This document shows, in pieces, positions 1 to 64,000 of a stretch of 64,000 nucleotides of DNA (its first letter is position 1; each line of letters starts with the position of its first letter). Origin of the DNA: Desulfatitalea alkaliphila (GTDB taxonomy: Bacteria > Desulfobacterota > Desulfobacteria > Desulfobacterales > Desulfosarcinaceae). A program made the translations under genes and the position numbers. The stretch lies in the NCBI RefSeq assembly GCF_022968795.1, contig NZ_JALJRB010000002.1:248001-312000 (forward strand). The letters run 5' to 3'. A model generated the notes under the pieces. The model had not been told where the DNA came from. It searched no databases and saw nothing but the letters and a program-made list of their open reading frames with translations.

Positions 1-834
1 TCGGCCCTGGCCGCCGCGCAAGGCAATCCGGGGATCGCGCTGGGTAATGCCTACGGCTCCAACATCACCAACATCGCCCTGATCCTGGGGCTGACGGCGC
101 TTATCAGCCCCATCGCCGTCCATTCGCAGGTACTGCGCAAGGAGTTGCCCATCCTCACGGCGGTGACCGCCCTGGCGGCATGGCAACTCCGGGATGGGGA
201 TATCAGCCGGTTCGATGCCGTTGTGCTGCTGGCTGTCTTCGGCGGGCTGATGGCCTGGACCATCCGGCAGGGATTGCGGAAGCAAGCCGACACTCTGGGC
301 ATCGAGATGGAGCAGGAGCTCGCAGTCCGCGCCATGCCCGTCCGCCGCGCCGTTTCCTGGCTGGTGGTGGGTCTGGCGCTGTTGATTGTCAGCTCCCGCA
401 TCCTGGTTTGGGGCGCGCTGGAAATCGCCCATGGTTTCGGGGTCAGCGATCTGATGATCGGTCTGACCATCGTCGCGGTGGGCACCTCTTTGCCGGAACT
501 GGCCGCGTCGCTGATCGCCACCCGCAAAGGGGAGCATGACATCGCCCTGGGCAATGTGCTCGGCTCCAACCTGTTCAACACCCTGGCGGTGGTGGGTATC
601 GCCGGGGCAATTCACCCAATGGCCGTGGGGCCGGAGGTCTTCAAGCGGGACATGCTGGTCATGGCCGCCCTGACCTTGTCGCTGTTCGTCATCGGCTACG
701 GGTTCCGGGGGCCGGGCCGCATCAACCGCATCGAGGGCGCGGCGCTGCTGGCCTGTTATGCAGGGTACACCGCCTACCTGATCGGCACGGTTTTCGTGGG
801 GCAAGCATCGGCCCGACTGTTATCCATCCAATGA
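1..834 (+). CDS. Ca2+/Na+ antiporter (CaCA family), 5' truncated by window edge
   Basis: This is an inner-membrane cation/proton or Na+/Ca2+ exchanger of the CaCA (YrbG/CaxA) family. Frame 1 is open from the first base, so the gene starts outside the window and 277 codons are visible. Both family signature repeats are present. The alpha-1 half-repeat GNAYGSNITNIALILG is at visible residues 15-30. The alpha-2 repeat GTSLPELAAS followed by GNVLGSNLFNT is at about 161-195. Hydrophobic segments surround each repeat. Full-length relatives are about 320-350 residues, so roughly the first 50 residues are missing. The stop is TGA at 832-834. The ion actually moved cannot be read from the sequence. 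Confidence 0.93.
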   Translation, partial: SALAAAQGNPGIALGNAYGSNITNIALILGLTALISPIAVHSQVLRKELPILTAVTALAAWQLRDGDISRFDAVVLLAVFGGLMAWTIRQGLRKQADTLGIEMEQELAVRAMPVRRAVSWLVVGLALLIVSSRILVWGALEIAHGFGVSDLMIGLTIVAVGTSLPELAASLIATRKGEHDIALGNVLGSNLFNTLAVVGIAGAIHPMAVGPEVFKRDMLVMAALTLSLFVIGYGFRGPGRINRIEGAALLACYAGYTAYLIGTVFVGQASARLLSIQ

Positions 835-1008
835 TGCCCTGGCGACCCTTTTTTGCGAACGCACGGTTAAGAGTTGTCGCCAACGGGCGATAATGGATTA
901 ATGAAGGGATTTCCATTTCCGGGCAATCGCCGCCGGGGACTGACGCCGGAGCGCACGGCATATGCCCCTTGCGGGGGTGTTCATAGTAACGATTTGCTGC
1001 AAGGACCC

Positions 1009-3618
1009 ATGTTGAAAAAGATACTCGCTGCACCTTCAGTCCAGATTGCGTTGTTGAGTGCCTTGATCCTGATGGGCATGTTGTTCTCCCTGACCCCCTG
1101 GGAGCACCTGGAGAATCGATATTACGATTTCTGGGGGCACCATTTTCGCAGCCCTCAGGAACAGCCCATCGTCATTGTCGCCATCGACGAAAAAAGCATT
1201 CGGGAGCTCGGCGACTGGCCCTGGCCCCGCTCGCGCATTGCCGAAATGGTTCGTTTTCTGACATCCCAGCAGGCCGGGGCCATGGGCATTCTGCCACTGT
1301 ATACCCAGCCCGACGCCAATCCCGGTCTGTTGGCAATCGAGGAAACCCAAAAGCTGCTGGGTGATCGGGAATGGAAGGGCGACAAGCAGGCCGCGCGAAC
1401 CTTTCAGGGCATGCTGAGCAAGGTCGAAGAGCAGTTGGACCAGGACGCCCAATTGATTGAAACCGTCCGCCGGGGCAGAAATGTGGTGCTTCCGATACGC
1501 TTTACCAAGGGACCGGAGGCGGCGACGGAGCGCAACAAAATGTCGGGGATGTTGGCCCTCTGCTCACTGGATGCGGCGGCGTTGGCCGCCGGTACCGCCG
1601 AAACGCCCTCGGCCGAAGCCCAAACGACGCATACCTTCCGTCACAAGCCCATCACCATGACCGGTGTCTGGGAGCCCTTCGAAGCGCTGGCAACCAAGGC
1701 CAGCGGCCTGGGGCACCTGAACCTGGACGAGGATCGGGATGGTTTGTTTCGCAGCATGCCGTTGCTGATGGAATACAAGGACCGGCTGTTTCCGGCCATG
1801 CCCCTTCAGCTGGCGATCCGCCAAACCGGCGGGGACCTGCAGGATCTGACCGTGGGACGTAACTTTTTCGGTCAGCCCTGTCTGCGGATCAAATACCTCG
1901 AGATCGCCACGGACGACCAATATCGTCTCCTGATGAACTATGATGCTGCCTGGACAAAGGCAAGAACCTACTCTTTCGTGGATGTGCTCCAGGGATCGCT
2001 CGATCCTGCCATTTTCAGGGACAACATCATTTTAATCGGCGCGACCGGCGAAGAGATGACGCCCTTCTACCGCATCGGACCGCATGCCTCGGCCGCCTTG
2101 GTTGAAATCAGCGCCAATGTATTGGGTCGCATTTTGTCGACGGCCCGGCTTTCCCGTCCTGCATGGGCGCAACCGCTGGAAATCGCGGCCCTGCTCTACT
2201 TTGCTTTCTTCCTCATGTTTGCGATCCCGCGCATGGAGACCCGGGTCGGCGCCTCGATCCTCGGCATTTTTCTGTTCACCTGGTTCGTCATCGGCGTCGC
2301 CCTTTTGCTGGGTTACGGGTACCGGATCAAGCCTTTCGGGCCGGCCGCCCTGGCGTGCGGCGGTTTTGTGCTGATCACGGCCGCCGGTTACGCCCGCAAA
2401 TGGCGGCACGAAGTCATCGATGCGAATAAACACCTCGGGTTGCACTATCAGGGGCAGGGCCTGCTCGACATGGCCTATGAGCGGTTCATGAAATGCCCGC
2501 TCCAGGACGGTTCGGTCAAACTGCTGCTGTACAACCTGGGTCTGGATTTCGAGCGCAAAAGGATGTTCGGCAAAGCGTTGACGATTTACCATCACATCGG
2601 CAGATACGGCCCCTTCAAAGATATCGAACAACGCAGCAGCCGGCTCGAATCGCCGGACGGTACCTTGCCCGCACCCGTCAACGGCGGCAACGGGAAGCCC
2701 CCCTTGTTGCTGCTCGACGGTGACATCAAGCCGACCTTCGGGCGCTACGAGATCCTCAGGGAGCTGGGCCGGGGCTCGATGGGAACGATCTATCTGGGCC
2801 GCGATCCCAAAATCAACCGCGAGGTCGCCATCAAAACGCTAAAATACGCGGAGGTCGTTTCGGGGGACCTGGATCAGGTGAAAGCACGCTTTTTCCGGGA
2901 GGCCGAAGCCGCCGGCAAGCTGTCCCATCCCAACATCGTATCCATATACGATGTGGGCGAAGAGCACGACATGGCCTATATCGCCATGGAACTGCTCAAC
3001 GGAGGGAATTTGACCCGGTTTTGTGCGGCGGAGCACCTGTTGCCGGTCCATCAGGCCCTGTCCATTGTCGCGGATGTGGCGGTGGCGCTTGATTATGCCC
3101 ACAACCAGGGCGTGATTCACCGGGATATCAAACCGGCCAACATCATGTTGCTGGAAGATGGCCGCGTCAAGGTCACCGATTTCGGTATCGCCCTCGTAGT
3201 GGATGCATCCAGGACCGGCACCGGGATTCTCCTGGGGACACCCAATTACATGTCGCCGGAACAAGTGGCCGGCCAGACGCTGGACGGCCGCTCGGATCTC
3301 TTTTCCCTGGGTATCGTTCTTTACGAGTTGCTGGTCGGCGCCAAACCCTTTAGAGGCGATACCATCAACCAGATCATCTATGCGATTATGCATGAGGCCC
3401 ACCCGCCGGTTTCGGATTCGGAAAAAAATATTCCGCCATGTTGCCAGGCGATCATCGAAAAACTGCTGGCCAAGGGGCTGGACGAAAGGTTCGACGCCGC
3501 CGCCCGGCTTGCAGAAGCGATAGCGGCGTGTATGAACGAGCTGCCGCATGCTGCACCTGCAACCGTTAGCGAAATCGACGCCAAAGTAGATCCGGCAGCC
3601 GATCCGCGAGGTGATTGA
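1009..3618 (+). CDS. CHASE2-domain sensor serine/threonine protein kinase
   Basis: This is a membrane-bound eukaryotic-like protein kinase with a periplasmic sensor. From the chosen ATG the protein is 869 aa. There is one N-terminal membrane helix (about 9-29), then a CHASE2-type extracytoplasmic domain to about residue 385, then three membrane helices (about 389-464). A short TPR-like helical stretch (about 490-550) follows, and the kinase domain begins near residue 579. Kinase motifs seen are the glycine loop ELGRGSMG, VAIK, HRDIKPAN (about 703), DFG (about 723) and MSPEQ. An in-frame ATG at 874 would add 45 residues that resemble no signal or domain, so ATG 1009, preceded by AAGGA, is preferred. 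CHASE2 fused to a C-terminal kinase is a known bacterial architecture. Its ligand and targets are unknown. Confidence 0.9.
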   Translation: MLKKILAAPSVQIALLSALILMGMLFSLTPWEHLENRYYDFWGHHFRSPQEQPIVIVAIDEKSIRELGDWPWPRSRIAEMVRFLTSQQAGAMGILPLYTQPDANPGLLAIEETQKLLGDREWKGDKQAARTFQGMLSKVEEQLDQDAQLIETVRRGRNVVLPIRFTKGPEAATERNKMSGMLALCSLDAAALAAGTAETPSAEAQTTHTFRHKPITMTGVWEPFEALATKASGLGHLNLDEDRDGLFRSMPLLMEYKDRLFPAMPLQLAIRQTGGDLQDLTVGRNFFGQPCLRIKYLEIATDDQYRLLMNYDAAWTKARTYSFVDVLQGSLDPAIFRDNIILIGATGEEMTPFYRIGPHASAALVEISANVLGRILSTARLSRPAWAQPLEIAALLYFAFFLMFAIPRMETRVGASILGIFLFTWFVIGVALLLGYGYRIKPFGPAALACGGFVLITAAGYARKWRHEVIDANKHLGLHYQGQGLLDMAYERFMKCPLQDGSVKLLLYNLGLDFERKRMFGKALTIYHHIGRYGPFKDIEQRSSRLESPDGTLPAPVNGGNGKPPLLLLDGDIKPTFGRYEILRELGRGSMGTIYLGRDPKINREVAIKTLKYAEVVSGDLDQVKARFFREAEAAGKLSHPNIVSIYDVGEEHDMAYIAMELLNGGNLTRFCAAEHLLPVHQALSIVADVAVALDYAHNQGVIHRDIKPANIMLLEDGRVKVTDFGIALVVDASRTGTGILLGTPNYMSPEQVAGQTLDGRSDLFSLGIVLYELLVGAKPFRGDTINQIIYAIMHEAHPPVSDSEKNIPPCCQAIIEKLLAKGLDERFDAAARLAEAIAACMNELPHAAPATVSEIDAKVDPAADPRGD

Positions 3619-4232
3619 GCGCCATTTCGCAATGAATTTCCGGCACCGCGCCATTCTCATCGTCGATGGGCGTGGTGCCGATCAATGTCCATGCATCCTG
3701 CAACTTTTTCAACTGCCCCCAAATGTTCTCGAACCGCATTTTCCTTGACATCCGGTTCCATATGGCTTCTGATGAAATCAGCAGTTGCCCTTTCGTCCAC
3801 AAACCTCCAAACAGGAGGTGTCTCAATGGATACGCCCCTCAAAATTCCTGAATAATGCCTCCTTGGGGCAACGCGCTCCATGGAGGCCTACCCATCATTT
3901 GCCATCAGCGCCAAAGCCAAACCCATTGCGAAATGGGGACGGAAAGCCACGGGTCTCGAAATAGAATTTCCGACACCTGCTTGCTGGATTTATCAGGCCC
4001 TTCTTCAGGACTTTGGTTTCAAAGACAGCCGAGCTGCCGAGGGTGACATCGTTAAGCGCACCCCAGGTAGTGCTCGGCATTTTTTTGGGGTTTGCGAAAA
4101 TTCGATAGGGACGGATAACGCGAAGCCCCTCCACTCCCCTTATCGGATGGATGCGGTTTTCTGCCGAAACCGAATTTCAATCACAACGAAGCGCTCGACA
4201 GTTAGCAACCCACACGACAAAGGAGATTTGCC
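3619..4232. other. Gene-poor 614-nt spacer
   Basis: I see no convincing gene here. Short open frames exist on both strands (for example minus 3657-3881, whose reading contains RFVDERATADFIRSHMEP), but none has a good ribosome site or a recognised family. An imperfect inverted repeat (GGCACC at 3642-3647 with GGTGCC at 3674-3679 and further internal pairing) follows the kinase stop codon and could be a weak transcript end. A second hairpin with a T run is listed separately. The stretch may hold gene remnants. Confidence 0.4.
4035..4086 (+). terminator. Possible intrinsic terminator with long loop
   Basis: TGCCGAG (4035-4041) is complementary to CTCGGCA (4073-4079) and is followed directly by seven T residues (4080-4086). 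The 31-nt loop is longer than usual, which lowers confidence. It would end plus-strand transcription before the exported protein gene at 4233. Confidence 0.4.
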
Positions 4233-4670
4233 ATGAAAAAGCCAATCCTATCAATGCTTGTCGTTTTCGCGTTCGGTGTCTGCGCTGTGTCTGCACAGGA
4301 AAAATACTCGGTTTCTGGAACTGTCTGCTGCGTCGGAACGGCGGACGTTATTGTGAGCCTTTCAACGCATGAAGAGTGGGAGAGCGATATAGAGCCGGTT
4401 TTTTGTTGTGCAATCCAATTGACCGATGAGCAGAAAACCACGGGAAAAGTGTCTTTCAAATTTGAGGGCGTTCCGCAAGGCAGGTATGCGCTTCTCGCCT
4501 TTCAGGACATAGACGAAAACGGCAAACTGGACAGGAATGCCAAAGGCACGCCGCTGGAACCTGCGGGCACCTATCGGCCCTCATTTCTTCACTTGTGGAG
4601 CGGCACCCATTTTGAGGTGAACCAGGACATCACGCTCCCGGACATTGTGTTGATAAGCATCATCGATTAG
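4233..4670 (+). CDS. Exported DUF2141-like protein
   Basis: This is a 145-aa protein with a clear Sec signal peptide (MKKPILSMLVVFAFGVCAVSA, cleavage after the AxA-like SA-QE boundary), so it is exported. The rest is a small beta-rich domain. The stretch YALLAFQDIDENGKLDRN and the following GTPLEP...YRPSF resemble the DUF2141 family, where an acidic DxDxNGKLD loop is typical. Three or four cysteines in the mature part (CC near residues 32-33 and 54-55) could form disulfides. A strong AGGAG lies 8 nt before the ATG. No function is known for the family, and the neighbours give no clear clue. Confidence 0.6.
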   Translation: MKKPILSMLVVFAFGVCAVSAQEKYSVSGTVCCVGTADVIVSLSTHEEWESDIEPVFCCAIQLTDEQKTTGKVSFKFEGVPQGRYALLAFQDIDENGKLDRNAKGTPLEPAGTYRPSFLHLWSGTHFEVNQDITLPDIVLISIID

Positions 4671-4946
4671 CAACACGCCATGAACCGCCAATGGCGGGGC
4701 GCGGTCGGGTCGTATGAAGAACTGCCGGCGTCAAATGGTGCGGCTGCCTACACCGGCTTCTAAACGGCGAAGACCGCGCCTCGTGCCTGCTTTCCACCCA
4801 AGGCCTATAAGGCCGGATACGGCATCGAGCAGTTGTTCACCACCGGCGAATACCGAGTCCTTTGTGTTGGTGCGATTGAATCATGGAATAGGCAGCGCAA
4901 TATTCGAAACCTCCACCAGAACAGCGGAACATAGAGGAGGCCACCA

Positions 4947-5414
4947 ATGTATAAAAAAGTCATGGTTCCGTTAGATGGTTCAGCACTTGCCGAGTGCGTG
5001 TTTCCCCACGTGGAAGCATTTGTGGAAGGATTCAAACTCAGTGATGTCATTTTCGTTCGGGTGGTGGATCCCGATAAAACGCTCTCCTCCGCAGAAGATT
5101 ATGCCGACCTGGCGCGTCTTGCGGAATTTGAAAAACTTCAAACATCACCGGCGAAAAAGTACATCCAGAAAATCCGCGAGCGATTCAATCATATGAGTGC
5201 GTCCGTTCATTCGGAGGTTCTGGAGGGCCGCATCGCGGACAGTCTGATTGAATTTGCCGACAAGAAGGGTGTCGATGTCATCATTATTGCCACCCATGGA
5301 CGATCCGGCGCCTCGCGCTGGCTCATGGGCAGTATAGCGGACAAGCTCATTCGTTCCGCCAAAATTCCGGTATTCATTGTGCGGGCACCTGTTGCCGGAT
5401 GGAAAGGTTTATGA
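4947..5414 (+). CDS. Universal stress protein, UspA family
   Basis: This is a cytoplasmic 155-aa single-domain Usp. The N-terminal beta strand and phosphate region (KKVMVPLDGSALAE) and the C-terminal nucleotide-loop motif (ATHGRSGASRWLMGSIADKL) match the ATP-binding class of Usp proteins, except that the first glycine of the G-2x-G-9x-GS motif is Ala. The gene is preceded by GAGG in ATAGAGGAGGCCACCAATG, a strong ribosome site. Its partner is not evident. The next gene, a MTH1187-type protein, follows by 78 nt and could share its transcript. Confidence 0.92.
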   Translation: MYKKVMVPLDGSALAECVFPHVEAFVEGFKLSDVIFVRVVDPDKTLSSAEDYADLARLAEFEKLQTSPAKKYIQKIRERFNHMSASVHSEVLEGRIADSLIEFADKKGVDVIIIATHGRSGASRWLMGSIADKLIRSAKIPVFIVRAPVAGWKGL

Positions 5415-5492
5415 CATCCATCGGATAACCGTTTGCCGAATTTTACGAACAGGGGTTGCCGGATCCATCGATCCTTTACGGAGGCCGATCCA

Positions 5493-5825
5493 ATGAGCGT
5501 CATCGTCGAACTATCCATCTTTCCAATGGACAAGGGCATCAGCGTCGCAGCGTATGTCGCCAGGGCCGTCCAGATCATTGAAGAGGGCGGACTGGCTTTC
5601 GCGTTGAATCCCATGGGGACCTGCATCGAGGGCGAGTGGGAGGAGGTGATGGAGGTTGTGCATCGCTGTTTTAAAGCGCTGCAGAAGGACAGCGACCGAA
5701 TTTACCTCACTTTGAAAGCGGACTATCGCAAAGGGCCTTCCGGGCGCCTGCAGCGCAAGGTGGCCGCCGTTCAGGAGAAGCTATCGACGGGCAAGGGCGC
5801 CGGCCGAGCACAATCTCTTGCATAA
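5493..5825 (+). CDS. MTH1187/YqgV-type thiamine-binding-fold protein (DUF77)
   Basis: This is a 110-aa protein of the MTH1187 family (formerly DUF77), a ferredoxin-like-fold family that includes YkoF-type thiamine binders. Evidence is the N-terminal strand SVIVELSIFPMDKGISV, then YVARAVQIIEEGGLAF and LNPMGTCIEGEWEEVMEVV, which follow the family's spacing of strands and helices. An upstream in-frame ATG at 5433 would add 20 residues, but GGAGG at 5480-5484 points to ATG 5493. The ligand is not determined by sequence. The gene lies downstream of uspA on the same strand. Confidence 0.8.
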   Translation: MSVIVELSIFPMDKGISVAAYVARAVQIIEEGGLAFALNPMGTCIEGEWEEVMEVVHRCFKALQKDSDRIYLTLKADYRKGPSGRLQRKVAAVQEKLSTGKGAGRAQSLA

Positions 5826-5883
5826 ACGACCGCCCGGACGGCATTCGGGCGACGGTACGCGCGTTTCCATGCCGAACAGAACG

Positions 5884-6908
5884 TTACCGGGGCCGCTGCG
5901 CCGCATGGGCCGGCGGTCGGCAGTCTTCGGCCGGTGGCGGCGCTGCCTCGGCCGGCCCGAAGAGTCTGTCGGTCAGCCGCACATACCAGGCAGCCGACTG
6001 CACCTGGACAATATAAGCGATGGCGACCACCAGGGCGGCACTGGAACCTTGGGGGCCGAAGGCGTTGATGGCAATGGCCAGGGCGATGGAGAGATTGCGC
6101 ATCACCGAGCCGTAAACCAGGGCGATGGCGTCATCGCGGGGCAGCAGGAAGCGGCCGACGAGGGTGCTCAACAGGAAATTGAAGCCGTAGATGGCCGTCA
6201 GGGGCAACAGAATGTAGCCGAGCTGCTGGGGCGAGGCGGCAATCCCCTTGGCTTTCAAGGCAATGGCGATGAAGACGATGCCCACCACGCCGACGGTGGA
6301 CAGCGCCGGGAAACGCGGCGCCATCCGCTGCTGGAAATCCGCCATGCCATAGCGTTTCACCAGGATCTGTTGGGTGAGAAATCCGGCCGCCATGGGCAGA
6401 AAGACGATGACCACGATCTGGCGCATCACCAGCAGCACGTCCACGTCCAGTTCAGCCCCATCAACCACTTGACATAGAACGGGGTGGCCAAAGACCCCAG
6501 GGTGAGCCCGATCACGGTCATCTTGACCGCGGCGGCCACGTTGCCCTTGGCGAAACCGGTCCAGGAGATGGTCATGCCGCTGGTGGGCACCAACCCGGCC
6601 AGCAGCAGGCCCAAAGCCATGTAGGGCGCCTCGCGGAAAAAGAGCAGACCCAGACCGAACGCCGCGAAGGGGATCACGCCGAAATTGATCACCTGGGTGA
6701 GCAGTTGGGCCTTCACATCGCCGCCTTCGAGCACCTTGCGCAGTTTCAACGTCACCATCATGGGATAGACCATGAGGAAGGTGAACGGAATAATCAGCGT
6801 TTTCAGAAATGATACCGGGAGGAAAAGGCCATACCCGAAACCCAGCAGCATGGTGATGGGAATGGCGATGACCAGGTTGCGGTTGATACCTGCGAAAAAA
6901 CGCCACAT
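5884..6908 (-). pseudogene. Bile acid:Na+ symporter / Acr3-like transporter, frameshifted
   Basis: This membrane transporter of the SBF superfamily (bile acid:Na+ symporter / Acr3-like arsenite exporter) is read in two frames. The N-terminal part (ATG at 6908, with GGAGG 6 nt upstream) carries MVYPMMVTLKLRKVLEGGD and GLVPTSGMTISWTGFAKGNV, typical of this fold. It ends prematurely at 6426. The C-terminal part continues in the next frame (VLLVMRQIVVIVFLPMAAGF to the stop at 5884). Adding one base in the CCCC run at 6456-6459 (GGGG on the coding strand) would restore one protein of about 340 aa. Either the gene is recently inactivated or the base is a sequencing or assembly error. The substrate is unknown, and arsenite is only one option. 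Confidence 0.75.
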
Positions 6909-7021
6909 GGGCTACCTCCAGGATTACGGTTTGCGAATTTACGCTGGATGAAGGAGAATCAAAATGCGTGCCACCGACCGCCGGTACCATCAATGCCGAG
7001 GGCAATATGGGGCAGCCCGAA

Positions 7022-7225
7022 TCAGTCGGGCGGTTCGCGGTAGATCAGGGTGATGGTCAAATTGCGTTGCACCCCGTTGTCGGCCACTGTCATGGATTCG
7101 GACTGCAGGGTGTGTACGATATCGACCCCCGGATGTTCGGCCAGCCAAGCGTTGAGCTGCAGTTCATTGGGCAGGTTGATGTTTTCGGTGCTGTGGTTGA
7201 AAATCTTGGCCTTAAGCGCTTTCAT
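7022..7225 (-). CDS. Small conserved-looking hypothetical protein (67 aa)
   Basis: This is a 67-aa cytoplasmic protein I do not recognise. It is basic at the N terminus (MKALKAKIFNHSTEN), followed by an amphipathic middle and a strand-rich end (NLTITLIYREPPD). The start is chosen because GGAGGTGCC sits directly before ATG 7225. The open frame extends upstream to 7462, but that part is low-complexity and has no ribosome site. It is minus-strand, just upstream of the Acr3-like gene (113 nt apart), and could share its transcript. Confidence 0.55.
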   Translation of the reverse strand: MKALKAKIFNHSTENINLPNELQLNAWLAEHPGVDIVHTLQSESMTVADNGVQRNLTITLIYREPPD

Positions 7226-7487
7226 GGCACCTCCTCTGATATACGATGTTCCTTTTCGAAACGAACCCCTGTAAAAATAGGATATCAAAGGAACGTCGTA
7301 ATGGACACCGCCGATTCGACTGACGAGAAACATTTGCCGAATCGGAGCGAACATGTCACCATGTGCGCTTTGGCGCCGACGGTCTGGCGACGGACCACGA
7401 TTTGATTCGGGACTGCGGTGCTGCTTGCGCTTGGCTTGTGACCCACATAACCGCTTAACCAATTGACTTTCCCTGCGAAATTATTAT

Positions 7488-8093
7488 ATGACGCGAAAAA
7501 GAGCCACCCGGAAACCCCAATGGCAGGACCACTACACCCGGCAGGCCCGGAAAGAGCGTTACCCGGCCCGTTCGGTATACAAGTTGGCTGAAATACAAAA
7601 GAAACATCGTGTTCTGGCCAAGGGCGACCGCGTGCTGGACCTGGGATGCGCGCCGGGGTCGTGGTTGCTCTACGCCGCCGAACAGGTGGGCCCCGGCGGT
7701 TCGGTGCTGGGGGTGGATTTGACTCCTGTGACGGTGCAGCTGCCCAAGCAGGCACAAGCGATCCAGGGGGACATCCACACGCTGCAGGCGACGGCGGCCC
7801 AATCCCTGGGCAGCGCATTCAACGTACTGCTCAGCGACATGGCGCCGGCCACCACCGGCGACCGCTTCGGTGATGCGGCACGCTCCTACGAACTGTGCCG
7901 CACGGCCCTGGCGGTGGCCGACGAACTGTTGCAAGCCAAGGGCCATTTTGTGTGCAAAATTTTCCAAGGCGAGGATTTCAAACCGTTCAGCGATCAGGTG
8001 AAAGCACGGTTCGACCGTATGCATATCTTTAAACCCCAGAGCAGTCGCAAAGCCAGCCGGGAGATTTTCATCATCGGGCTGGGCAAGAAGTAG
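7488..8093 (+). CDS. rlmE: 23S rRNA (uridine 2'-O) methyltransferase RlmE (FtsJ/RrmJ)
   Basis: RlmE uses S-adenosylmethionine to 2'-O-methylate U2552 in the 23S rRNA A loop. The 201-aa length matches the family. The SAM motif LDLGCAPGSW is at about residues 50-59. The K-D-K-E catalytic set can be seen as K32 (ARSVYKL), Asp in LLSDMAP (about 117), Lys in FVCKIFQG (about 157) and Glu in SREIFIIG (about 190). The N terminus is basic, as expected for an rRNA binder. The YebC gene starts 9 nt after its stop, so the two are very probably cotranscribed. Confidence 0.96.
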   Translation: MTRKRATRKPQWQDHYTRQARKERYPARSVYKLAEIQKKHRVLAKGDRVLDLGCAPGSWLLYAAEQVGPGGSVLGVDLTPVTVQLPKQAQAIQGDIHTLQATAAQSLGSAFNVLLSDMAPATTGDRFGDAARSYELCRTALAVADELLQAKGHFVCKIFQGEDFKPFSDQVKARFDRMHIFKPQSSRKASREIFIIGLGKK

Positions 8094-8102
8094 GAGGAAT
8101 CA

Positions 8103-8843
8103 ATGTCAGGACACAGCAAATGGGCCAATATTCGGCACAAAAAGGGTGCCGCCGATGCCCGCCGGGGCAAGGTGTTCACCAAATTGATCAAGGAGATTAC
8201 CGTGGCGGCACGCGCCGGCAGCGGCGACCCGGCCGCCAATCCGCGCTTGCGGGCCGCCATCGCCGCCGCCAAGCAGGAGAACATGCCCAAGGACAACATT
8301 GAGCGGGCCATCAAGAAGGGCACCGGCGAGTTGGAAGGGGTCACCTACGATGAATCCACCTATGAGGGCTACGGACCGGGAGGCGCGGCCATTCTGATCG
8401 ATTCGCTCACCGACAACAAGAACCGCGCGGTCTCGGAAATCCGCCACGCCTTGACCAAACATGGCGGCAACATGGGCGAGAGCGGTTGCGTGGCCTGGAT
8501 GTTCAAGAAAAAGGGATACATGGTGATCGAGCGCAGCGCCATCGACGAGGATGCCTTGATGGAAATCGCCCTGGAGGCGGGGGCCGAGGATGTGCGCGTG
8601 GACGAGGACAACTACGAGGTGATCACCGAACCGGACGACTACGAGGCGGTCAAGACGGCCATCGATGGAAAGGGATTGACCTGCCTCGTGGCCGAAGTGA
8701 CCATGCTGCCCCAGACCATGGCGCCGGTGGAGGGGGACAACGCCGCCAAAATTGTCCGGTTGCTGGAGTTTTTGGACGATTTGGATGATGTGCAGAAGGT
8801 TTATACGAATGCGGATTTGCCGGATGAAATGATGGAGGAATAG
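8103..8843 (+). CDS. YebC/PmpR family DNA-binding regulatory protein
   Basis: This is a 246-aa protein of the YebC/PmpR (TACO1) family, which act as transcription regulators or as translation-associated factors depending on the member. The N terminus [19 protein letters not shown] and the next block [18 protein letters not shown] are near-invariant family signatures. Central motifs [14 protein letters not shown] and [17 protein letters not shown] are also intact. The length is typical (about 240-250). AGGAGG lies just before the start. It sits 9 nt downstream of rlmE, so a translation-related role would fit. The specific target is unknown. Confidence 0.95.
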
Positions 8844-8852
8844 GATAATCAG

Positions 8853-8912
8853 TTTTAAGTTTTAGGTGTTAAGTTTTAAGTTGTTGTATTCTATCTATTT
8901 GATTTTTTTGAG
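8853..8912 (+). repeat. AT-rich intergenic repeat copy A (AAGTTTTAAGTT head)
   Basis: The spacer before gltB contains tandem TTTTAAGTT units followed by TTGTATTCTATCTATTTG. The same arrangement (TTTAAGTT units, then TATTCTGYCGATTGG) recurs after gltB (13434-13560), at 20328-20390 (minus), at 28503 and at 35525 (minus). It is the most degenerate copy. It may include the gltB promoter. Confidence 0.55.
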
Positions 8913-8925
8913 GGATTGATGGGGG

Positions 8926-11900
8926 TTGGTGAGGGAGATGGGTGATGGGGGGTTGTGCGATCCGCGGTTGGCGCGGGCGTCTTGCGGGGTGGGGTTTGTG
9001 TGCCGTTTGGGCGCTGGGCCCTCCCATGAGATCGTGCGCCAGGGGTTGCGGCTGCTGGCCAACCTGGCCCACCGGGGGGCCGTGGCCTGCGATGCCGACA
9101 CCGGGGACGGCGCCGGGATCCTGCTCCAGATGCCGGACCGCTTTCTGCGCCGGGTCGGGGCGGCGGCCGGCTTCGACGTGCCGCCGGCGGGCCGCTATGC
9201 TGTTGGCCTGATTTTTCTGCCCGTGGATCCGGCCGCCCGCGCCGATGCCCGCGCCCGGATGGAAGCGCTGGTGGCCGACGAGGGCCAGCAGGTGCTGGGG
9301 TGGCGTGCGGTGCCGGTGCGGGCGGATGTGCTCGGCCCCTTGGCCCGCCATGCCCAGCCCCACATGGCACAGTTGTTCATCGGCCAGGGACCATCGGTCA
9401 CGGATCAGGACCACTTCGAACGCATCCTCTACCTGATCCGGCGCCGGGCGGAACAGACCATCCGCCCCGGCGCTGCCGGCAGCGACCTGTTTCACGTGGC
9501 CTCGCTTTCCAGCCGCACCCTGGTCTACAAGGGGATGCTGCTGGCGCGGCAGTTGGAAGCCTTTTACGACGACCTGTGCCACCCGGACATGGCCAGCGCC
9601 ATGGCCCTGGCACACCAGCGCTACAGCACCAACACCTTTCCCTCCTGGGACCTGGCCCACCCGTTCCGTTTTCTGGCCCACAACGGTGAGATCAACACCC
9701 TGCGGGGCAACCTCAACGGCCTCAAGGCCCGCGAGGCCCTGCTGGCCGAACCCCGCTTCGGCGCCGACCTGGCCGGGCTGTTGCCCCTGGTGCGGCCTGG
9801 CTCCAGCGACTCGGCCGCCCTGGATAGCCTGGTGGAGCTGCTCTACCACGCCGGCCGTCCCCTGCCCCACTGTTTGATGATGGTGATCCCCGAAGCCTGG
9901 GAGCACCACGGCACCATGGACGATGCCCGGCGTGCCTTTTACGAATACCATGCCTGCACCATGGAACCCTGGGACGGGCCGGCCCTGGTGGTCTTCAGCG
10001 ACGGTCGCTGCATCGGCGCCGTGTTGGACCGCAACGGCCTGCGCCCGGCGCGCTACACCATCAGCCAGGACGGGTTGGTGGTTTTGGCCTCGGAAACCGG
10101 CGTGCTGGACATCCCCCCGGATCAAGTGCGATGCAAGGGTCAACTGGATCCGGGGCGCATGTTTCTGGCGGACCTGGAGGCCGGCCGCCTGGTACCCGAC
10201 GAGGAGATCAAGGCCGCGGCCGCCGCCGCGCACCCCTACCGCCGGTGGCTGCAGGAAAATCTGCTCTCCCTGGACCACCTCGTCCCCGCGCCGCCCGCTA
10301 CCGCTACCGAACCGTTGCATGCCGGCGCATCCCTGACCCGGTTGCACCACCTGTTCGGCTACACCCTGGAGGACCTTAAGATCCTCCTGGCCCCCATGGC
10401 CGAAACGGGCAAGGAGCCGGTGGGCTCCATGGGCGACGACATTCCCCCGGCCATCCTCTCCCGGCGCAACCGGCTGCTGTATGACTACTTCCGCCAGCTT
10501 TTCGCCCAGGTGACCAACCCGCCCCTGGATGCCATCCGCGAGGCCCTGGTCACTTCCTTGCACACCTACCTGGGCGCCGAGGGCAATTTGCTGGATACCA
10601 CGCCGGCACATTGCCGACGGCTGCGCCTGGACAATCCCGTCCTCAGCGACAGCCAACTGGCCCTGTTGCGGACCTTGGACCGGCCGGGCCTGCGCAGCGT
10701 TGTGCTGCCGATCCTGTTTCCCGTGGCGTTCGCCGAACAGGGCCTGGCGCAGGGCTTGACCCAGCTTTGCCAGGCCGCGGCCGATGCCGTGGCCGACGGC
10801 GCCGGCGTGCTGATTCTCTCGGACCGCGACGCCGACGCTGCCCGGGCCCCCATTCCGGCCCTGCTGGCCGTGGCCGGGGTGCACCACCACCTGATCCGCG
10901 AGGGGCTGCGCAACCGCTGCGCCCTGGTGGTGGAGAGCGCCGAGCCGCGGGAGGTGCACCACTTCTGCTGCCTGCTGGGCTACGGCGCCGCGGCGGTCAA
11001 CCCCTACCTGGTGCATGCCACCCTGGCCGCCGGCGTGGCCGGCGGCAGCTTCGCGGCGCCGGATGCGGCCGCGGCCCTGGGCAACTACCACCGGGCAGTG
11101 AACGCCGGCATCCTCAAGGTGATGTCCAAAAACGGCATCTCCACCCTGCAAAGCTACCAGGGAGCCCAGATCTTCGAATGTTTGGGGCTGGCCCAAGCGG
11201 TGGTGGCGCGTCACTTCACCGACACCGCCAACCGCATCGGCGGCGCCGATCTGCCAATCCTGGCCCGCGAGGTGCTGGCGCGCCACCGCATTGCCCATCC
11301 GGACCCGCCCGCCGATACCCTACCGGTACTGCCCTCGGGCGGCAAGTACAAGTGGCGCCGGGACGGTGAGGCCCACCAGTACACCCCCCGCATGCTGGCC
11401 CAATTCCGCCAGGCGGTGTTCAACGACGATGCGGCGGCCTGGCAGGACTATTCGACCACCGTGGACGCACAGAACCGCGCGGAGGGACTGCTGCGCGGCC
11501 TGATCGCTCTGAGGCCGACGGCCGCGCCGGTGCCCCTGGAAGCGGTCGAGCCGTGGACCGAGATCGTGCAGCGGTTCAAGACCGGCGGCATCTCCTACGG
11601 CGCCATCAGTAAAGAGGCCCACGAAGCCCTGGCCATCGCCATGAACCGCATCGGCGCGCGCAGCAACAGCGGCGAGGGAGGCGAGGACGCCGACCGCTAC
11701 AGCCCCGATCCCAACGGCGACTGGCGCAACAGCGCCATCAAGCAGGTCGCCTCGGGCCGCTTCGGCGTCACCGCCGCCTACCTGGCCAACTGCCGGGAGA
11801 TCCAAATCAAGATGGCCCAGGGGGCCAAACCGGGCGAAGGGGGCCAGCTGCCCGGCTTCAAGGTGTACCCCTGGATCGCCAAAACCCGCCACAGCACGCC

Positions 11901-13437
11901 CCATGTGGGCCTGATCTCGCCGCCGCCGCACCACGACATTTACTCCATCGAAGATCTGGCCCAGCTCATCTACGACCTCAAGCGGGCCAATTCTGTGGCG
12001 CGCATCAGCGTCAAACTGGTCTCCAGCGTAGGGGTGGGCACCATCGCCGCCGGCGTGGTCAAAGGGGGCGCCGATTGCGTTTTGATCAGCGGCGACACCG
12101 GCGGTACCGGCGCCTCGCCCCAAGGCTCCATCCGCCACGCCGGCGCCCCCTGGGAGCTGGGCCTGCCCGAAGCCCACCAGACCCTGGTGCGCAACGGGCT
12201 GCGCCAACGCATGGTGCTCGAGTGCGACGGCCAGCTCAAGACCGGTCACGACATCGCCGTGGCCTGCCTGCTGGGCGCGGAGGAGTTCGGTTTCGGCACC
12301 CTGGCGCTGGTGGCCCTGGGCTGCGTCATGATGCGGGTGTGCCACCTGAACACCTGCCCGGTGGGCGTGGCCACCCAGGATCCCGAGTTGCGCAAGAAGT
12401 TCACCGGCCGGCCCGAGCACGTGGTGGCCATGATGCGCTTCCTGGCCGAGGAGCTGCGCGCCATCATGGCCCGGCTGGGATTCCGGCGGGTGGCACAGAT
12501 GGTGGGGCGGGCCGATTGCCTCGATTTCCGTCCGGCCGTAGACCACTGGAAGGCCCGGGACGTGGATCTCTCCGACCTGGTGCGCCGCATTCAGGCGCCG
12601 ACGCAAGTCCAGGAGCACTGCGGCCACATACGGACCCGTCCGGTGGACGAAACCCTGGAGGTTCGGATACGTGACCGGTCGACCCCGGCCCTGGAACACA
12701 GCCGCCCGGTGACCGTGGACCTGGCCCTGCGCAACGTTCACCGCGCCGTGGGCACCCGCCTGAGCAGTGAAATCGCCCTGCGCCACGGCGATGCGGGCCT
12801 GCCGGACGACACCATCACCCTGCGCTGCACGGGCACCGCCGGCCAGAGCTTCTTCGCCTTCGCCGTGCAGGGCCTGACTGCCGTGATCCACGGCGAAGCC
12901 AACGACTACTTCGGCAAGGGCCTCTGCGGGGCCAAACTGATCATCCTGCCGCCGCCCGAAGCCCCCTTCGCCGCCGAGCAGAACACCATCATCGGCAACG
13001 TGGCCCTTTACGGCGCCACCGGCGGCCAGGCCTACATCCGCGGCAGGGCCGGCATCCGTTTCGCCGTGCGCAACAGCGGCGCCAACGCCGTGGTGGAAGG
13101 CACCGGCGACCACGCCTGCGAATACATGACCGGCGGCCGGGTGGTGATCCTCGGCCCCACCGGTCGCAACACCGCCGCCGGCATGAGCGGCGGCATCGCC
13201 TACGTGCTGGACGAAACCGGCGACTTCGCCGACCACCGCTGCAACAAGGAGATGGTGGAACTGGAAAACGTGACCGCTGAAGCGGACATCGAAGAGCTCA
13301 AGACATTGGTGCACAATCACTGGCGGTACACGCAAAGCCCGGTTGCGCGGCGCATTATCGATGGTTGGGAGGAAATGCTGCCATTGTTTGTGAAAATTAT
13401 GCCGATTGATTATAAAAGGGTGTTGGAAAAGTGTTAA
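8926..13437 (+). CDS. gltB: Glutamate synthase large subunit (GltB)
   Basis: This is the large (alpha) subunit of glutamate synthase, 1503 aa, which makes two glutamates from glutamine and 2-oxoglutarate. Domain order is complete. The class II glutamine amidotransferase comes first, with nucleophile Cys20 in CGVGF. A central domain follows, then the FMN/synthase domain (GGISYGAISKEAHEALA) with its 3Fe-4S cysteines in CVMMRVCHLNTCPVG (about residue 1133), then the C-terminal GXGXG beta-helix. The nucleophile is preceded by a short propeptide that must be removed. The start appears to be TTG 8926, since no better in-frame ATG precedes Cys20 except 8938. gltD follows after 229 nt. Unlike many gltB genes it is flanked by repeats on both sides. 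Confidence 0.97.
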   Translation: MVREMGDGGLCDPRLARASCGVGFVCRLGAGPSHEIVRQGLRLLANLAHRGAVACDADTGDGAGILLQMPDRFLRRVGAAAGFDVPPAGRYAVGLIFLPVDPAARADARARMEALVADEGQQVLGWRAVPVRADVLGPLARHAQPHMAQLFIGQGPSVTDQDHFERILYLIRRRAEQTIRPGAAGSDLFHVASLSSRTLVYKGMLLARQLEAFYDDLCHPDMASAMALAHQRYSTNTFPSWDLAHPFRFLAHNGEINTLRGNLNGLKAREALLAEPRFGADLAGLLPLVRPGSSDSAALDSLVELLYHAGRPLPHCLMMVIPEAWEHHGTMDDARRAFYEYHACTMEPWDGPALVVFSDGRCIGAVLDRNGLRPARYTISQDGLVVLASETGVLDIPPDQVRCKGQLDPGRMFLADLEAGRLVPDEEIKAAAAAAHPYRRWLQENLLSLDHLVPAPPATATEPLHAGASLTRLHHLFGYTLEDLKILLAPMAETGKEPVGSMGDDIPPAILSRRNRLLYDYFRQLFAQVTNPPLDAIREALVTSLHTYLGAEGNLLDTTPAHCRRLRLDNPVLSDSQLALLRTLDRPGLRSVVLPILFPVAFAEQGLAQGLTQLCQAAADAVADGAGVLILSDRDADAARAPIPALLAVAGVHHHLIREGLRNRCALVVESAEPREVHHFCCLLGYGAAAVNPYLVHATLAAGVAGGSFAAPDAAAALGNYHRAVNAGILKVMSKNGISTLQSYQGAQIFECLGLAQAVVARHFTDTANRIGGADLPILAREVLARHRIAHPDPPADTLPVLPSGGKYKWRRDGEAHQYTPRMLAQFRQAVFNDDAAAWQDYSTTVDAQNRAEGLLRGLIALRPTAAPVPLEAVEPWTEIVQRFKTGGISYGAISKEAHEALAIAMNRIGARSNSGEGGEDADRYSPDPNGDWRNSAIKQVASGRFGVTAAYLANCREIQIKMAQGAKPGEGGQLPGFKVYPWIAKTRHSTPHVGLISPPPHHDIYSIEDLAQLIYDLKRANSVARISVKLVSSVGVGTIAAGVVKGGADCVLISGDTGGTGASPQGSIRHAGAPWELGLPEAHQTLVRNGLRQRMVLECDGQLKTGHDIAVACLLGAEEFGFGTLALVALGCVMMRVCHLNTCPVGVATQDPELRKKFTGRPEHVVAMMRFLAEELRAIMARLGFRRVAQMVGRADCLDFRPAVDHWKARDVDLSDLVRRIQAPTQVQEHCGHIRTRPVDETLEVRIRDRSTPALEHSRPVTVDLALRNVHRAVGTRLSSEIALRHGDAGLPDDTITLRCTGTAGQSFFAFAVQGLTAVIHGEANDYFGKGLCGAKLIILPPPEAPFAAEQNTIIGNVALYGATGGQAYIRGRAGIRFAVRNSGANAVVEGTGDHACEYMTGGRVVILGPTGRNTAAGMSGGIAYVLDETGDFADHRCNKEMVELENVTAEADIEELKTLVHNHWRYTQSPVARRIIDGWEEMLPLFVKIMPIDYKRVLEKC

Positions 13438-13560
13438 GTTTTAAGTGTTAAGTTTTAAGTTGAAGGTATTCTGTCGATTGGATGGGCTGGAGAGTGGTGG
13501 GGAAGAAGTTTAAAGTTAAAAGCAAGGAATGCTGCCGATTTTGAAGGGGTGGTAGAAGTG
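13434..13560 (+). repeat. AT-rich intergenic repeats B and C, gltB-gltD spacer
   Basis: Two tandem copies of the dispersed element are seen. Copy B is TTAAGTTTTAAGTGTTAAGT... followed by GTATTCTGTCGATTGGATGG at about 13468-13487. Copy C (from about 13510) is AAAGTTAAAAGCAAGGAATG followed by CTGCCGATTTTGAAGG. Copy B is nearly identical in its head to the minus-strand copy at 20328-20390. The repeats separate gltB from gltD by 229 nt. Confidence 0.6.
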
Positions 13561-13666
13561 CGAAGTCTTCGGTGAAGGTGAGCTGTTGTAGTGTATCAAA
13601 GATGGGGAGGTTGTATCGTTGATTGTCGATGATGCTTCTTTTGGTTAGGGTATAGGGTGGTTGGTT

Positions 13667-15139
<1,473 letters not shown>

Positions 15140-15174
15140 CAACAGGCCACCCCACCATTGACTAAACGTCCGGA

Positions 15175-15402
15175 TTGGCCTTATCGGTGCAGTTGACCGG
15201 TTTCGGGTTTGGTGGTGCAGCTGGAGAATTTCTAGGCAAACACGCAGTTATAGGCGGTGCCGCCCTTCTGGCCAAAATGGGGTTGGCATTAACGCCAGCG
15301 GGTTGGGTGGTGCTGGTGGCAGGAGGCATTGCCGTTGGCTTTGCGGCCGGATATGCTGGCGACACAATCGGAAAAAATTTCGCTTCCTGGCTCTGGGAAT
15401 GA
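15175..15402 (+). pseudogene. C-terminal fragment of putative membrane-active toxin (left copy)
   Basis: The 75 visible codons match the C-terminal domain of the gene ending at 18545 almost residue for residue (SVQLTGFG..GGAAG, then VIGGAALLAKMGLALTPAGWVVL, then GFAAGY.GD..GK). The upstream part of the gene is absent; similarity begins only about 35 nt after the gltD stop. The segment is Gly/Ala-rich and hydrophobic, like a glycine-zipper membrane-inserting domain. It is a truncated duplicate left next to an intact copy of its partner gene at 15408. Confidence 0.65.
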
Positions 15403-15407
15403 ATTAA

Positions 15408-15773
15408 ATGAGCGGATTGAAAGAACCGATAGACGTTTTTTTTACTGCTTTTGGTGTAATCACAATGATTGCTCTTCCTTCATGGATTGCTTTTGCGCGA
15501 TTGACCATGGCACGGATCGAACGCGAAATCCGAACGGATGGCCTGCCCCGTCCGGCACCATGGGACGGAGTGGGCTATCGGGTCTTGTGGTACCTACATG
15601 CCATCATTTTTCCCGTCGGCATATGGAACCGGTTGGACGACCCCTTGATCGATGTGGCACTGGTGCGCCGATATTCAACACGAGCGGATATCATCAGGGG
15701 TTGGGTGTTTTTCATATCGAACGCACTATGGGTATGTATGATATTAATTTTCATGCTATTTTTTCACAACTGA
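15408..15773 (+). CDS. Small two-helix membrane protein, putative immunity protein (left copy)
   Basis: This is a 121-aa predicted inner-membrane protein. An N-terminal hydrophobic segment (ITMIALPSWIAFARL) and a C-terminal one (GWVFFISNALWVCMILIFMLFF) flank a central soluble loop, ARIEREIRTDGLPRPAPWDG onward. The loop is almost identical to that of the paralogue at 18595-18912, while the two membrane segments differ. It starts 5 nt after the toxin fragment. A small membrane protein directly behind a membrane-active toxin domain is the usual layout of an immunity gene, but I do not recognise the family, and this role is inferred from position only. Confidence 0.6.
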   Translation: MSGLKEPIDVFFTAFGVITMIALPSWIAFARLTMARIEREIRTDGLPRPAPWDGVGYRVLWYLHAIIFPVGIWNRLDDPLIDVALVRRYSTRADIIRGWVFFISNALWVCMILIFMLFFHN

Positions 15774-15822
15774 CCAGTCCGGACGGGGTTCACGGAAAGG
15801 AGAGGAACATACTCCACAACCT

Positions 15823-16055
15823 CTACGCCGTCTCCTTCGGTGTTTCGCCCGGGACCGCGAGATCGAAAATGTCCGGGAAATAATAACGCAGCACTTTGGT
15901 GGGAAAGCCAATGATCAGGGGGGCGCAGTGGACGGTGCTGCGCACCAGCCCTTCGCTGAGCGGTAGGCTGACGATGTGGCGGGTGGTCCGGCCTTCACGA
16001 CCATGACCGCCCAGGCCTCGCCGCAGGGGATTTAGCCCTGCAGAAAGAGCACCTT
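15823..16055 (-). pseudogene. Fic protein C-terminal remnant (left copy)
   Basis: The minus-strand reading ending at 15823 gives SEGLVRSTVHCAPLIIGFPT and KVLRYYFPDIFDLAVPGETP, matching the last residues of the intact Fic protein at 18962-20215. Further upstream, similarity continues in another frame (KRCSFCRAKSPAARPGRSW against KALFLQGEIPRGEARAVMG), so at least one frameshift is present. The remnant ends exactly where the ATPase gene stops (16056). The Fic catalytic domain is missing, so it cannot be active. Confidence 0.75.
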
Positions 16056-17186
16056 TTAAATGAATACGCCCTGCCAAAGCTTTTCCAAATAGACCTTCCA
16101 TGGGAAAATAAAAATACCATCCCTCGTTTTTCTCTCCTGTGGATCACAGCTGACCACTGCAAAATTTCGGATGACACCCTCTTCTTTTAGAGCGCGCAAA
16201 CCCTTCAGATGCTTGTCACTGATCTGCCTGGCGCTTTTAATCTCGATGGCCCATTGATCATTCAAGATCAAATCCACTTCAAACTTAGAGGTGGAGCGCC
16301 AGTATCGCATGCTCACATCCTTTCGTGCGTAGGAGATACAAGCCCTTGTCTCTAACACAATGAAATGCTCGAAAGCCTTGCCGAACAGTTCCGATCCCTC
16401 AAGAATGTCACCTCTGCGGGCCAGGGTGTTGGTTACCCCGATATCAAAATAGTAGAGTTTGGATCGCGCAATGGCCTTGCGCCGTTTTGTACGCGTAAAC
16501 CCTTTGAGCTGGAAAGCGATGAGCGTATCCTCTAAAATTTCGATATAGTTTTTAATGGTATTGGGCGATACGCCGCAGTCGCCGGCAATGGACTGAAAGT
16601 TGATCTCCTCACCATTGCTCAGCGCCATCAGTTCCAAAAAGTCATTGAATGCAACCACATTGCGGGTAAGGGCCTCGTTTTGAATCTCTTCTCGCAGATA
16701 CAAACCGACATAAGCACGAAGCTCTTCACCATAGTCCTTACTGGGATATACGGCCGGCAACCCCCCGCGGTTCAGATAGTTCAGCAAATCGAACTGAGGG
16801 ATCTCCGTTGAAGTCAGCGGAAACAAGGATGCCCACCAAGCCCTTCCGGCTAACAAATTCGCCCCCCCGCGCTTAAGCTTACGGGCGCTGCTGCCGGTGA
16901 GCAAAAAAGTCAGCCCCTCCAGCTCAATCAGGCGGTGGACTTCGTCCAAAAGCTCCGGCAGCTTCTGCACTTCGTCAATGACGACCAGGGGCGCCTTTGT
17001 TTGCTCCGCTAATAACGAAGGGTTTTTCAAATAGTAACGAAATGTCTGACTCTCCAGCAGGTCAATCACAACCGCATCTGGAAGGGTATGTCGAATCAGC
17101 GTCGTTTTTCCAGAGCCCCTTGGCCCGAATAGAAAAATGGACTTTCTTTTCAATAAAGGGGCGAGATTTAGAGCCCTTTGATACAT
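16056..17186 (-). CDS. AAA+ ATPase with DUF4143 C-terminal domain
   Basis: This is a 376-aa ATP-binding protein of the COG1373 type. Walker A GPRGSGKTT is at residues 21-29, Walker B LVVIDEVQKLP near 70, and a sensor-like LLTGSSARKL near 98. A winged-helix segment (SIAGDCGVSPNTIKNYIEIL) and the DUF4143 region (FEVDLIL...AIEIKSA, a D..ExK pattern like PD-(D/E)xK nucleases) follow. ATG 17186 is chosen because GAGG sits 6 nt before it; an in-frame GTG at 17198 has none. The gene is more AT-rich than its neighbours and lies between the two copies of the toxin/Fic module. This suggests horizontal arrival, but no insertion ends were found. These proteins are common in accessory regions and their function is unsettled. 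Confidence 0.85.
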   Translation of the reverse strand: MYQRALNLAPLLKRKSIFLFGPRGSGKTTLIRHTLPDAVVIDLLESQTFRYYLKNPSLLAEQTKAPLVVIDEVQKLPELLDEVHRLIELEGLTFLLTGSSARKLKRGGANLLAGRAWWASLFPLTSTEIPQFDLLNYLNRGGLPAVYPSKDYGEELRAYVGLYLREEIQNEALTRNVVAFNDFLELMALSNGEEINFQSIAGDCGVSPNTIKNYIEILEDTLIAFQLKGFTRTKRRKAIARSKLYYFDIGVTNTLARRGDILEGSELFGKAFEHFIVLETRACISYARKDVSMRYWRSTSKFEVDLILNDQWAIEIKSARQISDKHLKGLRALKEEGVIRNFAVVSCDPQERKTRDGIFIFPWKVYLEKLWQGVFI

Positions 17187-17553
17187 AACTATCCTCACCC
17201 GTGTTGCTGTTTTCCATCAAGATCCGCAATTGAATTGAGGCTAACTGATAATTAGGGCTGTGGCAAGCTATTTTTAAAGATGTCCCCGGATTACCCAGAT
17301 TCCAAACGGCCCACCAGAAATCCCACCCCCAATTAAAATGCAGCATTCCTTGACAAAACGGATGGTTTGGCCTATCAGCAATTTTCAGGATGATGTCTTC
17401 GCCGAGACTTGGCTTCACCTGTGTTCGCTGCCCCTGACCTCTTTCTCGGCAAACTTGCATTACAACCGCTGCACACCGTGCCGCCACCGGGCGCCATCGC
17501 GCCAGGGCCGGCGGCGGCCGGCCGTCTTGCAGCCCACATCAGGGGGAGAAAGC

Positions 17554-18545
17554 ATGACCCAACTCTTTTTTCCGAACTATTGTTGCGCCATGGATCAAAT
17601 CGCCGGCGACACACCCGAAGCCGTCGACGCCTTTCGCCGCTGCAACAGGCTCGGCCCCGGGCAACAGCTGCTGCCGAACAACTTTTACGTCATCCCGGAG
17701 GCCGGCCGCAAAGTCACTCCATTGCCACTCAACTCAATCTGTTGAACCCCGATCAACGACGCCACCTCTACGACTGCGCCGGGCAGTTCGGTTAGCTGAC
17801 CCTGCCGCTGGCGATCTTTTGGGACGAACAGCTTTCCAGGATAGCGCGCCGCTCAACAGGCCTGGTCGGCGCCGGCGCCACGGCGGCCACGGTTCGCATA
17901 ACCGCCTTCGAAACAGCGGTCCGGGAATATGAAAATGCCCTGCTCGCGCTGCACGCCTTCGAGCGCCAGAGCCGCGGATCGGGCGCCGAGCGCATGCGCC
18001 TGCGCCAGGCGGTGGAACGGCGCTACAACGAATTGAACCGCAAGTTCCGGGTGGAGTTGGAACGCATCGTGCCCCGCGCGGACATGGGCAAGAACCGCGG
18101 CACGGCCCTGACCAGCAGCCAACGGGGATTGGAACTGGCCCGCCGCAGCAAAGGGCGTGGACTCGATGTGAGCGATTACATCCAAGCCGGCCGCCTGGTC
18201 AAATTCGCCCGCGCCATCCGCTGCGTCGGAAACGGCGCCATTGTCCTCGACGCCGGCTTCCGCGCCAACGATGTCCGCCGCACACACCAGGCCGGTGGCG
18301 ATTGGATGCGCGAGGCCTCGGTGCAGTTGACCGGTTTTGGAATGGGTGGTTTTTTTGGCGGCGCAGCAGGCAAGTCCACCGTTATAGGAGGAGCAGCCCT
18401 GCTCGCCAAAATGGGCTTGGCCTTAACGCCGGCGGGTTGGGTTGTGCTTTTGGCGGGAGGCGTTGCCGTTGGGTTTGCTGCCGGATATGGCGGTGATTCG
18501 TTAGGCAAATATATATCGTCTTTGATATGGGATCGGGGTCGATAA
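17554..18545 (+). pseudogene. Putative membrane-active toxin/effector, N-terminal frameshift and nonsense codon
   Basis: The intended protein is about 330 aa. The start ATG 17554 follows AGGGGGAG. The first part (MTQLFFPNYCCAMDQ to about residue 55) is in frame 1 and ends at TGA 17743-17745. The continuation ATQLNLLNPDQRRHLYDCAG is in frame 0, then meets TAG 17793-17795, then runs open from LTLPLAIFWDEQ to 18545. So there is one frameshift near 17710-17725 and one nonsense codon. The middle is charged and helical. The C terminus is a Gly/Ala-rich hydrophobic hairpin (GGAALLAKMGLALTPAGWVV, then GFAAGYGGDSLGK) like that of membrane-inserting secreted effectors. No secretion system is in the window. 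The function is inferred. Confidence 0.6.
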
Positions 18546-18594
18546 TGATGTTTTTTTCGAAACTTCGGAAGGCATTTTCGCGTTCGTAGCTCTT

Positions 18595-18912
18595 GTGATC
18601 ATTATGTCAGCATTTATATTATGGATTGTGTTTGCCCGATTGACCATGGCACGGATCGAACGCGAAATCCCTGCAGACGGCCTGCCCCGTCCGGCCCCAT
18701 GGGATGGAGTGGGCTATCGGGTCTTGTGGTACTTGCATGCCATCATTTTTCCAGTGGGCATATGGAACCGGCTGGACGATCCTCTGATCGATGTGGCACT
18801 GGTGCGCCGCTATGCAACCCGAGCGGATATCATCAGGGGCTGGGTGCTTTTTTGGGCAAACACTTTTTCGCTGTGCATTCTAATAGTTTTTGTGCTGTTT
18901 TTTGACAACTGA
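18595..18912 (+). CDS. Small membrane protein, putative immunity protein (right copy)
   Basis: This is a paralogue of 15408-15773. From GTG 18595 it is 105 aa, starting inside the first membrane helix (MSAFILWIVFARL). The better start is ATG 18545, which overlaps the toxin stop (TAATG), but a run of seven T at 18551-18557 puts it out of frame. Eight T would give MMFFFETSEGIFAFVALV joined to the rest, restoring a full first helix. The central loop (TMARIEREIPADGLPRPAPW onward) is nearly identical to the left copy. The C-terminal helix differs. The base loss may be real or a sequencing error. Confidence 0.55.
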   Translation: MIIMSAFILWIVFARLTMARIEREIPADGLPRPAPWDGVGYRVLWYLHAIIFPVGIWNRLDDPLIDVALVRRYATRADIIRGWVLFWANTFSLCILIVFVLFFDN

Positions 18913-18961
18913 CTCATTAGAACGGACTCACGGAAAGTAATCGAACATACCCCTACCCCTT

Positions 18962-20215
18962 CTACGCCGTCTCCTCCGGTGTTTCGCCCAGCACCGAGAG
19001 ATCGAAGATGTCCGGAAAGTAGTAGCGCAGCACTTTGGTGGGAAAGCCGATGGTCAGGGGGGCACGGTGGGTGGTGCTGCGCACCAGCCCTTCGCTGATC
19101 AATTGACTGACGATGCGGCGGGCGTGGCGGTCGGTCTGGCTTTCCATTCCCATGACCGCGCGGGCTTCGCCCCGGGGGATTTCGCCCTGCAGGAAAAGCG
19201 CCTTGAGCAGTTTGGCGGCCCGCGGGTCGATGGGGTGGATAGCGCCGCGGGATGCCCGGCGATCCTTGATATAGCCGTCGATACGGGCGTCGATGCGCTG
19301 CAGGCCCAGGATCTTGTCCATGAAGATGGCCTGGTCCAGGCACACTTCCAGAAAATAGAGGCAGTAGTCGGCGAAAAAGGGCTGGTCGAAACCGCTGCGA
19401 TCCGCGGTGGGTGAATCGGCGGATTGCAGGTTGGTCATGTACCACTGTTTGTTGCGCGAAAATCCCCGGGAAAGGGACCACAGGTTGGTCCGGTTGATGC
19501 CGACGGCGGCCAGGTAGAGTCCTGAAAAGAGCCGGGCCACGCGGCCGTTGCCGTCCCGGAAGGGGTGCAGCCACAGCAGGCGGTGGTGGGCGGCCGCGGC
19601 GGCGATCAGCCGTTCGTCGCCATGGAAATGGTGCGGCTGATAAAGGCGGCTGAAGGTGTCGTACAGCGCCGGCAATTGGCGGGCCGTCGGACCATGAACG
19701 GTGGCGCCGCCGTCCAGGGAGATGTCGCCGTCGCGCATGTGGCCCGGCATGACCGAGTGGGGGGTGAAGCCGCCGCGGCTGTGGGTGAACCGATGTTCGG
19801 CGGGCAGCTGCTCGTAGAACATGCGGTGAATGCGACGGACAAAGTCGAAGGCGCAGGGGTTGGGCGGCGGATCGGTGAGCATCTCGGCCATCAAGGCCCG
19901 CTCGGTCTGCACGTGGGCGGCGCACAGCTGTTGGGCGTAGCGCTTTTCCGCATCGCGGGCGTAGTCCTGTTGCAGGGCGGCTTCGATATCCAGAATGGAG
20001 GTTTTGTGCCCTTCGATCAGGTTGGAGTGGTAGCTGTTGAGAAAACGCAACCGATCGCCCAGGGCGGCGGCGGTCTGTGGGGCGATCCGCCCTTCCAGGG
20101 TGGCCGAGGCAACAACAACCGCCTGGGCCATATCCTTCAACTCCCCCAAGCGATGGAAAGGAATCGGCGGATCGAAGATTTGCCCAACAGATGCACCGTC
20201 CACGCCACCCCCCAT
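18962..20215 (-). CDS. Fic family AMP-transferase-like protein
   Basis: This is a 417-aa Fic protein, a class that usually transfers AMP to target proteins. The catalytic motif HPFRDGNGRVAR (about residue 215) is complete. Near residue 65, SNLIEG matches the inhibitory helix motif (S/T)xxxE(G/N), so this is a class II, self-inhibited Fic. The C terminus is a winged-helix-like region (RHARRIVSQLISEGLVR). ATG 20215 is preceded immediately by a stop in frame. A strong AAGGAG lies about 27 nt further upstream, in register with a different frame across a G6 run, so the true N terminus could differ. It is transcribed toward the putative toxin pair, and a C-terminal remnant of a second copy sits at 15823. 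Confidence 0.9.
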   Translation of the reverse strand: MGGGVDGASVGQIFDPPIPFHRLGELKDMAQAVVVASATLEGRIAPQTAAALGDRLRFLNSYHSNLIEGHKTSILDIEAALQQDYARDAEKRYAQQLCAAHVQTERALMAEMLTDPPPNPCAFDFVRRIHRMFYEQLPAEHRFTHSRGGFTPHSVMPGHMRDGDISLDGGATVHGPTARQLPALYDTFSRLYQPHHFHGDERLIAAAAAHHRLLWLHPFRDGNGRVARLFSGLYLAAVGINRTNLWSLSRGFSRNKQWYMTNLQSADSPTADRSGFDQPFFADYCLYFLEVCLDQAIFMDKILGLQRIDARIDGYIKDRRASRGAIHPIDPRAAKLLKALFLQGEIPRGEARAVMGMESQTDRHARRIVSQLISEGLVRSTTHRAPLTIGFPTKVLRYYFPDIFDLSVLGETPEETA

Positions 20216-20327
20216 TCATGTCCGGTTCAATGACCGGTATATCTCCTTTAATAATTAATATTTACCATACACAAAGCCACCCCAAATGTCCACATCCATG
20301 TCCGGATCCAAACAACCCGCCAAAACC

Positions 20328-20390
20328 CCTCACTATCCCCCATCCAATCGGCAGAATACCTTGCTTTAAACTTTAAACTATATTTTTAAA
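20328..20390 (-). repeat. AT-rich intergenic repeat copy D
   Basis: On the minus strand this reads AGTTTAAAGTTTAAAGCAAG followed by GTATTCTGCCGATTGGATGG, nearly the same as copy B beside gltD. Its AT-rich end overlaps the 3' end of the phosphatase gene at 20378. Confidence 0.6.
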
Positions 20391-20995
20391 TACTTAACCT
20401 CCGGCAACCCCTCTTCATCTTCCGTCCGAAACACCAAACTCGTTATCGATGCATGCCCCGGATAACTCACCGGAAAACCGGTCTTTTTGAGACGCACCTT
20501 GTTCTCCGGCGACAACGCGACCCCCTTGGCCCAGAGCATGGTGAAGACGATCACGTCCCCGTGGGTGACCGCCGCCACATGGCCTCCGGCGAAGCGGCGG
20601 CGCAACTGCCACAGCAGGGGCCGCACCCGCACCACAATATCTTCGGGTTGATCGAACTGCGGCGGCGCGTCGGTATAAATGTCGCCGTTGAGGGCATCCA
20701 CTTGGGCACCGGGCCGTCCCTCATACACCGTGTGCACTTCAATCAGACGCCGGGACTGGCGCAGCTTGAGGGCGGGAAAAAAGTTGAGGATCTCCGCGGC
20801 GGTCTGGCGGGTGCGCAGCAGCGGACTGCTGACGACGGCCCGCAGGTCGTGGGCTTGCAGGCGGCGGCCGGCGGCCCGGGCCTGTTCCCGGCCCCGATCA
20901 CTGAGCCGAAAGCGCGGCAGTCGGCCGTAAAGGATCTGCTGGGGATTGTGAACTTCACCGTGGCGGACCAGGTGGATGCAGGTGGCGCTGTTCAT
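20378..20995 (-). CDS. Histidine phosphatase superfamily protein (phosphoglycerate mutase-like)
   Basis: This is a 205-aa cytoplasmic protein of the branch-1 histidine phosphatase superfamily. The phosphate-accepting motif LVRHGEV is at residues 9-15. RLSDRGREQARAAG and SSPLLRTRQTA carry the conserved arginines, and VAAVTHGDVIVF has the second catalytic histidine. Members include phosphoglycerate mutase, CobC and SixA, and the sequence alone does not decide the substrate. The ECF-type ATPase gene follows 27 nt upstream on the map on the same strand, so the two may be cotranscribed with the ATPase first. Confidence 0.9.
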   Translation of the reverse strand: MNSATCIHLVRHGEVHNPQQILYGRLPRFRLSDRGREQARAAGRRLQAHDLRAVVSSPLLRTRQTAAEILNFFPALKLRQSRRLIEVHTVYEGRPGAQVDALNGDIYTDAPPQFDQPEDIVVRVRPLLWQLRRRFAGGHVAAVTHGDVIVFTMLWAKGVALSPENKVRLKKTGFPVSYPGHASITSLVFRTEDEEGLPEVKYLKI

Positions 20996-21022
20996 GGGTA
21001 CAAACCTTTGGCGTGCCCGGGG

Positions 21023-21760
21023 TCAGGGGTGTTCGTGGGGCTGGTGCCCCAGGGGGTGGCAGTGGGCATGGGCATGTTGGTGCAGCTCGGCATCCTCCAC
21101 CAGCCGTCCGTTTTTGAGGGTGTAAAAAGCGGAGACCACCTCAGCCATGAAATCGAACTCGTGGGAGATGAGGATGTAGGAAAGATCGAGTTCCAGTAGA
21201 ATGGTTTTCAATCGTGCCTTGGTGGTTTCGTCCAGGCCGCTGGTGGGTTCGTCCAGCAGCAGCACTTCCGGCGCCATGGCCAGAACCGTGGCCAGGGAGA
21301 CCAATCGCTTTTCGCCGCCCGAAAGCTTGAAGGTGATGCGCTGCTCGAAACCGTGCAGTCCCAGCCGATCCAGCACCCGGCGGGCTGTGGCGATGGCTTC
21401 GTCCTTGGATTGGCCCATGTTCAACGGCCCGAAGGCCACATCCTCCAGTACCGTGGGGGAAAAGAGCTGATCGTCGGCGTCCTGGAACAGCATGCCGATG
21501 CGCTGGCGCACTGCCACGAAATCCTTCTCTTCCGACACCGGCCGACCGAAAATTTCGATGCGGCCCGCGTCGGGCCGCAGCAACCCCATGATGATGTGCA
21601 GCAGGGTGGTCTTGCCACTGCCGTTGGGCGCCACCAGGCCGATACGATCTCCCGGAAAAAGCGCGAAGTCGAGCCGGTCGAGCACGGGCGATCCGCCGGG
21701 ATAGGCGAAGGAGATCTCCTGCAAACGGATGATGGGGCTATGGTCGCGGTCCGTGTTCAT
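21023..21760 (-). CDS. ECF-type (CbiO/BioM-like) ABC transporter ATPase with His-rich tail
   Basis: This is a 245-aa ATP-binding subunit of an energy-coupling-factor or metal ABC importer. Walker A APNGSGKTT, Q-loop FQDADDQLFSPTVLEDVAFG (characteristic of the CbiO/EcfA group), signature LSGGEKRLVSLA and Walker B VLLLDEPTSGLD are intact. The last 20 residues contain eight histidines (HQHAHAHCHPLGHQPHEH), suggesting Ni/Co/Zn handling. The start is uncertain: ATG 21760 gives the usual N terminus, but in-frame ATGs exist at 21778 and 21811 and none has a strong ribosome site. No transmembrane T or S component lies nearby, which is unusual. Confidence 0.87.
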   Translation of the reverse strand: MNTDRDHSPIIRLQEISFAYPGGSPVLDRLDFALFPGDRIGLVAPNGSGKTTLLHIIMGLLRPDAGRIEIFGRPVSEEKDFVAVRQRIGMLFQDADDQLFSPTVLEDVAFGPLNMGQSKDEAIATARRVLDRLGLHGFEQRITFKLSGGEKRLVSLATVLAMAPEVLLLDEPTSGLDETTKARLKTILLELDLSYILISHEFDFMAEVVSAFYTLKNGRLVEDAELHQHAHAHCHPLGHQPHEHP

Positions 21761-21913
21761 CACCCGGAGCTTTACCATACAATGGGGGGCTTGGCTATGG
21801 GATGTTGGCACCGCGGCGGAGGCAGGACAGATGTCGGCAGTCGGTTGATGCGGCGTGAATAAGGGCGCGGCAGGGGCGCGCCGGAAACTGCGCCCCTGCC
21901 GCGAAGGGAGGGC

Positions 21914-23602
21914 TCAAACTTTGAAACTGTTGACCACGGCGGTCAATTTTTGGGAGATGCCCAGCAAATCCTCGGCGCTGTTTTTCACCTGACCGCTGCC
22001 GCTGGCCATTTCGCTGGAGGCCTGATTCACCGCCAGGATCTCTTGAGATATCTGGGAAGCCACCGTGGAGCTCTGGCCGACGTTTTCGTTGACCTCCTGA
22101 ATACCCGTGGAAATCTGGGCGATGTTGCCGGCGATCTCCTGGGTGGCCGTGGATTGCTCTTCCACCGCCGCGGCGATGGTGCCGACGATGTCGTTAATGG
22201 TCTTGATCACGCCGGAGATCTCGTCGATGCCGGTAACGGCGCCGTTGGTGCTCTCTTGAATGTTGGCGATTTTGCCTTTGATCTCCTGGGTGGCGTTGGC
22301 GGTCTGCTTGGCCAGCTCCTTGATTTCATTGGCCACAACGGCAAAACCCTTGCCGGCCTCACCGGCCCGGGCCGCCTCGATGGTGGCGTTGAGGGCCAGC
22401 AGGTTGACCTGCTCGGAAATGTCGGTGATGGTTTCCACCACCTTGCCCACATCCATTGCCGCCTGGCCCAGGGCGCCCATCTGGGCGGACGACTCCCGGG
22501 TGGTCGACACGGCCTGATCGGAGATGGTGCGGGCTTTTTCGGCGTTCTGGGCGATCTCGTTGATGGTCGAGGACATCTCCTCGGCCGACGAGGCCACCAC
22601 GTTGGTGTTGGTGCTGGACTGTTCCATGGCCGCGGCCACATTGCCGATATTGGTGCTCATCTCCTCCACGGCGCTGGCCACGGTGTCCGATTTGCCGGAC
22701 ACATCCTCGGCGGATGCCGACATGTGGGCGGAGAGCTCCGCCAGGGTGTTGGCGCTGTTGTGCAGCGTGGTGGCGTTTTGGGCCATCTCCTTGATCAGCG
22801 ACTGGAGCTTGTCCATGAAGGCATTGAACCAGTAGGCCAGGTGGCCCAACTCGTCCTTGGCGCTGCTGTCCAGCCGCTTGGTCAGGTCCCCTTCGCCCTG
22901 GGCGATGTCCTGTAGCCCCTCGACCATGGCATTGACCGGTCGGGTGACCATGCGACCGATGAACCACGCCAGCAGGAGGCCGGCCGCGACAGCCAGGGCC
23001 AAAGAGACGCCTTGCAGCATTTTGCCGGACTTATAGGTACTTTCCGCTTGCTGACTGGCCTGTTGCGCGAGCCCGAGCGCCAGTTCCGTCAACTGGTCGA
23101 TGGGGTCGCGCATTGCCTCGAACCGTTTCTTGGCATCGCCCGCGCTGAGCGCTTCGGCCTGGTCGATGGCCTCCGGGGTCCCTTTGCGCACCAGCTCGAG
23201 GACCTTGCGCGAAACCGGCGCCCATTCCGCCCGCGCCTTTTCGTGGTCGGCGATCAGCTTTTTTTCCGCCGATGTGAAAGCCAAGGATTTGTATTGATCA
23301 AAACGCTCCTGCGCTTGTCGCAAATTGGTTTCATATTCTTCGACGAAGCCTTTGAAAAGTGGCGACTGTGGATCGGTGAAAAGCATGGAGCGTTCCGCCA
23401 CCAAAAGCTGCTGCAGATCGCGGTCTGCTTCGATCAGATAATCGATGCCCGGCATGTGAATCGTATAGATTTGCGCCAGGTTGTGGTGCACCCCGCCGGC
23501 GCTGTGAAACCCGATGTAACCGACGACGCCCATGAACAGCAGCATGATCCCGAAACCGGCCAATAATTTGGTGTGAATTTTCAAATTCTTGATGCGTTGC
23601 AT
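21914..23602 (-). CDS. Methyl-accepting chemotaxis protein (4HB sensor, HAMP, MA domain)
   Basis: This is a 562-aa transmembrane chemoreceptor. Membrane helix 1 is at about 10-30, a periplasmic four-helix-bundle-type sensor at about 31-195 ([18 protein letters not shown], then a long helical part), and membrane helix 2 at about 197-217. A HAMP domain ([20 protein letters not shown]) follows at about 218-270, and the methyl-accepting signalling domain runs to the C terminus. The hairpin signature [20 protein letters not shown] is perfect. There is no C-terminal CheR-binding pentapeptide; the protein ends VNSFKV. No che genes are nearby, so it is an orphan receptor. The ligand is unknown. Confidence 0.95.
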
Positions 23603-23781
23603 TTTTATCCCTCGTTTTCCATGTCGTTGGATGACCCACCCGTTACCATTACTATTGGACGGACAAACCGTTTACTTGAGGAATATTTCGGACACTGGCG
23701 GATTGAAAACGCCCGCATCGCATTTTCAGAGCGCCGGCCGGTCGATGATCCGGGCCTTGGCGTCGCAACCGCTATTTTTCG

Positions 23782-23811
23782 TTGACAAACCCCTCTGGCC
23801 CCCTTTATATG
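23782..23811 (+). promoter_or_regulatory. Sigma-70-type promoter for the alaC leader
   Basis: A perfect -35 TTGACA (23782-23787) is followed after 17 nt by TTATAT (23805-23810), or after 18 nt by TATATG. Transcription would begin near 23818, about 30 nt before the leader-peptide ATG. No other promoter this good was seen upstream of alaC. Confidence 0.65.
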
Positions 23812-23848
23812 TCTATTCAGATCCTTAACGTGGTAAGGCAGGTGTACG

Positions 23849-23920
23849 ATGAAACCCATTGTCCCATTGGCCGCCGCGGCCGCGCACAGCACAGCTCGGG
23901 CGCAGGGCGGCGGAGTGTAA
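23849..23920 (+). CDS. Alanine-rich leader peptide upstream of alaC
   Basis: This is a 23-codon open frame, preceded by AAGGCAGGTG 4 nt before the ATG and ending TAA. It has five consecutive alanine codons (residues 8-12) plus two more, seven alanines in 23, and Ile-Val-Pro-Leu just before the run. It lies between a good promoter and two hairpins, the second with the form of an intrinsic terminator, and then alaC. A short peptide rich in the end-product amino acid is the hallmark of ribosome-mediated transcription attenuation. Since AlaC makes alanine from pyruvate, the match between codon and enzyme is suggestive. It is not proven: GC-rich DNA makes alanine runs fairly often. Confidence 0.5.
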   Translation: MKPIVPLAAAAAHSTARAQGGGV

Positions 23921-23942
23921 AATCCAACGTCGTTAATTTTTC

Positions 23943-24020
23943 GCCACGGGCTGTAGCGGTCGGTCCGTGGCGTTCTCTTCAAGGCCCCGGATCGAAGCCC
24001 ACGCTCCGGGGCCTTTCTGT
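23943..24020 (+). terminator. Tandem hairpins, attenuator-like, in the alaC leader
   Basis: Hairpin 1 has a perfect 8-bp stem, CGCCACGG paired with CCGTGGCG (23943-23972). Hairpin 2 pairs AAGGCCCCGGA (23981-23991) with TCCGGGGCCTT (24005-24015), and is followed by the T-rich CTGTTT, the form of an intrinsic terminator. It ends about 20 nt before the alaC start and so would stop transcription before the gene. Inside the leader-peptide codons, GCCGCC can pair with GGCGGC, which offers an alternative fold, but I could not identify a clear antiterminator by eye. Confidence 0.55.
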
Positions 24021-24040
24021 TTGCAAAGGAGACACACAAA

Positions 24041-25258
24041 ATGGCATCAGAACCAAACAACACCATCCAGTTCGCCGGCCGCATGGCCCAGTTGCCGCCC
24101 TATCTGTTCGGCATGATCAACCAGATGAAGATGGAGAAACGCTGGCAGGGGGACGATGTGATCGACCTGGGCATGGGCAACCCGGTGGACCCGGCGCCGG
24201 CGCCGGTGATCGAGAAGCTGGTGGAAGTGGCCAACGATCCCAAGACCCACCGCTACCCGGTGGCCTACGGCATGCGCAATCTGCGCATCGAGATCGCCAA
24301 GAGCTATAAAAAGGATTACGGTGTCGAGCTGGATCCCGATGCCGAAATCATCTGCACCATCGGCTCCAAGGAGGGCATCTCCCACCTGTGCCTGGCCCTG
24401 ATCGGCCCGGGCGACACGGTGCTGGTGCCGGCCCCGGCCTTTCCGGTGCACATCTACGCGGCCATCATCGCCGGGGGCAGCGTGCTGCGCATTCCCCTGG
24501 CCGAGGAGCCGGTTTTCCTGGAGCGGCTGGAAACCATGTGCGCCAACGTCTATCCCCGGCCCAAGGTGCTGATCCTCAACTATCCGCACAATCCCACCGC
24601 CGTGCTGGGCACCCGCTCCCTTTACGAACGGGTGGTCTATCTGGCCAAGAAATACAACTTCATGGTGATCCACGATTTCGCCTACAACAAGATCACCTTC
24701 GACGGCTACGTGGCCCCCAGCTTCCTGGAAGTGCCCGGCGCGCGGGACGTGGGCGTGGAGTTCGGCTCCTTTTCCAAGTCTTACAACATGGCCGGCTGGC
24801 GACTGGGCTACTGCGTGGGCAACAAGCAGATGGTCACCGGCCTGCGCCAGATCAAGGGATATTACGACTACGGCATCTTCTCGGCCATCCAGATCGCCGG
24901 CATCGTGGCCCTGCGCCACTGCGACGAGGATGTGCTCCACCAGGCACAGATCTATCAGAACCGGCGCGATGTGCTCTGCGAGGTGCTGGAGCGCATGGAC
25001 TGGCCCATCGAGCGGCCCAAGGCGGGCATGTTCGCCTGGGCCAAGATCCCGCCGCCCTTCGACAAGCTGGGTTCCATGGAGTTCTCCATCGAGATGATGA
25101 AACGGGCCAACGTGGCCCTGGCGCCGGGCATCGGTTTCGGCGAGGAGGGGGAAGGCTATCTGCGCATCGCCCTGGTGGAAAACGAACACCGCATCCGCCA
25201 GGCCTTGCGCCAGATGAAAAAAGCGATGCGCGAGATGGAGCAGGAAAGGGATCTTTAG
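24041..25258 (+). CDS. alaC: Alanine-forming aminotransferase AlaC (glutamate-pyruvate type)
   Basis: This is a 405-aa class I PLP-dependent aminotransferase that resembles E. coli AlaC along its length: GSKEGISHLCLALIGPGDTV, VHDFAYNKITFDGY..PS and VPGARDVGVEF each have close counterparts there. The PLP lysine is in SFSKSYNMAGWRLGY (about residue 246). AlaC transfers the amino group from glutamate to pyruvate to make alanine. It is also related to LL-diaminopimelate aminotransferase, so substrate preference is likely but not certain. AAAGGAG lies before the ATG, downstream of an alanine-rich leader peptide and terminator-like hairpin. Its TAG overlaps the stop of the convergent maeB gene. Confidence 0.88.
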   Translation: MASEPNNTIQFAGRMAQLPPYLFGMINQMKMEKRWQGDDVIDLGMGNPVDPAPAPVIEKLVEVANDPKTHRYPVAYGMRNLRIEIAKSYKKDYGVELDPDAEIICTIGSKEGISHLCLALIGPGDTVLVPAPAFPVHIYAAIIAGGSVLRIPLAEEPVFLERLETMCANVYPRPKVLILNYPHNPTAVLGTRSLYERVVYLAKKYNFMVIHDFAYNKITFDGYVAPSFLEVPGARDVGVEFGSFSKSYNMAGWRLGYCVGNKQMVTGLRQIKGYYDYGIFSAIQIAGIVALRHCDEDVLHQAQIYQNRRDVLCEVLERMDWPIERPKAGMFAWAKIPPPFDKLGSMEFSIEMMKRANVALAPGIGFGEEGEGYLRIALVENEHRIRQALRQMKKAMREMEQERDL

Positions 25259-27531
25259 CAGCACCACCCATTCTTGTGGTTCTGGGCCTGGGCCACGGTG
25301 ATGGCGATGACGTTGACCACGTTCTCCATGTCGCTGTCGCGCTGCAGCACATTGAATGGCCGGCTGATGCCCATCAACAGGGGCCCCACCGCCTTGGCCG
25401 CGCCCAAGCGATCCACCAGCTTGTAGGCGATGTTGCCCGCCGCCAGGTCGGGAAAGATCAGCACATTGGCCGCCTGCTGCAGACGGTTGAAGCCGAAGGT
25501 GCCGTTGAGGATCTCATCGGTCACCGCGGTGTCGGCCTGCATCTCACCGTCGATGCAAAGCTCGGGCTTGCGGGCGCGGGCGATGCGCACCGCCTCGGCC
25601 ACCTTATCGGCAGCGGCATGGCGGGTGCTGCCGAAGTTGGAAAAGGAGAGCATGGCCACCCTTGGCGGCATGTCGAAGAAAAGGGCCATTTCCGAAGCCA
25701 GCAGGGCGATCTCGGCCAGCTCCGCCGCCGTGGGCGTTATGTTGACCGTGGCATCGGCAAACAGCAGGGTCCGGTTCTTGGCGATCATCAGGTAAAGGCC
25801 CGACACCCGCGTCACCCCCGCCCGCCGGGGAATCACCTGTAATACCGGACGGATGGCGTCGGGATAGGTCTGGGCGATGCCGTGCACCTGACCGTCCACC
25901 AGCCCCTCCTGAACCATCATGGCGCCGAACAAATAGGGGTGCTGCAACCGGCGGCGGGTCTCCGCCAAGGTCCACCCCTTGCGTTGCCGCATGGCGTAAA
26001 GCTTGCGCACAAAATCCTCGAATTGGTCATTGACGCGCGGGTCGATCACCTCGATCCCTTCCAGGGGAATCTGAATGGCGGCAGCCGTGGCGGCCACCGC
26101 CTCCGGCGCCCCCAGCAGCACCGGCTGGGCGATGCCGTCCAGCCGCGCCTGGTGCGCCGCCCGCACGATCACCGGATGGGTGCCTTCGGGCAGCACGATG
26201 CGCAGCGGCCGCTGCTGGGCACGGATGATGATCTTGCGCATCAGCTCGCGCTCCGGCCCCAGGCAGGCTTCCAACCGCTGGACATAGGCCGTCGTCTCCG
26301 GTGGGCGCAGCCGCGCCACGCCGCTTTGCACGGCCGCCGCCGCCACCGCCGGCACCACTTTGAGCAGCACCCGGTTGTCCAGCGGCTTGGGGATGATGTA
26401 GGCCGGCCCGAAATGGATGGGCTTGCCGCCGTAGGCCCGGATCACGGCATCGGGCACATCCTCGCGGGCCAGGGCCGCCAGGGCCCGCACCGCCGCCACC
26501 TTCATCTCTTCGGTGATGCCCGTGGCCCGGACATCCAGGGCGGCCCGGAAGATGTAGGGGAAACCCAGCACGTTGTTCACCTGGTTGGGATAGTCGGAGC
26601 GGCCGGTGGCCACGATGGCGTCGGGCCGGGCCGCCTTGGCTTTCTCGTAGCCGATCTCCGGATCGGGGTTGGCCAGGGCGAAGATGATGGGCCGCTCGGC
26701 CATGCGGGCCAGCATGGCCGGTGTAAAGGCCCCCTTGGCCGACATACCCACCAGCAAATCGGCGCCCTCCACGGCATCGGCCAGCGTCCGGGCGGCGGTT
26801 TCGGCGGCGAAGCGGGCCTTGTAGGGATTCATGCCCTCGGCACGGCCCTGGAAGATCACCCCCCGGGAATCCACCATCACCAGGTTCTCCTTGCGCACCC
26901 CCAACTGCACATAGAGATTGGCGCAAGCAATGCCCGCGGCGCCGGCGCCGTTGATCACCACCCGCAGGCGGTCGATGGCGCGATCCGTCAAGGCCGCCGC
27001 GTTGAGCATGGCGGCGGCCGAGATGATGGCCGTGCCGTGCTGATCGTCGTGAAACACCGGGATGTTCATTTGCGCCTTGAGCTGCTCTTCGATGTAGAAG
27101 CAGTCCGGCGCCTTGATGTCCTCCAGATTGATGCCGCCGAAGGTGGGTTCCAGCAGCTTGACCGCCTGAATGAACGCTTCCGGGTCGGTGGTGTCCAACT
27201 CCAGGTCGAACACATCGATGTCGGCAAAACGCTTGAACAGCACCGCCTTGCCCTCCATCACCGGTTTGCCCGCCAGGGCGCCGATGTGGCCCAAGCCCAA
27301 CACCGCCGTACCGTTGGTGATCACGGCGATGAGGTTGGATCGGTTGGTGTAGTCGTAGGCCCGGTTCGGATCGGCCTGGATCTCCAGGCAGGGCACGGCC
27401 ACCCCGGGCGTGTAAGCCAGACTCAGGTCCGCCTGGCTGAAGAAGGGTTTGGTGGGCACCACCTCGGTCTTTCCAGGCCGCGGCTCCCGATGATAACGCA
27501 GGGCTTGCGCTTTGGTGTGCATGGGATTCAC
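25255..27531 (-). CDS. maeB: NADP-dependent malic enzyme with phosphotransacetylase-like domain (MaeB)
   Basis: This is a 758-aa malic enzyme that oxidatively decarboxylates malate to pyruvate and CO2 with reduction of NAD(P)+. The N-terminal malic domain ([19 protein letters not shown] near residue 33, catalytic-region [29 protein letters not shown]) and the dinucleotide motif [10 protein letters not shown] are intact. From about residue 430 the C-terminal half is the phosphate acetyltransferase-like domain ([29 protein letters not shown]), usually regulatory and inactive. The downstream hydrolase on the same transcript direction overlaps: its stop shares ATGA with the maeB start, so the hydrolase gene is upstream and translationally coupled. 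Confidence 0.95.
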
Positions 27532-28337
27532 CTATCGGCCGGCGCGGGCCGCTGTTGATCCAGAAAGGCGACAATGGTGCGGTTGAACAGGTCGGCCTGC
27601 TCCACGTTGACCAGGTGGGCCGCGCCGGGCACCACCTCCAAGCGGGCGCCGGGGATGCATTCGTGAATGGCGCGCGCCATGGCCGGCGGCGTGCCCTGGT
27701 CCTGTTCGCCCACCAGAATCAGCGTGGGCACGGTGATGCTGCGGTTGGCGTCCCGTTGATCCAGATCGCGGATCGCCGTGCAACAACCGATGAACCCTTC
27801 CGTGGGCGTGCCCAGGATCATGGCCCGCACACGCTCGACCGCCTCGGGCTGCCGCCGCTGCCCCGCCGGGGTGATCCAGCGGTCGAGGGTGCCGTCCACC
27901 ACCGCCGCCGTGCCGTCCACGGAAACGGCTTGCATGCGCTCTTCCCACATTTCAGGCGGCGGCATATGCGCCGATGTCGAGCTTAGAATCAAACTGAACA
28001 ACCGGTCCTTGTGGGCCGCTGCCAAAACCTGGCCCACCATTCCCCCCAGGGAGAGGCCCAAAAAATGGACCCGGTCCAAGGCCAGCGCGTCCAGCAACCC
28101 CACGGCGTCATCGGCGAGCATCTCCATGGTGTAGGACCGCTCCGGCGCCGCCGATGCCCCGTGACCGCGACTGTCATAGCGCAGCACCCGGTATCCGGCC
28201 TCCGTCAGGGCCGGCACCTGCCAATCCCACATCCCCAGATGGGCGCCCAAGGAGTGGGCCAGCATCACCACCGGCCCCTCTGCGGGACCGTCCCAGCGAT
28301 AGTTGAGGGTGGTCGCGTTGGCTTTGATTTCGGGCAT
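27528..28337 (-). CDS. Alpha/beta hydrolase, 3-oxoadipate enol-lactonase-like
   Basis: This is a 269-aa soluble alpha/beta hydrolase similar to PcaD-type enol-lactonases. The catalytic triad is seen as Ser in GLSLGGMVG (about 98), Asp in VGEQDQGTPPA (about 212) and His in PGAAHLVNVEQAD (about 240). The oxyanion motif MLAHSLGAHLGMWDWQ and the YDSRGHGAS turn are also typical. Its stop codon overlaps the start of maeB by 4 nt, so the two are translationally coupled. No other protocatechuate-pathway genes are nearby, so enol-lactone hydrolysis is only one candidate; the role may be in ester or lactone metabolism feeding pyruvate/malate. Confidence 0.85.
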   Translation of the reverse strand: MPEIKANATTLNYRWDGPAEGPVVMLAHSLGAHLGMWDWQVPALTEAGYRVLRYDSRGHGASAAPERSYTMEMLADDAVGLLDALALDRVHFLGLSLGGMVGQVLAAAHKDRLFSLILSSTSAHMPPPEMWEERMQAVSVDGTAAVVDGTLDRWITPAGQRRQPEAVERVRAMILGTPTEGFIGCCTAIRDLDQRDANRSITVPTLILVGEQDQGTPPAMARAIHECIPGARLEVVPGAAHLVNVEQADLFNRTIVAFLDQQRPAPADR

Positions 28338-28502
28338 TGCAAACTCCTTTCGTTGGTGCGATGAAACACTGGCTTTCCTTCAAGGCTTACATTCTATAGA
28401 CTTATAGGGCTGCTTGCAACCGGGCAAGCCGGGCAAGCCGGAGCCGGCAGGACAATCGCATGCAGAAATCAAGTGGAACGGAGCCCGCCCCTGGCGGGCA
28501 GC

Positions 28503-28655
28503 TTTAAGTTGAAAGAATGCTCTCGATTAGAGATGGTTGGTGTGTGGGGGAGGAGGAGGAGGGGGTGGCACAGGCAACTGGTTGCCGGTGGCCGAAGGCC
28601 AAGAGGGTTTTCACAAAAGCGGCGTCAACCGTGCACCCATCGCCCTGTTCAACTC
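28503..28655 (+). repeat. Dispersed repeat copy E (full-length form)
   Basis: This begins with the shared head TTTAAGTTGAAAGAATGCTC followed by TCGATTAG. It continues with a G-rich stretch and ends in a 68-nt core (28587-28654) that starts GGTGGCCGAAGGCCAAGAG and contains GCGGCGTCAACCGTGCACC. The core is about 85% identical to the inverse copy at 35390-35525. It occupies most of the 376-nt gap before the gene at 28714. Just upstream, around 28420-28445, a short CGGGCAAGC unit is repeated in tandem. Confidence 0.75.
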
Positions 28656-28713
28656 GGTCGAAATGCCGTTTGCCGGGGACCACTGGTGATGCATCGCAAA
28701 TGAAAGGAACCGT

Positions 28714-29172
28714 ATGCGACGCAAAGACAAGGAGATCGCGGATCGTGCGCAAATCGATGCGGTGATACGCCGCGCGCGCATCTGTCGCCTGGGCATGGCG
28801 TGGGACAACCGCCCTTATATCGTTCCCCTCTGCTTCGGCTATGACGGCAGCGCTCTCTATTTCCACAGCGCCCGCGAAGGCCGCAAAATCGACATGCTGC
28901 GAAAAAACGGGGCGGTCTGTTTCGAAATCGACATCGAGGCCCGGGTGCGGGCCGCCGACGAAGCGTGCAAATGGGGAATGGGGTACCGCAGCGTGATGGG
29001 CACCGGCCGCGCCACCCTGCTCTACGATCCCGCCGCCAAGCGCACGGCCCTGGACCTCATCATGGCGCAATACGGATCGGACGCGCCCGTCTATGCCGAA
29101 GCAGCGTTGAACCGCACTTTGATCATCAAGGTGCAAATCGAAGCGATCAGCGGCAAGACATCCGGCCCGTGA
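28714..29172 (+). CDS. Pyridoxamine 5'-phosphate oxidase-like flavin-binding protein (NimA-like)
   Basis: This is a 152-aa split-barrel protein of the pyridoxamine 5'-phosphate oxidase-like superfamily (COG3467, which includes 5-nitroimidazole-resistance NimA proteins). Evidence is RARICRLGMAWDNRPYIVPL at residues 20-39, FGYDGSALYFHSAREGRKID, and the later YRSVMGTGRA strand, which build the FMN/heme-binding barrel. AAAGGAA lies 6 nt before the ATG. The ligand and substrate are not decided by sequence. The neighbours (a repeat upstream, decayed genes downstream) give no clue. Confidence 0.82.
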   Translation: MRRKDKEIADRAQIDAVIRRARICRLGMAWDNRPYIVPLCFGYDGSALYFHSAREGRKIDMLRKNGAVCFEIDIEARVRAADEACKWGMGYRSVMGTGRATLLYDPAAKRTALDLIMAQYGSDAPVYAEAALNRTLIIKVQIEAISGKTSGP

Positions 29173-29235
29173 CCCATGCCGGGCGCCCACGGCACCGTTG
29201 CCGTCACGCGCGTATCGCACCCAAGGCCATGCCCG

Positions 29236-29625
29236 TCAGCGGGTGCTTTGGATGAACCGCACCTTGCGCTCCCGAACCAGTTCCCATTTTCTCCTTTCGG
29301 CGCGCAGGTTGAACAGGCGGATGTCCTTGAAAATCAAATCTTCCTTTCCTTGGGGGATCACTCTCTTCCTTCGCCCTTTCTCGGGCGAATAGATGGAAGA
29401 GTTGCCCTGCGAAGCGATATTGCACAAGAAACGGTCATTTCGGGAAACACCAGCAGGTTGACGTTTTGTCGGACCGCCTTTTCCAGCATGGTGTCGATGC
29501 GGCGCCGCATCGCATCGACGCCGGAAACGCGCAGCCCTACCAGGCCTCCGCCCCGCTCTTCCAATAGCGCCATGGGCAGATCGATTTGGGCGATGCCCAC
29601 CCGGCATCTCTCCGGCTGAACCCGG
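29236..29625 (-). pseudogene. Carbon-nitrogen hydrolase (nitrilase-type) remnant
   Basis: The minus-strand reading RCRVGIAQIDLPMALLEERG..., then RRIDTMLEKAVRQNVNLLVF followed by PEMTV, matches the N terminus of the nitrilase superfamily, including the Glu of the E-K-C triad. It stops after about 65 residues near 29420. A different frame further on gives KEDLIFKDIRLFNLRAERRK to 29236, resembling the C-terminal tail of such proteins. The central part with the Lys and Cys residues is gone. So this is a deletion derivative with a frameshift, not a functional enzyme. Confidence 0.55.
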
Positions 29626-29744
29626 GGCTGGACCGATTGCAGATCGTGCAGCACGAAACGGTATGTGCCCGCACCCTTCTTGCTTTTGGGGCGACGGCAG
29701 CCGTGACCGCGGGCGATTGGCGGTCCGGGGCCGAGGCCGGCAAG

Positions 29745-30126
29745 GGGTGGTCACCCAGAAAATCGAACAGCGGGAGAAGCACATCATCCACATTGCCAAG
29801 CCATGGAAAGTGAATCGTGCCGTCCAGCAGCACAAAACGGGCGTTGGGAATCCGCGTGGCCAGCTCCCGCCCATGGACCATGGGCACGGGGCGATCCCCC
29901 CGGCGGTGGATGACCAGGGTGGGGATAACGAGACCGGGCAGCAGATCGGTCACATCGATGACAAAAAACAGCTCGAGCAGCCTGGCGGCCATTTCCGCCG
30001 TGGCGCAGTGGCGCTGAAAGATGCCGATTTTTCGGGCGGCACGACGAGCATGGGACCCTGGCCGATGCGCATGTAGGCAATGGCGTTGCCCTGGGTGTCC
30101 TTGCAAAAGCGTATCTCTTTTTCCAT
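29745..30126 (-). pseudogene. Alpha/beta hydrolase remnant
   Basis: ATG 30126 opens with MEKEIRFCKDTQGNAIAYMR and GQGPMLVVPP, a usual alpha/beta hydrolase N terminus. After about 40 codons the frame changes, and the reading RLLELFFVIDVTDLLPGLV, PTLVIHRRGDRPVPMVHGRE and RFVLLDGTIHFPWLGNVDD gives the C-terminal part with the Asp and His of the triad. The region with the nucleophile Ser (GxSxG) is deleted, so the gene is nonfunctional. It lies beside a second decayed hydrolase, marking this stretch as decaying DNA. Confidence 0.65.
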
Positions 30127-30458
30127 GGTGCCCCCGTTGGCCAGGATTGCGCAGTCAACGGTTTCGGTGCGGTGGATTGTGGCGGCGAGCGCCGGATGAT
30201 CCGTTGCCGGGCTTGCCGGCCGATGGCTGTGGGCGCGCCGAGACCTGAGCGCGGCCGCCGCTGCGCAAACGATGTAAGAAAATAGGCAGCCTGCCCTGAA
30301 AATCAATTCTTGATCGAATCCGACCAGTTGCCGACCTTTTCAAGGCATGCGATAAACAAGGAGCGGTAGGGTCGCCCAAGACGGCATATCCATGAAAAGC
30401 GTCGACACGTCACACGAAGCTGCCGGCCGATCAACAGGCATTCAAGGAGGGAATTACA
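30127..30458. other. Spacer of 332 nt without recognised gene
   Basis: No gene or clear signal is seen between the decayed hydrolase and the 83-aa gene, apart from the ribosome site of the latter (AAGGAGG at 30444-30450). Promoters for both divergent genes are expected here but none stands out. Confidence 0.4.
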
Positions 30459-30710
30459 ATGACCGAGATCCGCATGACCACCGAAATCCGGACCGACTTC
30501 GACTGCGAGACCACCGGGCTGCCCGCCGAGCGTTGGGGCGAGGCGGTTTTCAAGATTCAGGAGCAGGAGATCGTGATGGAGGTGAGCGTGGAAAAGGACA
30601 TCATCGTGGCCATCATGGTGGATGAGGCCACGGCGTGGAAGGGCACCCTCGCGGGCCTCAGGCAACTGATCAAGGGCGCCAATGCCGGACCGGCAACCAA
30701 AAGCGGCTGA
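30459..30710 (+). CDS. Hypothetical protein, 83 aa
   Basis: This is an 83-aa protein I do not recognise. It has a very strong ribosome site, AAGGAGG, 8 nt before ATG 30459, which supports real translation. The sequence is acidic and strand-rich (EIRTDFDCETTGLPAERW, then FKIQEQEIVMEVSVEKDIIV). This suggests a small beta domain ending in a helix (GTLAGLRQLIKGA). A second ATG at codon 6 could also serve. It is single and unlinked: the next gene is convergent. Confidence 0.6.
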   Translation: MTEIRMTTEIRTDFDCETTGLPAERWGEAVFKIQEQEIVMEVSVEKDIIVAIMVDEATAWKGTLAGLRQLIKGANAGPATKSG

Positions 30711-30783
30711 TGCCGGGGCCGTCGCCGCCACTTTCCCCCATTTGCCGTTGAACCGTCGGCTAAAAATGCACCGCAGGTGACGG

Positions 30784-31911
30784 CTACCCGCCTTGCCGCA
30801 CCAGCTCGATGACCACAATCTGCGGCCGGGTGCCGACGCGCAGCGGGGGTCCCCAGCCGAAGGTGCCGGTGGAGACGAACAGGTGCCGCCCCTCTTTTTC
30901 GAAGTGGCCGGCCACGTGGTCATAGTGCAGGCGGACCAGCCAGTTGAAGGGAAAGATCTGGCCGCCGTGGGTGTGCCCGGACAGCTGCAGATCGATGCCC
31001 AGGGGCACGGCTTGCTCTTCCCAGCCCCAAGGACGATGGGCGATCAGGAGGGTGAAGTGGTCCGGCAGCAGATCGGGGGCCAACTTGTCCAGCTGCCGGG
31101 CCGTGAAGCCGCGGTCCCTGAACCCCCATGCCGGATCGTCGACCCCCACCAACTGGATACCGCTTTCGGGCAGGACGCGGGTCTCGTTGCGCAGCAGCCG
31201 AATGCCGGCCAGTTCGTGAAAATCACGACTGGTCTGCACACCGACGTAGAACTCGTGGTTGCCCACCACGCCGAACTTGCCGAGGGGCGCTGCTATACCG
31301 GACAAGGCCTGGGCCTTGGGTGCCAGCCACTCCGGATGGTCGTTGATTTGATCCCCGGCGAACAACACCAGGTCGGGATTCAGATCCTGGACGAATGCGA
31401 CCAGGCGCGCCACCCGCGCCTGGGTGGTCATCACGCCGAAATGGGTGTCGCTGAGCAACACCACCCGCGCATCCCGCTGAATGTAGGGCGTTTCGATGGT
31501 CAACCGGGGCACCTGCCACTGGGTGGCGCCGTAAAGGCCGTAACCCACGATCAACACCGTGACACCCAGAATCCAGTGCAGTTGACGCCGGCCCCGGGGC
31601 AGCCAAGCACTCCAGGCCGTCGGCAGGGGGCGCGCCGCCAGCTCCAGGACAAAGGCGACCAAGTTCAACCAGAACAGGTAGAAGATGACCCCCACCCACA
31701 GATAGACCAGCCACCAGGCCAAACGCACCGGCGGCTGGGGCCAGGTGGCCGGAATGAAGTGGGCCAGGAAAGGCGTAAAGGTTAACAGAAGGGCGATCAG
31801 CCAGCCGAACAGCAGGAACCGCCGGCCGGCCGCGAGTTGCTTGCCGGCGCGCGCCCAGACCAGGGCATGCATGGAAAAATAGACCAGGGCGGCGATCAGG
31901 AAAAAAGTCAC
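30784..31911 (-). CDS. Membrane-anchored metallophosphoesterase (YkuE/YaeI type)
   Basis: This is a 375-aa protein with four N-terminal membrane helices (about residues 1-145) and a C-terminal calcineurin-like phosphoesterase domain. The metal-binding blocks are complete: LLSDTHFG, FAGDQIND, VGNHEF and LSGHTHGGQ. Relatives such as YkuE and YaeI/LpxG act on lipid or UDP-sugar phosphates, so a cell-envelope substrate is likely. GTG 31911 is chosen because GAGG lies 7 nt before it; a TTG at 31935 would add nine unlikely residues. Confidence 0.9.
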   Translation of the reverse strand: MTFFLIAALVYFSMHALVWARAGKQLAAGRRFLLFGWLIALLLTFTPFLAHFIPATWPQPPVRLAWWLVYLWVGVIFYLFWLNLVAFVLELAARPLPTAWSAWLPRGRRQLHWILGVTVLIVGYGLYGATQWQVPRLTIETPYIQRDARVVLLSDTHFGVMTTQARVARLVAFVQDLNPDLVLFAGDQINDHPEWLAPKAQALSGIAAPLGKFGVVGNHEFYVGVQTSRDFHELAGIRLLRNETRVLPESGIQLVGVDDPAWGFRDRGFTARQLDKLAPDLLPDHFTLLIAHRPWGWEEQAVPLGIDLQLSGHTHGGQIFPFNWLVRLHYDHVAGHFEKEGRHLFVSTGTFGWGPPLRVGTRPQIVVIELVRQGG

Positions 31912-32066
31912 GGCACATCCTCGACTGCGGTGCAAGGCTTGAAAATCGGATCAGACTACTTATAGCTGAAAGAGGGATGGGTCAAGTCCCTGACCACGGG
32001 GAGAAGGCATTCGGAAAAGGACATCCTACACCATGGAGATGAATGACTGAAGCAACAGGAACCCTC

Positions 32067-32426
32067 ATGAGCAAGCCCATAATCGAACATTACACCTTCG
32101 GTCGCATGACCGTGAACGGCAAAGTGTTTACCTCCGACCTGATCATTCACGCCGACGGCAGGATCCAGGACCAGTGGTGGCGGCAACGGGGACATGATCT
32201 GGTACCGGCGGATATCGACGCACTGATGGCAGCGCCGCCCCGCTGCCTGATCATCGGCACGGGCGCCGACGGACGCATGTCCGTGGACAAGCGGGTGCTG
32301 GAACAATGTCGCACGCAAGGCATTGCCCTCGAGGCGTTGCCCACCGCCGAGGCCGCCCGACGCTTTAACGCGGCCGTGGCGCAGGAAGGCACTTCGGTGG
32401 CCGGCTGCTTTCATCTGACCTGTTGA
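32067..32426 (+). CDS. Mth938-like domain protein (DUF498)
   Basis: This is a 119-aa protein with the Mth938/NDUFAF3-like fold: IEHYTFGRMTVNGKVFTSDL at the start and RCLIIGTGADGRMSVDKRVL in the middle match the family. Bacterial members are small cytoplasmic proteins of unknown role; the human relative NDUFAF3 helps assemble respiratory complex I. ATG 32067 with AGGAA upstream fits the family length. ATG 32043 in the same frame, with GGAG 5 nt upstream, is the alternative and adds eight residues. Confidence 0.8.
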   Translation: MSKPIIEHYTFGRMTVNGKVFTSDLIIHADGRIQDQWWRQRGHDLVPADIDALMAAPPRCLIIGTGADGRMSVDKRVLEQCRTQGIALEALPTAEAARRFNAAVAQEGTSVAGCFHLTC

Positions 32427-32507
32427 GCACCCGCGGGCTGTCGCCGACAGACTGAAGCGCCATGCGATCTACATGCGCCGGCATCCACGGATCGCCGCTC
32501 CCGGCGG

Positions 32508-32966
32508 CTATGCGGCAGAGAAGTAGATGTCCAGCACATTACAGTCGTCCCGGCGCTGGTAGTGCATGCGGTGGCTCATCTCCTTTGCCAGCAGGATTCC
32601 CAGACCGCCGATGGGCCGGTCGGCGATATCCCCGTCGAGGTCCGGCGGCGGCTGGTCCAGGGGATTGAAAGGACGCCCCGGATCGATGACCCGCACCAGA
32701 AACAACCCCTCCTCCGCCGCCGGTCCACAACCTACCTCCACCGCACCCGCCGCTTGGCCCTCGAATGCGTGGTGAAAAACATTGACCAGCACCTCTTCCA
32801 AAACCAGGTCGATCTTTGAAATCACCGCCTCCGCCAAGCCGACGGCCCGCCCACGCCCCAGGACAAAGTCGCGAAAAGACGCCAGCGACCCCGCCGATCC
32901 AGGCAAACACAACCACTCCAAAACCGGTTCAGACGAGGTCGTCAAAAAGATGCTCCAATCCGTCAA
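32508..32966 (-). CDS. RsbW-like anti-sigma / switch kinase ATPase domain protein
   Basis: This is a 152-aa stand-alone HATPase_c_2 protein, the fold of RsbW/SpoIIAB kinases. The N box DLVLEEVLVNVFHHAF, G1 block VIDPGRPFNP and G2 block GGLGILLAKEM are intact. Such proteins phosphorylate anti-sigma-factor antagonists or bind sigma factors in partner-switching. No antagonist or PP2C phosphatase is adjacent. The start (TTG 32966) is weakly supported, with no clear ribosome site. A tandem G/T-rich repeat lies directly upstream. Confidence 0.82.
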   Translation of the reverse strand: MTDWSIFLTTSSEPVLEWLCLPGSAGSLASFRDFVLGRGRAVGLAEAVISKIDLVLEEVLVNVFHHAFEGQAAGAVEVGCGPAAEEGLFLVRVIDPGRPFNPLDQPPPDLDGDIADRPIGGLGILLAKEMSHRMHYQRRDDCNVLDIYFSAA

Positions 32967-32989
32967 TCCAAAGGAAATTCAAACCGCAA

Positions 32990-33070
32990 CCCAATAAACC
33001 CCATCAACTCAACAAACCCCAAAAACCCAACAAACCCTGCCAACCCAACAAACTCAATCAACTCAACAAA
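32990..33070. repeat. Imperfect tandem repeat, CAACAAACCC units
   Basis: This is an 81-nt low-complexity stretch made of variations of CAACAAACCC and CAACTCAACAAAC (minus strand: GTTTGTTGGGTT and GTTTGTTGAGTT), with strong strand asymmetry: almost no G on the plus strand. It lies between the rsbW-like gene and the UbiB-family gene, so it would be transcribed as a G/U-rich leader of the rsbW-like mRNA. The spacers are not of constant length and it is not a CRISPR array. Confidence 0.75.
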
Positions 33071-33074
33071 CGCG

Positions 33075-34769
33075 CTACAACTTCCCTGATCGCATGATGG
33101 AGTAGATCAGCCAAAGCCCCAGAATCGTGGCGATGCTGTAGCCGGTCAACCCCAGCAGCTGGGTCAGGGAGACGATCTGCACGCCGAACAAGTCGATTTC
33201 GAACATCAGGGTCTGGTGGGTGGCGTTGAGAATCAGGGCGGCGGCGATGATGGAGGCCGAGAGCACCAACCCGACGATCATACGATTGAGCACCTTTTCC
33301 AGCTTGCCGCTGAGCGGGTCCAGCCCGCCGTGACGCAGCTCCACGCGGTGCTCGCCCATGGCCATGCGCTTGAGCGCGTCGTGGGCCAGCTTGGGCATGC
33401 CCCGCAGGTGAAGCCCCGCGGCGCGGGCTTCGCGCCCCATGTTCTTGAAGATCTTGCGGGCCTCGTAACCCCGTTCCATCAGCCGCCGGGCGTAGGGCCG
33501 CGTCACTTCCAACAGGCTGGCGTCCGATCCCAGGATCTTGCCCAGGGCCTCGGTCTGGATGAAGGTCTTGAGCAGCAGCAGCAGATTGCGCGGCAGTACG
33601 ATACGGTACTTGTACACCAGGCGCATCACCTGGTCGTAGACATCCTTGACCGCGATGGTGCTCAGGGAGCGGCCGTAGAAAGGCTCGGCCACCTCTTTGA
33701 GGTCCATGCGCAGGCTGTGCAGATCCATGGTGTCGGGGTCCACCAGGCCCGCCGCCGCGAAGGCGTCCATCACTAGGTCGTAGTCGTGTTCGGCGAATCC
33801 CAGAAAAAGGTGCGCGATCTGCAGCATGGTCTCTTCGTCCAGGTAGCCGACGATGCCGAAGTCCACCAGCCCCACGCGACCGTCGTACATCACGATGGTG
33901 TTGCCGGGGTGGGGGTCGGCATGAAAGATACCGGACTGCATCAACTGGCGTGAAAAGGAGCGCAGCCCGATCATGGCCACCTCGCGCGGGTCGATGCCGG
34001 CCTGTCGGATCTCCTCCACGCGGTCCATTTTGATGCCGTCGATGTGCGCCATCACCAGCACCGACCGGGCGGTGAAATCCCAATGGACGGCGGGGATGCA
34101 CAGCTCCTGCACATCGGCGAAGGTTTGGGCGAAACGCTCGATGTTGCCCGCTTCCACCAACATGTCCAGCTCGCGGAAAATGGTGCGCTCGAACTCCCGC
34201 ACCAGGTTGACGGCCCCCACCACCTGGCCCAGGTCGAAGCGCTTTTCGATCTTGGCCGCGAAATAGGCCATCAGCTCGATGTCTTTGCGGATGCGCTTGT
34301 GGATGCCCGGCCGGATCACCTTTACCGCCACCCGCTCGCCGCTGTGCAGGCGTGCCGCGTGCACCTGGGCCACCGAGGCGGCCGCCATGGAGGATGGTTC
34401 GAAGTGGGCGAACAGCTCGTTCAGCGACCGGCCCAGCTCCTTTTCAATCACTTCCTGAATCTCGGCAAAGGGCACCGGCGGCACCCGGTCCTGCAATTTG
34501 CTCAGTTCCTCCACGTATTCCGGCGGCAGGATATCGCCCCGCGTGCTCAGCAGTTGCCCCAACTTGATGAAGCTGGGGCCCAGCTCTTCCAGGGCCTTCC
34601 GCACCCGCACCGGATCGGGCAATCCCGGCGGCACCGCGCCCGCCTTGCTCGCCCGGCGGCCGCGCAACCGCTCCACCACCTCGCCGAGGCCGTGCTTGAT
34701 CAGAACGCTGGATATGGCGCCGAAATGGCGAATGCCGCGCAGACGCCGGCTGGGAAAAGGAAACACCAT
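33075..34769 (-). CDS. ABC1/UbiB (AarF) family atypical protein kinase
   Basis: This is a 564-aa ABC1/ADCK/UbiB-family protein with two C-terminal membrane helices (about 505-560). The KxGQ motif FIKLGQLLSTRGDILPPEY (about residue 66), the alanine-rich loop AAASVAQVHAA in place of a glycine loop, the ATP lysine in VAVKVIRPG, ADPHPGN and the DFG block LVDFGIVGYL are all conserved. UbiB-type proteins support quinone biosynthesis or lipid handling through ATPase activity. In an anaerobe, menaquinone is the likely link, but no men or ubi genes are nearby. The zinc-ribbon protein gene ends 12 nt upstream, so the two form an operon. Confidence 0.92.
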   Translation of the reverse strand: MVFPFPSRRLRGIRHFGAISSVLIKHGLGEVVERLRGRRASKAGAVPPGLPDPVRVRKALEELGPSFIKLGQLLSTRGDILPPEYVEELSKLQDRVPPVPFAEIQEVIEKELGRSLNELFAHFEPSSMAAASVAQVHAARLHSGERVAVKVIRPGIHKRIRKDIELMAYFAAKIEKRFDLGQVVGAVNLVREFERTIFRELDMLVEAGNIERFAQTFADVQELCIPAVHWDFTARSVLVMAHIDGIKMDRVEEIRQAGIDPREVAMIGLRSFSRQLMQSGIFHADPHPGNTIVMYDGRVGLVDFGIVGYLDEETMLQIAHLFLGFAEHDYDLVMDAFAAAGLVDPDTMDLHSLRMDLKEVAEPFYGRSLSTIAVKDVYDQVMRLVYKYRIVLPRNLLLLLKTFIQTEALGKILGSDASLLEVTRPYARRLMERGYEARKIFKNMGREARAAGLHLRGMPKLAHDALKRMAMGEHRVELRHGGLDPLSGKLEKVLNRMIVGLVLSASIIAAALILNATHQTLMFEIDLFGVQIVSLTQLLGLTGYSIATILGLWLIYSIMRSGKL

Positions 34770-34781
34770 GATTGCCGTCCT

Positions 34782-35030
34782 TTATTGCGACGGGTCGCCC
34801 TCTTCCGGCGTCACCCGCGTCCACTTGCGTTGGATTTCGGCCCGCTTCTCCTCATCGGCGACGTAGCTTTCCAGCAGACCGCAGTCGACGCACACGTAAT
34901 TGTCCAGGGGGGCCATGGAGGCAAGGCTGACGGGAATGGAGTTGCTGCCGAACGGGCCGCCCTTGAGGGGCATGTCCGTGGCCGCATAGACCTCTTTGGA
35001 GCCGCACTTGGGACATTGACCGCTTTTCAT
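34782..35030 (-). CDS. Small zinc-ribbon protein
   Basis: This is an 82-aa cytoplasmic protein with two CxxC knuckles, CPKC (residues 6-9) and CVDC (about 47-50), separated by about 37 residues, which should bind one zinc. The end is charged (EEKRAEIQRKWTRVTPEEG). ATG 35030 is preceded by AAAGGAG with 5-nt spacing; an upstream in-frame start at 35081 has none. It ends 12 nt before the UbiB-family gene and is probably its operon partner. No function is known. Confidence 0.7.
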   Translation of the reverse strand: MKSGQCPKCGSKEVYAATDMPLKGGPFGSNSIPVSLASMAPLDNYVCVDCGLLESYVADEEKRAEIQRKWTRVTPEEGDPSQ

Positions 35031-35389
35031 GGGAACTCCTTTCGCTGAGACGTGACCCACCTTGCGCCGGGCCATGGACAATGGGCCGGAACCGTAAGTG
35101 GTTAGCGACTTTTATGAACCAAAGCGGTAGCGCTGTCAATTGGGAGAAGCGATTGCCGTGGGAGGGGCGTTGCTTTGGGAGGGGGGTTGCTGTTGAATGG
35201 TGCGTATGGCGATACGTATGTTCGCGCGCCTGATGGTGGGGAGCGTTGAACGACCACCGGCGGGTGGATCGGGTCTTATTGGGCAAGGCGGATAGCGTTC
35301 ACGCCACATGCACAAACAATCCGGTTGCCGCTGTTTCGGTTGTCAGGACACAAGAGCGCCCGGGCAGTTTCGGCTCTGGCGCCGGTATC

Positions 35390-35525
35390 TGTTGAACAAG
35401 GCGATAGGTGTACGGTTGACGCCGCATTTATGAAACAACTCTTGGCCTTCGGCCACCCCCGACATCCCCGAAACACTCGCTCTCCCCTTACACACAAACA
35501 CACCTAAGCGACAGAATTCATTAAC
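35390..35525 (-). repeat. Dispersed repeat copy F (inverse of copy E)
   Basis: On the minus strand this begins GAATTCTGTCGCTTAGGTGT and ends in the core GGTGGCCGAAGGCCAAGAG...GCGGCGTCAACCGTACACC (35391-35458). The core is the same as in copy E at 28587-28654 with about ten differences. The 563-nt gap 35031-35593 in which it lies has no other gene that I can support; the part 35031-35380 shows nothing clear. Confidence 0.75.
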
Positions 35526-35593
35526 AAAACAAATGTGGCCAATGGTTTGAACATAAAGGATTGATGGGGTTCTAACTGAGTAAAAAATGGGCT

Positions 35594-35866
35594 ATGGTTT
35601 TCTTTTCATTCTTGGATGTAATAGGCTTACTGATAATTTGGTGGGCAATTCATCAAACACAACATGTCTATTTTAGTGTCGCAGCACATGCCGTGCTCAC
35701 CGATCACATCTCTTTTCATAGCAGAACAGGATTGGGTTTCTTTCCAGGCATATTATTTCCGGTCGCTCATGCTATAATGATTTGCAAATATTTATGGCCT
35801 GAAAGTTGTTGGAACAGCAGAGGAATTTTGGTGGAAACGGATCCTTGTTTGCCGGTGGATTGCTGA
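35594..35866 (+). CDS. Doubtful small membrane protein, 90 aa
   Basis: This is an AT-richer open frame with a hydrophobic N-terminal helix (VFFSFLDVIGLLIIWWAI) and a second weak hydrophobic part (GLGFFPGILFPVAHAIMIC). It has no clear ribosome site and matches no family I recognise. It is followed by a strong hairpin at 35905, which supports plus-strand transcription ending there. It could be a genuine short membrane protein or a remnant. Confidence 0.25.
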   Translation: MVFFSFLDVIGLLIIWWAIHQTQHVYFSVAAHAVLTDHISFHSRTGLGFFPGILFPVAHAIMICKYLWPESCWNSRGILVETDPCLPVDC

Positions 35867-35904
35867 TAAAACCGGTTGAAAAGACCATTTTTCGCGGCGG
35901 GATG

Positions 35905-35947
35905 GTGTCCTCCCCGCCCCTTGAGGGACGGGGAGGACACTATTTTG
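35905..35947 (+). terminator. Strong hairpin, likely intrinsic terminator
   Basis: There is a perfect 12-bp inverted repeat, GTGTCCTCCCCG (35905-35916) with CGGGGAGGACAC (35929-35940), and the 12-nt loop can pair further (CCC/GGG around TTGA). TATTTT follows on the plus strand. No T run follows on the minus strand, so it best fits the end of a plus-strand transcript, though it may also block readthrough from the convergent porin gene. Confidence 0.65.
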
Positions 35948-35978
35948 CTTAGATGTATATTGTGAGAGGGCAGTCGAC

Positions 35979-36737
35979 TTAGAAGCTGCGTGATAGGGTG
36001 AAGACGTATTTGTCGCCGCCCATGCCGTCGAAGTACTCTCTTTCATTGGTATTGTGGTAGCTTAGGTCGAGGCCAAAACCCACCAGGGTGGTGGAGAGGC
36101 CTGCGCGCCAATGGTAGTAGGTTACGCCTGATTTACCGCCCAGACCTCTGCCGCCGCCAGTATAAAAACCACCTTCACGGTCATAATAGCCACCTTCCAG
36201 TCCAAGGCCCAGGTTCCATGGCAGCACCAGGTCCAGGCTGGCGTTGTAGTAATTCAACACCCCATCATCACCTGAAAATTCCGGCGAATAGGTGTAGCCG
36301 ACACCCAAAGTAGGGCTCAGAAACATGTCTGCGAAGGTGTAGGACAGGGTGCCGACAAATTCCCAATAGTTCCATTCGGCCTCGTCGTCATCGGCCCCTG
36401 GGTAGTCGTAGTAATTGGCCGACACGCTGAAGGCCAAATTGCCGATGTTGTCGCCGTAACCCAGGTAGTATCCCAGCTCCAAGTCGTTGGAGGGCTCACC
36501 GCTGTGCCAGCTGCTGGCCCAGATGCCGGCAAAGATACCGAGATCGTTGAAGTAGTCCACCGTTCCCTGGATGGCCGGCATTTTGTCCGAGAAGGAAACA
36601 CCGCGGGACACGTAGTCGGTGGTCAGGTAGATGGTGGCGCCGAAGTTGTCTTTGCCGAAATAGGTGTTCTGGGCATAGGCCGTGCCGCTGAAAGCCAGCA
36701 AGGCGATGAGCAAGATTCCGATAACGCTTTTCTTCAT
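35979..36737 (-). CDS. TorF-family putative outer-membrane porin
   Basis: This is a 252-aa outer-membrane beta-barrel protein. It has a Sec signal peptide (MKKSVIGILLIALLAFSGTAYA, cleaved after AYA), then alternating strands with aromatic girdles, and ends in a C-terminal Phe (FTLSRSF), needed for barrel assembly. The N-terminal mature block TIYLTTDYVSRGVSFSDKMP, followed by AIQGTVDY, matches the TorF porin family (TIGR02001). AGGAGG lies before the ATG. It may be a general or specific channel. The choline-oxidation operon lies upstream on the same strand (209 nt), but a link is not shown. Confidence 0.85.
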   Translation of the reverse strand: MKKSVIGILLIALLAFSGTAYAQNTYFGKDNFGATIYLTTDYVSRGVSFSDKMPAIQGTVDYFNDLGIFAGIWASSWHSGEPSNDLELGYYLGYGDNIGNLAFSVSANYYDYPGADDDEAEWNYWEFVGTLSYTFADMFLSPTLGVGYTYSPEFSGDDGVLNYYNASLDLVLPWNLGLGLEGGYYDREGGFYTGGGRGLGGKSGVTYYHWRAGLSTTLVGFGLDLSYHNTNEREYFDGMGGDKYVFTLSRSF

Positions 36738-36945
36738 TTTTTCTCCTCCTGTAAGAGATGGTTGTGCGGGTCGATGTCGATGTTGTCGGCCCGCGGTTTT
36801 AAACCGAACCCGCTACTTTTCACCGAACGCCCCTGCCGAGGGGCGACGGCGGACCGGCCGGGCCTTGTCCCGGCGGCTCCACCGTTGTGGGGGCACCGCC
36901 AGGTTGCCCGGCGTGGCTTGGCGCGGGGAATCTACTTCACGATTT

Positions 36946-38598
36946 TCATGATGGGTTCCCGGTGGGGTTGTGGTACGGCGCCGCCGACGGCGCCAATGGC
37001 GTGTTGCCCAAAATCAGGTCGGCCGCTTTTTCGGCGATCATCATCACCGGTGCGTAGATGTTGCCGTTGGTGATGTAGGGCATGACCGAGGCGTCCACCA
37101 CCCGCAGGTTGCGCAGGCCGTGGACCCGTAGTTCGGAGTCCACCACCGCCGTGGGGTCGGTACCCATCTTGCAGGTGCAGCTGGGATGGTAGGCCGATTC
37201 GCCTTCGTGCCCCACGAAATCCAGGATCTCCTGGTCCGATTGCACTTTGTCGCCGGGGGCCAACTCGTCGCCGCGGTATTCGTCGAAGGCCGGCTGGGTC
37301 ATGATGCGGCGGGTGACGCGGATGGCGTCTATCCAGTCCTGGCGCTCCTGTTCCGTGGAGAGGTAGTTGAACTTCACCTTGGGGTAGACGATGGGGTCGG
37401 CGCTGTCGATCTTCACCGTGCCGCGCACGTCGGTGTTCATGGGGCCCACGTGCACCTGGTAGCCGTGCCCGCCCTGGGCCACCGAGCCGTCGTAGCGGAT
37501 GGCGATGGGCAGAAAATGGTACTGCAGGTTGGGATAGGACACCTGGTCGTTGGAGCGGATGAAGCCGCCGGCTTCGAAATGGTTGCTGGCGCCGATGCCT
37601 TTGCGCTGGAACAGCCACTGGGCGCCGATCATGGGCGCGCGCCAGGCTTTGAGGGCCGGGTAGAGACTGACCGGCTGCTTGCAGGCATATTGCACGTACA
37701 CTTCCAAATGGTCCTGGAGGTTTTCCCCCACCCCGGGCAGATCCTGCACCACCGGGATGCCCAGGGTTTTGAGGGCATCGCCGTTGCCGATGCCGGAGAG
37801 CTGGAGCAGGGAGGGCGAGTTGATGGCGCCGCCGCAGCAGATGATCTCGCCGCCGGTGACCTTGAACTGCTTTTTGCCTCGTGTGTATTCGACCCCCACT
37901 GCCCGGTCGCCCTTGAAGAGAATGCGGGTGGCGTGGGCGCGGCAGACGACCCGCAGATTGGAGCGGTTCTTGACCGGATGGACATAGGCCCGTGCGGCGT
38001 TCCAGCGGCGGCCGCGGTAACAGGTGCGATCGAAGGGACCGAAACCTTCCTGCTGGTAGCCGTTCACGTCCTTGGTCAGCGGGTAGCCGGCCTGCTGCAC
38101 CGCCTTGAAAAAGGCATCGAACAGCGGGTTGTCGCACTCCGGCGAAGTGAGGAAGAGCGGGCCGGAAAAGCCGTGGTATTCGTCGGCGCCCTTGAGGCGC
38201 GTTTCGAAGCGTTGAAAATAGGGCAGGCAGTGGGCGAAGTCCCAATTCTCCAAGCCCGGCTCCTTGGCCCACTTCTCGTAGTCCTGGGCGTTGCCGTGGA
38301 TGTAGATCATGCCGTTGATGCAGCTCGACCCACCCAGCACCTTGCCCCGCGGCTGGTAGATGCGGCGATTGTGCATCCACGGCTCGGGTTCCGATTCGTA
38401 CCACCAGTTGTAGGTTCGGCCGGCCAGGGGATAGGTCAGGGCGGCGGGCATGTGCAGGCGGAAATCCAACTTAAAATCGGGCAGTCCGGCCTCCAGCACC
38501 AGCACCCGGTGCTCCGGGTTGGTGCTCAGCCGGTTGGCCAGGACACTTCCGGCGGAACCGCCGCCGATGATGATGTAGTCATAATGTCTTTTGAACAT
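36946..38598 (-). CDS. betA: Choline dehydrogenase, GMC flavoprotein (BetA-like)
   Basis: This is a 550-aa GMC oxidoreductase with strong similarity to BetA throughout. The FAD motif IIIGGGSAGSVLANRL is at residues 9-24. MPAALTYPLAGRTYNWWYES and NRRIYQPRGKVLGGSSCING match BetA blocks, as do GVGENLQDHLEVYVQYACK and GASNHFEAGGFIR. The catalytic His is in SAYHPSCTCKMG. BetA oxidises choline to betaine aldehyde. The start follows AAGGAG. It lies 2 nt after the aldehyde:ferredoxin oxidoreductase gene, which could oxidise the aldehyde product. Other primary alcohols remain possible substrates. Confidence 0.87.
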   Translation of the reverse strand: MFKRHYDYIIIGGGSAGSVLANRLSTNPEHRVLVLEAGLPDFKLDFRLHMPAALTYPLAGRTYNWWYESEPEPWMHNRRIYQPRGKVLGGSSCINGMIYIHGNAQDYEKWAKEPGLENWDFAHCLPYFQRFETRLKGADEYHGFSGPLFLTSPECDNPLFDAFFKAVQQAGYPLTKDVNGYQQEGFGPFDRTCYRGRRWNAARAYVHPVKNRSNLRVVCRAHATRILFKGDRAVGVEYTRGKKQFKVTGGEIICCGGAINSPSLLQLSGIGNGDALKTLGIPVVQDLPGVGENLQDHLEVYVQYACKQPVSLYPALKAWRAPMIGAQWLFQRKGIGASNHFEAGGFIRSNDQVSYPNLQYHFLPIAIRYDGSVAQGGHGYQVHVGPMNTDVRGTVKIDSADPIVYPKVKFNYLSTEQERQDWIDAIRVTRRIMTQPAFDEYRGDELAPGDKVQSDQEILDFVGHEGESAYHPSCTCKMGTDPTAVVDSELRVHGLRNLRVVDASVMPYITNGNIYAPVMMIAEKAADLILGNTPLAPSAAPYHNPTGNPS

Positions 38599-38600
38599 GG

Positions 38601-40469
38601 TTACTCCTTGTCACGGTTTGGCAAAGTGAAGCGCGGTGGCTCGTTCAGCCCCAATCGGGCCAGGGTTTGCGGCGTGGGCCGCCCCTGCGCGTCCCATCCC
38701 CGGACGCGGTAATAATCGGCCCGCATGCGGTTCATGTCTTCGGCGCTGATGCGCTGTCCCTTATGGGGGCCGTCGGGCAGGGGCTCTTCAGCGATCCGGC
38801 GCGGCAGCCGGTCGTCCTCGGGCTTGATCCCCTCGCGCAAATTGAACAACCGGGTCTGGTTCCAAATGCGTTCGCCCAGTTCATTGAAAAAAGTGGCGCT
38901 CACCGGACGTCCGGTGGCGGCCTGCAGCAGGCGGGCGTAGACTTCGGGCGGAACGGCGAAGGCGCCGAAGTCGCATTTGACCAGGGTATCGGTGCCGGCA
39001 AGGTAGTCCTGCTCGCCTTTGAGGATTTCGGCCTTGCCCTCTATGGTGTGCGCCGGCACGGGCCGCCCCTTGTATTCGCGGCCGCCCACTTCGTAGGCGA
39101 TCATGAAACCCCGCTGGTGGCAGCCGCCCCGGTCGGCGGTCATGTAGGCCAGCCCCATGCCCGGGGTGCCCCGCGGGCCCCAGGCCGGCATTTCAAGCCC
39201 TTTTACGTGCATGGCGTAATGCCGGGTCCCGCCGTCCAGGATTTCGGCGGCGCGTTTGACCCCCTGGCTCAGCAGGCGGCCCAGTTCGTTCTCCTGCAGC
39301 GCCATGGCGCGCAGCAGATATTCCGCGCCGGCCACGCTGCCGAAATCGAGGGTGACGCCGTCGGGGGCCTGGAGAACGCCGTTGCGGGCGGCCTCGAAGG
39401 CGAAGCCGATGATGCCCCCGGCGCTCATGGAATCGATGCCGCAGCGGTCGCACAGCTTGGTCAGGTGGGCCACGGCGCGCACATCGTGAATGCCCAGATT
39501 GGACCCCAGCAGGGCCGCCGATTCGAACTCCACGATGTCGGTGATCTGATGGGCGTACTTGCCGGTGCGGATGGCGCCCATCTGGCTGCAGCGAATGGGG
39601 CAGCCGAAACAGGCGGCCTTGCCGAGAAACAGGTGTTTGTACTGGGCTTCGTCGCCCAGCCGGTCGGCCTTGGGGTCCACCTGGTCGGCATGGTTGCGCA
39701 CCGGCAGCACGCCGGCTTCCGAGGCCCATGCCACGCTGGTGCTGGTGCCGCCGTAGGTCAGGGTGCGGCACTCCTCGTTGGCGGCGATGGCGGCATGGGC
39801 TTCACGGCAGGCGGCGCGGAAGGCGGGCAGGTCGTGGACCCCCACCACCCGCGATCCCTGCAGGGCCACGCCCTTGAGGTTCTTGGCGCCCATGACGGCA
39901 CCGGCGCCGCCCCGGCCGGCCTGGCGGTTGTACTCACAGCTGACCAGGGCGAAGGGAACGCGGTTCTCCCCGGCCTGGCCGATGGTCACCACCGTGGCCT
40001 CGGGCGCCGCCAAGTCCCGCTTGATGGCGGCATTGGCCGCCAGGGCGTCTTGGCCCCAGATGGCATCCGCCGGGCACAGTTCCACGGCGTCGTCCTTGAT
40101 CCATAGATAAACCGGCGCATCGGCCCGGCCGGTGATGATGATGCCGTCATAGCCGGCATACTTGATCTCCGGGCCGAAGCGGCCGCCGAAATAGGAATCG
40201 AGGAAAGTGCCTGTCAGCGGCGATTTGGTCACCACGCAGGCCCGCATGGACGGCGCCGCCGTGGCGGTCAGGGGGCCGGTGAGAAACATGAGCGGGCACT
40301 CGGGCGCCAGGGGATCGACCCCTGCCGAGGTCAGGTCGTTCATCAGCTTGGCGCCCAGGCCCTTGCCGCCCACAAAGGCCTCCTGCAGCCAGTCGGGCGT
40401 GGCGATTGCTTGGCTGCGCCGCGCGGTCAGATCCACCCACAACAGTTTTTGCATGTCGCTGCGTGCCAT
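38601..40469 (-). CDS. Aldehyde:ferredoxin oxidoreductase (tungsten-pterin type)
   Basis: This is a 622-aa enzyme of the AOR family, which oxidises aldehydes to acids and reduces ferredoxin with a tungsten-bis-pterin and one 4Fe-4S cluster. The N-terminal AOR block GGKGLGAKLMNDL, the cluster motif CFGCPIRC (CX2CX3C) with a distant Cys in LVKCDFGAF, and the signature PRGTPGMGLAYMTADRGGCH are present. The long upstream open frame is not used: ATG 40469, with GAGG 7 nt upstream, overlaps the ferredoxin stop (ATGA). It lies between the ferredoxin and betA genes, so betaine aldehyde is a plausible substrate. Confidence 0.94.
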   Translation of the reverse strand: MARSDMQKLLWVDLTARRSQAIATPDWLQEAFVGGKGLGAKLMNDLTSAGVDPLAPECPLMFLTGPLTATAAPSMRACVVTKSPLTGTFLDSYFGGRFGPEIKYAGYDGIIITGRADAPVYLWIKDDAVELCPADAIWGQDALAANAAIKRDLAAPEATVVTIGQAGENRVPFALVSCEYNRQAGRGGAGAVMGAKNLKGVALQGSRVVGVHDLPAFRAACREAHAAIAANEECRTLTYGGTSTSVAWASEAGVLPVRNHADQVDPKADRLGDEAQYKHLFLGKAACFGCPIRCSQMGAIRTGKYAHQITDIVEFESAALLGSNLGIHDVRAVAHLTKLCDRCGIDSMSAGGIIGFAFEAARNGVLQAPDGVTLDFGSVAGAEYLLRAMALQENELGRLLSQGVKRAAEILDGGTRHYAMHVKGLEMPAWGPRGTPGMGLAYMTADRGGCHQRGFMIAYEVGGREYKGRPVPAHTIEGKAEILKGEQDYLAGTDTLVKCDFGAFAVPPEVYARLLQAATGRPVSATFFNELGERIWNQTRLFNLREGIKPEDDRLPRRIAEEPLPDGPHKGQRISAEDMNRMRADYYRVRGWDAQGRPTPQTLARLGLNEPPRFTLPNRDKE

Positions 40470-40924
40470 CAGCTTTCCTCTTTCACCGGCCCCGGCACGG
40501 TCCGGTGCACAATTTCCAGCGCTCCGGTGGGACAGGCGGCCACGCAGGCCGGCGCGCCACCGCAAAGGTCGCACTTGACCGATTTCTTCAACTCCGGATC
40601 GACCCCCACAATGTGCAACGGGCAGTAGCGGTGGCACAGATTGCAGGCGATGCATTTGTCAGGGTCCACCACCATCGCGCCGGTGGCCGCGTCGCGCGCG
40701 ATGGCCTGCACCGGGCAGACTTTGGCGCAATAGGCGTTTTCGCACTGGTTGCACACCGTGGGAAAATGGTAGAGATTTTCACATTGGTGCGCGATCTGCA
40801 GCAGCGCCCGGTGGGGGTTGTAGCCGCCCAGCAGCCGCTCCGAACAAGCCAGTTGGCAAAGCCCGCAGCCCGTGCAGCGGTCGAAGTGGGTTTTGATTTG
40901 CATCCGTTCCATTTGCCGATCCAA
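40469..40924 (-). CDS. Four-cluster 4Fe-4S ferredoxin-type electron-transfer subunit
   Basis: This is a 151-aa iron-sulfur protein with four cysteine clusters, as in the HybA/DmsB-like electron-transfer subunits: CTGCGLCQLAC, CNQCENAYCAKVCP, CIACNLCHRYCP and CDLCGGAPACVAACP. It probably carries electrons from the aldehyde:ferredoxin oxidoreductase encoded immediately after it (ATGA overlap of stop and start). The start is probably TTG 40924, after AAGG; ATGs follow at codons 5 and 8. There is no twin-arginine signal, so the complex is cytoplasmic. Confidence 0.9.
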   Translation of the reverse strand: MDRQMERMQIKTHFDRCTGCGLCQLACSERLLGGYNPHRALLQIAHQCENLYHFPTVCNQCENAYCAKVCPVQAIARDAATGAMVVDPDKCIACNLCHRYCPLHIVGVDPELKKSVKCDLCGGAPACVAACPTGALEIVHRTVPGPVKEES

Positions 40925-41036
40925 TGGCCCTTATCCTTCTTTCAAATCTTCGGTCGTCGATAATTGCTCTATTGTGATTCTGTATCGGCCGCGGGAGCGC
41001 CGGCCAAGGCACCCCCGCGGCCGCAAGCGATGGATG

Positions 41037-42257
41037 CTACTTGATCCAACGCGGCTTGATGAACTTGTAGTCTTTGTACGGCCTGGTGGGCGGATCGGTG
41101 AAAATGGTCACCATCTCTCCGTCCTGCACCTGGTAGTGGCCGAAAGGCACATCCCCACCACCGCGCATGACGTGATCTTCATCCCACTTCCACCAACCGG
41201 TCTCGCCTTTGTAGCCCACGGTGGCGATGTGGCGGTTGACCGCCGCGTGGTCCTTTTCATCGCCCACGGCCACCACGGCCGCGGCCCACGCCTTGACGCC
41301 GCTGTAGGCTGCCCAGGAACCGGCCTGGGGTTGATGGCCCCAGATTTCCGTAAACCGCTCCACCCAGGCCTGGGCCTCGGGGGTCGGCGCTTCGGGGGTC
41401 GGCATGGCGGTGGGCACCTCACCGATCAGGCCGTCGGCTTCCTTGCCCATGGTCTCCACCACTTCCCGCGGCACGATGGAGTAGCCGTAGCTGAGGATGG
41501 TGTCGGTGGGGGTTCGCATGAACTGGCGAAAGAAGGTGATCACTTCCGGCGCACTGACGATCTCCACGTGAATGATGGCCGGCTTGATACGCCGGATGCG
41601 GGTCATGATCGGTCCCCACTCCCGCGTGCCATAGGGCACCACCTCGCGCAGGGCCACTTCCCAGCCGGCTTCCTTGAACTTGGTTTCCAGGGTGTCGCCC
41701 ACACCGGTGCCCCAGGCGTCATCGGCGTTGATGATGACCACTTTCTTGTTGGGGTATTCGTAGGGCAGGGCCATGAGCACGTTGAACATGCTGGTGGCCT
41801 GATTGATGTCGGTGTCGGTCAGCTGGAAGATGTTGGCGTACTTCTCCGGGTCTTCCTTGAAGACATCCACCGCCGCCTGGGAGCCGTCATCGGCAAAAAA
41901 GGGGGCGGTGTACTTGCCGTAGGCACGCACATCCTGGCCCCAGCCTGCCCAGCCGGCGTGGACGGAATCCACCTTCTCCTGGCCGACCAGATAGTCGGCC
42001 CCCTGCATCACCCGCTCCGGCGCGAACTCCTGGGTGTCGAAGCGGATGGGCTCCAGTTGCTTGCCCAGCAGGCCGCCGTCGGCATTGATTTCGTCGATGG
42101 CCATTTTGATGCCCTTCCAGTAGTTGTCGCCGGTGTCGGTGTAAGGGCCGGTCATGGCCAGGGGCACGCCGACTTTGATAACGTCACCGGCATGGGCCAT
42201 TCCGGTCAGGGTGAGGATTGCCGTCAGCAACAAAACGATGGGGATGATTCTCTTCAC
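41037..42257 (-). CDS. ABC transporter substrate-binding protein, branched-chain amino acid type
   Basis: This is a 406-aa periplasmic binding protein of the LivK/HAAT class (Peripla_BP_6). It has a signal peptide KRIIPIVLLLTAILTLTG cleaved after AHA, then the start of the mature fold DVIKVGVPLAMTGPYTDTGD. Later blocks VVIINADDAWGTGVGDTLE and AGSWAAYSGVKAWAAAV follow. The start is GTG 42257, since AAGGAG lies 7 nt upstream; the frame extends to 42290 without a site. With the four following transporter genes it forms a complete importer. The substrate is unknown; the neighbouring choline/aldehyde oxidation genes suggest a non-amino-acid ligand. Confidence 0.92.
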   Translation of the reverse strand: MKRIIPIVLLLTAILTLTGMAHAGDVIKVGVPLAMTGPYTDTGDNYWKGIKMAIDEINADGGLLGKQLEPIRFDTQEFAPERVMQGADYLVGQEKVDSVHAGWAGWGQDVRAYGKYTAPFFADDGSQAAVDVFKEDPEKYANIFQLTDTDINQATSMFNVLMALPYEYPNKKVVIINADDAWGTGVGDTLETKFKEAGWEVALREVVPYGTREWGPIMTRIRRIKPAIIHVEIVSAPEVITFFRQFMRTPTDTILSYGYSIVPREVVETMGKEADGLIGEVPTAMPTPEAPTPEAQAWVERFTEIWGHQPQAGSWAAYSGVKAWAAAVVAVGDEKDHAAVNRHIATVGYKGETGWWKWDEDHVMRGGGDVPFGHYQVQDGEMVTIFTDPPTRPYKDYKFIKPRWIK

Positions 42258-42286
42258 GATGAACTCCTTTATTGAAAGTTTTCGGT

Positions 42287-43297
42287 TCAACCTTGGCCGC
42301 CGGCATTCGCGGCCGTTGATTCGGCCACTGCCGGTTCGGCCGCGCCGCGGCCGGGCACAAGGTTGCGCAACAAACCAATGATACCGTCGGGAAGCGCCAG
42401 CACCAGTACCACCACCAGGGCGCCCAACACCATGGGGCGATAGGTGCCCAGAGGCGCCAGCGCCTCGTTGAAGGTCACGGTCACGATGGCGCCCAGGATG
42501 GCGCCGGGAAACTGCCCGATGCCGCCCAGCACCAGCATGATCATCAGCATCACGAACAGATCGATGCCCAGCATGCGGGTGGAGAGCATGCCGATGTAGT
42601 GACCGTAGAACCCGCCCGCCAGACCGGTCAGAAAACTGGTCAGGGCAAAGACGGCCAATTTATATTTGAAGGCGCTCACCCCCAGGCTGGCGGCGAAGCC
42701 GGCCGAGTCCTTGAGCGCCAGGAAGGCGGTACCCCAGAAAGAACGAATCACCAGCATGATGATGACCGAACAGACCACCGCCAGCACCAGGGCGGCATAG
42801 AACACGGCCACCTTGTCGCCGGCGCCGAAGGTGATGCCGAACAGCTCCATGGGCGGGATGGTCAGGATGCCCCGCGAGCCGCCCGTGCCGATGGCGCGGC
42901 CCATATCGCTTTTGAGAAACGGTTCCAGGATCATGTGCACGGCAAAGGTGACCAGGGCGATATAAGCGCCTTTGAGCCGCAGGCATGGCAGCGCCACCAG
43001 CACGCCGATGGCGGCCGCGACGACCCCGGCCAGCACCATGGCCGCCAGGGGGTGGATACCGAAGGTCAACGCGAGGATGGCCGAGGCGTAGGCGCCGATG
43101 ACGAAGAAGGCCACCTGCCCGAAGGAGAAGATGCCGGCAAAGCCCATGATCAGGTCCCAGCAGGAGGCCACCACGGCCCATATCAGGCACATGATCAGGA
43201 TGTGCATCAGGTGGTCCGTCCCGCCCACGAACAGGGGCATCAAGGCCATGACGCCGTAGATGAGCGCCATTGTTCCGCTCATGCGTTTCCAGTCCAT
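42287..43297 (-). CDS. Branched-chain-type ABC permease (LivM-like)
   Basis: This is a 336-aa polytopic membrane permease of the LivM class with about 8-10 helices. Signature LSWDLIMGFAGIFSFGQVAF-type sequence appears here as SCWDLIMGFAGIFSFGQVAF at about residues 47-66, and EAA-like loops occur near QFPGAILGAIVTVTFNEAL. An extra unstructured C-terminal tail is rich in Ala (GAAEPAVAESTAANAGG). ATG 43297, with GGAG 9 nt upstream, is preferred over TTG 43303. It is part of the five-gene importer operon. Confidence 0.92.
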   Translation of the reverse strand: MDWKRMSGTMALIYGVMALMPLFVGGTDHLMHILIMCLIWAVVASCWDLIMGFAGIFSFGQVAFFVIGAYASAILALTFGIHPLAAMVLAGVVAAAIGVLVALPCLRLKGAYIALVTFAVHMILEPFLKSDMGRAIGTGGSRGILTIPPMELFGITFGAGDKVAVFYAALVLAVVCSVIIMLVIRSFWGTAFLALKDSAGFAASLGVSAFKYKLAVFALTSFLTGLAGGFYGHYIGMLSTRMLGIDLFVMLMIMLVLGGIGQFPGAILGAIVTVTFNEALAPLGTYRPMVLGALVVVLVLALPDGIIGLLRNLVPGRGAAEPAVAESTAANAGGQG

Positions 43298-43384
43298 ATT
43301 CAATTACTCCATTACGCTCCTGAAAGTTTTACCCGAACCGACCACAAAGCGATCGGCGCCGAACCGCAACCGGCTTCCCGGCCA

Positions 43385-44263
43385 TCAGCCCCATTTGCCC
43401 ATCAGCCCCTGGGGCCGGATGGCCAAGGTGGCCAGCAGCACCCCGAAGAGGGCGAACAGCACCCAGGTCATGCCGAACACGTACCCCACATAAGCTTCCA
43501 ACATGCCCAGAATGAAGGCCGCCAGCAGGCCGCCGCGGATGGAGCCCATGCCGCCGAAGGCCGTGATCACCCAGGACTTGACCAGGATGTCCCAGCCGCC
43601 CATGGGAGAGATGAAGTATTTCTGGGCCAACAGAATGCCGCCCAGGCCCACCATGACGGTGGAGATGCCGAAAGTGGCGGCGAAAATGCGGTTCTTGGGA
43701 ATGCCGACGATTTTGGCGCCGATGGGGTTCTGGGCCACCGCGCGCACGGCCATGCCGATGCGCGTGTTGTTCAGCAACCAGCGAAAGGCCAGGATACCGC
43801 TGATGGCCAACACGAAGATCATGATGTCCTGGTTGGCGATATAGATGGGGCCCAGTTCGACGGCGCCCGTCATGATCGGCGGCAGCGATTTCATGCGCGG
43901 CCCGAACAGCACCTGGTAGCCGTTGTCCAGGAAAAGCGCCAGGCCCAGGGTGATCATCATCACCTTCACTTCCCAATCCGAGCGTTTGCGCAGGGGCGCG
44001 ACGATAACTTTCTCGGTGACGTAGCCGAACCCTATCAGAAAGGGCACCGCCATCAGCAATACCATCAGATAGCCGCCGCTGAGGCCCAGGTACACCATGA
44101 GCACCCAGGCAAAATACCCTCCCAGGCTGTAGAAGGAGCCGTAGGCGAAGTTGAAGGCCCGACTCACACCGTAGACCAAGGTCAAGCCCACGGCCATCAA
44201 GGCGTAGACCGAACCATTGGTCAAACCGCTGATAAAGACATCCAGGTATTCTTCGATATACAT
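43385..44263 (-). CDS. Branched-chain-type ABC permease (LivH-like)
   Basis: This is a 292-aa polytopic membrane permease of the LivH class. NGSVYALMAVGLTLVYGVSR and AFNFAYGSFYSLGGYFAW near the N terminus and KSWVITAFGGMGSIRGGLLA near the C terminus are typical. The reading frame is open further upstream to 44551, but that part is antisense-like to the ATPase gene's codons and has no family match. ATG 44263, with GGAAG upstream, gives the family N terminus. It lies between the ATPase and LivM-like genes. Confidence 0.92.
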   Translation of the reverse strand: MYIEEYLDVFISGLTNGSVYALMAVGLTLVYGVSRAFNFAYGSFYSLGGYFAWVLMVYLGLSGGYLMVLLMAVPFLIGFGYVTEKVIVAPLRKRSDWEVKVMMITLGLALFLDNGYQVLFGPRMKSLPPIMTGAVELGPIYIANQDIMIFVLAISGILAFRWLLNNTRIGMAVRAVAQNPIGAKIVGIPKNRIFAATFGISTVMVGLGGILLAQKYFISPMGGWDILVKSWVITAFGGMGSIRGGLLAAFILGMLEAYVGYVFGMTWVLFALFGVLLATLAIRPQGLMGKWG

Positions 44264-44300
44264 AATCGTTTTCTTCCGTCGTCGCCCAACGGGCGGCCGG

Positions 44301-45005
44301 TTACATGCCGAGGAAAATCTCTTTGAGGCGATCATCCGCGGCGGCTTCTTCGGCCGATCCCTGGAAAGTGATGCACCCTTCTTCCAGCACGTAGACGCGG
44401 TCGGCCAAATCGGCGATCTGAGGAATGTTTTGTTCCACCAGGAGCATCGATTTGCCTTGGCGGTGGATCTCCTTGATGATGTTGAACACCTCCGTGCGCA
44501 GATTGGGCTGCAGGCCCAGGGAGGGTTCATCGATGCAGAGAAAATCGGCATTGGACATCAAACCGCGGGCGATGGCCAACATGCGGGCCTCGCCGCCGCT
44601 CATTGTGGCGGCCAGTTGCTTTTTACGGGCCGCCAGGCGGGGAAACAGTTCGAACACCCGGGCCAGGTTGCGCTTCTCTTTTTTGCGCGCATTCTTGGCA
44701 TAGGCGCCCAGCTTGAGGTTTTCCATCACCGTCATGTCGCCGAACAGCTCGCGGTTTTCGGCGATGTAGATGACCCCCTGGTTGACCAACTGCTCCGTGG
44801 ACCACCCGGTGATGTCCTGCCCTTTGTAAGTGATGGTGCCGTCCACCCTGTCCAGCAGGCCGCACACCGCCTTGAGCAACGTGCTTTTGCCATGGCCGTT
44901 GGGACCCAGCATGACCACCACTTCCCCTTCGTGCACCTCGCAGGAGACGTCGTGCAGCACGTGGAACTGATCGTAGTATGCGTTTACATCAGCTATTGTC
45001 AGCAT
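44301..45005 (-). CDS. Branched-chain-type ABC ATPase (LivF-like)
   Basis: This is a 234-aa ATP-binding subunit of the LivF class. Walker A LGPNGHGKST, with His where Ala is usual, the signature MSGGEARMLAIARGLM and Walker B FLCIDEPSLGLQPN are present, and the LivF-specific LLVEQNIPQIADLADRVYVL follows. ATG 45005 lies within the end of the LivG-like gene (stop at 44989), so translation is coupled. GTG 45014 is an alternative start. Confidence 0.92.
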   Translation of the reverse strand: MLTIADVNAYYDQFHVLHDVSCEVHEGEVVVMLGPNGHGKSTLLKAVCGLLDRVDGTITYKGQDITGWSTEQLVNQGVIYIAENRELFGDMTVMENLKLGAYAKNARKKEKRNLARVFELFPRLAARKKQLAATMSGGEARMLAIARGLMSNADFLCIDEPSLGLQPNLRTEVFNIIKEIHRQGKSMLLVEQNIPQIADLADRVYVLEEGCITFQGSAEEAAADDRLKEIFLGM

Positions 45006-45708
45006 ATTCTTCACCCAGGTAGCATTCGATGACGTGGGGATCGCGAATCACCTCTTCCGGATCGCCTTCGGCGATGCGGGCGCCCGCATCGATGATCAGG
45101 AGCTTTTGGGTGAGTTCGGTCAACACTTTCATGAAATGTTCGATGATAATGATGGTGACGCCCATCTCTTGGTTGATCCGTTTGATCAATTCCATCAGAT
45201 CGCGGATCTCGTGGGCATTTGAGCCGGCCATGGGTTCGTCCAGCAGCAAAATTTTGGGGCGCGTGGCCAGGGCCGCGCCGATCATGACCTTTTTCTTGCC
45301 CAGCAGGTTCAGCTCATCGGCCATGCAGTCACGGTCCTGCGCCAGGTCGAGAAAGGCGATGATTTCATCCACCCGCGCCTGGTCGTAGGCCTCGCTGTCG
45401 CCGAAATGGCACCCCACACCGATGCTCTGCGCTGCCGTCAGACTGGGAAAGGTCTCCGGCACCTGAAAGGTGCGCGAAATGCCCAGCTGGGCGATCTTGT
45501 GGGGCGCCATGCCGGCGATAGGGGTGCCGTCGAAGAGAATTTCGCCTTCGAAATCGTGATAGCCGGTGATCAGGTTGTAAATGGTCGATTTGCCGGCGCC
45601 GTTGGGGCCGGCGATGCCGTAGATCTGCCCCTCGGCCACATGGAAACTCAAATCGTTGACCGCCACCAGCTCGCCGAATTTTTTCGTCAAATGGGATACG
45701 CGTAGCAT
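44989..45708 (-). CDS. Branched-chain-type ABC ATPase (LivG-like) with altered signature motif
   Basis: This is a 239-aa ATP-binding subunit of the LivG class. Walker A GPNGAGKST and Walker B ILLLDEPMAGSNAHE are standard, and the LivG-type ISRTFQVPETFPSLTAAQSI is present. The ABC signature normally reading LAYGQQRR or similar is LNLLGKKKVMIGAALATRP here, so the LSGGQ element is poorly conserved; the partner ATPase has a good one, which is enough for one composite site. The start ATG 45708 gives the family N terminus MLRVSHLTKKFG; ATG 45744 overlaps the regulator gene. Confidence 0.9.
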   Translation of the reverse strand: MLRVSHLTKKFGELVAVNDLSFHVAEGQIYGIAGPNGAGKSTIYNLITGYHDFEGEILFDGTPIAGMAPHKIAQLGISRTFQVPETFPSLTAAQSIGVGCHFGDSEAYDQARVDEIIAFLDLAQDRDCMADELNLLGKKKVMIGAALATRPKILLLDEPMAGSNAHEIRDLMELIKRINQEMGVTIIIIEHFMKVLTELTQKLLIIDAGARIAEGDPEEVIRDPHVIECYLGEEYADNS

Positions 45709-45712
45709 GGCT

Positions 45713-46546
45713 TCACTTGCCTCCGGAAGCTGCAACGTCCCCATTGTCCGGGACGCCTTGGGTTGCCGCCGGTCCGATCTCCAGCGGGTAACGGGGAATG
45801 TCGTCCGCGGTGGTCTGATCCCCCATCCGCGCCTTGGCCAGACAATCGCGCAGCATCACGTAGTGATAGCCGATGAAAGAGAGGGCCTGCAGCGGCTCGC
45901 CGCGGGCGATGCCCCGGGCGGTCTGCAGCCAGTTGACCCCGGTACGCTCCCGATAGGCGGGATCGTCATAAAGGGAATGGTCGTGGGAGGCCAGGCCGGA
46001 CTGCATGGCCCGCATGATCCATTCGAACACCGGATTGCGGGTCATCCGCGCCAGCAGCAGATTCAGCTCCCGATCGAGTTCGAAAACCGCCACCATGTCC
46101 GGCTCCTGGGCTTGCAGCAGCCGGACCAGCTTTTTGGCGCCTTCCACCAGGCCGGCCTTCTCTTCGGCGGTGGCCCGGGCAATGGCCAGATTGGTGATGG
46201 TGCGGTCCATGCTTTCGCGCACCTCGATCAAATACTGGGCCTCCACACGCCGTTGTTTGAGAAAAAGCGCCAGGGATTCACTGACCAGGTGCATCTCCAC
46301 GTTCTTGACCACCGCGCCGCCCTTGGCCCCTTTTTTGATCTCGATCAGCCCCTTCTGCTTCAAGGCGCCCATCGCCTCCCGAATGACGCCCCGGCCGGTG
46401 TGAAACTGGCGCTGCAGATCCCGCTCGCTGGGCAGCCGCTCGCCGGGCTGGAATTTGCCGTTCAGAATCGCCGCCTCGATCTGCAAGGCGACATCCTCGC
46501 CGGCGCGTCCCACCTGGGCGGGACTGAATATGAACTCCTCGGTCAT
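45713..46546 (-). CDS. GntR/FadR-family transcriptional regulator
   Basis: This is a 277-aa DNA-binding regulator. The winged helix-turn-helix is at residues 18-85 (GKFQPGERLPSERDLQRQF, then GVIREAMGALKQKGLIEI), and the C-terminal all-helical FCD ligand domain (ELDRELNLLLARMTRNPVF) is at about 100-235. It is the first gene of the transporter-AOR-betA run, so it probably controls that operon. Two sites resembling TGGTnnnACCA lie upstream at 46562 and 46690. The effector is unknown, perhaps choline, an aldehyde or a related acid. Confidence 0.92.
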   Translation of the reverse strand: MTEEFIFSPAQVGRAGEDVALQIEAAILNGKFQPGERLPSERDLQRQFHTGRGVIREAMGALKQKGLIEIKKGAKGGAVVKNVEMHLVSESLALFLKQRRVEAQYLIEVRESMDRTITNLAIARATAEEKAGLVEGAKKLVRLLQAQEPDMVAVFELDRELNLLLARMTRNPVFEWIMRAMQSGLASHDHSLYDDPAYRERTGVNWLQTARGIARGEPLQALSFIGYHYVMLRDCLAKARMGDQTTADDIPRYPLEIGPAATQGVPDNGDVAASGGK

Positions 46547-46561
46547 GGTCCGCTTCCTATG

Positions 46562-46576
46562 AATGGTCCTACAGTT
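46562..46576. promoter_or_regulatory. Degenerate operator, GntR/FadR-like site, overlapping -10
   Basis: AATGGTCCTACAGTT shares the left half AATGGT and the centre with the perfect palindrome at 46690. It abuts the putative minus-strand -10 TATAAA and lies just 16 nt before the regulator start, well placed for autorepression. Confidence 0.35.
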
Positions 46577-46689
46577 TTATATTAATAAAAACAGCCTGCC
46601 GTTCCACAAAATCTAAACGATTTTAATTTCAGCAATAATCCCGATTGTTATATATACTGCACGGCGGCATTCGATTTTGATCTCGATTG

Positions 46690-46704
46690 AATGGTAGTAC
46701 CATT
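46690..46704. promoter_or_regulatory. Perfect palindromic operator AATGGTAGTACCATT
   Basis: This is a 7-1-7 perfect inverted repeat, AATGGTA-G-TACCATT. It fits TGGTnnnACCA, the consensus of many GntR/FadR-type repressors. It sits about 144 nt upstream of the regulator start, with a weaker match at 46562. The two could be bridged by a repressor dimer pair. Confidence 0.55.
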
Positions 46705-46962
46705 ACCGAGCCCAAAAGGGCTTGTCAACCGCCCAAAAAATCAAAACGGGTGGGATTCAGCCATATGGGGTTGTATTGCTGAAGGGTTACACCGGGAAAA
46801 AAAAATTAATTTTTTTCCAATGTTTCGAAAAAGGCAGGGACACGGCGATGATCCACAAAGCCCGAGCCGGGACTCGCCGATTTGGAAATCGAAACCGAAA
46901 TCGGGTGCGCTATCCAAATTGATTCGCACCGCGGCAATTGCAGCCGCACGCCGGCGCACGGC

Positions 46963-48516
46963 TCACACCGGCAGCATTTGCCCCGTCTCCAAAAGGTTGC
47001 GGTGCAGTTCGAAGCAGCGGCGCAGGTCGTGGCGAATGTGACCGGTGCGGGCGCCGGCCAAATAGCCATGCAGATAGTCGCGGTATGCCGGATGAGCGCA
47101 ATTTTCGATGATGACGCGGGCGCGCTGCAGGGGGCCGAGGCCGCGCAGATCTGCCAGGCCTTGCTCCGTGACCACCACCTGGACGGAGTGCTCGTTGTTG
47201 TCGATGTGCGGACACATGGGCACGATGGCCGACACTTTGCCCGCCTTGGCGGTGGAGGGGGTCATGAAAATGGACAGGTATCCGTTGCGGGTGAACTCAC
47301 CGCTGCCGCCAATGCCGTTCATGATGTCCATGCCGTAGACATGGGAGGAGTTGACATTGCCGTAGAGGTCCGCCTCGATAGCCGTATTCATGCTGATCAC
47401 GCCCAGGCGCCGGATGATGCCGGGGTGGTTGGAAATCTCCTGGGGACGCAGCACAATGCGCGAAGCGTAGAAATCGAAATGGTCGATGATCCGCTTGAGC
47501 ATGGGTGTGGTGACCGTCAGGCTGGTGGCACTGGCCCCCAGCAGGCGCCCTTGCTCCATGAGGGGCACCAGCGCATCCTGAAACACCTCGCTGTACATCA
47601 TGAAGGCGGGCAGATCGGCGCATTGGCCCAGGGCGGCCATCAAGGCGTTGGCGATGTTGCCGACGCCGGCCTGCAACGGTAGGAAAGTTTTCGGAATCCG
47701 CCCCATGGTCCACTCCTGCAACAAAAATTGCGCCACATGGGCACCGATGCGGGCCACATCTTCGCCGGCAACACTAAAATCCTCCACATCGTCCCCGGCG
47801 TCGGTCGCCACAACGCCGATCACCTTGCGCGGGTCCACCACCGCATAAGGCACGCCGATGCGGGTCATGGGATCGTGGATCGGAATGGGGTTGCGGTGGG
47901 GCGGCGGCGGTAGCACCGTGATGTCGGCCAACTCCCTGAGGCGGGGTGAGTGGTGGCGGTTCAATTCGATGATGACCTTGTCGGCCAGTTGCAGATAGGT
48001 GGGAGAGGCGCCGATGGAGGAGGTCAGATAGACACGCCCGTCGGCGGTGATTTCCGTGGCCTCCACCACGGCCAGATCGATTTTGCCGAAAAAGCCCCAG
48101 GCGGCCATTTGGGGCACATGGGAAAGATGCATATCCACATACTCCACCTGTTGGGCGTTGATCTGGCGCCGCAAAGTTTTGCCGCCCTGGTAGGGCGCAC
48201 GCCATGCAATGGCAAGGGCCGAGGCCAACTCCTCGTCGATGCAGCGCCCGCTGGAGGCGCCGGTCAGAACCCTTATCTGATAAGGACGACCCACGGCGTG
48301 TTCGCTTTTGGCGTGGTCGGCCAAGGCCAAGGGTACGGCCTTGGCCGATCCCGCGGGAGAAAAGCCGCTGAAGGCGACGGTGGCGCCGTGGGGAATAAAG
48401 TCGACAACCTCCTGCGGCGTCAATTGCGGAAAGGGAATGGCTTGCGGCATGGCGTTATCCTCTCTATACGGGTTGTCCTTGAAAAGGCCGGTCCGGCCTG
48501 AAGCGCTGTAGGCCAT
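46963..48516 (-). CDS. Acetyl-CoA hydrolase / CoA-transferase (succinyl-CoA:acetate type)
   Basis: This is a 517-aa class I CoA-transferase, like succinyl-CoA:acetate CoA-transferase (AarC/SCACT) or acetyl-CoA hydrolase. The N-terminal block ATVAFSGFSPAGSAKAVPLA, a catalytic glutamate candidate in MMYSEVFQDALVPL, GVGNIANALMAALG and EVTEQGLADLRGL-like VVVTEQGLADLRGLGP are present. ATG 48516, with GGAG 9 nt upstream, is preferred; the frame extends to 48570. In an acetate-handling anaerobe it moves CoA between acetate and succinyl-CoA or related acids. It has no linked operon partner. Confidence 0.9.
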   Translation of the reverse strand: MAYSASGRTGLFKDNPYREDNAMPQAIPFPQLTPQEVVDFIPHGATVAFSGFSPAGSAKAVPLALADHAKSEHAVGRPYQIRVLTGASSGRCIDEELASALAIAWRAPYQGGKTLRRQINAQQVEYVDMHLSHVPQMAAWGFFGKIDLAVVEATEITADGRVYLTSSIGASPTYLQLADKVIIELNRHHSPRLRELADITVLPPPPHRNPIPIHDPMTRIGVPYAVVDPRKVIGVVATDAGDDVEDFSVAGEDVARIGAHVAQFLLQEWTMGRIPKTFLPLQAGVGNIANALMAALGQCADLPAFMMYSEVFQDALVPLMEQGRLLGASATSLTVTTPMLKRIIDHFDFYASRIVLRPQEISNHPGIIRRLGVISMNTAIEADLYGNVNSSHVYGMDIMNGIGGSGEFTRNGYLSIFMTPSTAKAGKVSAIVPMCPHIDNNEHSVQVVVTEQGLADLRGLGPLQRARVIIENCAHPAYRDYLHGYLAGARTGHIRHDLRRCFELHRNLLETGQMLPV

Positions 48517-48703
48517 TGGAGCAATCTCCGTGCCTGAGACGAACATTCCCCCACGACCCGATTCAACCAACTGATATTTTATCGTTTCAGTTTTTTCTCA
48601 GGTATTCTGACGGCAGCGCGACGACACCCCTTTGTCAGCTCTTTTAACAGTTTGGTAGAAAAAAACGGATACCGGCGGCAGACTTCACAACGGACGGATA
48701 GGA

Positions 48704-50740
48704 TCAACCCAGCCGCAGGGCCAGTGCCGTGCCCTGGGCGATGGCCTGCCGGGCATCCAGGTCATCGGTACTCAGGGCACCGCCGATGATGTGCACCGGC
48801 ACATCGTAGGCCATCAGCGCGTCGGCCAGAGCGCGGCGGGGTTCTTGTCCGGCGCAGAGCACCACATGGTTGACGGCCAGGCAAGAAGACGCACCCTTGT
48901 AAAGGATGTGCAGCCCCTGGTTGTCGATACGCTGATAGGTCACCCCGCTGAGGGCCATCACCCCGCGGCGCGCCAGTTCCGCGCGCAGAATCCATCCGGT
49001 GGTGATCCCCAGGCGGGCGCCCGGTTTACGCTTATTACGCTGCAGCAAATAGACTTGGCGGGGCGCATCGTATGCGGGCAGGGGATCCTCGGACAACCCG
49101 CCCGGCGAGCGGATGGCCGGGTCGATCCCCCAGTGGCGCTGGAAAGCCGGAGGGTCTCGCCAGGGGGTGGTTTGGTTGCGGGTCAGAAACAGGGCGATGT
49201 CCACACCGATGGCGCCGGCGCCGATGATGGCCACCCGTGAACCGACGGGGGCGCGCCCCCGCAGCACCGCTTCATAGCTCATCACCCGCGGATGGTCGAT
49301 GCCCGGCAAGGCGATGCGGCGCGGCGCGGCGCCCGTGGCCACCACCACGGCTTCGTAACCGGTGCGCAGCAGCGAATGGGCGGCCATCCGGCGGTTCAAG
49401 TGCAATTTGACGCCCAAGAGGTCGAGCTGGCACTGGAAATAGCGCACGGTCTCAGCGAACTCCCCTTTGCCGGGCACGGCTTGGGCCATGGTGAGCTGAC
49501 CCCCGATGAAGGGAGACTGTTCGAACAGGTGCACGGTGTGGCCGCGCCGGGCGGCGGTGACGGCACAGGCCAGCCCGGCCGGCCCGGCGCCGATCACGGC
49601 GATTTTGAGCACGGTGTGCGCCGGTTGACAGGGCCTGTCCAGCTCCCGGCCGGCGCGGGGATTGACCAGGCAGGTGACGGCGCGACCAGAGAAGAGGTGG
49701 TCCAGGCAGGCCTGGTTGCAGGCAACGCAGGTGTTGATCAGATGGGATCGGCCGGTGGCCGCCTTGGCCACGAAATCGGGATCCGCCAGCAGGGGGCGGG
49801 CCATGGCGATCAAATCGGCCGCGCCTTCGGCCAGGACCGTTTCGGCCATTTCCGGCGTGTTGATGCGGTTGCCGGCGATCAGGGGCAGGTCCACCTCCTT
49901 TTTCAAGCGGGCGCTGATCCAGGCGAAGGCGGCCCGCGGCACCATGGCGGCGATGGTGGGAATGCGCGCTTCGTGCCAACCGATACCGGTGTTGATGGCC
50001 GTAACCCCCGCATCCGCCAGGCGGCGGGCCAGGTACACTATCTCCTCGAAGGTGCTGCCCTCGGCGACCAGGTCGAGGATCGAGAGGCGGAACAACACCA
50101 GGCCGTCAGGGCCCCACGCTTGCCGGACACGGGCCGCCACGGCCAGGGCGAAGCGGGTGCGGTTTGCATAGGCGCCGCCCCATTGGTCATTCCGCCGGTT
50201 GGTGCGCCGGACGATGAATTGGTTGATCAGGTAGCCTTCCGACCCCATGATCTCCACCCCATCGTAGCCCGCTTGGCGCGCCAATCGGGCGCAGCGCGCA
50301 AAATCGGCGACCTGTGCTTCGACCGCGTCGGCACTCAAAGCCTTGGGGCGTACCAGGTTGATGGGCGCCTGCACAGCGGACGGGGCCACGGCTTGCCGAT
50401 GGCGCGCGTAGCGACCGGCATGCAGGATCTGAAGGCAAATTGGGGTGTTCAAGGCGTGGACCGCTTGCACCACTTGGCGGTGGCGGGCCGTCTCTGCGGC
50501 GTCGGTCAGTTTGGCGCCCCCTTCAACAATGCATCCCGCCGCGTTGGGGGCGATGCCCCCGGTGATGATCAATCCCACGCCGCCCATGGCGCGCTCGGCG
50601 TAAAAGGCCGCCAGCCGTTCGGCCCCGTCTTTATTGGCCTCCCACCCCAAATGCATGGCACCCATCACCACGCGGTTGGCCAGCGGCACCCCGCCCAGAA
50701 CGAAGGGGGCCAACAGACGGGGATAGAGGGGGTGAGCCAT
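48704..50740 (-). CDS. 2,4-dienoyl-CoA reductase-like FMN/4Fe-4S/FAD oxidoreductase
   Basis: This is a 678-aa multi-cofactor flavoenzyme of the FadH / NADH:flavin oxidoreductase family. An N-terminal old-yellow-enzyme barrel (about 1-350, with YDGVEIMGSEGYLINQFI) is followed by a cluster motif CVACNQACLDHLF near 345. FAD (VIGAGPAGLACAVTAARRGH, about 388) and NAD(P)H (IIGAGAIGVDIALFL, about 505) domains follow. Such enzymes reduce activated C=C bonds, for example in unsaturated fatty acyl-CoA. A bile acid or terpenoid substrate is also possible for this branch. It stands alone. Confidence 0.92.
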   Translation of the reverse strand: MAHPLYPRLLAPFVLGGVPLANRVVMGAMHLGWEANKDGAERLAAFYAERAMGGVGLIITGGIAPNAAGCIVEGGAKLTDAAETARHRQVVQAVHALNTPICLQILHAGRYARHRQAVAPSAVQAPINLVRPKALSADAVEAQVADFARCARLARQAGYDGVEIMGSEGYLINQFIVRRTNRRNDQWGGAYANRTRFALAVAARVRQAWGPDGLVLFRLSILDLVAEGSTFEEIVYLARRLADAGVTAINTGIGWHEARIPTIAAMVPRAAFAWISARLKKEVDLPLIAGNRINTPEMAETVLAEGAADLIAMARPLLADPDFVAKAATGRSHLINTCVACNQACLDHLFSGRAVTCLVNPRAGRELDRPCQPAHTVLKIAVIGAGPAGLACAVTAARRGHTVHLFEQSPFIGGQLTMAQAVPGKGEFAETVRYFQCQLDLLGVKLHLNRRMAAHSLLRTGYEAVVVATGAAPRRIALPGIDHPRVMSYEAVLRGRAPVGSRVAIIGAGAIGVDIALFLTRNQTTPWRDPPAFQRHWGIDPAIRSPGGLSEDPLPAYDAPRQVYLLQRNKRKPGARLGITTGWILRAELARRGVMALSGVTYQRIDNQGLHILYKGASSCLAVNHVVLCAGQEPRRALADALMAYDVPVHIIGGALSTDDLDARQAIAQGTALALRLG

Positions 50741-51026
50741 TCAAACGCCTCCGGGCGGCACATGTATTCGCGGGGCAGGGGGCGATGGGCAGCGGCCGGT
50801 CGCGAACTTCGAGGTGGTGGCAGCGCAACGACTGATAACAATCTAACGTCACTTCCATCTGCCGCGCAACCGAAAAAGCAATGGCACCGGAACCACCGGC
50901 ACCTGCTGCGCAGGACATGCGGCAATGGCTAAAGCATTGCCCGCCGCGGCCGATAATAGCCGTATGGGCTGCATCGCGGCGCCCAACACAACGGGTGCGC
51001 AGACACCCGCACGGGGAGCGGATGGT

Positions 51027-52253
51027 ATGGTATTGGTCAAAGTGGAGGAAGTGGCGCAGGGTATGGTATTGAGCGAGGATGTGCGGGATATCAATGCCCG
51101 CCTGTTGCTGGCCAAGGGGCAAACCATCGAAGGCCGGCACCTGCGCATGCTGAAGATGTGGGGGGTGTTCGAGGTCGCGGTGGCGGGATCGGATCCCGAT
51201 CCGGAGACGCGCGGCGACGCTCCGGACGATGCCCTGGCCGACAGGGCCTCCCAAGCCATTGATCGCTCGTTCGCCGCGCTGGACAGGGACCATCCGGCGA
51301 TCCGGGAGGTGATGCGCCTGGCGTTAAGGCACCGGCCGCGCCACTTCGACGACAAGCACGCGCCGGAAGAAGAAGACGGCGCCGAACCCGCCGAAGCGCC
51401 GGACAGCGACGGCCTGCTGACCCGCATGGCGCGCATCGATGTCCAACTGCCCGAAGTGCCTTCCCTGGTTTACGAACTCAACGACATCATCGCCGACCCG
51501 CTCTCTTCCTCCGGCGAAATCGCCCGGGTGGTCAACAAGAGTCCCAGCCTGGCGGCCCTGCTGCTCAAAATCGTCAATTCGGCCTTCTACGGCTTTCGCT
51601 CCAAGATCGACAGCATATCCCGGGCGGTCACCCTGATCGGATCCAAGGAGGTATCCCACCTGGCCCTGGGCATCACCATCATGGAGGCCTTCAAAAGCAT
51701 TCCGCGCCGGGTGATCGACGTGCCCGCCGTTTTGGAACACAATCTGGCCTGCGGCATCGTGGCCCGAATCATCGCCGCCCATGGCAAGATCGCCGCCCAC
51801 ACCGAGCAAATTTTCGTCTCCGGCATGCTGCACGACATCGGCCGCTTGGTGCTGTGCAAATATTTTCCCCGCCACGCCATGGCCACCATGGCCCACGCCC
51901 GCCGGTTGCAGCAGCCGCTGCTCAAGTCGGAACAGGCCCTTTTGGGCACCACCCATGCCCGTTTGGGCAAAATGCTGCTGCAAAAGTGGAAACTGCCCTA
52001 CGCCCTGGAAAACAATGTGGCCTGCCACCACAATCCCGCAGCGGCCATCAACCCGGAAATGGCCGCCGCCTTGCAGATGGCCGACATTGTGGTGCACGCC
52101 CTGGGAGTGGGCAACAGCGGTGAAGAGATCCTCCCGGCCTTCGACGCCGGCGCCTGGGACAAGGTCCGTATGCCCGCGGGCGCTTTCGGGGCCGTCATCC
52201 AGCAAGCCGGACGCCAGTTGGAAACCTTTCGTGAGGTATTGCAGCAAGGATAG
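51027..52253 (+). CDS. HDOD-domain signalling protein
   Basis: This is a 408-aa cytoplasmic protein. After an N-terminal region of about 60 residues (MVLVKVEEVAQGMVLSEDVR, then RLLLAKGQTIEGRHLRML, like the DUF3391/LipA-type head seen before HD-GYP or HDOD domains) comes an acidic linker. The HDOD domain follows (about 135-340: LPEVPSLVYELNDIIADPLS, SAFYGFRSKIDSISRAVTLI, VSGMLHDIGRLVLCKYFP). The HDIG-like motif HDIGR is retained. ATG 51027 is preferred, with GGAG 9 nt upstream, over an earlier frame opening at 50925. The hybrid kinase starts 3 nt after its stop. Confidence 0.9.
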   Translation: MVLVKVEEVAQGMVLSEDVRDINARLLLAKGQTIEGRHLRMLKMWGVFEVAVAGSDPDPETRGDAPDDALADRASQAIDRSFAALDRDHPAIREVMRLALRHRPRHFDDKHAPEEEDGAEPAEAPDSDGLLTRMARIDVQLPEVPSLVYELNDIIADPLSSSGEIARVVNKSPSLAALLLKIVNSAFYGFRSKIDSISRAVTLIGSKEVSHLALGITIMEAFKSIPRRVIDVPAVLEHNLACGIVARIIAAHGKIAAHTEQIFVSGMLHDIGRLVLCKYFPRHAMATMAHARRLQQPLLKSEQALLGTTHARLGKMLLQKWKLPYALENNVACHHNPAAAINPEMAAALQMADIVVHALGVGNSGEEILPAFDAGAWDKVRMPAGAFGAVIQQAGRQLETFREVLQQG

Positions 52254-52256
52254 ACC

Positions 52257-54506
52257 ATGCCGCCGAGCACCGCGACAGACACGGCCAACCTCCAGGCCCG
52301 CATCGATTACCTGGAGGAGAACCGCCGCTTCATCCAGAACGCCCTGGAAATGGTGCTCTCCATGGCCGATTTTTCCATCGACCTGGGCGCCGAGAGCAGC
52401 CATGCCCACCTGCTGCCCGAGGCGGCGGCCCGCATCCAGAAACTGATTGCCCTGGAAGGTTGCGCCGTCTACCTGGTGGACGACGACACCCAGACCTTCG
52501 AGCCGGCCTACTGCTCCGATCCCGCCTTGAGCGACTATATTTACGACCAGGTGGAGTTCATGATCGACGAGGGCATCTTCGCCTGGGCCGTGCGCGAACG
52601 ACGGGGATTGGTGGTCGAGGACCGCCCTCGCGAACGCCATTTTCTGCTCCATGTGATCGCCAACAACGCCCGCGTGCAAGGCTTGTTCGTCGGGTTGATG
52701 GCACGGGGTCAAACCACGGTGCCCGACACCTCCCTGACCCTGTTGACCATCATTCTGTTCAACATGGCCAACGTACGCCAGAGCCTGGCCCTGCACCGCC
52801 TGGTCATGGCGCAGAATGCGCAATTGGAAGAAAAGGTGGCCGAGCGCACCGCCCGCCTGGACGCCTCCCGCCAGGCCCTCGAACGGGCCATGAAGCGCCA
52901 GGAGCGGTTGGCCCGCGCGGCCGAGCAGGCCAACCAGGCCAAAAGTCAGTTCCTGGCCAACATGAGCCACGAAATCCGCACCCCCCTCAACGGCATCATC
53001 GGTTGCACCGAGCTGATGCTCAAAGCCGACAGCGTGTCGCAATGCCACCGGCTGGCCGGTGTCTGCCTGGATGAATCGGAACACCTGCTGCATTTGATCA
53101 ACAACGTGCTGGACTACTCCAAAATCGAAGCGGGCAAGATCGTCCTGGAACAAGCGCCCTTCTGCCTGCCGGAGCTGCTCCAATCGGTGGCGGCGGGTTT
53201 GACGCCCCTGGCGGCGGCCAATGGGGTGGCCCTGAAGGTGGCGCTGTCGGATGGGTTGCCGCACCGGGTGGTGGGCGATGCCCTGCGCCTGCGCCAAGTG
53301 TTGGTCAACCTGGTCAACAACGCCATCAAATTCACCCCGGAAGGCTCGGTGACCCTCAAAGCGTTTACCGCCGCAGGGGAAGCGGACACCGACCCCAAAA
53401 TCGCCTTTGCCGTGGTCGACACCGGCATCGGGATTCCCGCAGAACGGCAGGCGGCCATCTTTCAGCGCTTCACCCAAGTGGATGCCGGCACCACACGACG
53501 CTTCGGCGGCACCGGTTTGGGCACCAGCATCGCCTTCAACCTGGTGCAACGCATGGGCGGCCTGCTGACGGTGCAGAGTGCGCCGGGAGCGGGGTCCACC
53601 TTTGCTTTCACCCTGCCCCTGCCGACGGCGCCGCACTCCCCGCTCAACCCATCGGCGGCCGACGAAGGTGCTGCTGCAACGCTTCCTTGGGAGCAAGCCA
53701 AAGCGGTCGGCCATATCCTGGTGGTGGAGGACACCCCCGTCAACCAGATGGTGCTGGCGCAACACCTGCAAAGCCAGGGGCACCGGGTGCGACTGGCGGC
53801 CAATGGACGGGAAGCGCTGGCGGCCTGCCGCCAAGAGCGTTTCGATCTGGTCCTGATGGATGTGCAGATGCCGCAGATGGACGGCCTGGAGGCCACCCGG
53901 CGCATCACGAAAGAGATAGGGCCGCAAGTGCGTCCGACGATTATAGGATTGACCGCCAACACCGATGCCCGCACCCAACGGGACTGTCGCGCCGCCGGCA
54001 TGCTCGCCGTGTTGACCAAACCGATCCGCCGCCGGCCATTGCTGGCGGCCGTCGACCAATGGCTGCCCGACAAAGGTGCCGCGGCGGGGGCAAGCCTTCC
54101 ACCCCGCCCTGACGGCCCATGCGATGCGCCTGCGGATGGGGCGGACCCGCTGGGCCCACCGCTGGATATAGACAAGGCCCTTTACGAATTCGGCGACCGC
54201 GAGACGCTGCAACTGGTCGTTACCGAGCTCGTGTGCACCGTGTCCGACCAAGTGGCGCAGATCGGCAAGGCGCTGCCGGCGGCGGACCTGCCGCGCATCC
54301 GGGCCATCGCCCATGCCATCAAGGGCGGCGCGGCCACCGTCGAAGCCCGACCCTTGGCCGCAGCGGCGGCAGCCCTGGAAACCCAGTGCCAAAGCGCTTC
54401 GCCGGACCAGGTGACGGCGCAGGTGGCCCGACTGGCCTCGGCCGCCGATGCAATGACGCGCTTCGTGGCCGCAATACCCTGGCTCAATGGAACGGAGGCG
54501 CCCTGA
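52257..54506 (+). CDS. Hybrid sensor histidine kinase with GAF, REC and HPt domains
   Basis: This is a 749-aa soluble phosphorelay kinase. Domains in order are a GAF-like sensor (about 20-165), a coiled coil (about 185-235), and HisKA with His in [12 protein letters not shown] (about 238). HATPase_c follows with N box [15 protein letters not shown]1 VVDTGIGIP and G2 FGGTGLGTS. Then come a receiver with Asp in [13 protein letters not shown] (about 534) and a C-terminal HPt with His in [15 protein letters not shown] (about 685). No membrane helix is seen, so the signal is intracellular. It is cotranscribed with the HDOD protein (3-nt gap) and with the receiver gene at 54537 (30-nt gap). Confidence 0.94.
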
Positions 54507-54536
54507 CGACGCCCCGAACGAGAGGATGGTAACCCG

Positions 54537-54947
54537 ATGAAAATCTTAATCGTTGACGACGAAATGGCCGCCTTGACCAAAATGAAGGTGTTGCTGGCCC
54601 CCTATGGCGATTGCACCCTCTCCACCCAGGCCGGCCAGGCCCTGCAGTTGTGCGCCAAGGCCATTAAAGCCGGAGTGCCCTACGAACTGATCACCATCGA
54701 CATCCAGCTGGGCGACGCCAGCGGTCACGACCTGCTGCACGCCATCCAGACCATGGAGGCCCGCGAACGGGTCACCCCCGCCAAAAAATTGATGGTGACC
54801 GCCTCGGGCACCAAGGAGAACCTGCTCAAGGCTCACGCCAAAGGGTGCGACGGCTTCATCGTCAAGCCGACCATGCGCGATTCCCTGGAGCAGAAAATGC
54901 TGGCCATGGGGTTCGCCAAAAAAGGGGCAAATAAATCCGCCTCCTGA
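54537..54947 (+). CDS. Single-domain response regulator (CheY-like)
   Basis: This is a 136-aa stand-alone receiver domain. Acidic residues at ILIVDDE (residues 3-9) and the phosphoacceptor Asp in ELITIDIQLGDASG (about 60) are present. The conserved Thr/Ser VTASG (about 84) and Lys in FIVKPTMRDSLE (about 110) follow. It has no output domain. It follows the hybrid kinase by 30 nt and is the likely terminal receiver of its phosphorelay, probably acting by protein contact. Confidence 0.93.
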   Translation: MKILIVDDEMAALTKMKVLLAPYGDCTLSTQAGQALQLCAKAIKAGVPYELITIDIQLGDASGHDLLHAIQTMEARERVTPAKKLMVTASGTKENLLKAHAKGCDGFIVKPTMRDSLEQKMLAMGFAKKGANKSAS

Positions 54948-55117
54948 AGGGTCGCAATAAGGTCCCCGCTCCAGTGGTCACGCGCCCCCATTGCATCTGC
55001 CACGCCGGCGCCGATGAATTACGCCCGGCGCTTTGCCGATCCCGCGAACCTCGCAATCCCTGCCTTGAGTATCCTTGCCGAATGGAGTAAAGAGGTGCCC
55101 ACAGGAGATTGGGTGCC

Positions 55118-55957
55118 ATGGCGATTTATCATGTGGACGGACAATTCATGCCCGCCGAAAAGGCGGTGATTCCGGTGGACGATCTGGCGGTGGTGCGCGG
55201 CATCGGCGTGTTCGACCTCTTGCGCACCTACGACGGCAAGCCCCTCTTTTTACAGGAACACGTGCAACGGCTCTTCGATTCCGCCAAGGCGATCAAGCTC
55301 GATCTGCCCTGGTCGCCGGACCACATCTGCCGGGTGGCCCTGGAAACCCTGGCGCGCAACGACCTGGAGGAGGCCAACATCCGCATCATCGTCACCGGCG
55401 GCTCCAGCCCCGATTTCATGACCCCCCAGGGCAAGCCGCGCCTGATCGTGCTGGTCACCCCCCTGCCCCGCCTGCCCCGCTGGTGGTACGACCAGGGGGT
55501 CAAGGTGATCACCCTGGTCAGCGAACGGCGCATTCCCGACGCCAAGAGCATCGACTACCTGCCGGCGGCCATGGCCTTGCAGAAGGCGCGCGAAGCCGAA
55601 GCGGTGGAGGCGATTTACATAGACCGCCGGGGCAATGCCCTGGAGGGCACCACCAGCAACCTTTTCGCGCTGATCGACGGCACCTTGGTGACGCCGGGGA
55701 AGGGGATCTTGTCGGGCATCACCCGCAAGGTGGTGCTGGCCATCGCCCAAGGCATTTGCCCCGTGGCAGTCCGGGACCTGCCCCGCAAGGAGCTGCCCAA
55801 GGCGCAAGAGGTGTTCATCACCGGCACCAACAAGGGCCTGGTGCCCGTGGTACAAATCGACGACACACCCGTGGGCGACGGCCGACCCGGCCCGCTCACC
55901 CGCCGCATCATGGCGGCCCTGGAAGCCCAGATGACGGCGCCGCGGCTTTCCGGGTAA
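55118..55957 (+). CDS. Class IV PLP-dependent aminotransferase (IlvE / DAAT / lyase type)
   Basis: This is a 279-aa fold-type IV PLP enzyme. The N-terminal DLAVVRGIGVFDLLRTYDGK is typical. The PLP lysine lies in PDAKSIDYLPAAMALQKARE (about 155), and EGTTSNLF with GITRKVVLAIA give the remaining cofactor contacts. Candidates are branched-chain aminotransferase, D-amino acid transaminase or aminodeoxychorismate lyase; motif choice does not settle it. ATG 55118 is used, as AGGAG lies 10 nt upstream; TTG 55109 adds three residues. It stands alone after the signalling operon. Confidence 0.88.
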   Translation: MAIYHVDGQFMPAEKAVIPVDDLAVVRGIGVFDLLRTYDGKPLFLQEHVQRLFDSAKAIKLDLPWSPDHICRVALETLARNDLEEANIRIIVTGGSSPDFMTPQGKPRLIVLVTPLPRLPRWWYDQGVKVITLVSERRIPDAKSIDYLPAAMALQKAREAEAVEAIYIDRRGNALEGTTSNLFALIDGTLVTPGKGILSGITRKVVLAIAQGICPVAVRDLPRKELPKAQEVFITGTNKGLVPVVQIDDTPVGDGRPGPLTRRIMAALEAQMTAPRLSG

Positions 55958-56028
55958 CCCTGGGAAACGGTGCCGCAAACAACAATCTTCAAAAGCCGCA
56001 AGACTCGACAAAATCGTCTTATGGACGA

Positions 56029-56055
56029 TTGACGGCCTCCCCTTGCCGGTATTAT
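56029..56055 (+). promoter_or_regulatory. Possible promoter of the oxidoreductase-selenoprotein operon
   Basis: TTGACG (56029-56034) and TATTAT (56050-56055) are separated by 15 nt, shorter than the ideal 17. They lie about 45 nt upstream of the GTG start at 56101, and no better promoter is in the spacer. Confidence 0.35.
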
Positions 56056-56100
56056 TGATGTATGAACAAGGGCTGATTCGGTCAGCAGGAGGACAACGCT

Positions 56101-56793
56101 GTGACTGGACGGGAACAGGTTGCCTATCAAAGTTTTGCGGCGTCCACAACGACCACAGTGATGGATCGCAGGTGGCTGTTGCCGAACGTATTTGAACTTG
56201 AACTCCGCCGTCCGCCGGATCTTTACTTGCAGGCGGGCCATGCCATTCGGCTGACTCACCAAGCCTATCAACGTTATTACTCACCCATATCCGCGCCGGA
56301 CGATGGGCGTCTGCGACTTTGCATCAGAATCATCAACCCCCAAGGGTTGGCGTCTTATTTATCAACCGCCGAAATCGGTTCATCCATCGGGATCTGCGGC
56401 CCCTTCGGGTACTTCAACTTCAGCCCCTCGTCCCGGTCACCCGTTTTCATCGCCACCGACACCGGCGTCGCGCCGTTTGTGTCAATGGTGCGTTCCGGAG
56501 TCGCCGGTTTCACCATGCTGCAGGGTGCCCGCTCCGAGAAGGAACTTTTTTACCGCGATCTTTTCGAATCCCATGCCCGCAAATATGTCCCCTGCATTTG
56601 CGATACGCCGAACGACGACATCGAACAGTGCGACCGGTATCACCGCAAACTGGTCGATACCCTAAAAGAACATATCGAACCAGGGCAATATGATTTTTAT
56701 CTTTGCGGATGGCAAAAGATGATCAAATCGGTCACCAACATCGTCGACACCTTGTACCCCCATTCGCACGTCTACACCGAAGTTTTTTACTAA
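56101..56793 (+). CDS. FAD/NAD(P)H oxidoreductase, ferredoxin-NADP reductase-like
   Basis: This is a 230-aa flavin reductase of the ferredoxin-NADP reductase fold. FAD-binding RYYSPIS (an RxYS motif, residues about 60) and the phosphate loop ICGPFGYF are present. The NAD(P) motif IATDTGVAPFVSMVRSG and the C-terminal YTEVFY, a typical ending of the family, also fit. The start is GTG 56101, with AGGAGG 8 nt upstream. There is no 2Fe-2S domain, so it passes electrons to another carrier. It is the first gene of a run ending in a selenocysteine thioredoxin-like protein, making that protein a candidate acceptor. The spacing to the next gene is 55 nt. Confidence 0.85.
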   Translation: MTGREQVAYQSFAASTTTTVMDRRWLLPNVFELELRRPPDLYLQAGHAIRLTHQAYQRYYSPISAPDDGRLRLCIRIINPQGLASYLSTAEIGSSIGICGPFGYFNFSPSSRSPVFIATDTGVAPFVSMVRSGVAGFTMLQGARSEKELFYRDLFESHARKYVPCICDTPNDDIEQCDRYHRKLVDTLKEHIEPGQYDFYLCGWQKMIKSVTNIVDTLYPHSHVYTEVFY

Positions 56794-56848
56794 TCCGGCT
56801 CGCTGCCGCCCTATTCAGCCGGACCACCGGGACTCTGTTGGGACACCA

Positions 56849-57805
56849 ATGACCGACTGCTGCCAACCCCTTCGTTATATTTACAAGACGCAAGGGGTCT
56901 GCCCCCCGGAAATACATATTCAGATCAGTGGCAACACCCTTACCCGGGTGCGATTTGTGGGCGGTGGTTGCCCCGGCAATGCCACCCTTGTGGGCCGTTT
57001 ACTGCAGGATCGCCCGGTCGAAGACATTATGCCGTTGATCGAAGGCATACCATGCCGAGACAACACCTCGTGCGCCGACCAGTTGGCACAGGCCCTTCGA
57101 GCTATTGAAAAGGGCGACCTGGCCCCCGCCGCCCCGTTTCGTCTGGCACAGGACCCGACGGTCAGATCCCGCATCGGTTTCATCGGCGAAGTCGGCGGCA
57201 ATCCACAGGCACTTCGGTCCGCATTTGAAACGGTGGCCCAGGCTGGCGCCGAAACGGTTGTTTGCCTGGGCAACATCACCTGCCCCACCCGAAATAACGA
57301 CGAAACCATTAAAGCGTTGCGGCGATCGGGCGTGAACGCCATCCAAGGCCCCAACGATTGGGCCTATGCCTGCGGCGTGGAGACATCCGCCTTTTCACCG
57401 ATAACCGCATCATCTCGGGATTGGTTGCTGCAATTGCCGCAAGCCTATGTTTTTCAACTGGGGGACAAGAAATGTTTGGCCTTCCATGGCGATTTCCTCC
57501 AAACACTGCCCGGATACTCGGATTACGACCCATATGCCCTTGAAATCAACATGATCGCCGGACTTGCCTTGTTCATGCAGGATGAAACCGTTTTTCCCGC
57601 CCTGGCGGAGATGACCCCGCAATTCACTGCGGATGTGATTCTTTTCGCCCAGACGGACCGGTGGGGGCATTGGCAGGTCGGTGGAAAAGATATTGTCGGC
57701 ATCGGCCCGATTGCGGACGGCACTGTAGTGTCGGTCGGTCTTCTGCAGGATGGGCCCGAAAAGCGCCTATTCAACACTTTGCAAGTTGGGGTGAATGATG
57801 CATAA
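56849..57805 (+). CDS. TSCPD-domain protein fused to a degenerate metallophosphoesterase domain
   Basis: This is a 318-aa two-domain protein. The N terminus (about 1-90) is a TSCPD domain: YKTQGVCPPEIHIQI, VRFVGGGCPGNATLV, and the eponymous TSCPD block reads NTSCADQLAQAL. The rest (about 105-318) follows a calcineurin-like phosphoesterase pattern with its metal ligands replaced. IGEVGGNPQAL stands where SDIHGNxEAL is expected, CLGNIT for LGDIV, QGPND for GNHD, and DRWGHWQVGG for GHTHRPxxxx. So it should not bind the usual metals. It ends within the start of the selenoprotein gene (ATG 57795 overlaps), so the two are translationally coupled. Confidence 0.75.
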   Translation: MTDCCQPLRYIYKTQGVCPPEIHIQISGNTLTRVRFVGGGCPGNATLVGRLLQDRPVEDIMPLIEGIPCRDNTSCADQLAQALRAIEKGDLAPAAPFRLAQDPTVRSRIGFIGEVGGNPQALRSAFETVAQAGAETVVCLGNITCPTRNNDETIKALRRSGVNAIQGPNDWAYACGVETSAFSPITASSRDWLLQLPQAYVFQLGDKKCLAFHGDFLQTLPGYSDYDPYALEINMIAGLALFMQDETVFPALAEMTPQFTADVILFAQTDRWGHWQVGGKDIVGIGPIADGTVVSVGLLQDGPEKRLFNTLQVGVNDA

Positions 57806-58091
57806 GTCTGTTGTCGTGGATGTTTTGCTGACCGATTTCAACCAGTGAGTGGCCTGCGTCTACATGGCGGAAGCGGTAAAGGTTTTACCGGACGACATTC
57901 AGCAGATCATCACCGTCGACAACTGGGACATGCGCACCCGCCAGGGCGTGCAACGTTTCAGGGAGCTGAAAGCCAAATCGCTACCGAGCATCGCCTTGGA
58001 TGGCGAGCTGGTTTACGAATCGCTGATTCCCATGCAGGAAGAACTGATCGCGGCCATCCGACAGCGTTATGTAGCTAAGAATAAGGATTAG
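57795..58091 (+). CDS. saoT: Thioredoxin-like selenoprotein with UxxC motif (SaoT-type)
   Basis: This is a 98-codon gene with an in-frame TGA at 57846-57848 read here as selenocysteine. Before it is MMHKSVVVDVLLTDFNQ, a beta strand leading to a redox site. After it is VACVYMAEAVKVLPDD, so the site is U-V-A-C, the position of a thioredoxin CxxC motif. The fold continues with ITVDNWD and the cis-Pro loop SLPSIALDGELVYE. A perfect 7-bp stem with loop GGT (57874-57890) lies 25 nt after the TGA, in the range for a bacterial SECIS. The ATG overlaps the previous stop. Without Sec, the frame splits into two fragments, neither sensible alone. It agrees with the family I remember as thioredoxin-like (seleno)protein SaoT. 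Confidence 0.8.
57849..57890 (+). promoter_or_regulatory. SECIS-like element for selenocysteine insertion
   Basis: In the mRNA directly after the TGA, CGGTAAA (57874-57880) pairs perfectly with TTTACCG (57884-57890), leaving a GGT loop. In bacterial SECIS elements the apical loop carries a conserved G and lies about 16-37 nt after UGA; here GG is 32-33 nt downstream. The coding sequence VKVLP is kept at the same time. Confidence 0.65.
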
Positions 58092-58094
58092 TGA

Positions 58095-59075
58095 GTGTTT
58101 CTGGAAGATGTCATCATAGAAGGGTTCAAGTCCTTCTCCATCAAAACGGAGATGGGGTTCCAACCCGGGATCAGCGTCATCGTCGGCAACAACGGGGTTG
58201 GCAAATCCAATATCCTCGACGCCATTGTGTGGGCCTTGGGGGAAAACGATTTGGGCCGCCTCCGATGTTTGGACCGTCAGGAGCTTTTTTTTGCCGGCAG
58301 CGAGAATTGCCCTCCGGCGCAAAGGGTTTCCGTCGAGCTGAGGTTTCGGCATGAAAAAGGGGCCGCGACCCCCGGATTGAATATCCGGCGGGAATTGGAA
58401 AGAAACGGTCCGGACCGATTTTTCCTCGACGACCACGCCTGCTCACCCGACCAAGTAAGCAAGACGCTGGCCGCCCACCGGCTGCACCAATCCCTGAAAA
58501 CCATTGTCCGGCAAGAACGGATCAACGACTTGCTGCTGGTGGATCCTGACGAGCGCCTCGAAATGGTATGCGCCCTTTTGAAACTGCCCTCTACCGCCGG
58601 CTTCGACGCGTCACTGCAGAACGCCATCGATGAAACCTTCCGCCGCTACATGCTGCATCTCGTTCCGGATGGCGCCGTTGCGCTGAAATTGATATCCCAC
58701 AACGGTCGCCGGGGTATCGATCTTGTGATCACGCTGCCGGGCAACCGTACACGCAAGGCACACCAACTTTCAGGCGGTGAAAAGGCGGTTGCCAGCCTGG
58801 CTTTGAAACTGGCACTGTTCCGCCAACTTGAAAACCCTTTCTTCCTGCTGGATGAAGTGGAGCCGTCGCTTGACTACAGCCACCACAAGTCCATGCAGGC
58901 CTTTCTCAAAGCGGTGGCTACAGATACGCAGCTGATCATGATCACCCACCTGCGCAGCACCATTGAGCTGGCCGACACCCTTCACGGCGTGCGCACCCGG
59001 TGGGACGGTTCATCCTTCATGAAGTTCTACTTCGACATGGACGAGCGGTTGCTCAGGCTCTACAAGTGTTGTTAA
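58095..59075 (+). CDS. Coil-less SMC-type head ATPase ending in Cys-Cys
   Basis: This is a 326-aa ATPase made of joined SMC N- and C-lobes with no coiled coil or hinge. The N-lobe opens MFLEDVIIEGFKSFSIKTEM, with Walker A VGNNGVGKSNILDAIVWALG (residues about 35-54). The C-lobe has signature HQLSGGEKAVASLALKLALF (about 222), Walker B PFFLLDEVEPSLD and D-loop, and H-loop MITHL. Ordinary SMC proteins are about 1,150 aa. It ends RLYKCC, two cysteines at the very C terminus. GTG 58095 is preceded by AAGGA; its stop overlaps the convergent CobW gene. It ends the operon containing the selenoprotein. Confidence 0.75.
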   Translation: MFLEDVIIEGFKSFSIKTEMGFQPGISVIVGNNGVGKSNILDAIVWALGENDLGRLRCLDRQELFFAGSENCPPAQRVSVELRFRHEKGAATPGLNIRRELERNGPDRFFLDDHACSPDQVSKTLAAHRLHQSLKTIVRQERINDLLLVDPDERLEMVCALLKLPSTAGFDASLQNAIDETFRRYMLHLVPDGAVALKLISHNGRRGIDLVITLPGNRTRKAHQLSGGEKAVASLALKLALFRQLENPFFLLDEVEPSLDYSHHKSMQAFLKAVATDTQLIMITHLRSTIELADTLHGVRTRWDGSSFMKFYFDMDERLLRLYKCC

Positions 59076-60055
59076 ACAAGGCACTCCCTGAGACCCCCCT
59101 CGATTGCATCGACATCGACGTTCCACGCTATCAAGGCCAGGCGCGTCGTCTGTTCTCCGCTCCATGGATATCGATCCCACTTCCCGCCGACGAAATTGAT
59201 GAAGTCGGTGCCGTCGCGATGGCGAACCGTACCTTTGATGCGGAACACTTCCAGGGGAAGGGTTTGGAGCCAATGGTGGAAGCGATCCTGGTCCATGGCC
59301 TTCGAGCTGACGAAAGAAAAGGTCGAGAAATGTTCCGTTGCCATGGTGGGCGCATGTTCACTGAGGTGCCCCGGTTGAATCGCTTCAAACAACTGGCCGT
59401 CTGTGACGACGGTCGCCAGGGGTTTTCCTGTTGCGTCTTCCACCGGCGCAAAGAGCGTGGCGGCATCCACGGCGCAGTGAACCGTGGGGACCACCTGGCA
59501 ATCGGGAAGGGCGGCATGCATCTCTTTGAGGTACAATGAAACCCGGCTGGGATCAACCTGATCGATTTTGTTGAGCAGAATCAAATGGGCGGCTTCAAGT
59601 TGATGGTAGAACAGCGGGCCGAAATGGTCACGGGCTTCCCAGAAATCGGCATCCAGGACCGTGACCACTTTTTGCAAATGCATCATGGCGGCCAATTGCG
59701 GGTCCTTCATAAGGCTCAGAATGGTGGTTGGGTCGGCGACGCCGGAGGCTTCGATGAAAATCCGATGCGGCTCGAAATCTTCCCAGAGACGCATCAGCGA
59801 CTGCTTCAAATCGGCGCTCAAGGTGCAGCAGATGCAACCGCTGGTCAATTCAACGATGTCCGTTCCGGACGTTCGAAGCAAGTCGCCGTCGATCCCCACC
59901 TTTCCGAATTCGTTGACCAGCACGACCGTTTTGGCGGCGTCGGTCCGCCAATTGAGGACTCTTTTGAGCAAGGTGGTTTTGCCGGCGCCGAGAAATCCAG
60001 CCACCAGGATGACGGCGGTTTTGCCTTCTTCCGAGGATGTTGCGTGCAGATGCAT
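59072..60055 (-). CDS. CobW/YjiA-family metallochaperone GTPase
   Basis: This is a 327-aa G3E GTPase of the CobW/COG0523 family, which insert or traffic metals. Walker A VAGFLGAGKTTLLKRVL (about 18-34), the metal-binding CxCC motif in SGCICCTLSADL (about 74), Walker B FIEASGVADP and NKxD LNKIDQVD are all intact. The C-terminal CobW_C domain (FRIKGTVRHRDGTDFINFVG) is present. Zinc is the usual metal of this class, but neighbours suggest a thiol/selenol-linked metal role. ATG 60055 follows GGGAG. It is 46 nt downstream of the GcvH-like gene on the same strand. Confidence 0.9.
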   Translation of the reverse strand: MHLHATSSEEGKTAVILVAGFLGAGKTTLLKRVLNWRTDAAKTVVLVNEFGKVGIDGDLLRTSGTDIVELTSGCICCTLSADLKQSLMRLWEDFEPHRIFIEASGVADPTTILSLMKDPQLAAMMHLQKVVTVLDADFWEARDHFGPLFYHQLEAAHLILLNKIDQVDPSRVSLYLKEMHAALPDCQVVPTVHCAVDAATLFAPVEDATGKPLATVVTDGQLFEAIQPGHLSEHAPTMATEHFSTFSFVSSKAMDQDRFHHWLQTLPLEVFRIKGTVRHRDGTDFINFVGGKWDRYPWSGEQTTRLALIAWNVDVDAIEGGLRECLV

Positions 60056-60101
60056 GACGAATGACTCCCGGGTTCATTGAAGAGAAGCGAGCAAATCAAT
60101 T

Positions 60102-60620
60102 TCATGACTTGCTTAGTTTTTGTTGGCCGATGCCGGAGTATACCGCCTTGCATATACCTGAAACACCGCCTTTGAGCCCTTGCGGATTCTTGCACCCTTC
60201 CGAAGCCTGAAGGCTTGCAAGGTATTTTTCGGGAAGCGCCAAGGAGTGGTAAGCTTCCCAGGGGTCGCCGACGGGCCGGATTTTGAACAACCATCCTTCG
60301 CCATAAGGATCTTTTCCCAGGATATCAAGATGTTCTTTTAAAGTTTTATGGTAGTGTACGGTCCCGGGTATGGGCGTTTCCAAATACAGAATTTTTCCGG
60401 TTATGGCGAAAATGGCGGAATCGCCGGATTGGACCGGTTCACCCTCTTGCCGCAGCCAGTCGACATCTTTGATGCCTCCCATCAACACCAGGGCCGGCTG
60501 CGTAAGGCCGAACACCAGAAAGGCATCCTGTTTGCAGCACCAAAGTCCTTGTGGAATGTGGTACCGGCGGTCATCGGGGACCTCGACCGATTGACCCAAA
60601 AAATGTTCAATTACGATCAT
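60102..60620 (-). CDS. GcvH-like lipoyl-domain protein
   Basis: This is a 172-aa protein with the glycine cleavage H-protein fold: HIPQGLWCCKQDAFLVFGLT, later GEPVQSGDSAIFAITGKILY, and the block DPYGEGWLFKIRP that is characteristic of GcvH. The lysine of ITGKILY aligns with the lipoylated lysine of H proteins (usually ESVKAV), so lipoylation is possible. A 40-residue C-terminal extension (EGCKNPQGLKGGVSGICKAV) adds two cysteines, and a Cys-Cys pair lies near residue 28. No glycine cleavage genes are present, so it is probably a carrier of another kind, as LbpA is in sulfur oxidation. It is cotranscribed with CobW. Confidence 0.75.
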   Translation of the reverse strand: MIVIEHFLGQSVEVPDDRRYHIPQGLWCCKQDAFLVFGLTQPALVLMGGIKDVDWLRQEGEPVQSGDSAIFAITGKILYLETPIPGTVHYHKTLKEHLDILGKDPYGEGWLFKIRPVGDPWEAYHSLALPEKYLASLQASEGCKNPQGLKGGVSGICKAVYSGIGQQKLSKS

Positions 60621-60740
60621 GATACAACCTCCTCTGCAAACCGCTTGGCAATTGACTTTTCAGGTGACAAGGGTTTCAATGGCTCCTGGCCGACCGGCAC
60701 AGGGGCCGCCACTGGACAATCCAAAGAAAGGAGAAAAGAC

Positions 60741-61361
60741 ATGACGCTCAAAATCTTGGGTGTTGCCTGCAGCCCCCGTTCCGGGCAAACCACCCACACG
60801 GCATTGCAAGCCTGTTTTGAAACCATCCGCAATGAGTTCGACGACATAGAGCCGGTGATGGTGGATTTGGCCGGAAAAGACATCCGGGGTTGTCTGGCTT
60901 GCGGCACCTGCACGCAAAAGATTGCATGTAGTCAACAGGACGATTTTGTTGAACTGCTCCCACTTCTGACCGATCCCGCCGTTGCCGGCCTGATCGTGGC
61001 GACGCCGGTCTATTTCGGCACCATGACTTCCCAAGCCAAGGCCTTTCTGGACCGTTGCGTGATCCTGCGGCGCAATGGCGCATTGTTCCGCGATAAAATC
61101 GGCGGCGCCATCGCGGTGGGCGGATTTCGCCACGGCGGACAGGAAACCACCGTCCACGCGGTTCACGCGGCCATGTTGATCCAGGACATGATCATCGTCG
61201 GCGATGGCCATAACACCTTCCATTACGGAGGCACGGTATGGAGCGGACACCCGGACGGCGTGCAGCAGGATGCCTTCGGTCTGCAAACCGTCGCCAATCT
61301 CGGGCGGCGGGTCGCCGCGTTGGCCAGAAGGTTGCATTCCGACCGGTCGCCTTCGACCTGA
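60741..61361 (+). CDS. Iron-sulfur flavoprotein / NADPH-dependent FMN reductase family
   Basis: This is a 206-aa flavodoxin-fold protein. The N-terminal flavin phosphate loop GVACSPRSGQTTHTAL, then the compact cysteine motif GCLACGTCTQKIAC (CX2CX2CX5C, about residues 51-63), typical of archaeal and anaerobe iron-sulfur flavoproteins, and LIVATPVYFGTMTSQAKAFL are seen. It likely carries FMN and one 4Fe-4S cluster and moves electrons to small oxidants or to a redox partner. AAAGGAG precedes ATG 60741. It is divergent from the GcvH-like gene and convergent with the ABC transporter genes. Confidence 0.85.
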   Translation: MTLKILGVACSPRSGQTTHTALQACFETIRNEFDDIEPVMVDLAGKDIRGCLACGTCTQKIACSQQDDFVELLPLLTDPAVAGLIVATPVYFGTMTSQAKAFLDRCVILRRNGALFRDKIGGAIAVGGFRHGGQETTVHAVHAAMLIQDMIIVGDGHNTFHYGGTVWSGHPDGVQQDAFGLQTVANLGRRVAALARRLHSDRSPST

Positions 61362-61407
61362 TCGGTTTGACGCGGGGAGGCCACCGTGTTCGCCCCTCGA
61401 CTTCTTC

Positions 61408-62172
61408 TCAGCTCTCCGTTTGATGGAGCAGGGAGAGTATTTCACGGCGAATGCGGTTGGCTTCCGGGCTTGTACGATCCCTCGGCCGATCCAGAGATAC
61501 GTCGAAAATTTGCAGAATTCGTGAAGGCCTTGGACCGAAGACGGCGATACGGTCGCTCAAGTAGACCGCCTCATCGACGTTATGGGTGACAAACAGGATC
61601 GTGTCCCTTCTTTCGGCCCATATCCGCAATAAGAAGTTCTGCATGTTGTTGCGGGATTGGCTGTCGAGAGACCCGAAAGGCTCGTCCATCAAGACGATGC
61701 GCGGGTTCGCGATCAGTGTCCGCGCAATGGCCACCCGCTGTTTCATGCCGCCGGACAGCTCCTTGGGATATTTGTTCTCAAATCCTTCCAGACCGAAACT
61801 GCGGATGTATTCTCTGGCGGCAGCGCGTCTTCTGGCCTTGGGAACGCCTTGAATCTCCAATCCGACGTCGATATTGGCGATCAACCGGCGCCACGGGAAA
61901 AGGGCGAATTCCTGAAAAACGAGTCCCACCCGTGGATCACAACCTGTCAAAGGTTGGCCATCCAACCGCAAATCGCCGGTAGAAGCACTCTCCAGGCCGG
62001 CGATGATGCGCAGCAAAGTGGTTTTGCCGCATCCGCTGGGGCCGACCAATGAGACCAGTTGGCCCCGGGCAATGTCCAGGTCGATGTCGGCCAGCACAGG
62101 CAACTCGCCATCGGCATGTGCGTAATATTTTGTCAGGCCCCGCAGTTCCAGGTGCGTACCCATTCGGTCCAT
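61408..62172 (-). CDS. saoA: ABC transporter ATPase, NitT/TauT type (SaoA candidate)
   Basis: This is a 254-aa ATP-binding subunit. Walker A VGPSGCGKTT, Q-loop VFQEFALFPW, signature LSGGMKQRVAIARTLI and Walker B IVLMDEPFGSLD are complete, and THNVDEAVYLSDRIAVFGPR is the SsuB/TauB-type end. ATG 62172 begins one base after the permease stop, giving the normal N terminus MDRMGTHLELRGL. It is the third gene of the binding protein-permease-ATPase operon. Assignment to SaoA rests on its neighbours. Confidence 0.9.
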   Translation of the reverse strand: MDRMGTHLELRGLTKYYAHADGELPVLADIDLDIARGQLVSLVGPSGCGKTTLLRIIAGLESASTGDLRLDGQPLTGCDPRVGLVFQEFALFPWRRLIANIDVGLEIQGVPKARRRAAAREYIRSFGLEGFENKYPKELSGGMKQRVAIARTLIANPRIVLMDEPFGSLDSQSRNNMQNFLLRIWAERRDTILFVTHNVDEAVYLSDRIAVFGPRPSRILQIFDVSLDRPRDRTSPEANRIRREILSLLHQTES

Positions 62173-62173
62173 C

Positions 62174-62929
62174 CTAGCGCCAACGCAAAAGGACGCGTTC
62201 CAAAAGGTGCAGCCCTGCGTCGATGGTAAAACCGATGGCGCCGATGACCACCATTCCGGCCACAATCTGGTCGGGCCGTTGAATGTCCCTTGCGGTCATG
62301 ATCATGTAGCCCAGCCCGTACCCTTGACGCACACCCGTGAATTCGGCCGCCACCAGCGTCATCCAGCCGATGCCCAGCCCGATGCGCAACCCGGTGAAAA
62401 TGGAGGGAAAGGCGCCGGGCAGGAGCACTTTCAAAAGAATGAAGCGCCGTGATGCATTGAGCGTGCGCGCTGCTTCGATCAGGATCGGATCGATGGTCCG
62501 CACACCATTGACGGTGTTGAGCAGAATCGGAAAAAAGGCGCCCAGAAAAATGATGAAAGCAGCAGACTGATTGCCGATCCCGAACCACAGAATGGCAATG
62601 GGTATCCACGCAAGAGGTGGGATCGGCCGCACCATTTCGATAATTGGATCCAGTGCGGCATTCAACATCCGGGACCATCCCATGACAATGCCCAGCGGAA
62701 TGGCCACCCCGGCTGCGATCAGATAGCCCCAGAAAACCCGCAGCAGGCTGTGATAGGCGTGTCCGGCCAACTGGTGGCCGGGCGGCATGCCGAGGGTGAT
62801 CAGATCCCGCAGCCCGCGCAACACCTCAAGGGGCGACGGCAGCTTGTAGGCCGGAATGAAACCCGCGCTGGACATGGCTTGCCACGCCAATAAAACCGCC
62901 AGCAACGGCAGCATCCGCTTAGCGGTCAT
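62174..62929 (-). CDS. saoP: ABC transporter permease, NitT/TauT type (SaoP candidate)
   Basis: This is a 251-aa inner-membrane permease with about six helices of the BPD_transp_1 class. The signal-like N terminus RMLPLLAVLLAWQAMSSAGF, VMGWSRMLNAALDPIIEMVR, and the EAA loop EAARTLNASRRFILLKVLLP match taurine/sulfonate/nitrate-type permeases. It lies 9 nt after the binding protein and immediately before the ATPase. The substrate is unknown, and the SaoP name rests on context. Confidence 0.9.
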   Translation of the reverse strand: MTAKRMLPLLAVLLAWQAMSSAGFIPAYKLPSPLEVLRGLRDLITLGMPPGHQLAGHAYHSLLRVFWGYLIAAGVAIPLGIVMGWSRMLNAALDPIIEMVRPIPPLAWIPIAILWFGIGNQSAAFIIFLGAFFPILLNTVNGVRTIDPILIEAARTLNASRRFILLKVLLPGAFPSIFTGLRIGLGIGWMTLVAAEFTGVRQGYGLGYMIMTARDIQRPDQIVAGMVVIGAIGFTIDAGLHLLERVLLRWR

Positions 62930-62938
62930 AGGTGTGCA

Positions 62939-63961
62939 TCAATCATCGGTAATCGTCACAGGCTGAATCAGTGCCTTGATGAAGGCGTCCGGGTCCGCTA
63001 TCCGGATATACCCCAGATCGGACAAGAAGGCCACATAGGTGGCGGCGCTCGCGACATTCAAACGGTCATTGAAATCGACATTGGCCATCGCCTGACGTAC
63101 CGTTTCCTGATCCAGACCGGTGTATTGAACCGCCACGGCCAGCGCTTCCTGCGGGTTGCGGCGGATGAAATCGGTGGCCCGCCTATGGGCCGTCACGAAA
63201 GCGCGCACCTTTTCCAGATGGGCTGCCATCAGTCGATTGGAGGCCACCACGACGCAGCAGGGATGATCGGGCCATATTTCCCTGGAAACGATCAGATTGC
63301 GCCCCACCTTCAGCGCAGCCGCCTGCGACGGGTAGGGTTCCCAGGCGATAAAGGCGTCGATCTGCCCGCTGCGCAAGGCGGTGATCATCTCCGGTGGCTT
63401 GAGCACGATCATTTGCACGCTTTTTAAATCGATCTGATGGTCGTGAAGAGTTCTTTTCACTAAAAAGTCCTGAACGGTGGCATGGCCCGGAATGGCCACA
63501 GTGCGCCCTTTCAGGTCACCGACCGCGCCAATGGTCGAATCGACCCCAACCACCAGGGCCGATCCGACGGCGTTGGCCTGCGAGACCACGACCACGCCGG
63601 CCGTCTGGTTGGCCACCGCCGTCACCGTGGGCGCCAGGCCGACATAGGCCATGTCAAGCGCGCCGGCGGCGAATGCGGACATGATTTCCGGGCCGGCGCG
63701 AAAGACACCCGCAATTTCCACGTCTTTGCCTTCGGTTAAATACCCCTGCGCCAATGAGACCCATAGGGCCAGGTGATGAATGTCGTTTTGCAAATAAGCG
63801 ATGCGCAGAGGACCGGCTTTATCCGGGCTTTCGGCCGGGCCCGGATGCTTTCGGGCCTCAGCGGCGGCAAGATAGGGCACCGTTTCGCTGCCATGGCCGT
63901 CGCAGGCTGTCGCCGGGTTCGGCAAAAGCACAGCGGCAAGCAGGATCAGAAATATCTTCAT
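62939..63961 (-). CDS. saoB: ABC transporter substrate-binding protein with Cys-Cys motif (SaoB candidate)
   Basis: This is a 340-aa periplasmic binding protein of the NitT/TauT (NMT1/OpuAC-like) class. It has a signal peptide (KIFLILLAAVLLPNPATA) followed at once by CDGHGSE, so it may be a lipoprotein or carry an N-terminal Cys. The fold starts at LRIAYLQNDIHHLALWVSLA, and later blocks include YVGLAPTVTAVAN and RSGQIDAFIAWEPYPSQAA. The distinctive EIWPDHPCCVVVASN carries adjacent cysteines where a ligand would bind. This is what I recall of (seleno)protein SaoB. The start is ATG 63961, after AAGGA. Confidence 0.8.
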   Translation of the reverse strand: MKIFLILLAAVLLPNPATACDGHGSETVPYLAAAEARKHPGPAESPDKAGPLRIAYLQNDIHHLALWVSLAQGYLTEGKDVEIAGVFRAGPEIMSAFAAGALDMAYVGLAPTVTAVANQTAGVVVVSQANAVGSALVVGVDSTIGAVGDLKGRTVAIPGHATVQDFLVKRTLHDHQIDLKSVQMIVLKPPEMITALRSGQIDAFIAWEPYPSQAAALKVGRNLIVSREIWPDHPCCVVVASNRLMAAHLEKVRAFVTAHRRATDFIRRNPQEALAVAVQYTGLDQETVRQAMANVDFNDRLNVASAATYVAFLSDLGYIRIADPDAFIKALIQPVTITDD

Positions 63962-64000
63962 CACTTCGATATCCTTTCATCCGGATCGGACACGGTTTCC

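Follow-up and report, generated by a model that had tools for sequence, protein, structure and literature searches.

The closest described counterparts of the gene analysed here are small thioredoxin-like proteins, some of which carry selenocysteine (Sec, U) in a UxxC active site. Proteins of the HUIPC family (NF047660) share the small thioredoxin-like architecture and the UxxC active site with the protein presented here and are homologous to it over residues 12-90, but have a HUIPC motif in place of QU[VALIT]AC, and our protein reaches 48 bits against NF047660, under the cut-off of 105. Small archaeal thioredoxins of the MJ0307 type (PDB 1fo5 and 1nho) are of similar length (85 aa) and give the best profile matches among solved structures; to our knowledge, no Sec has been recorded in them. 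SaoT (NF040730) is likewise a thioredoxin-like UxxC selenoprotein (PMC13188914, Table 1), although our protein gives no NF040730 match at E 0.1. As far as covered here, the table of that May 2026 review contains HUIPC and lacks a QUxAC family. The bacterial SECIS (bSECIS) model requires a loop of 3-9 nt with G in the first two positions and a stem of 4-16 bp (PMC13188914), the loop lying 16-37 nt after the UGA (PMC13188914, section 5). Type 1 mlp gene clusters, which are common in Sec-using anaerobes, encode a corrinoid protein, a reductive activase and MtaA-family homologues (Kountz and Balskus, PMC10418091). The loci described below resemble these clusters at the level of gene families only, and neither a thioredoxin-like subunit nor a TSCPD protein or an SMC-head ATPase is mentioned in the parts of that paper covered here.

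We analysed a stretch of 64,000 nt from Desulfatitalea alkaliphila (hereafter the window; Table 1). Judged by sequence evidence, the gene at 57798-58091 almost certainly encodes a selenocysteine-containing protein, and the selenoprotein reading proposed in the initial annotation is supported. With TGA read as U, the translation is MMHKSVVVDVLLTDFNQ-U-VACVYMAEAVK...VAKNKD, followed by the stop codon TAG (58089-58091). Direct reading and translation agree with the earlier description of the frame 57795-58091 as open save for the TGA, which is followed by GTG GCC TGC (Val-Ala-Cys) as stated there. The same annotation had started the gene at ATG 57795, overlapping the end of the upstream gene (TAA 57803-57805); the overlap holds, and the start was refined to ATG 57798, which is the likelier one because GGGGTG lies 4 nt before it and ATG occupies the same column in three relatives (L035, L039 and L041). 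Three further relatives (L036, L037 and L038) have a Leu codon in this column.

Table 1. Features of the putative selenoprotein locus; coordinates are positions in the window.
Feature	Position	Strand	Remarks
FAD/NAD-binding oxidoreductase, ferredoxin-reductase-like	56101..56793	+	55 nt upstream of the TSCPD gene; homologue near 10/43 loci
Upstream partner: TIGR03905-type 4-Cys TSCPD domain and weakly metallophosphoesterase-like domain	56849..57805	+	
GGGGTG, likely ribosome-binding site of ATG 57798	57788..57793	+	Motif read directly; function inferred
Predicted selenoprotein CDS, QUVAC thioredoxin-like	57798..58091	+	97 aa from ATG 57798 (98 aa if ATG 57795); read directly, homologues
UGA, predicted to be decoded as selenocysteine; first position of UxxC	57846..57848	+	TGA in 44/44 Sec-form sequences, Cys codon in 28/28 QCAAC paralogues
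Predicted SECIS hairpin CGGTAAA-GGT-TTTACCG	57874..57890	+	Loop 32 nt after UGA; stem starts 25 nt after TGA
Downstream partner: SMC-head ATPase without coiled coil	58095..59075	+	326 aa, C-terminal ...YKCC
CobW-family GTPase, convergent neighbour	59072..60055	-	CobW gene near 32/43 Sec-form loci

As the initial annotation had anticipated for standard gene callers, the sole entry of the ORF list in this frame is a headless 80-aa ORF beginning at GTG 57849. This fragment, all that mechanical ORF calling returns, favours a reading in which the UGA is an ordinary stop and the gene is either the 80-aa ORF or, as a whole, a pseudogene, and the RNA folding of the single sequence, which is not significant (z = 0.23), points the same way. 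This reading is nevertheless extremely improbable. Protein conservation runs on upstream of the UGA, where the residues of D-V-L-L-T-D-F-x-Q are kept in 42-44 of 44 Sec sequences with several codons in use per residue, the Sec position aligns with the catalytic Cys of the paralogues, and both UGA and hairpin are kept in 44 sequences. An ordinary stop or pseudogene was discarded given the TGA retained in 40/40 Sec-form genomes and the kept hairpin and codons. Decoding of the UGA as Trp was rejected as well, the aligned residue of the homologues being Cys and not Trp.

These comparisons draw on a profile of 13 orthologues (A1), which was searched in 389 genomes of a class sample and matched in 57 of them, the own genome included. 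The Sec form was found in 40/389 genomes (counted from the listing, own genome included), with TGA at the codon in all 40. Two copies in one genome (G035) bring the class set to 41 sequences, which together with L038, L040 and L042 make up the 44 Sec sequences; their active-site motif across relatives is QU[VALIT]AC. A Cys paralogue with the motif QCAAC is present in 47/389 class genomes (counted from the listing; the copy in G025 is partial), namely in 38/40 Sec-form genomes versus 9/349 others. All 28 QCAAC paralogues read have a Cys codon at the position of the UGA. Homologues thus cross the TGA with U or C aligned there, in line with what the initial annotation expected, and neither of the findings that it named as refuting, the lack of a TGA-spanning homologue or of Sec machinery, was made.

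The first homologue search matched 10/60 genomes, own included. Copies in five of these (G001, G014, G031, G035 and G057) were 69-79% identical with TGA inside, that in G025 was 48% identical, and a second homologue set was 38-44% identical and contained no stop. Nine named loci were found, including an Olavius-associated MAG and Desulfotomaculum copahuensis strain LMa1, with the locus L043 truncated. In the phylum of D. copahuensis, 17/398 genomes match the profile; three genomes (its own and two others) have a strong TGA form, each directly followed by a second TGA copy, and weaker TGA-bearing rows occur in G581, G625, G697 and others. In two Bacillota loci (L042:6285-6539 and L040:6309-6563), the second TGA thioredoxin-like gene, directly after the QUAAC gene, has the motif QUASG and no resolving Cys. 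Separately, the second selenoprotein gene copy in G035 (C667; L052:1273-1530) contains an extra TGA at an otherwise conserved Trp codon, which may reflect either decay or an assembly error.

The genome of D. alkaliphila (5.07 Mb, 99.7% complete) encodes the Sec machinery that the initial annotation had suggested checking, each component above its curated cut-off: tRNA-Sec (73.5 bits, cut-off 47), selA (605 bits, cut-off 268), selB (379.6 bits, cut-off 242) and selD (367 bits, cut-off 125), the last of which itself contains one TGA. SelB also exceeds its cut-off in the genomes of L042 and L040. Among 80 hand-picked genomes, some SelB match was obtained in 80/80 and a match above the cut-off in 71/80, comprising 33/39 Sec-form genomes versus 38/41 others; the six Sec-form genomes with no SelB above the cut-off are G129, G319, G328, G334, G367 and G386, of which G129 is rated 97% complete. 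As SelB is nearly universal in the order, co-occurrence with the machinery has no discriminating power.

A 7-bp hairpin with a GGT loop, described in the initial annotation as lying 25 nt past the TGA, was found, and hairpins obeying the bSECIS loop and spacing rules are present in 44/44 Sec sequences, with the loop at 32 nt in 38 and at 31 nt in 6. The five inner pairs (26-40 to 30-36) are standard in 44/44. The top pair is A-T in 34, G-C in 4, G-T in 1 and mismatched in 5 sequences; of the two outer pairs that were counted, one is standard in 33 and the other in 30 of 44. Furthermore, the stem codons are frozen (Val GTA 44/44, Ser TCG 40/40, Lys AAG 39/39) or nearly so (Leu TTA 41/44, TTG 3/44), while most conserved positions before the UGA, and most of those in the QCAAC paralogue, use several codons; the exception, apart from Met and Trp, is Gln CAG (27/28 in the QCAAC paralogue). 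The Val codon GTC at 57858-57860 (+ strand), four codons after the UGA, is invariant as well (44/44), although it is not part of the stem and the hairpin offers no reason for it. The 28 QCAAC paralogues do not share this stem: pair 27-39 occurs in 0/28, pair 26-40 in 4/28 and pair 31-35 in 2/28.

Energies are less distinctive. The isolated hairpin of the window gene has -5.1 kcal/mol, and a 54-nt RNA reaches -12.2 kcal/mol against the bSECIS energy limit of -7.5 kcal/mol, a value no better than that of shuffles, so that single-sequence folding is unremarkable. Under a synonymous-codon null, the mean best hairpin was -5.29 observed versus -2.34 shuffled, and hairpins at -4 or lower were found in 34/44 Sec sequences versus 21.3% of synonymous shuffles; 13.3% of the shuffles did as well, and the codon pool itself held the frozen codons. 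In the QCAAC control, a qualifying hairpin was absent in 9/28 and present in 19/28 in five registers, 8 of these having a loop starting at 33 nt and 8 an energy of -4 or lower. Because shuffles and 19/28 paralogues also give hairpins, the case for a SECIS element rests on the kept pairs and codons rather than on energy, and the evidence for this predicted element is one of conservation, not stability.

An AlphaFold2 model of the protein (pLDDT 91) adopts a thioredoxin fold, with the order beta-alpha-beta-alpha-beta-beta-alpha, the catalytic residue before helix 1 and a Pro (Pro64, invariant) before the third strand. The family profile gave its best matches among PDB sequences to 1fo5 (5e-07) and 1nho (1e-06), and a direct phmmer search of the selenoprotein against PDB sequences yielded nothing convincing (best E 0.24). 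The UxxC thioredoxin fold of the initial annotation was therefore retained from the model and PDB matches, while its family was reassigned: the protein is not a classical thioredoxin and forms a sister branch of HUIPC (NF047660). No Pfam match to PF00085 was obtained at E 0.1, the only Pfam match being Thioredoxin_3 (PF13192) at 15.2 bits, below its cut-off of 24.8; PHROGs gave no match, and this protein stays below the cut-off of every NCBIfam model. HUIPC membership itself was rejected on score, motif (QUVAC, not HUIPC) and placement in a separate clade, and SaoT membership for want of a match at the threshold given above. NF047660 matches 13/13 of the A1 orthologues (best E 8.8e-13). In the tree, the Sec form and the QCAAC paralogues constitute a branch apart from HUIPC with a 100/100 split, although columns are few and deep forks unsure; the Sec branch has U in 46/46 rows, and HUIPC-type rows have U or C. 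The genome of D. alkaliphila also contains a true HUIPC-family selenoprotein with the motif HUVPC (G000:C12:335122-335385; L045:5122-5385, minus strand), scoring 137.6 bits against the cut-off of 105.

The putative selenoprotein, the TSCPD protein and the coil-less SMC-head ATPase are encoded in one tight gene run, in which 8 nt are common to the TSCPD and selenoprotein genes and the SMC-head gene begins 3 nt past the selenoprotein stop. The initial annotation, whose selenoprotein identification stands, had included neither this operon nor the link to corrinoid methyltransferases described below. The TSCPD protein scores 76.2 bits against TIGR03905 (cut-off 67.7) and has four Cys that are invariant in 21 rows; a search of PDB sequences gave no match for it, and its second domain matches Metallophos_2 in 9/21 rows only. 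This domain resembles calcineurin-like phosphoesterases, and by eye its metal-ligand motifs look replaced, with I-G-E-V-G-G-N in place of what we take to be the expected D-x-H-G-N. The ATPase has the motifs GNNGVGKS, LSGGEK and FFLLDE, and SMC head constructs match its model from end to end (PDB 5h68 and 1e69; rank 1 is 5h68 with TM 0.87 and 31% identity). In contrast to SMC proteins, it is a stand-alone head without coiled coil or hinge, and it ends in Cys-Cys in 17/17 aligned orthologues (17 of 24 listed), this tail lying in a low-confidence part of the model. Elsewhere in the window, a c-di-GMP-I-GGC riboswitch (3907-4042, + strand; 65.2 bits, gathering score 59) is the only Rfam match at gathering scores.

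A TSCPD gene lies within 1.1 kb upstream in 22/39 and a mini-SMC gene within 1.3 kb downstream in 22/37 Sec-form loci with enough contig. Among 80 genomes, which were hand-picked and not random and in which 7 of the 41 Sec-form negatives have a QCAAC paralogue, mini-SMC (E 1e-45) was found in 21/39 Sec-form genomes versus 0/41 others and TSCPD (E 1e-10) in 20/39 versus 0/41. The trio is not obligatory, since 18/39 Sec-form genomes lack a mini-SMC match and 19/39 a TSCPD match, some contigs being short. Family f38 has a different layout (QCAAC-YCLPC-HUIPC-QUxAC-small thioredoxin-CobW), some of these genes being absent in places.

Within 9 kb of 43 Sec-form genes (from 42 genomes, many of them related), genes were found for CobW (32), URO-D-type (22) and MtrH-type (16) methyltransferases, a corrinoid protein (13), an FAD/NAD oxidoreductase (10), DUF1638 (9) and RACo (8), together with genes that we take to be CobO-like (15) and thioredoxin-reductase-like (6). 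Roughly one in three of the 43 loci also holds a HUIPC- or HCIPC-type gene (U in 11, C in 5). A GcvH-related protein (NF045810) is encoded in the window at 60102-60620 (- strand; 242.7 bits, cut-off 150), and homologues lie near 7/43 Sec-form loci, the window included.

The prominence of CobW, the commonest neighbour, also bears on a role in metal or selenium handling, in which the protein would be a selenol/thiol carrier acting with the CobW GTPase, the TSCPD protein and the Cys-Cys ATPase so that metal is loaded into methyltransferases. The invariant Cys of the TSCPD protein and the Cys-Cys terminus of the ATPase fit such a role, which we regard as rather unlikely, given that redox chemistry is the usual job of UxxC thioredoxin folds. 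Further points in its favour are that SaoC, a Cys-Cys-COOH selenoprotein, is among the Sao genes in the covered part of PMC13188914 and that Sao is glossed as organometallic in that of PMC10418091.

In the Bacillota locus L132, a stretch of 14 kb around the Sec gene brings together homologues of TSCPD, mini-SMC, CobW, RACo and MtrH, two of URO-D and two of corrinoid protein. No methyltransferase gene was found beside the selenoprotein gene within the window of D. alkaliphila; a corrinoid cluster lies about 28-41 kb away on the same contig, containing genes for RACo, corrinoid protein, URO-D, MtrH and CobW, as well as presumably CobO-like and thioredoxin-reductase-like genes. The HUVPC, YCLLC and QCAAC paralogues are located in this cluster, 29-34 kb from the selenoprotein gene, and share one 20-kb stretch with its RACo, corrinoid protein, URO-D and MtrH genes.

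By our own count, weak profile matches fall inside frames of ~370-500 aa in fifteen genomes of the class sample and the D. copahuensis phylum (a 438-aa frame in G666 is a second TGA copy and was left out). The two frames read (L130:772-2133 and L131:854-2212) encode a URO-D/MtaA-type methyltransferase (171 and 194 bits against URO-D) with a C-terminal C-A-A-C thioredoxin-like domain, which in both fusions is of the Cys type and not the Sec type. In a two-sequence database, to which these E-values refer, the fused domains matched QCAAC at E 1e-15 and 7e-13 and the selenoprotein at E 2e-12 and 5e-12. This fusion to a homologous CAAC domain is good evidence that the thioredoxin-like superfamily works with corrinoid-type methyltransferases, evidence that bears on the superfamily rather than on the role of its Sec member. 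The fused Cys domain of L130 also gives a weak match to SaoT NF040730 (16.9 bits, below the cut-off of 65), and a distant kinship of SaoT with the family described here is therefore possible. Among the literature matches listed, no QU[VALIT]AC family, trio or URO-D-thioredoxin fusion was recognised; the source paper for HUIPC, reportedly Haft and Tolstoy 2025, lay outside this scope, and priority for the QU[VALIT]AC branch is uncertain.

The plain thioredoxin fold, the UxxC motif and the invariant Pro64 would also suit a general disulfide reductant, active in antioxidant defence or thiol homeostasis and not dedicated to corrinoid chemistry, and the FAD/NAD oxidoreductase upstream in the window and the presumed thioredoxin-reductase-like genes at 6/43 loci are consistent with it. 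Such a role appears unlikely in view of the patchy distribution (40/389), the linkage to TSCPD, mini-SMC, CobW and corrinoid-methyltransferase genes, the fusion of a homologue to a methyltransferase and the concentration of the QCAAC paralogue in Sec-form genomes.

We instead propose, with moderate confidence, that the protein is a thiol/selenol-disulfide redox partner of a corrinoid (B12)-dependent methyl-transfer system, which would comprise MtaA/URO-D-type and MtrH-type methyltransferases, a corrinoid protein, a RACo-like activator and the CobW GTPase, and in which it would act alongside QCAAC, YCLPC and HUIPC paralogues. Sec18 could attack a partner's disulfide, or else a thiol that is oxidised or bound to metal, and Cys21 would then resolve the partner-Sec18 bond. 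The likeliest partners may be the methyltransferase modules and, in the SMC-head ATPase, the Cys-Cys tail, which would be the most likely client in trio genomes, and the methyl-transfer machinery would thereby be held reduced or metal-loaded in anoxia. A more elaborate version, which we consider improbable, is that the trio constitutes an ATP-driven redox device: the Sec-thioredoxin would reduce the Cys-Cys of the SMC head (or exchange a methylated or metal-bound thiol), ATP-dependent head dimerisation would use this switch, and corrinoid methyltransferases would stay reduced, metal-loaded and active. We know of no other SMC-family ATPase with a selenoprotein partner rather than DNA.

The findings would add a Sec branch to the thioredoxin-like family whose genes are truncated by standard ORF calling, and the conservation of the predicted SECIS element is high enough for use in searches. 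They also expose a conserved operon of anaerobic bacteria that couples the putative selenoprotein gene to one for a stand-alone SMC head with a Cys-Cys terminus, and the methyltransferase fusion ties the thioredoxin-like family to B12-type methyltransferases. It thereby becomes testable why several thioredoxin-like paralogues, some apparently with selenium, are maintained in anaerobes that have corrinoid methyl-transfer clusters.
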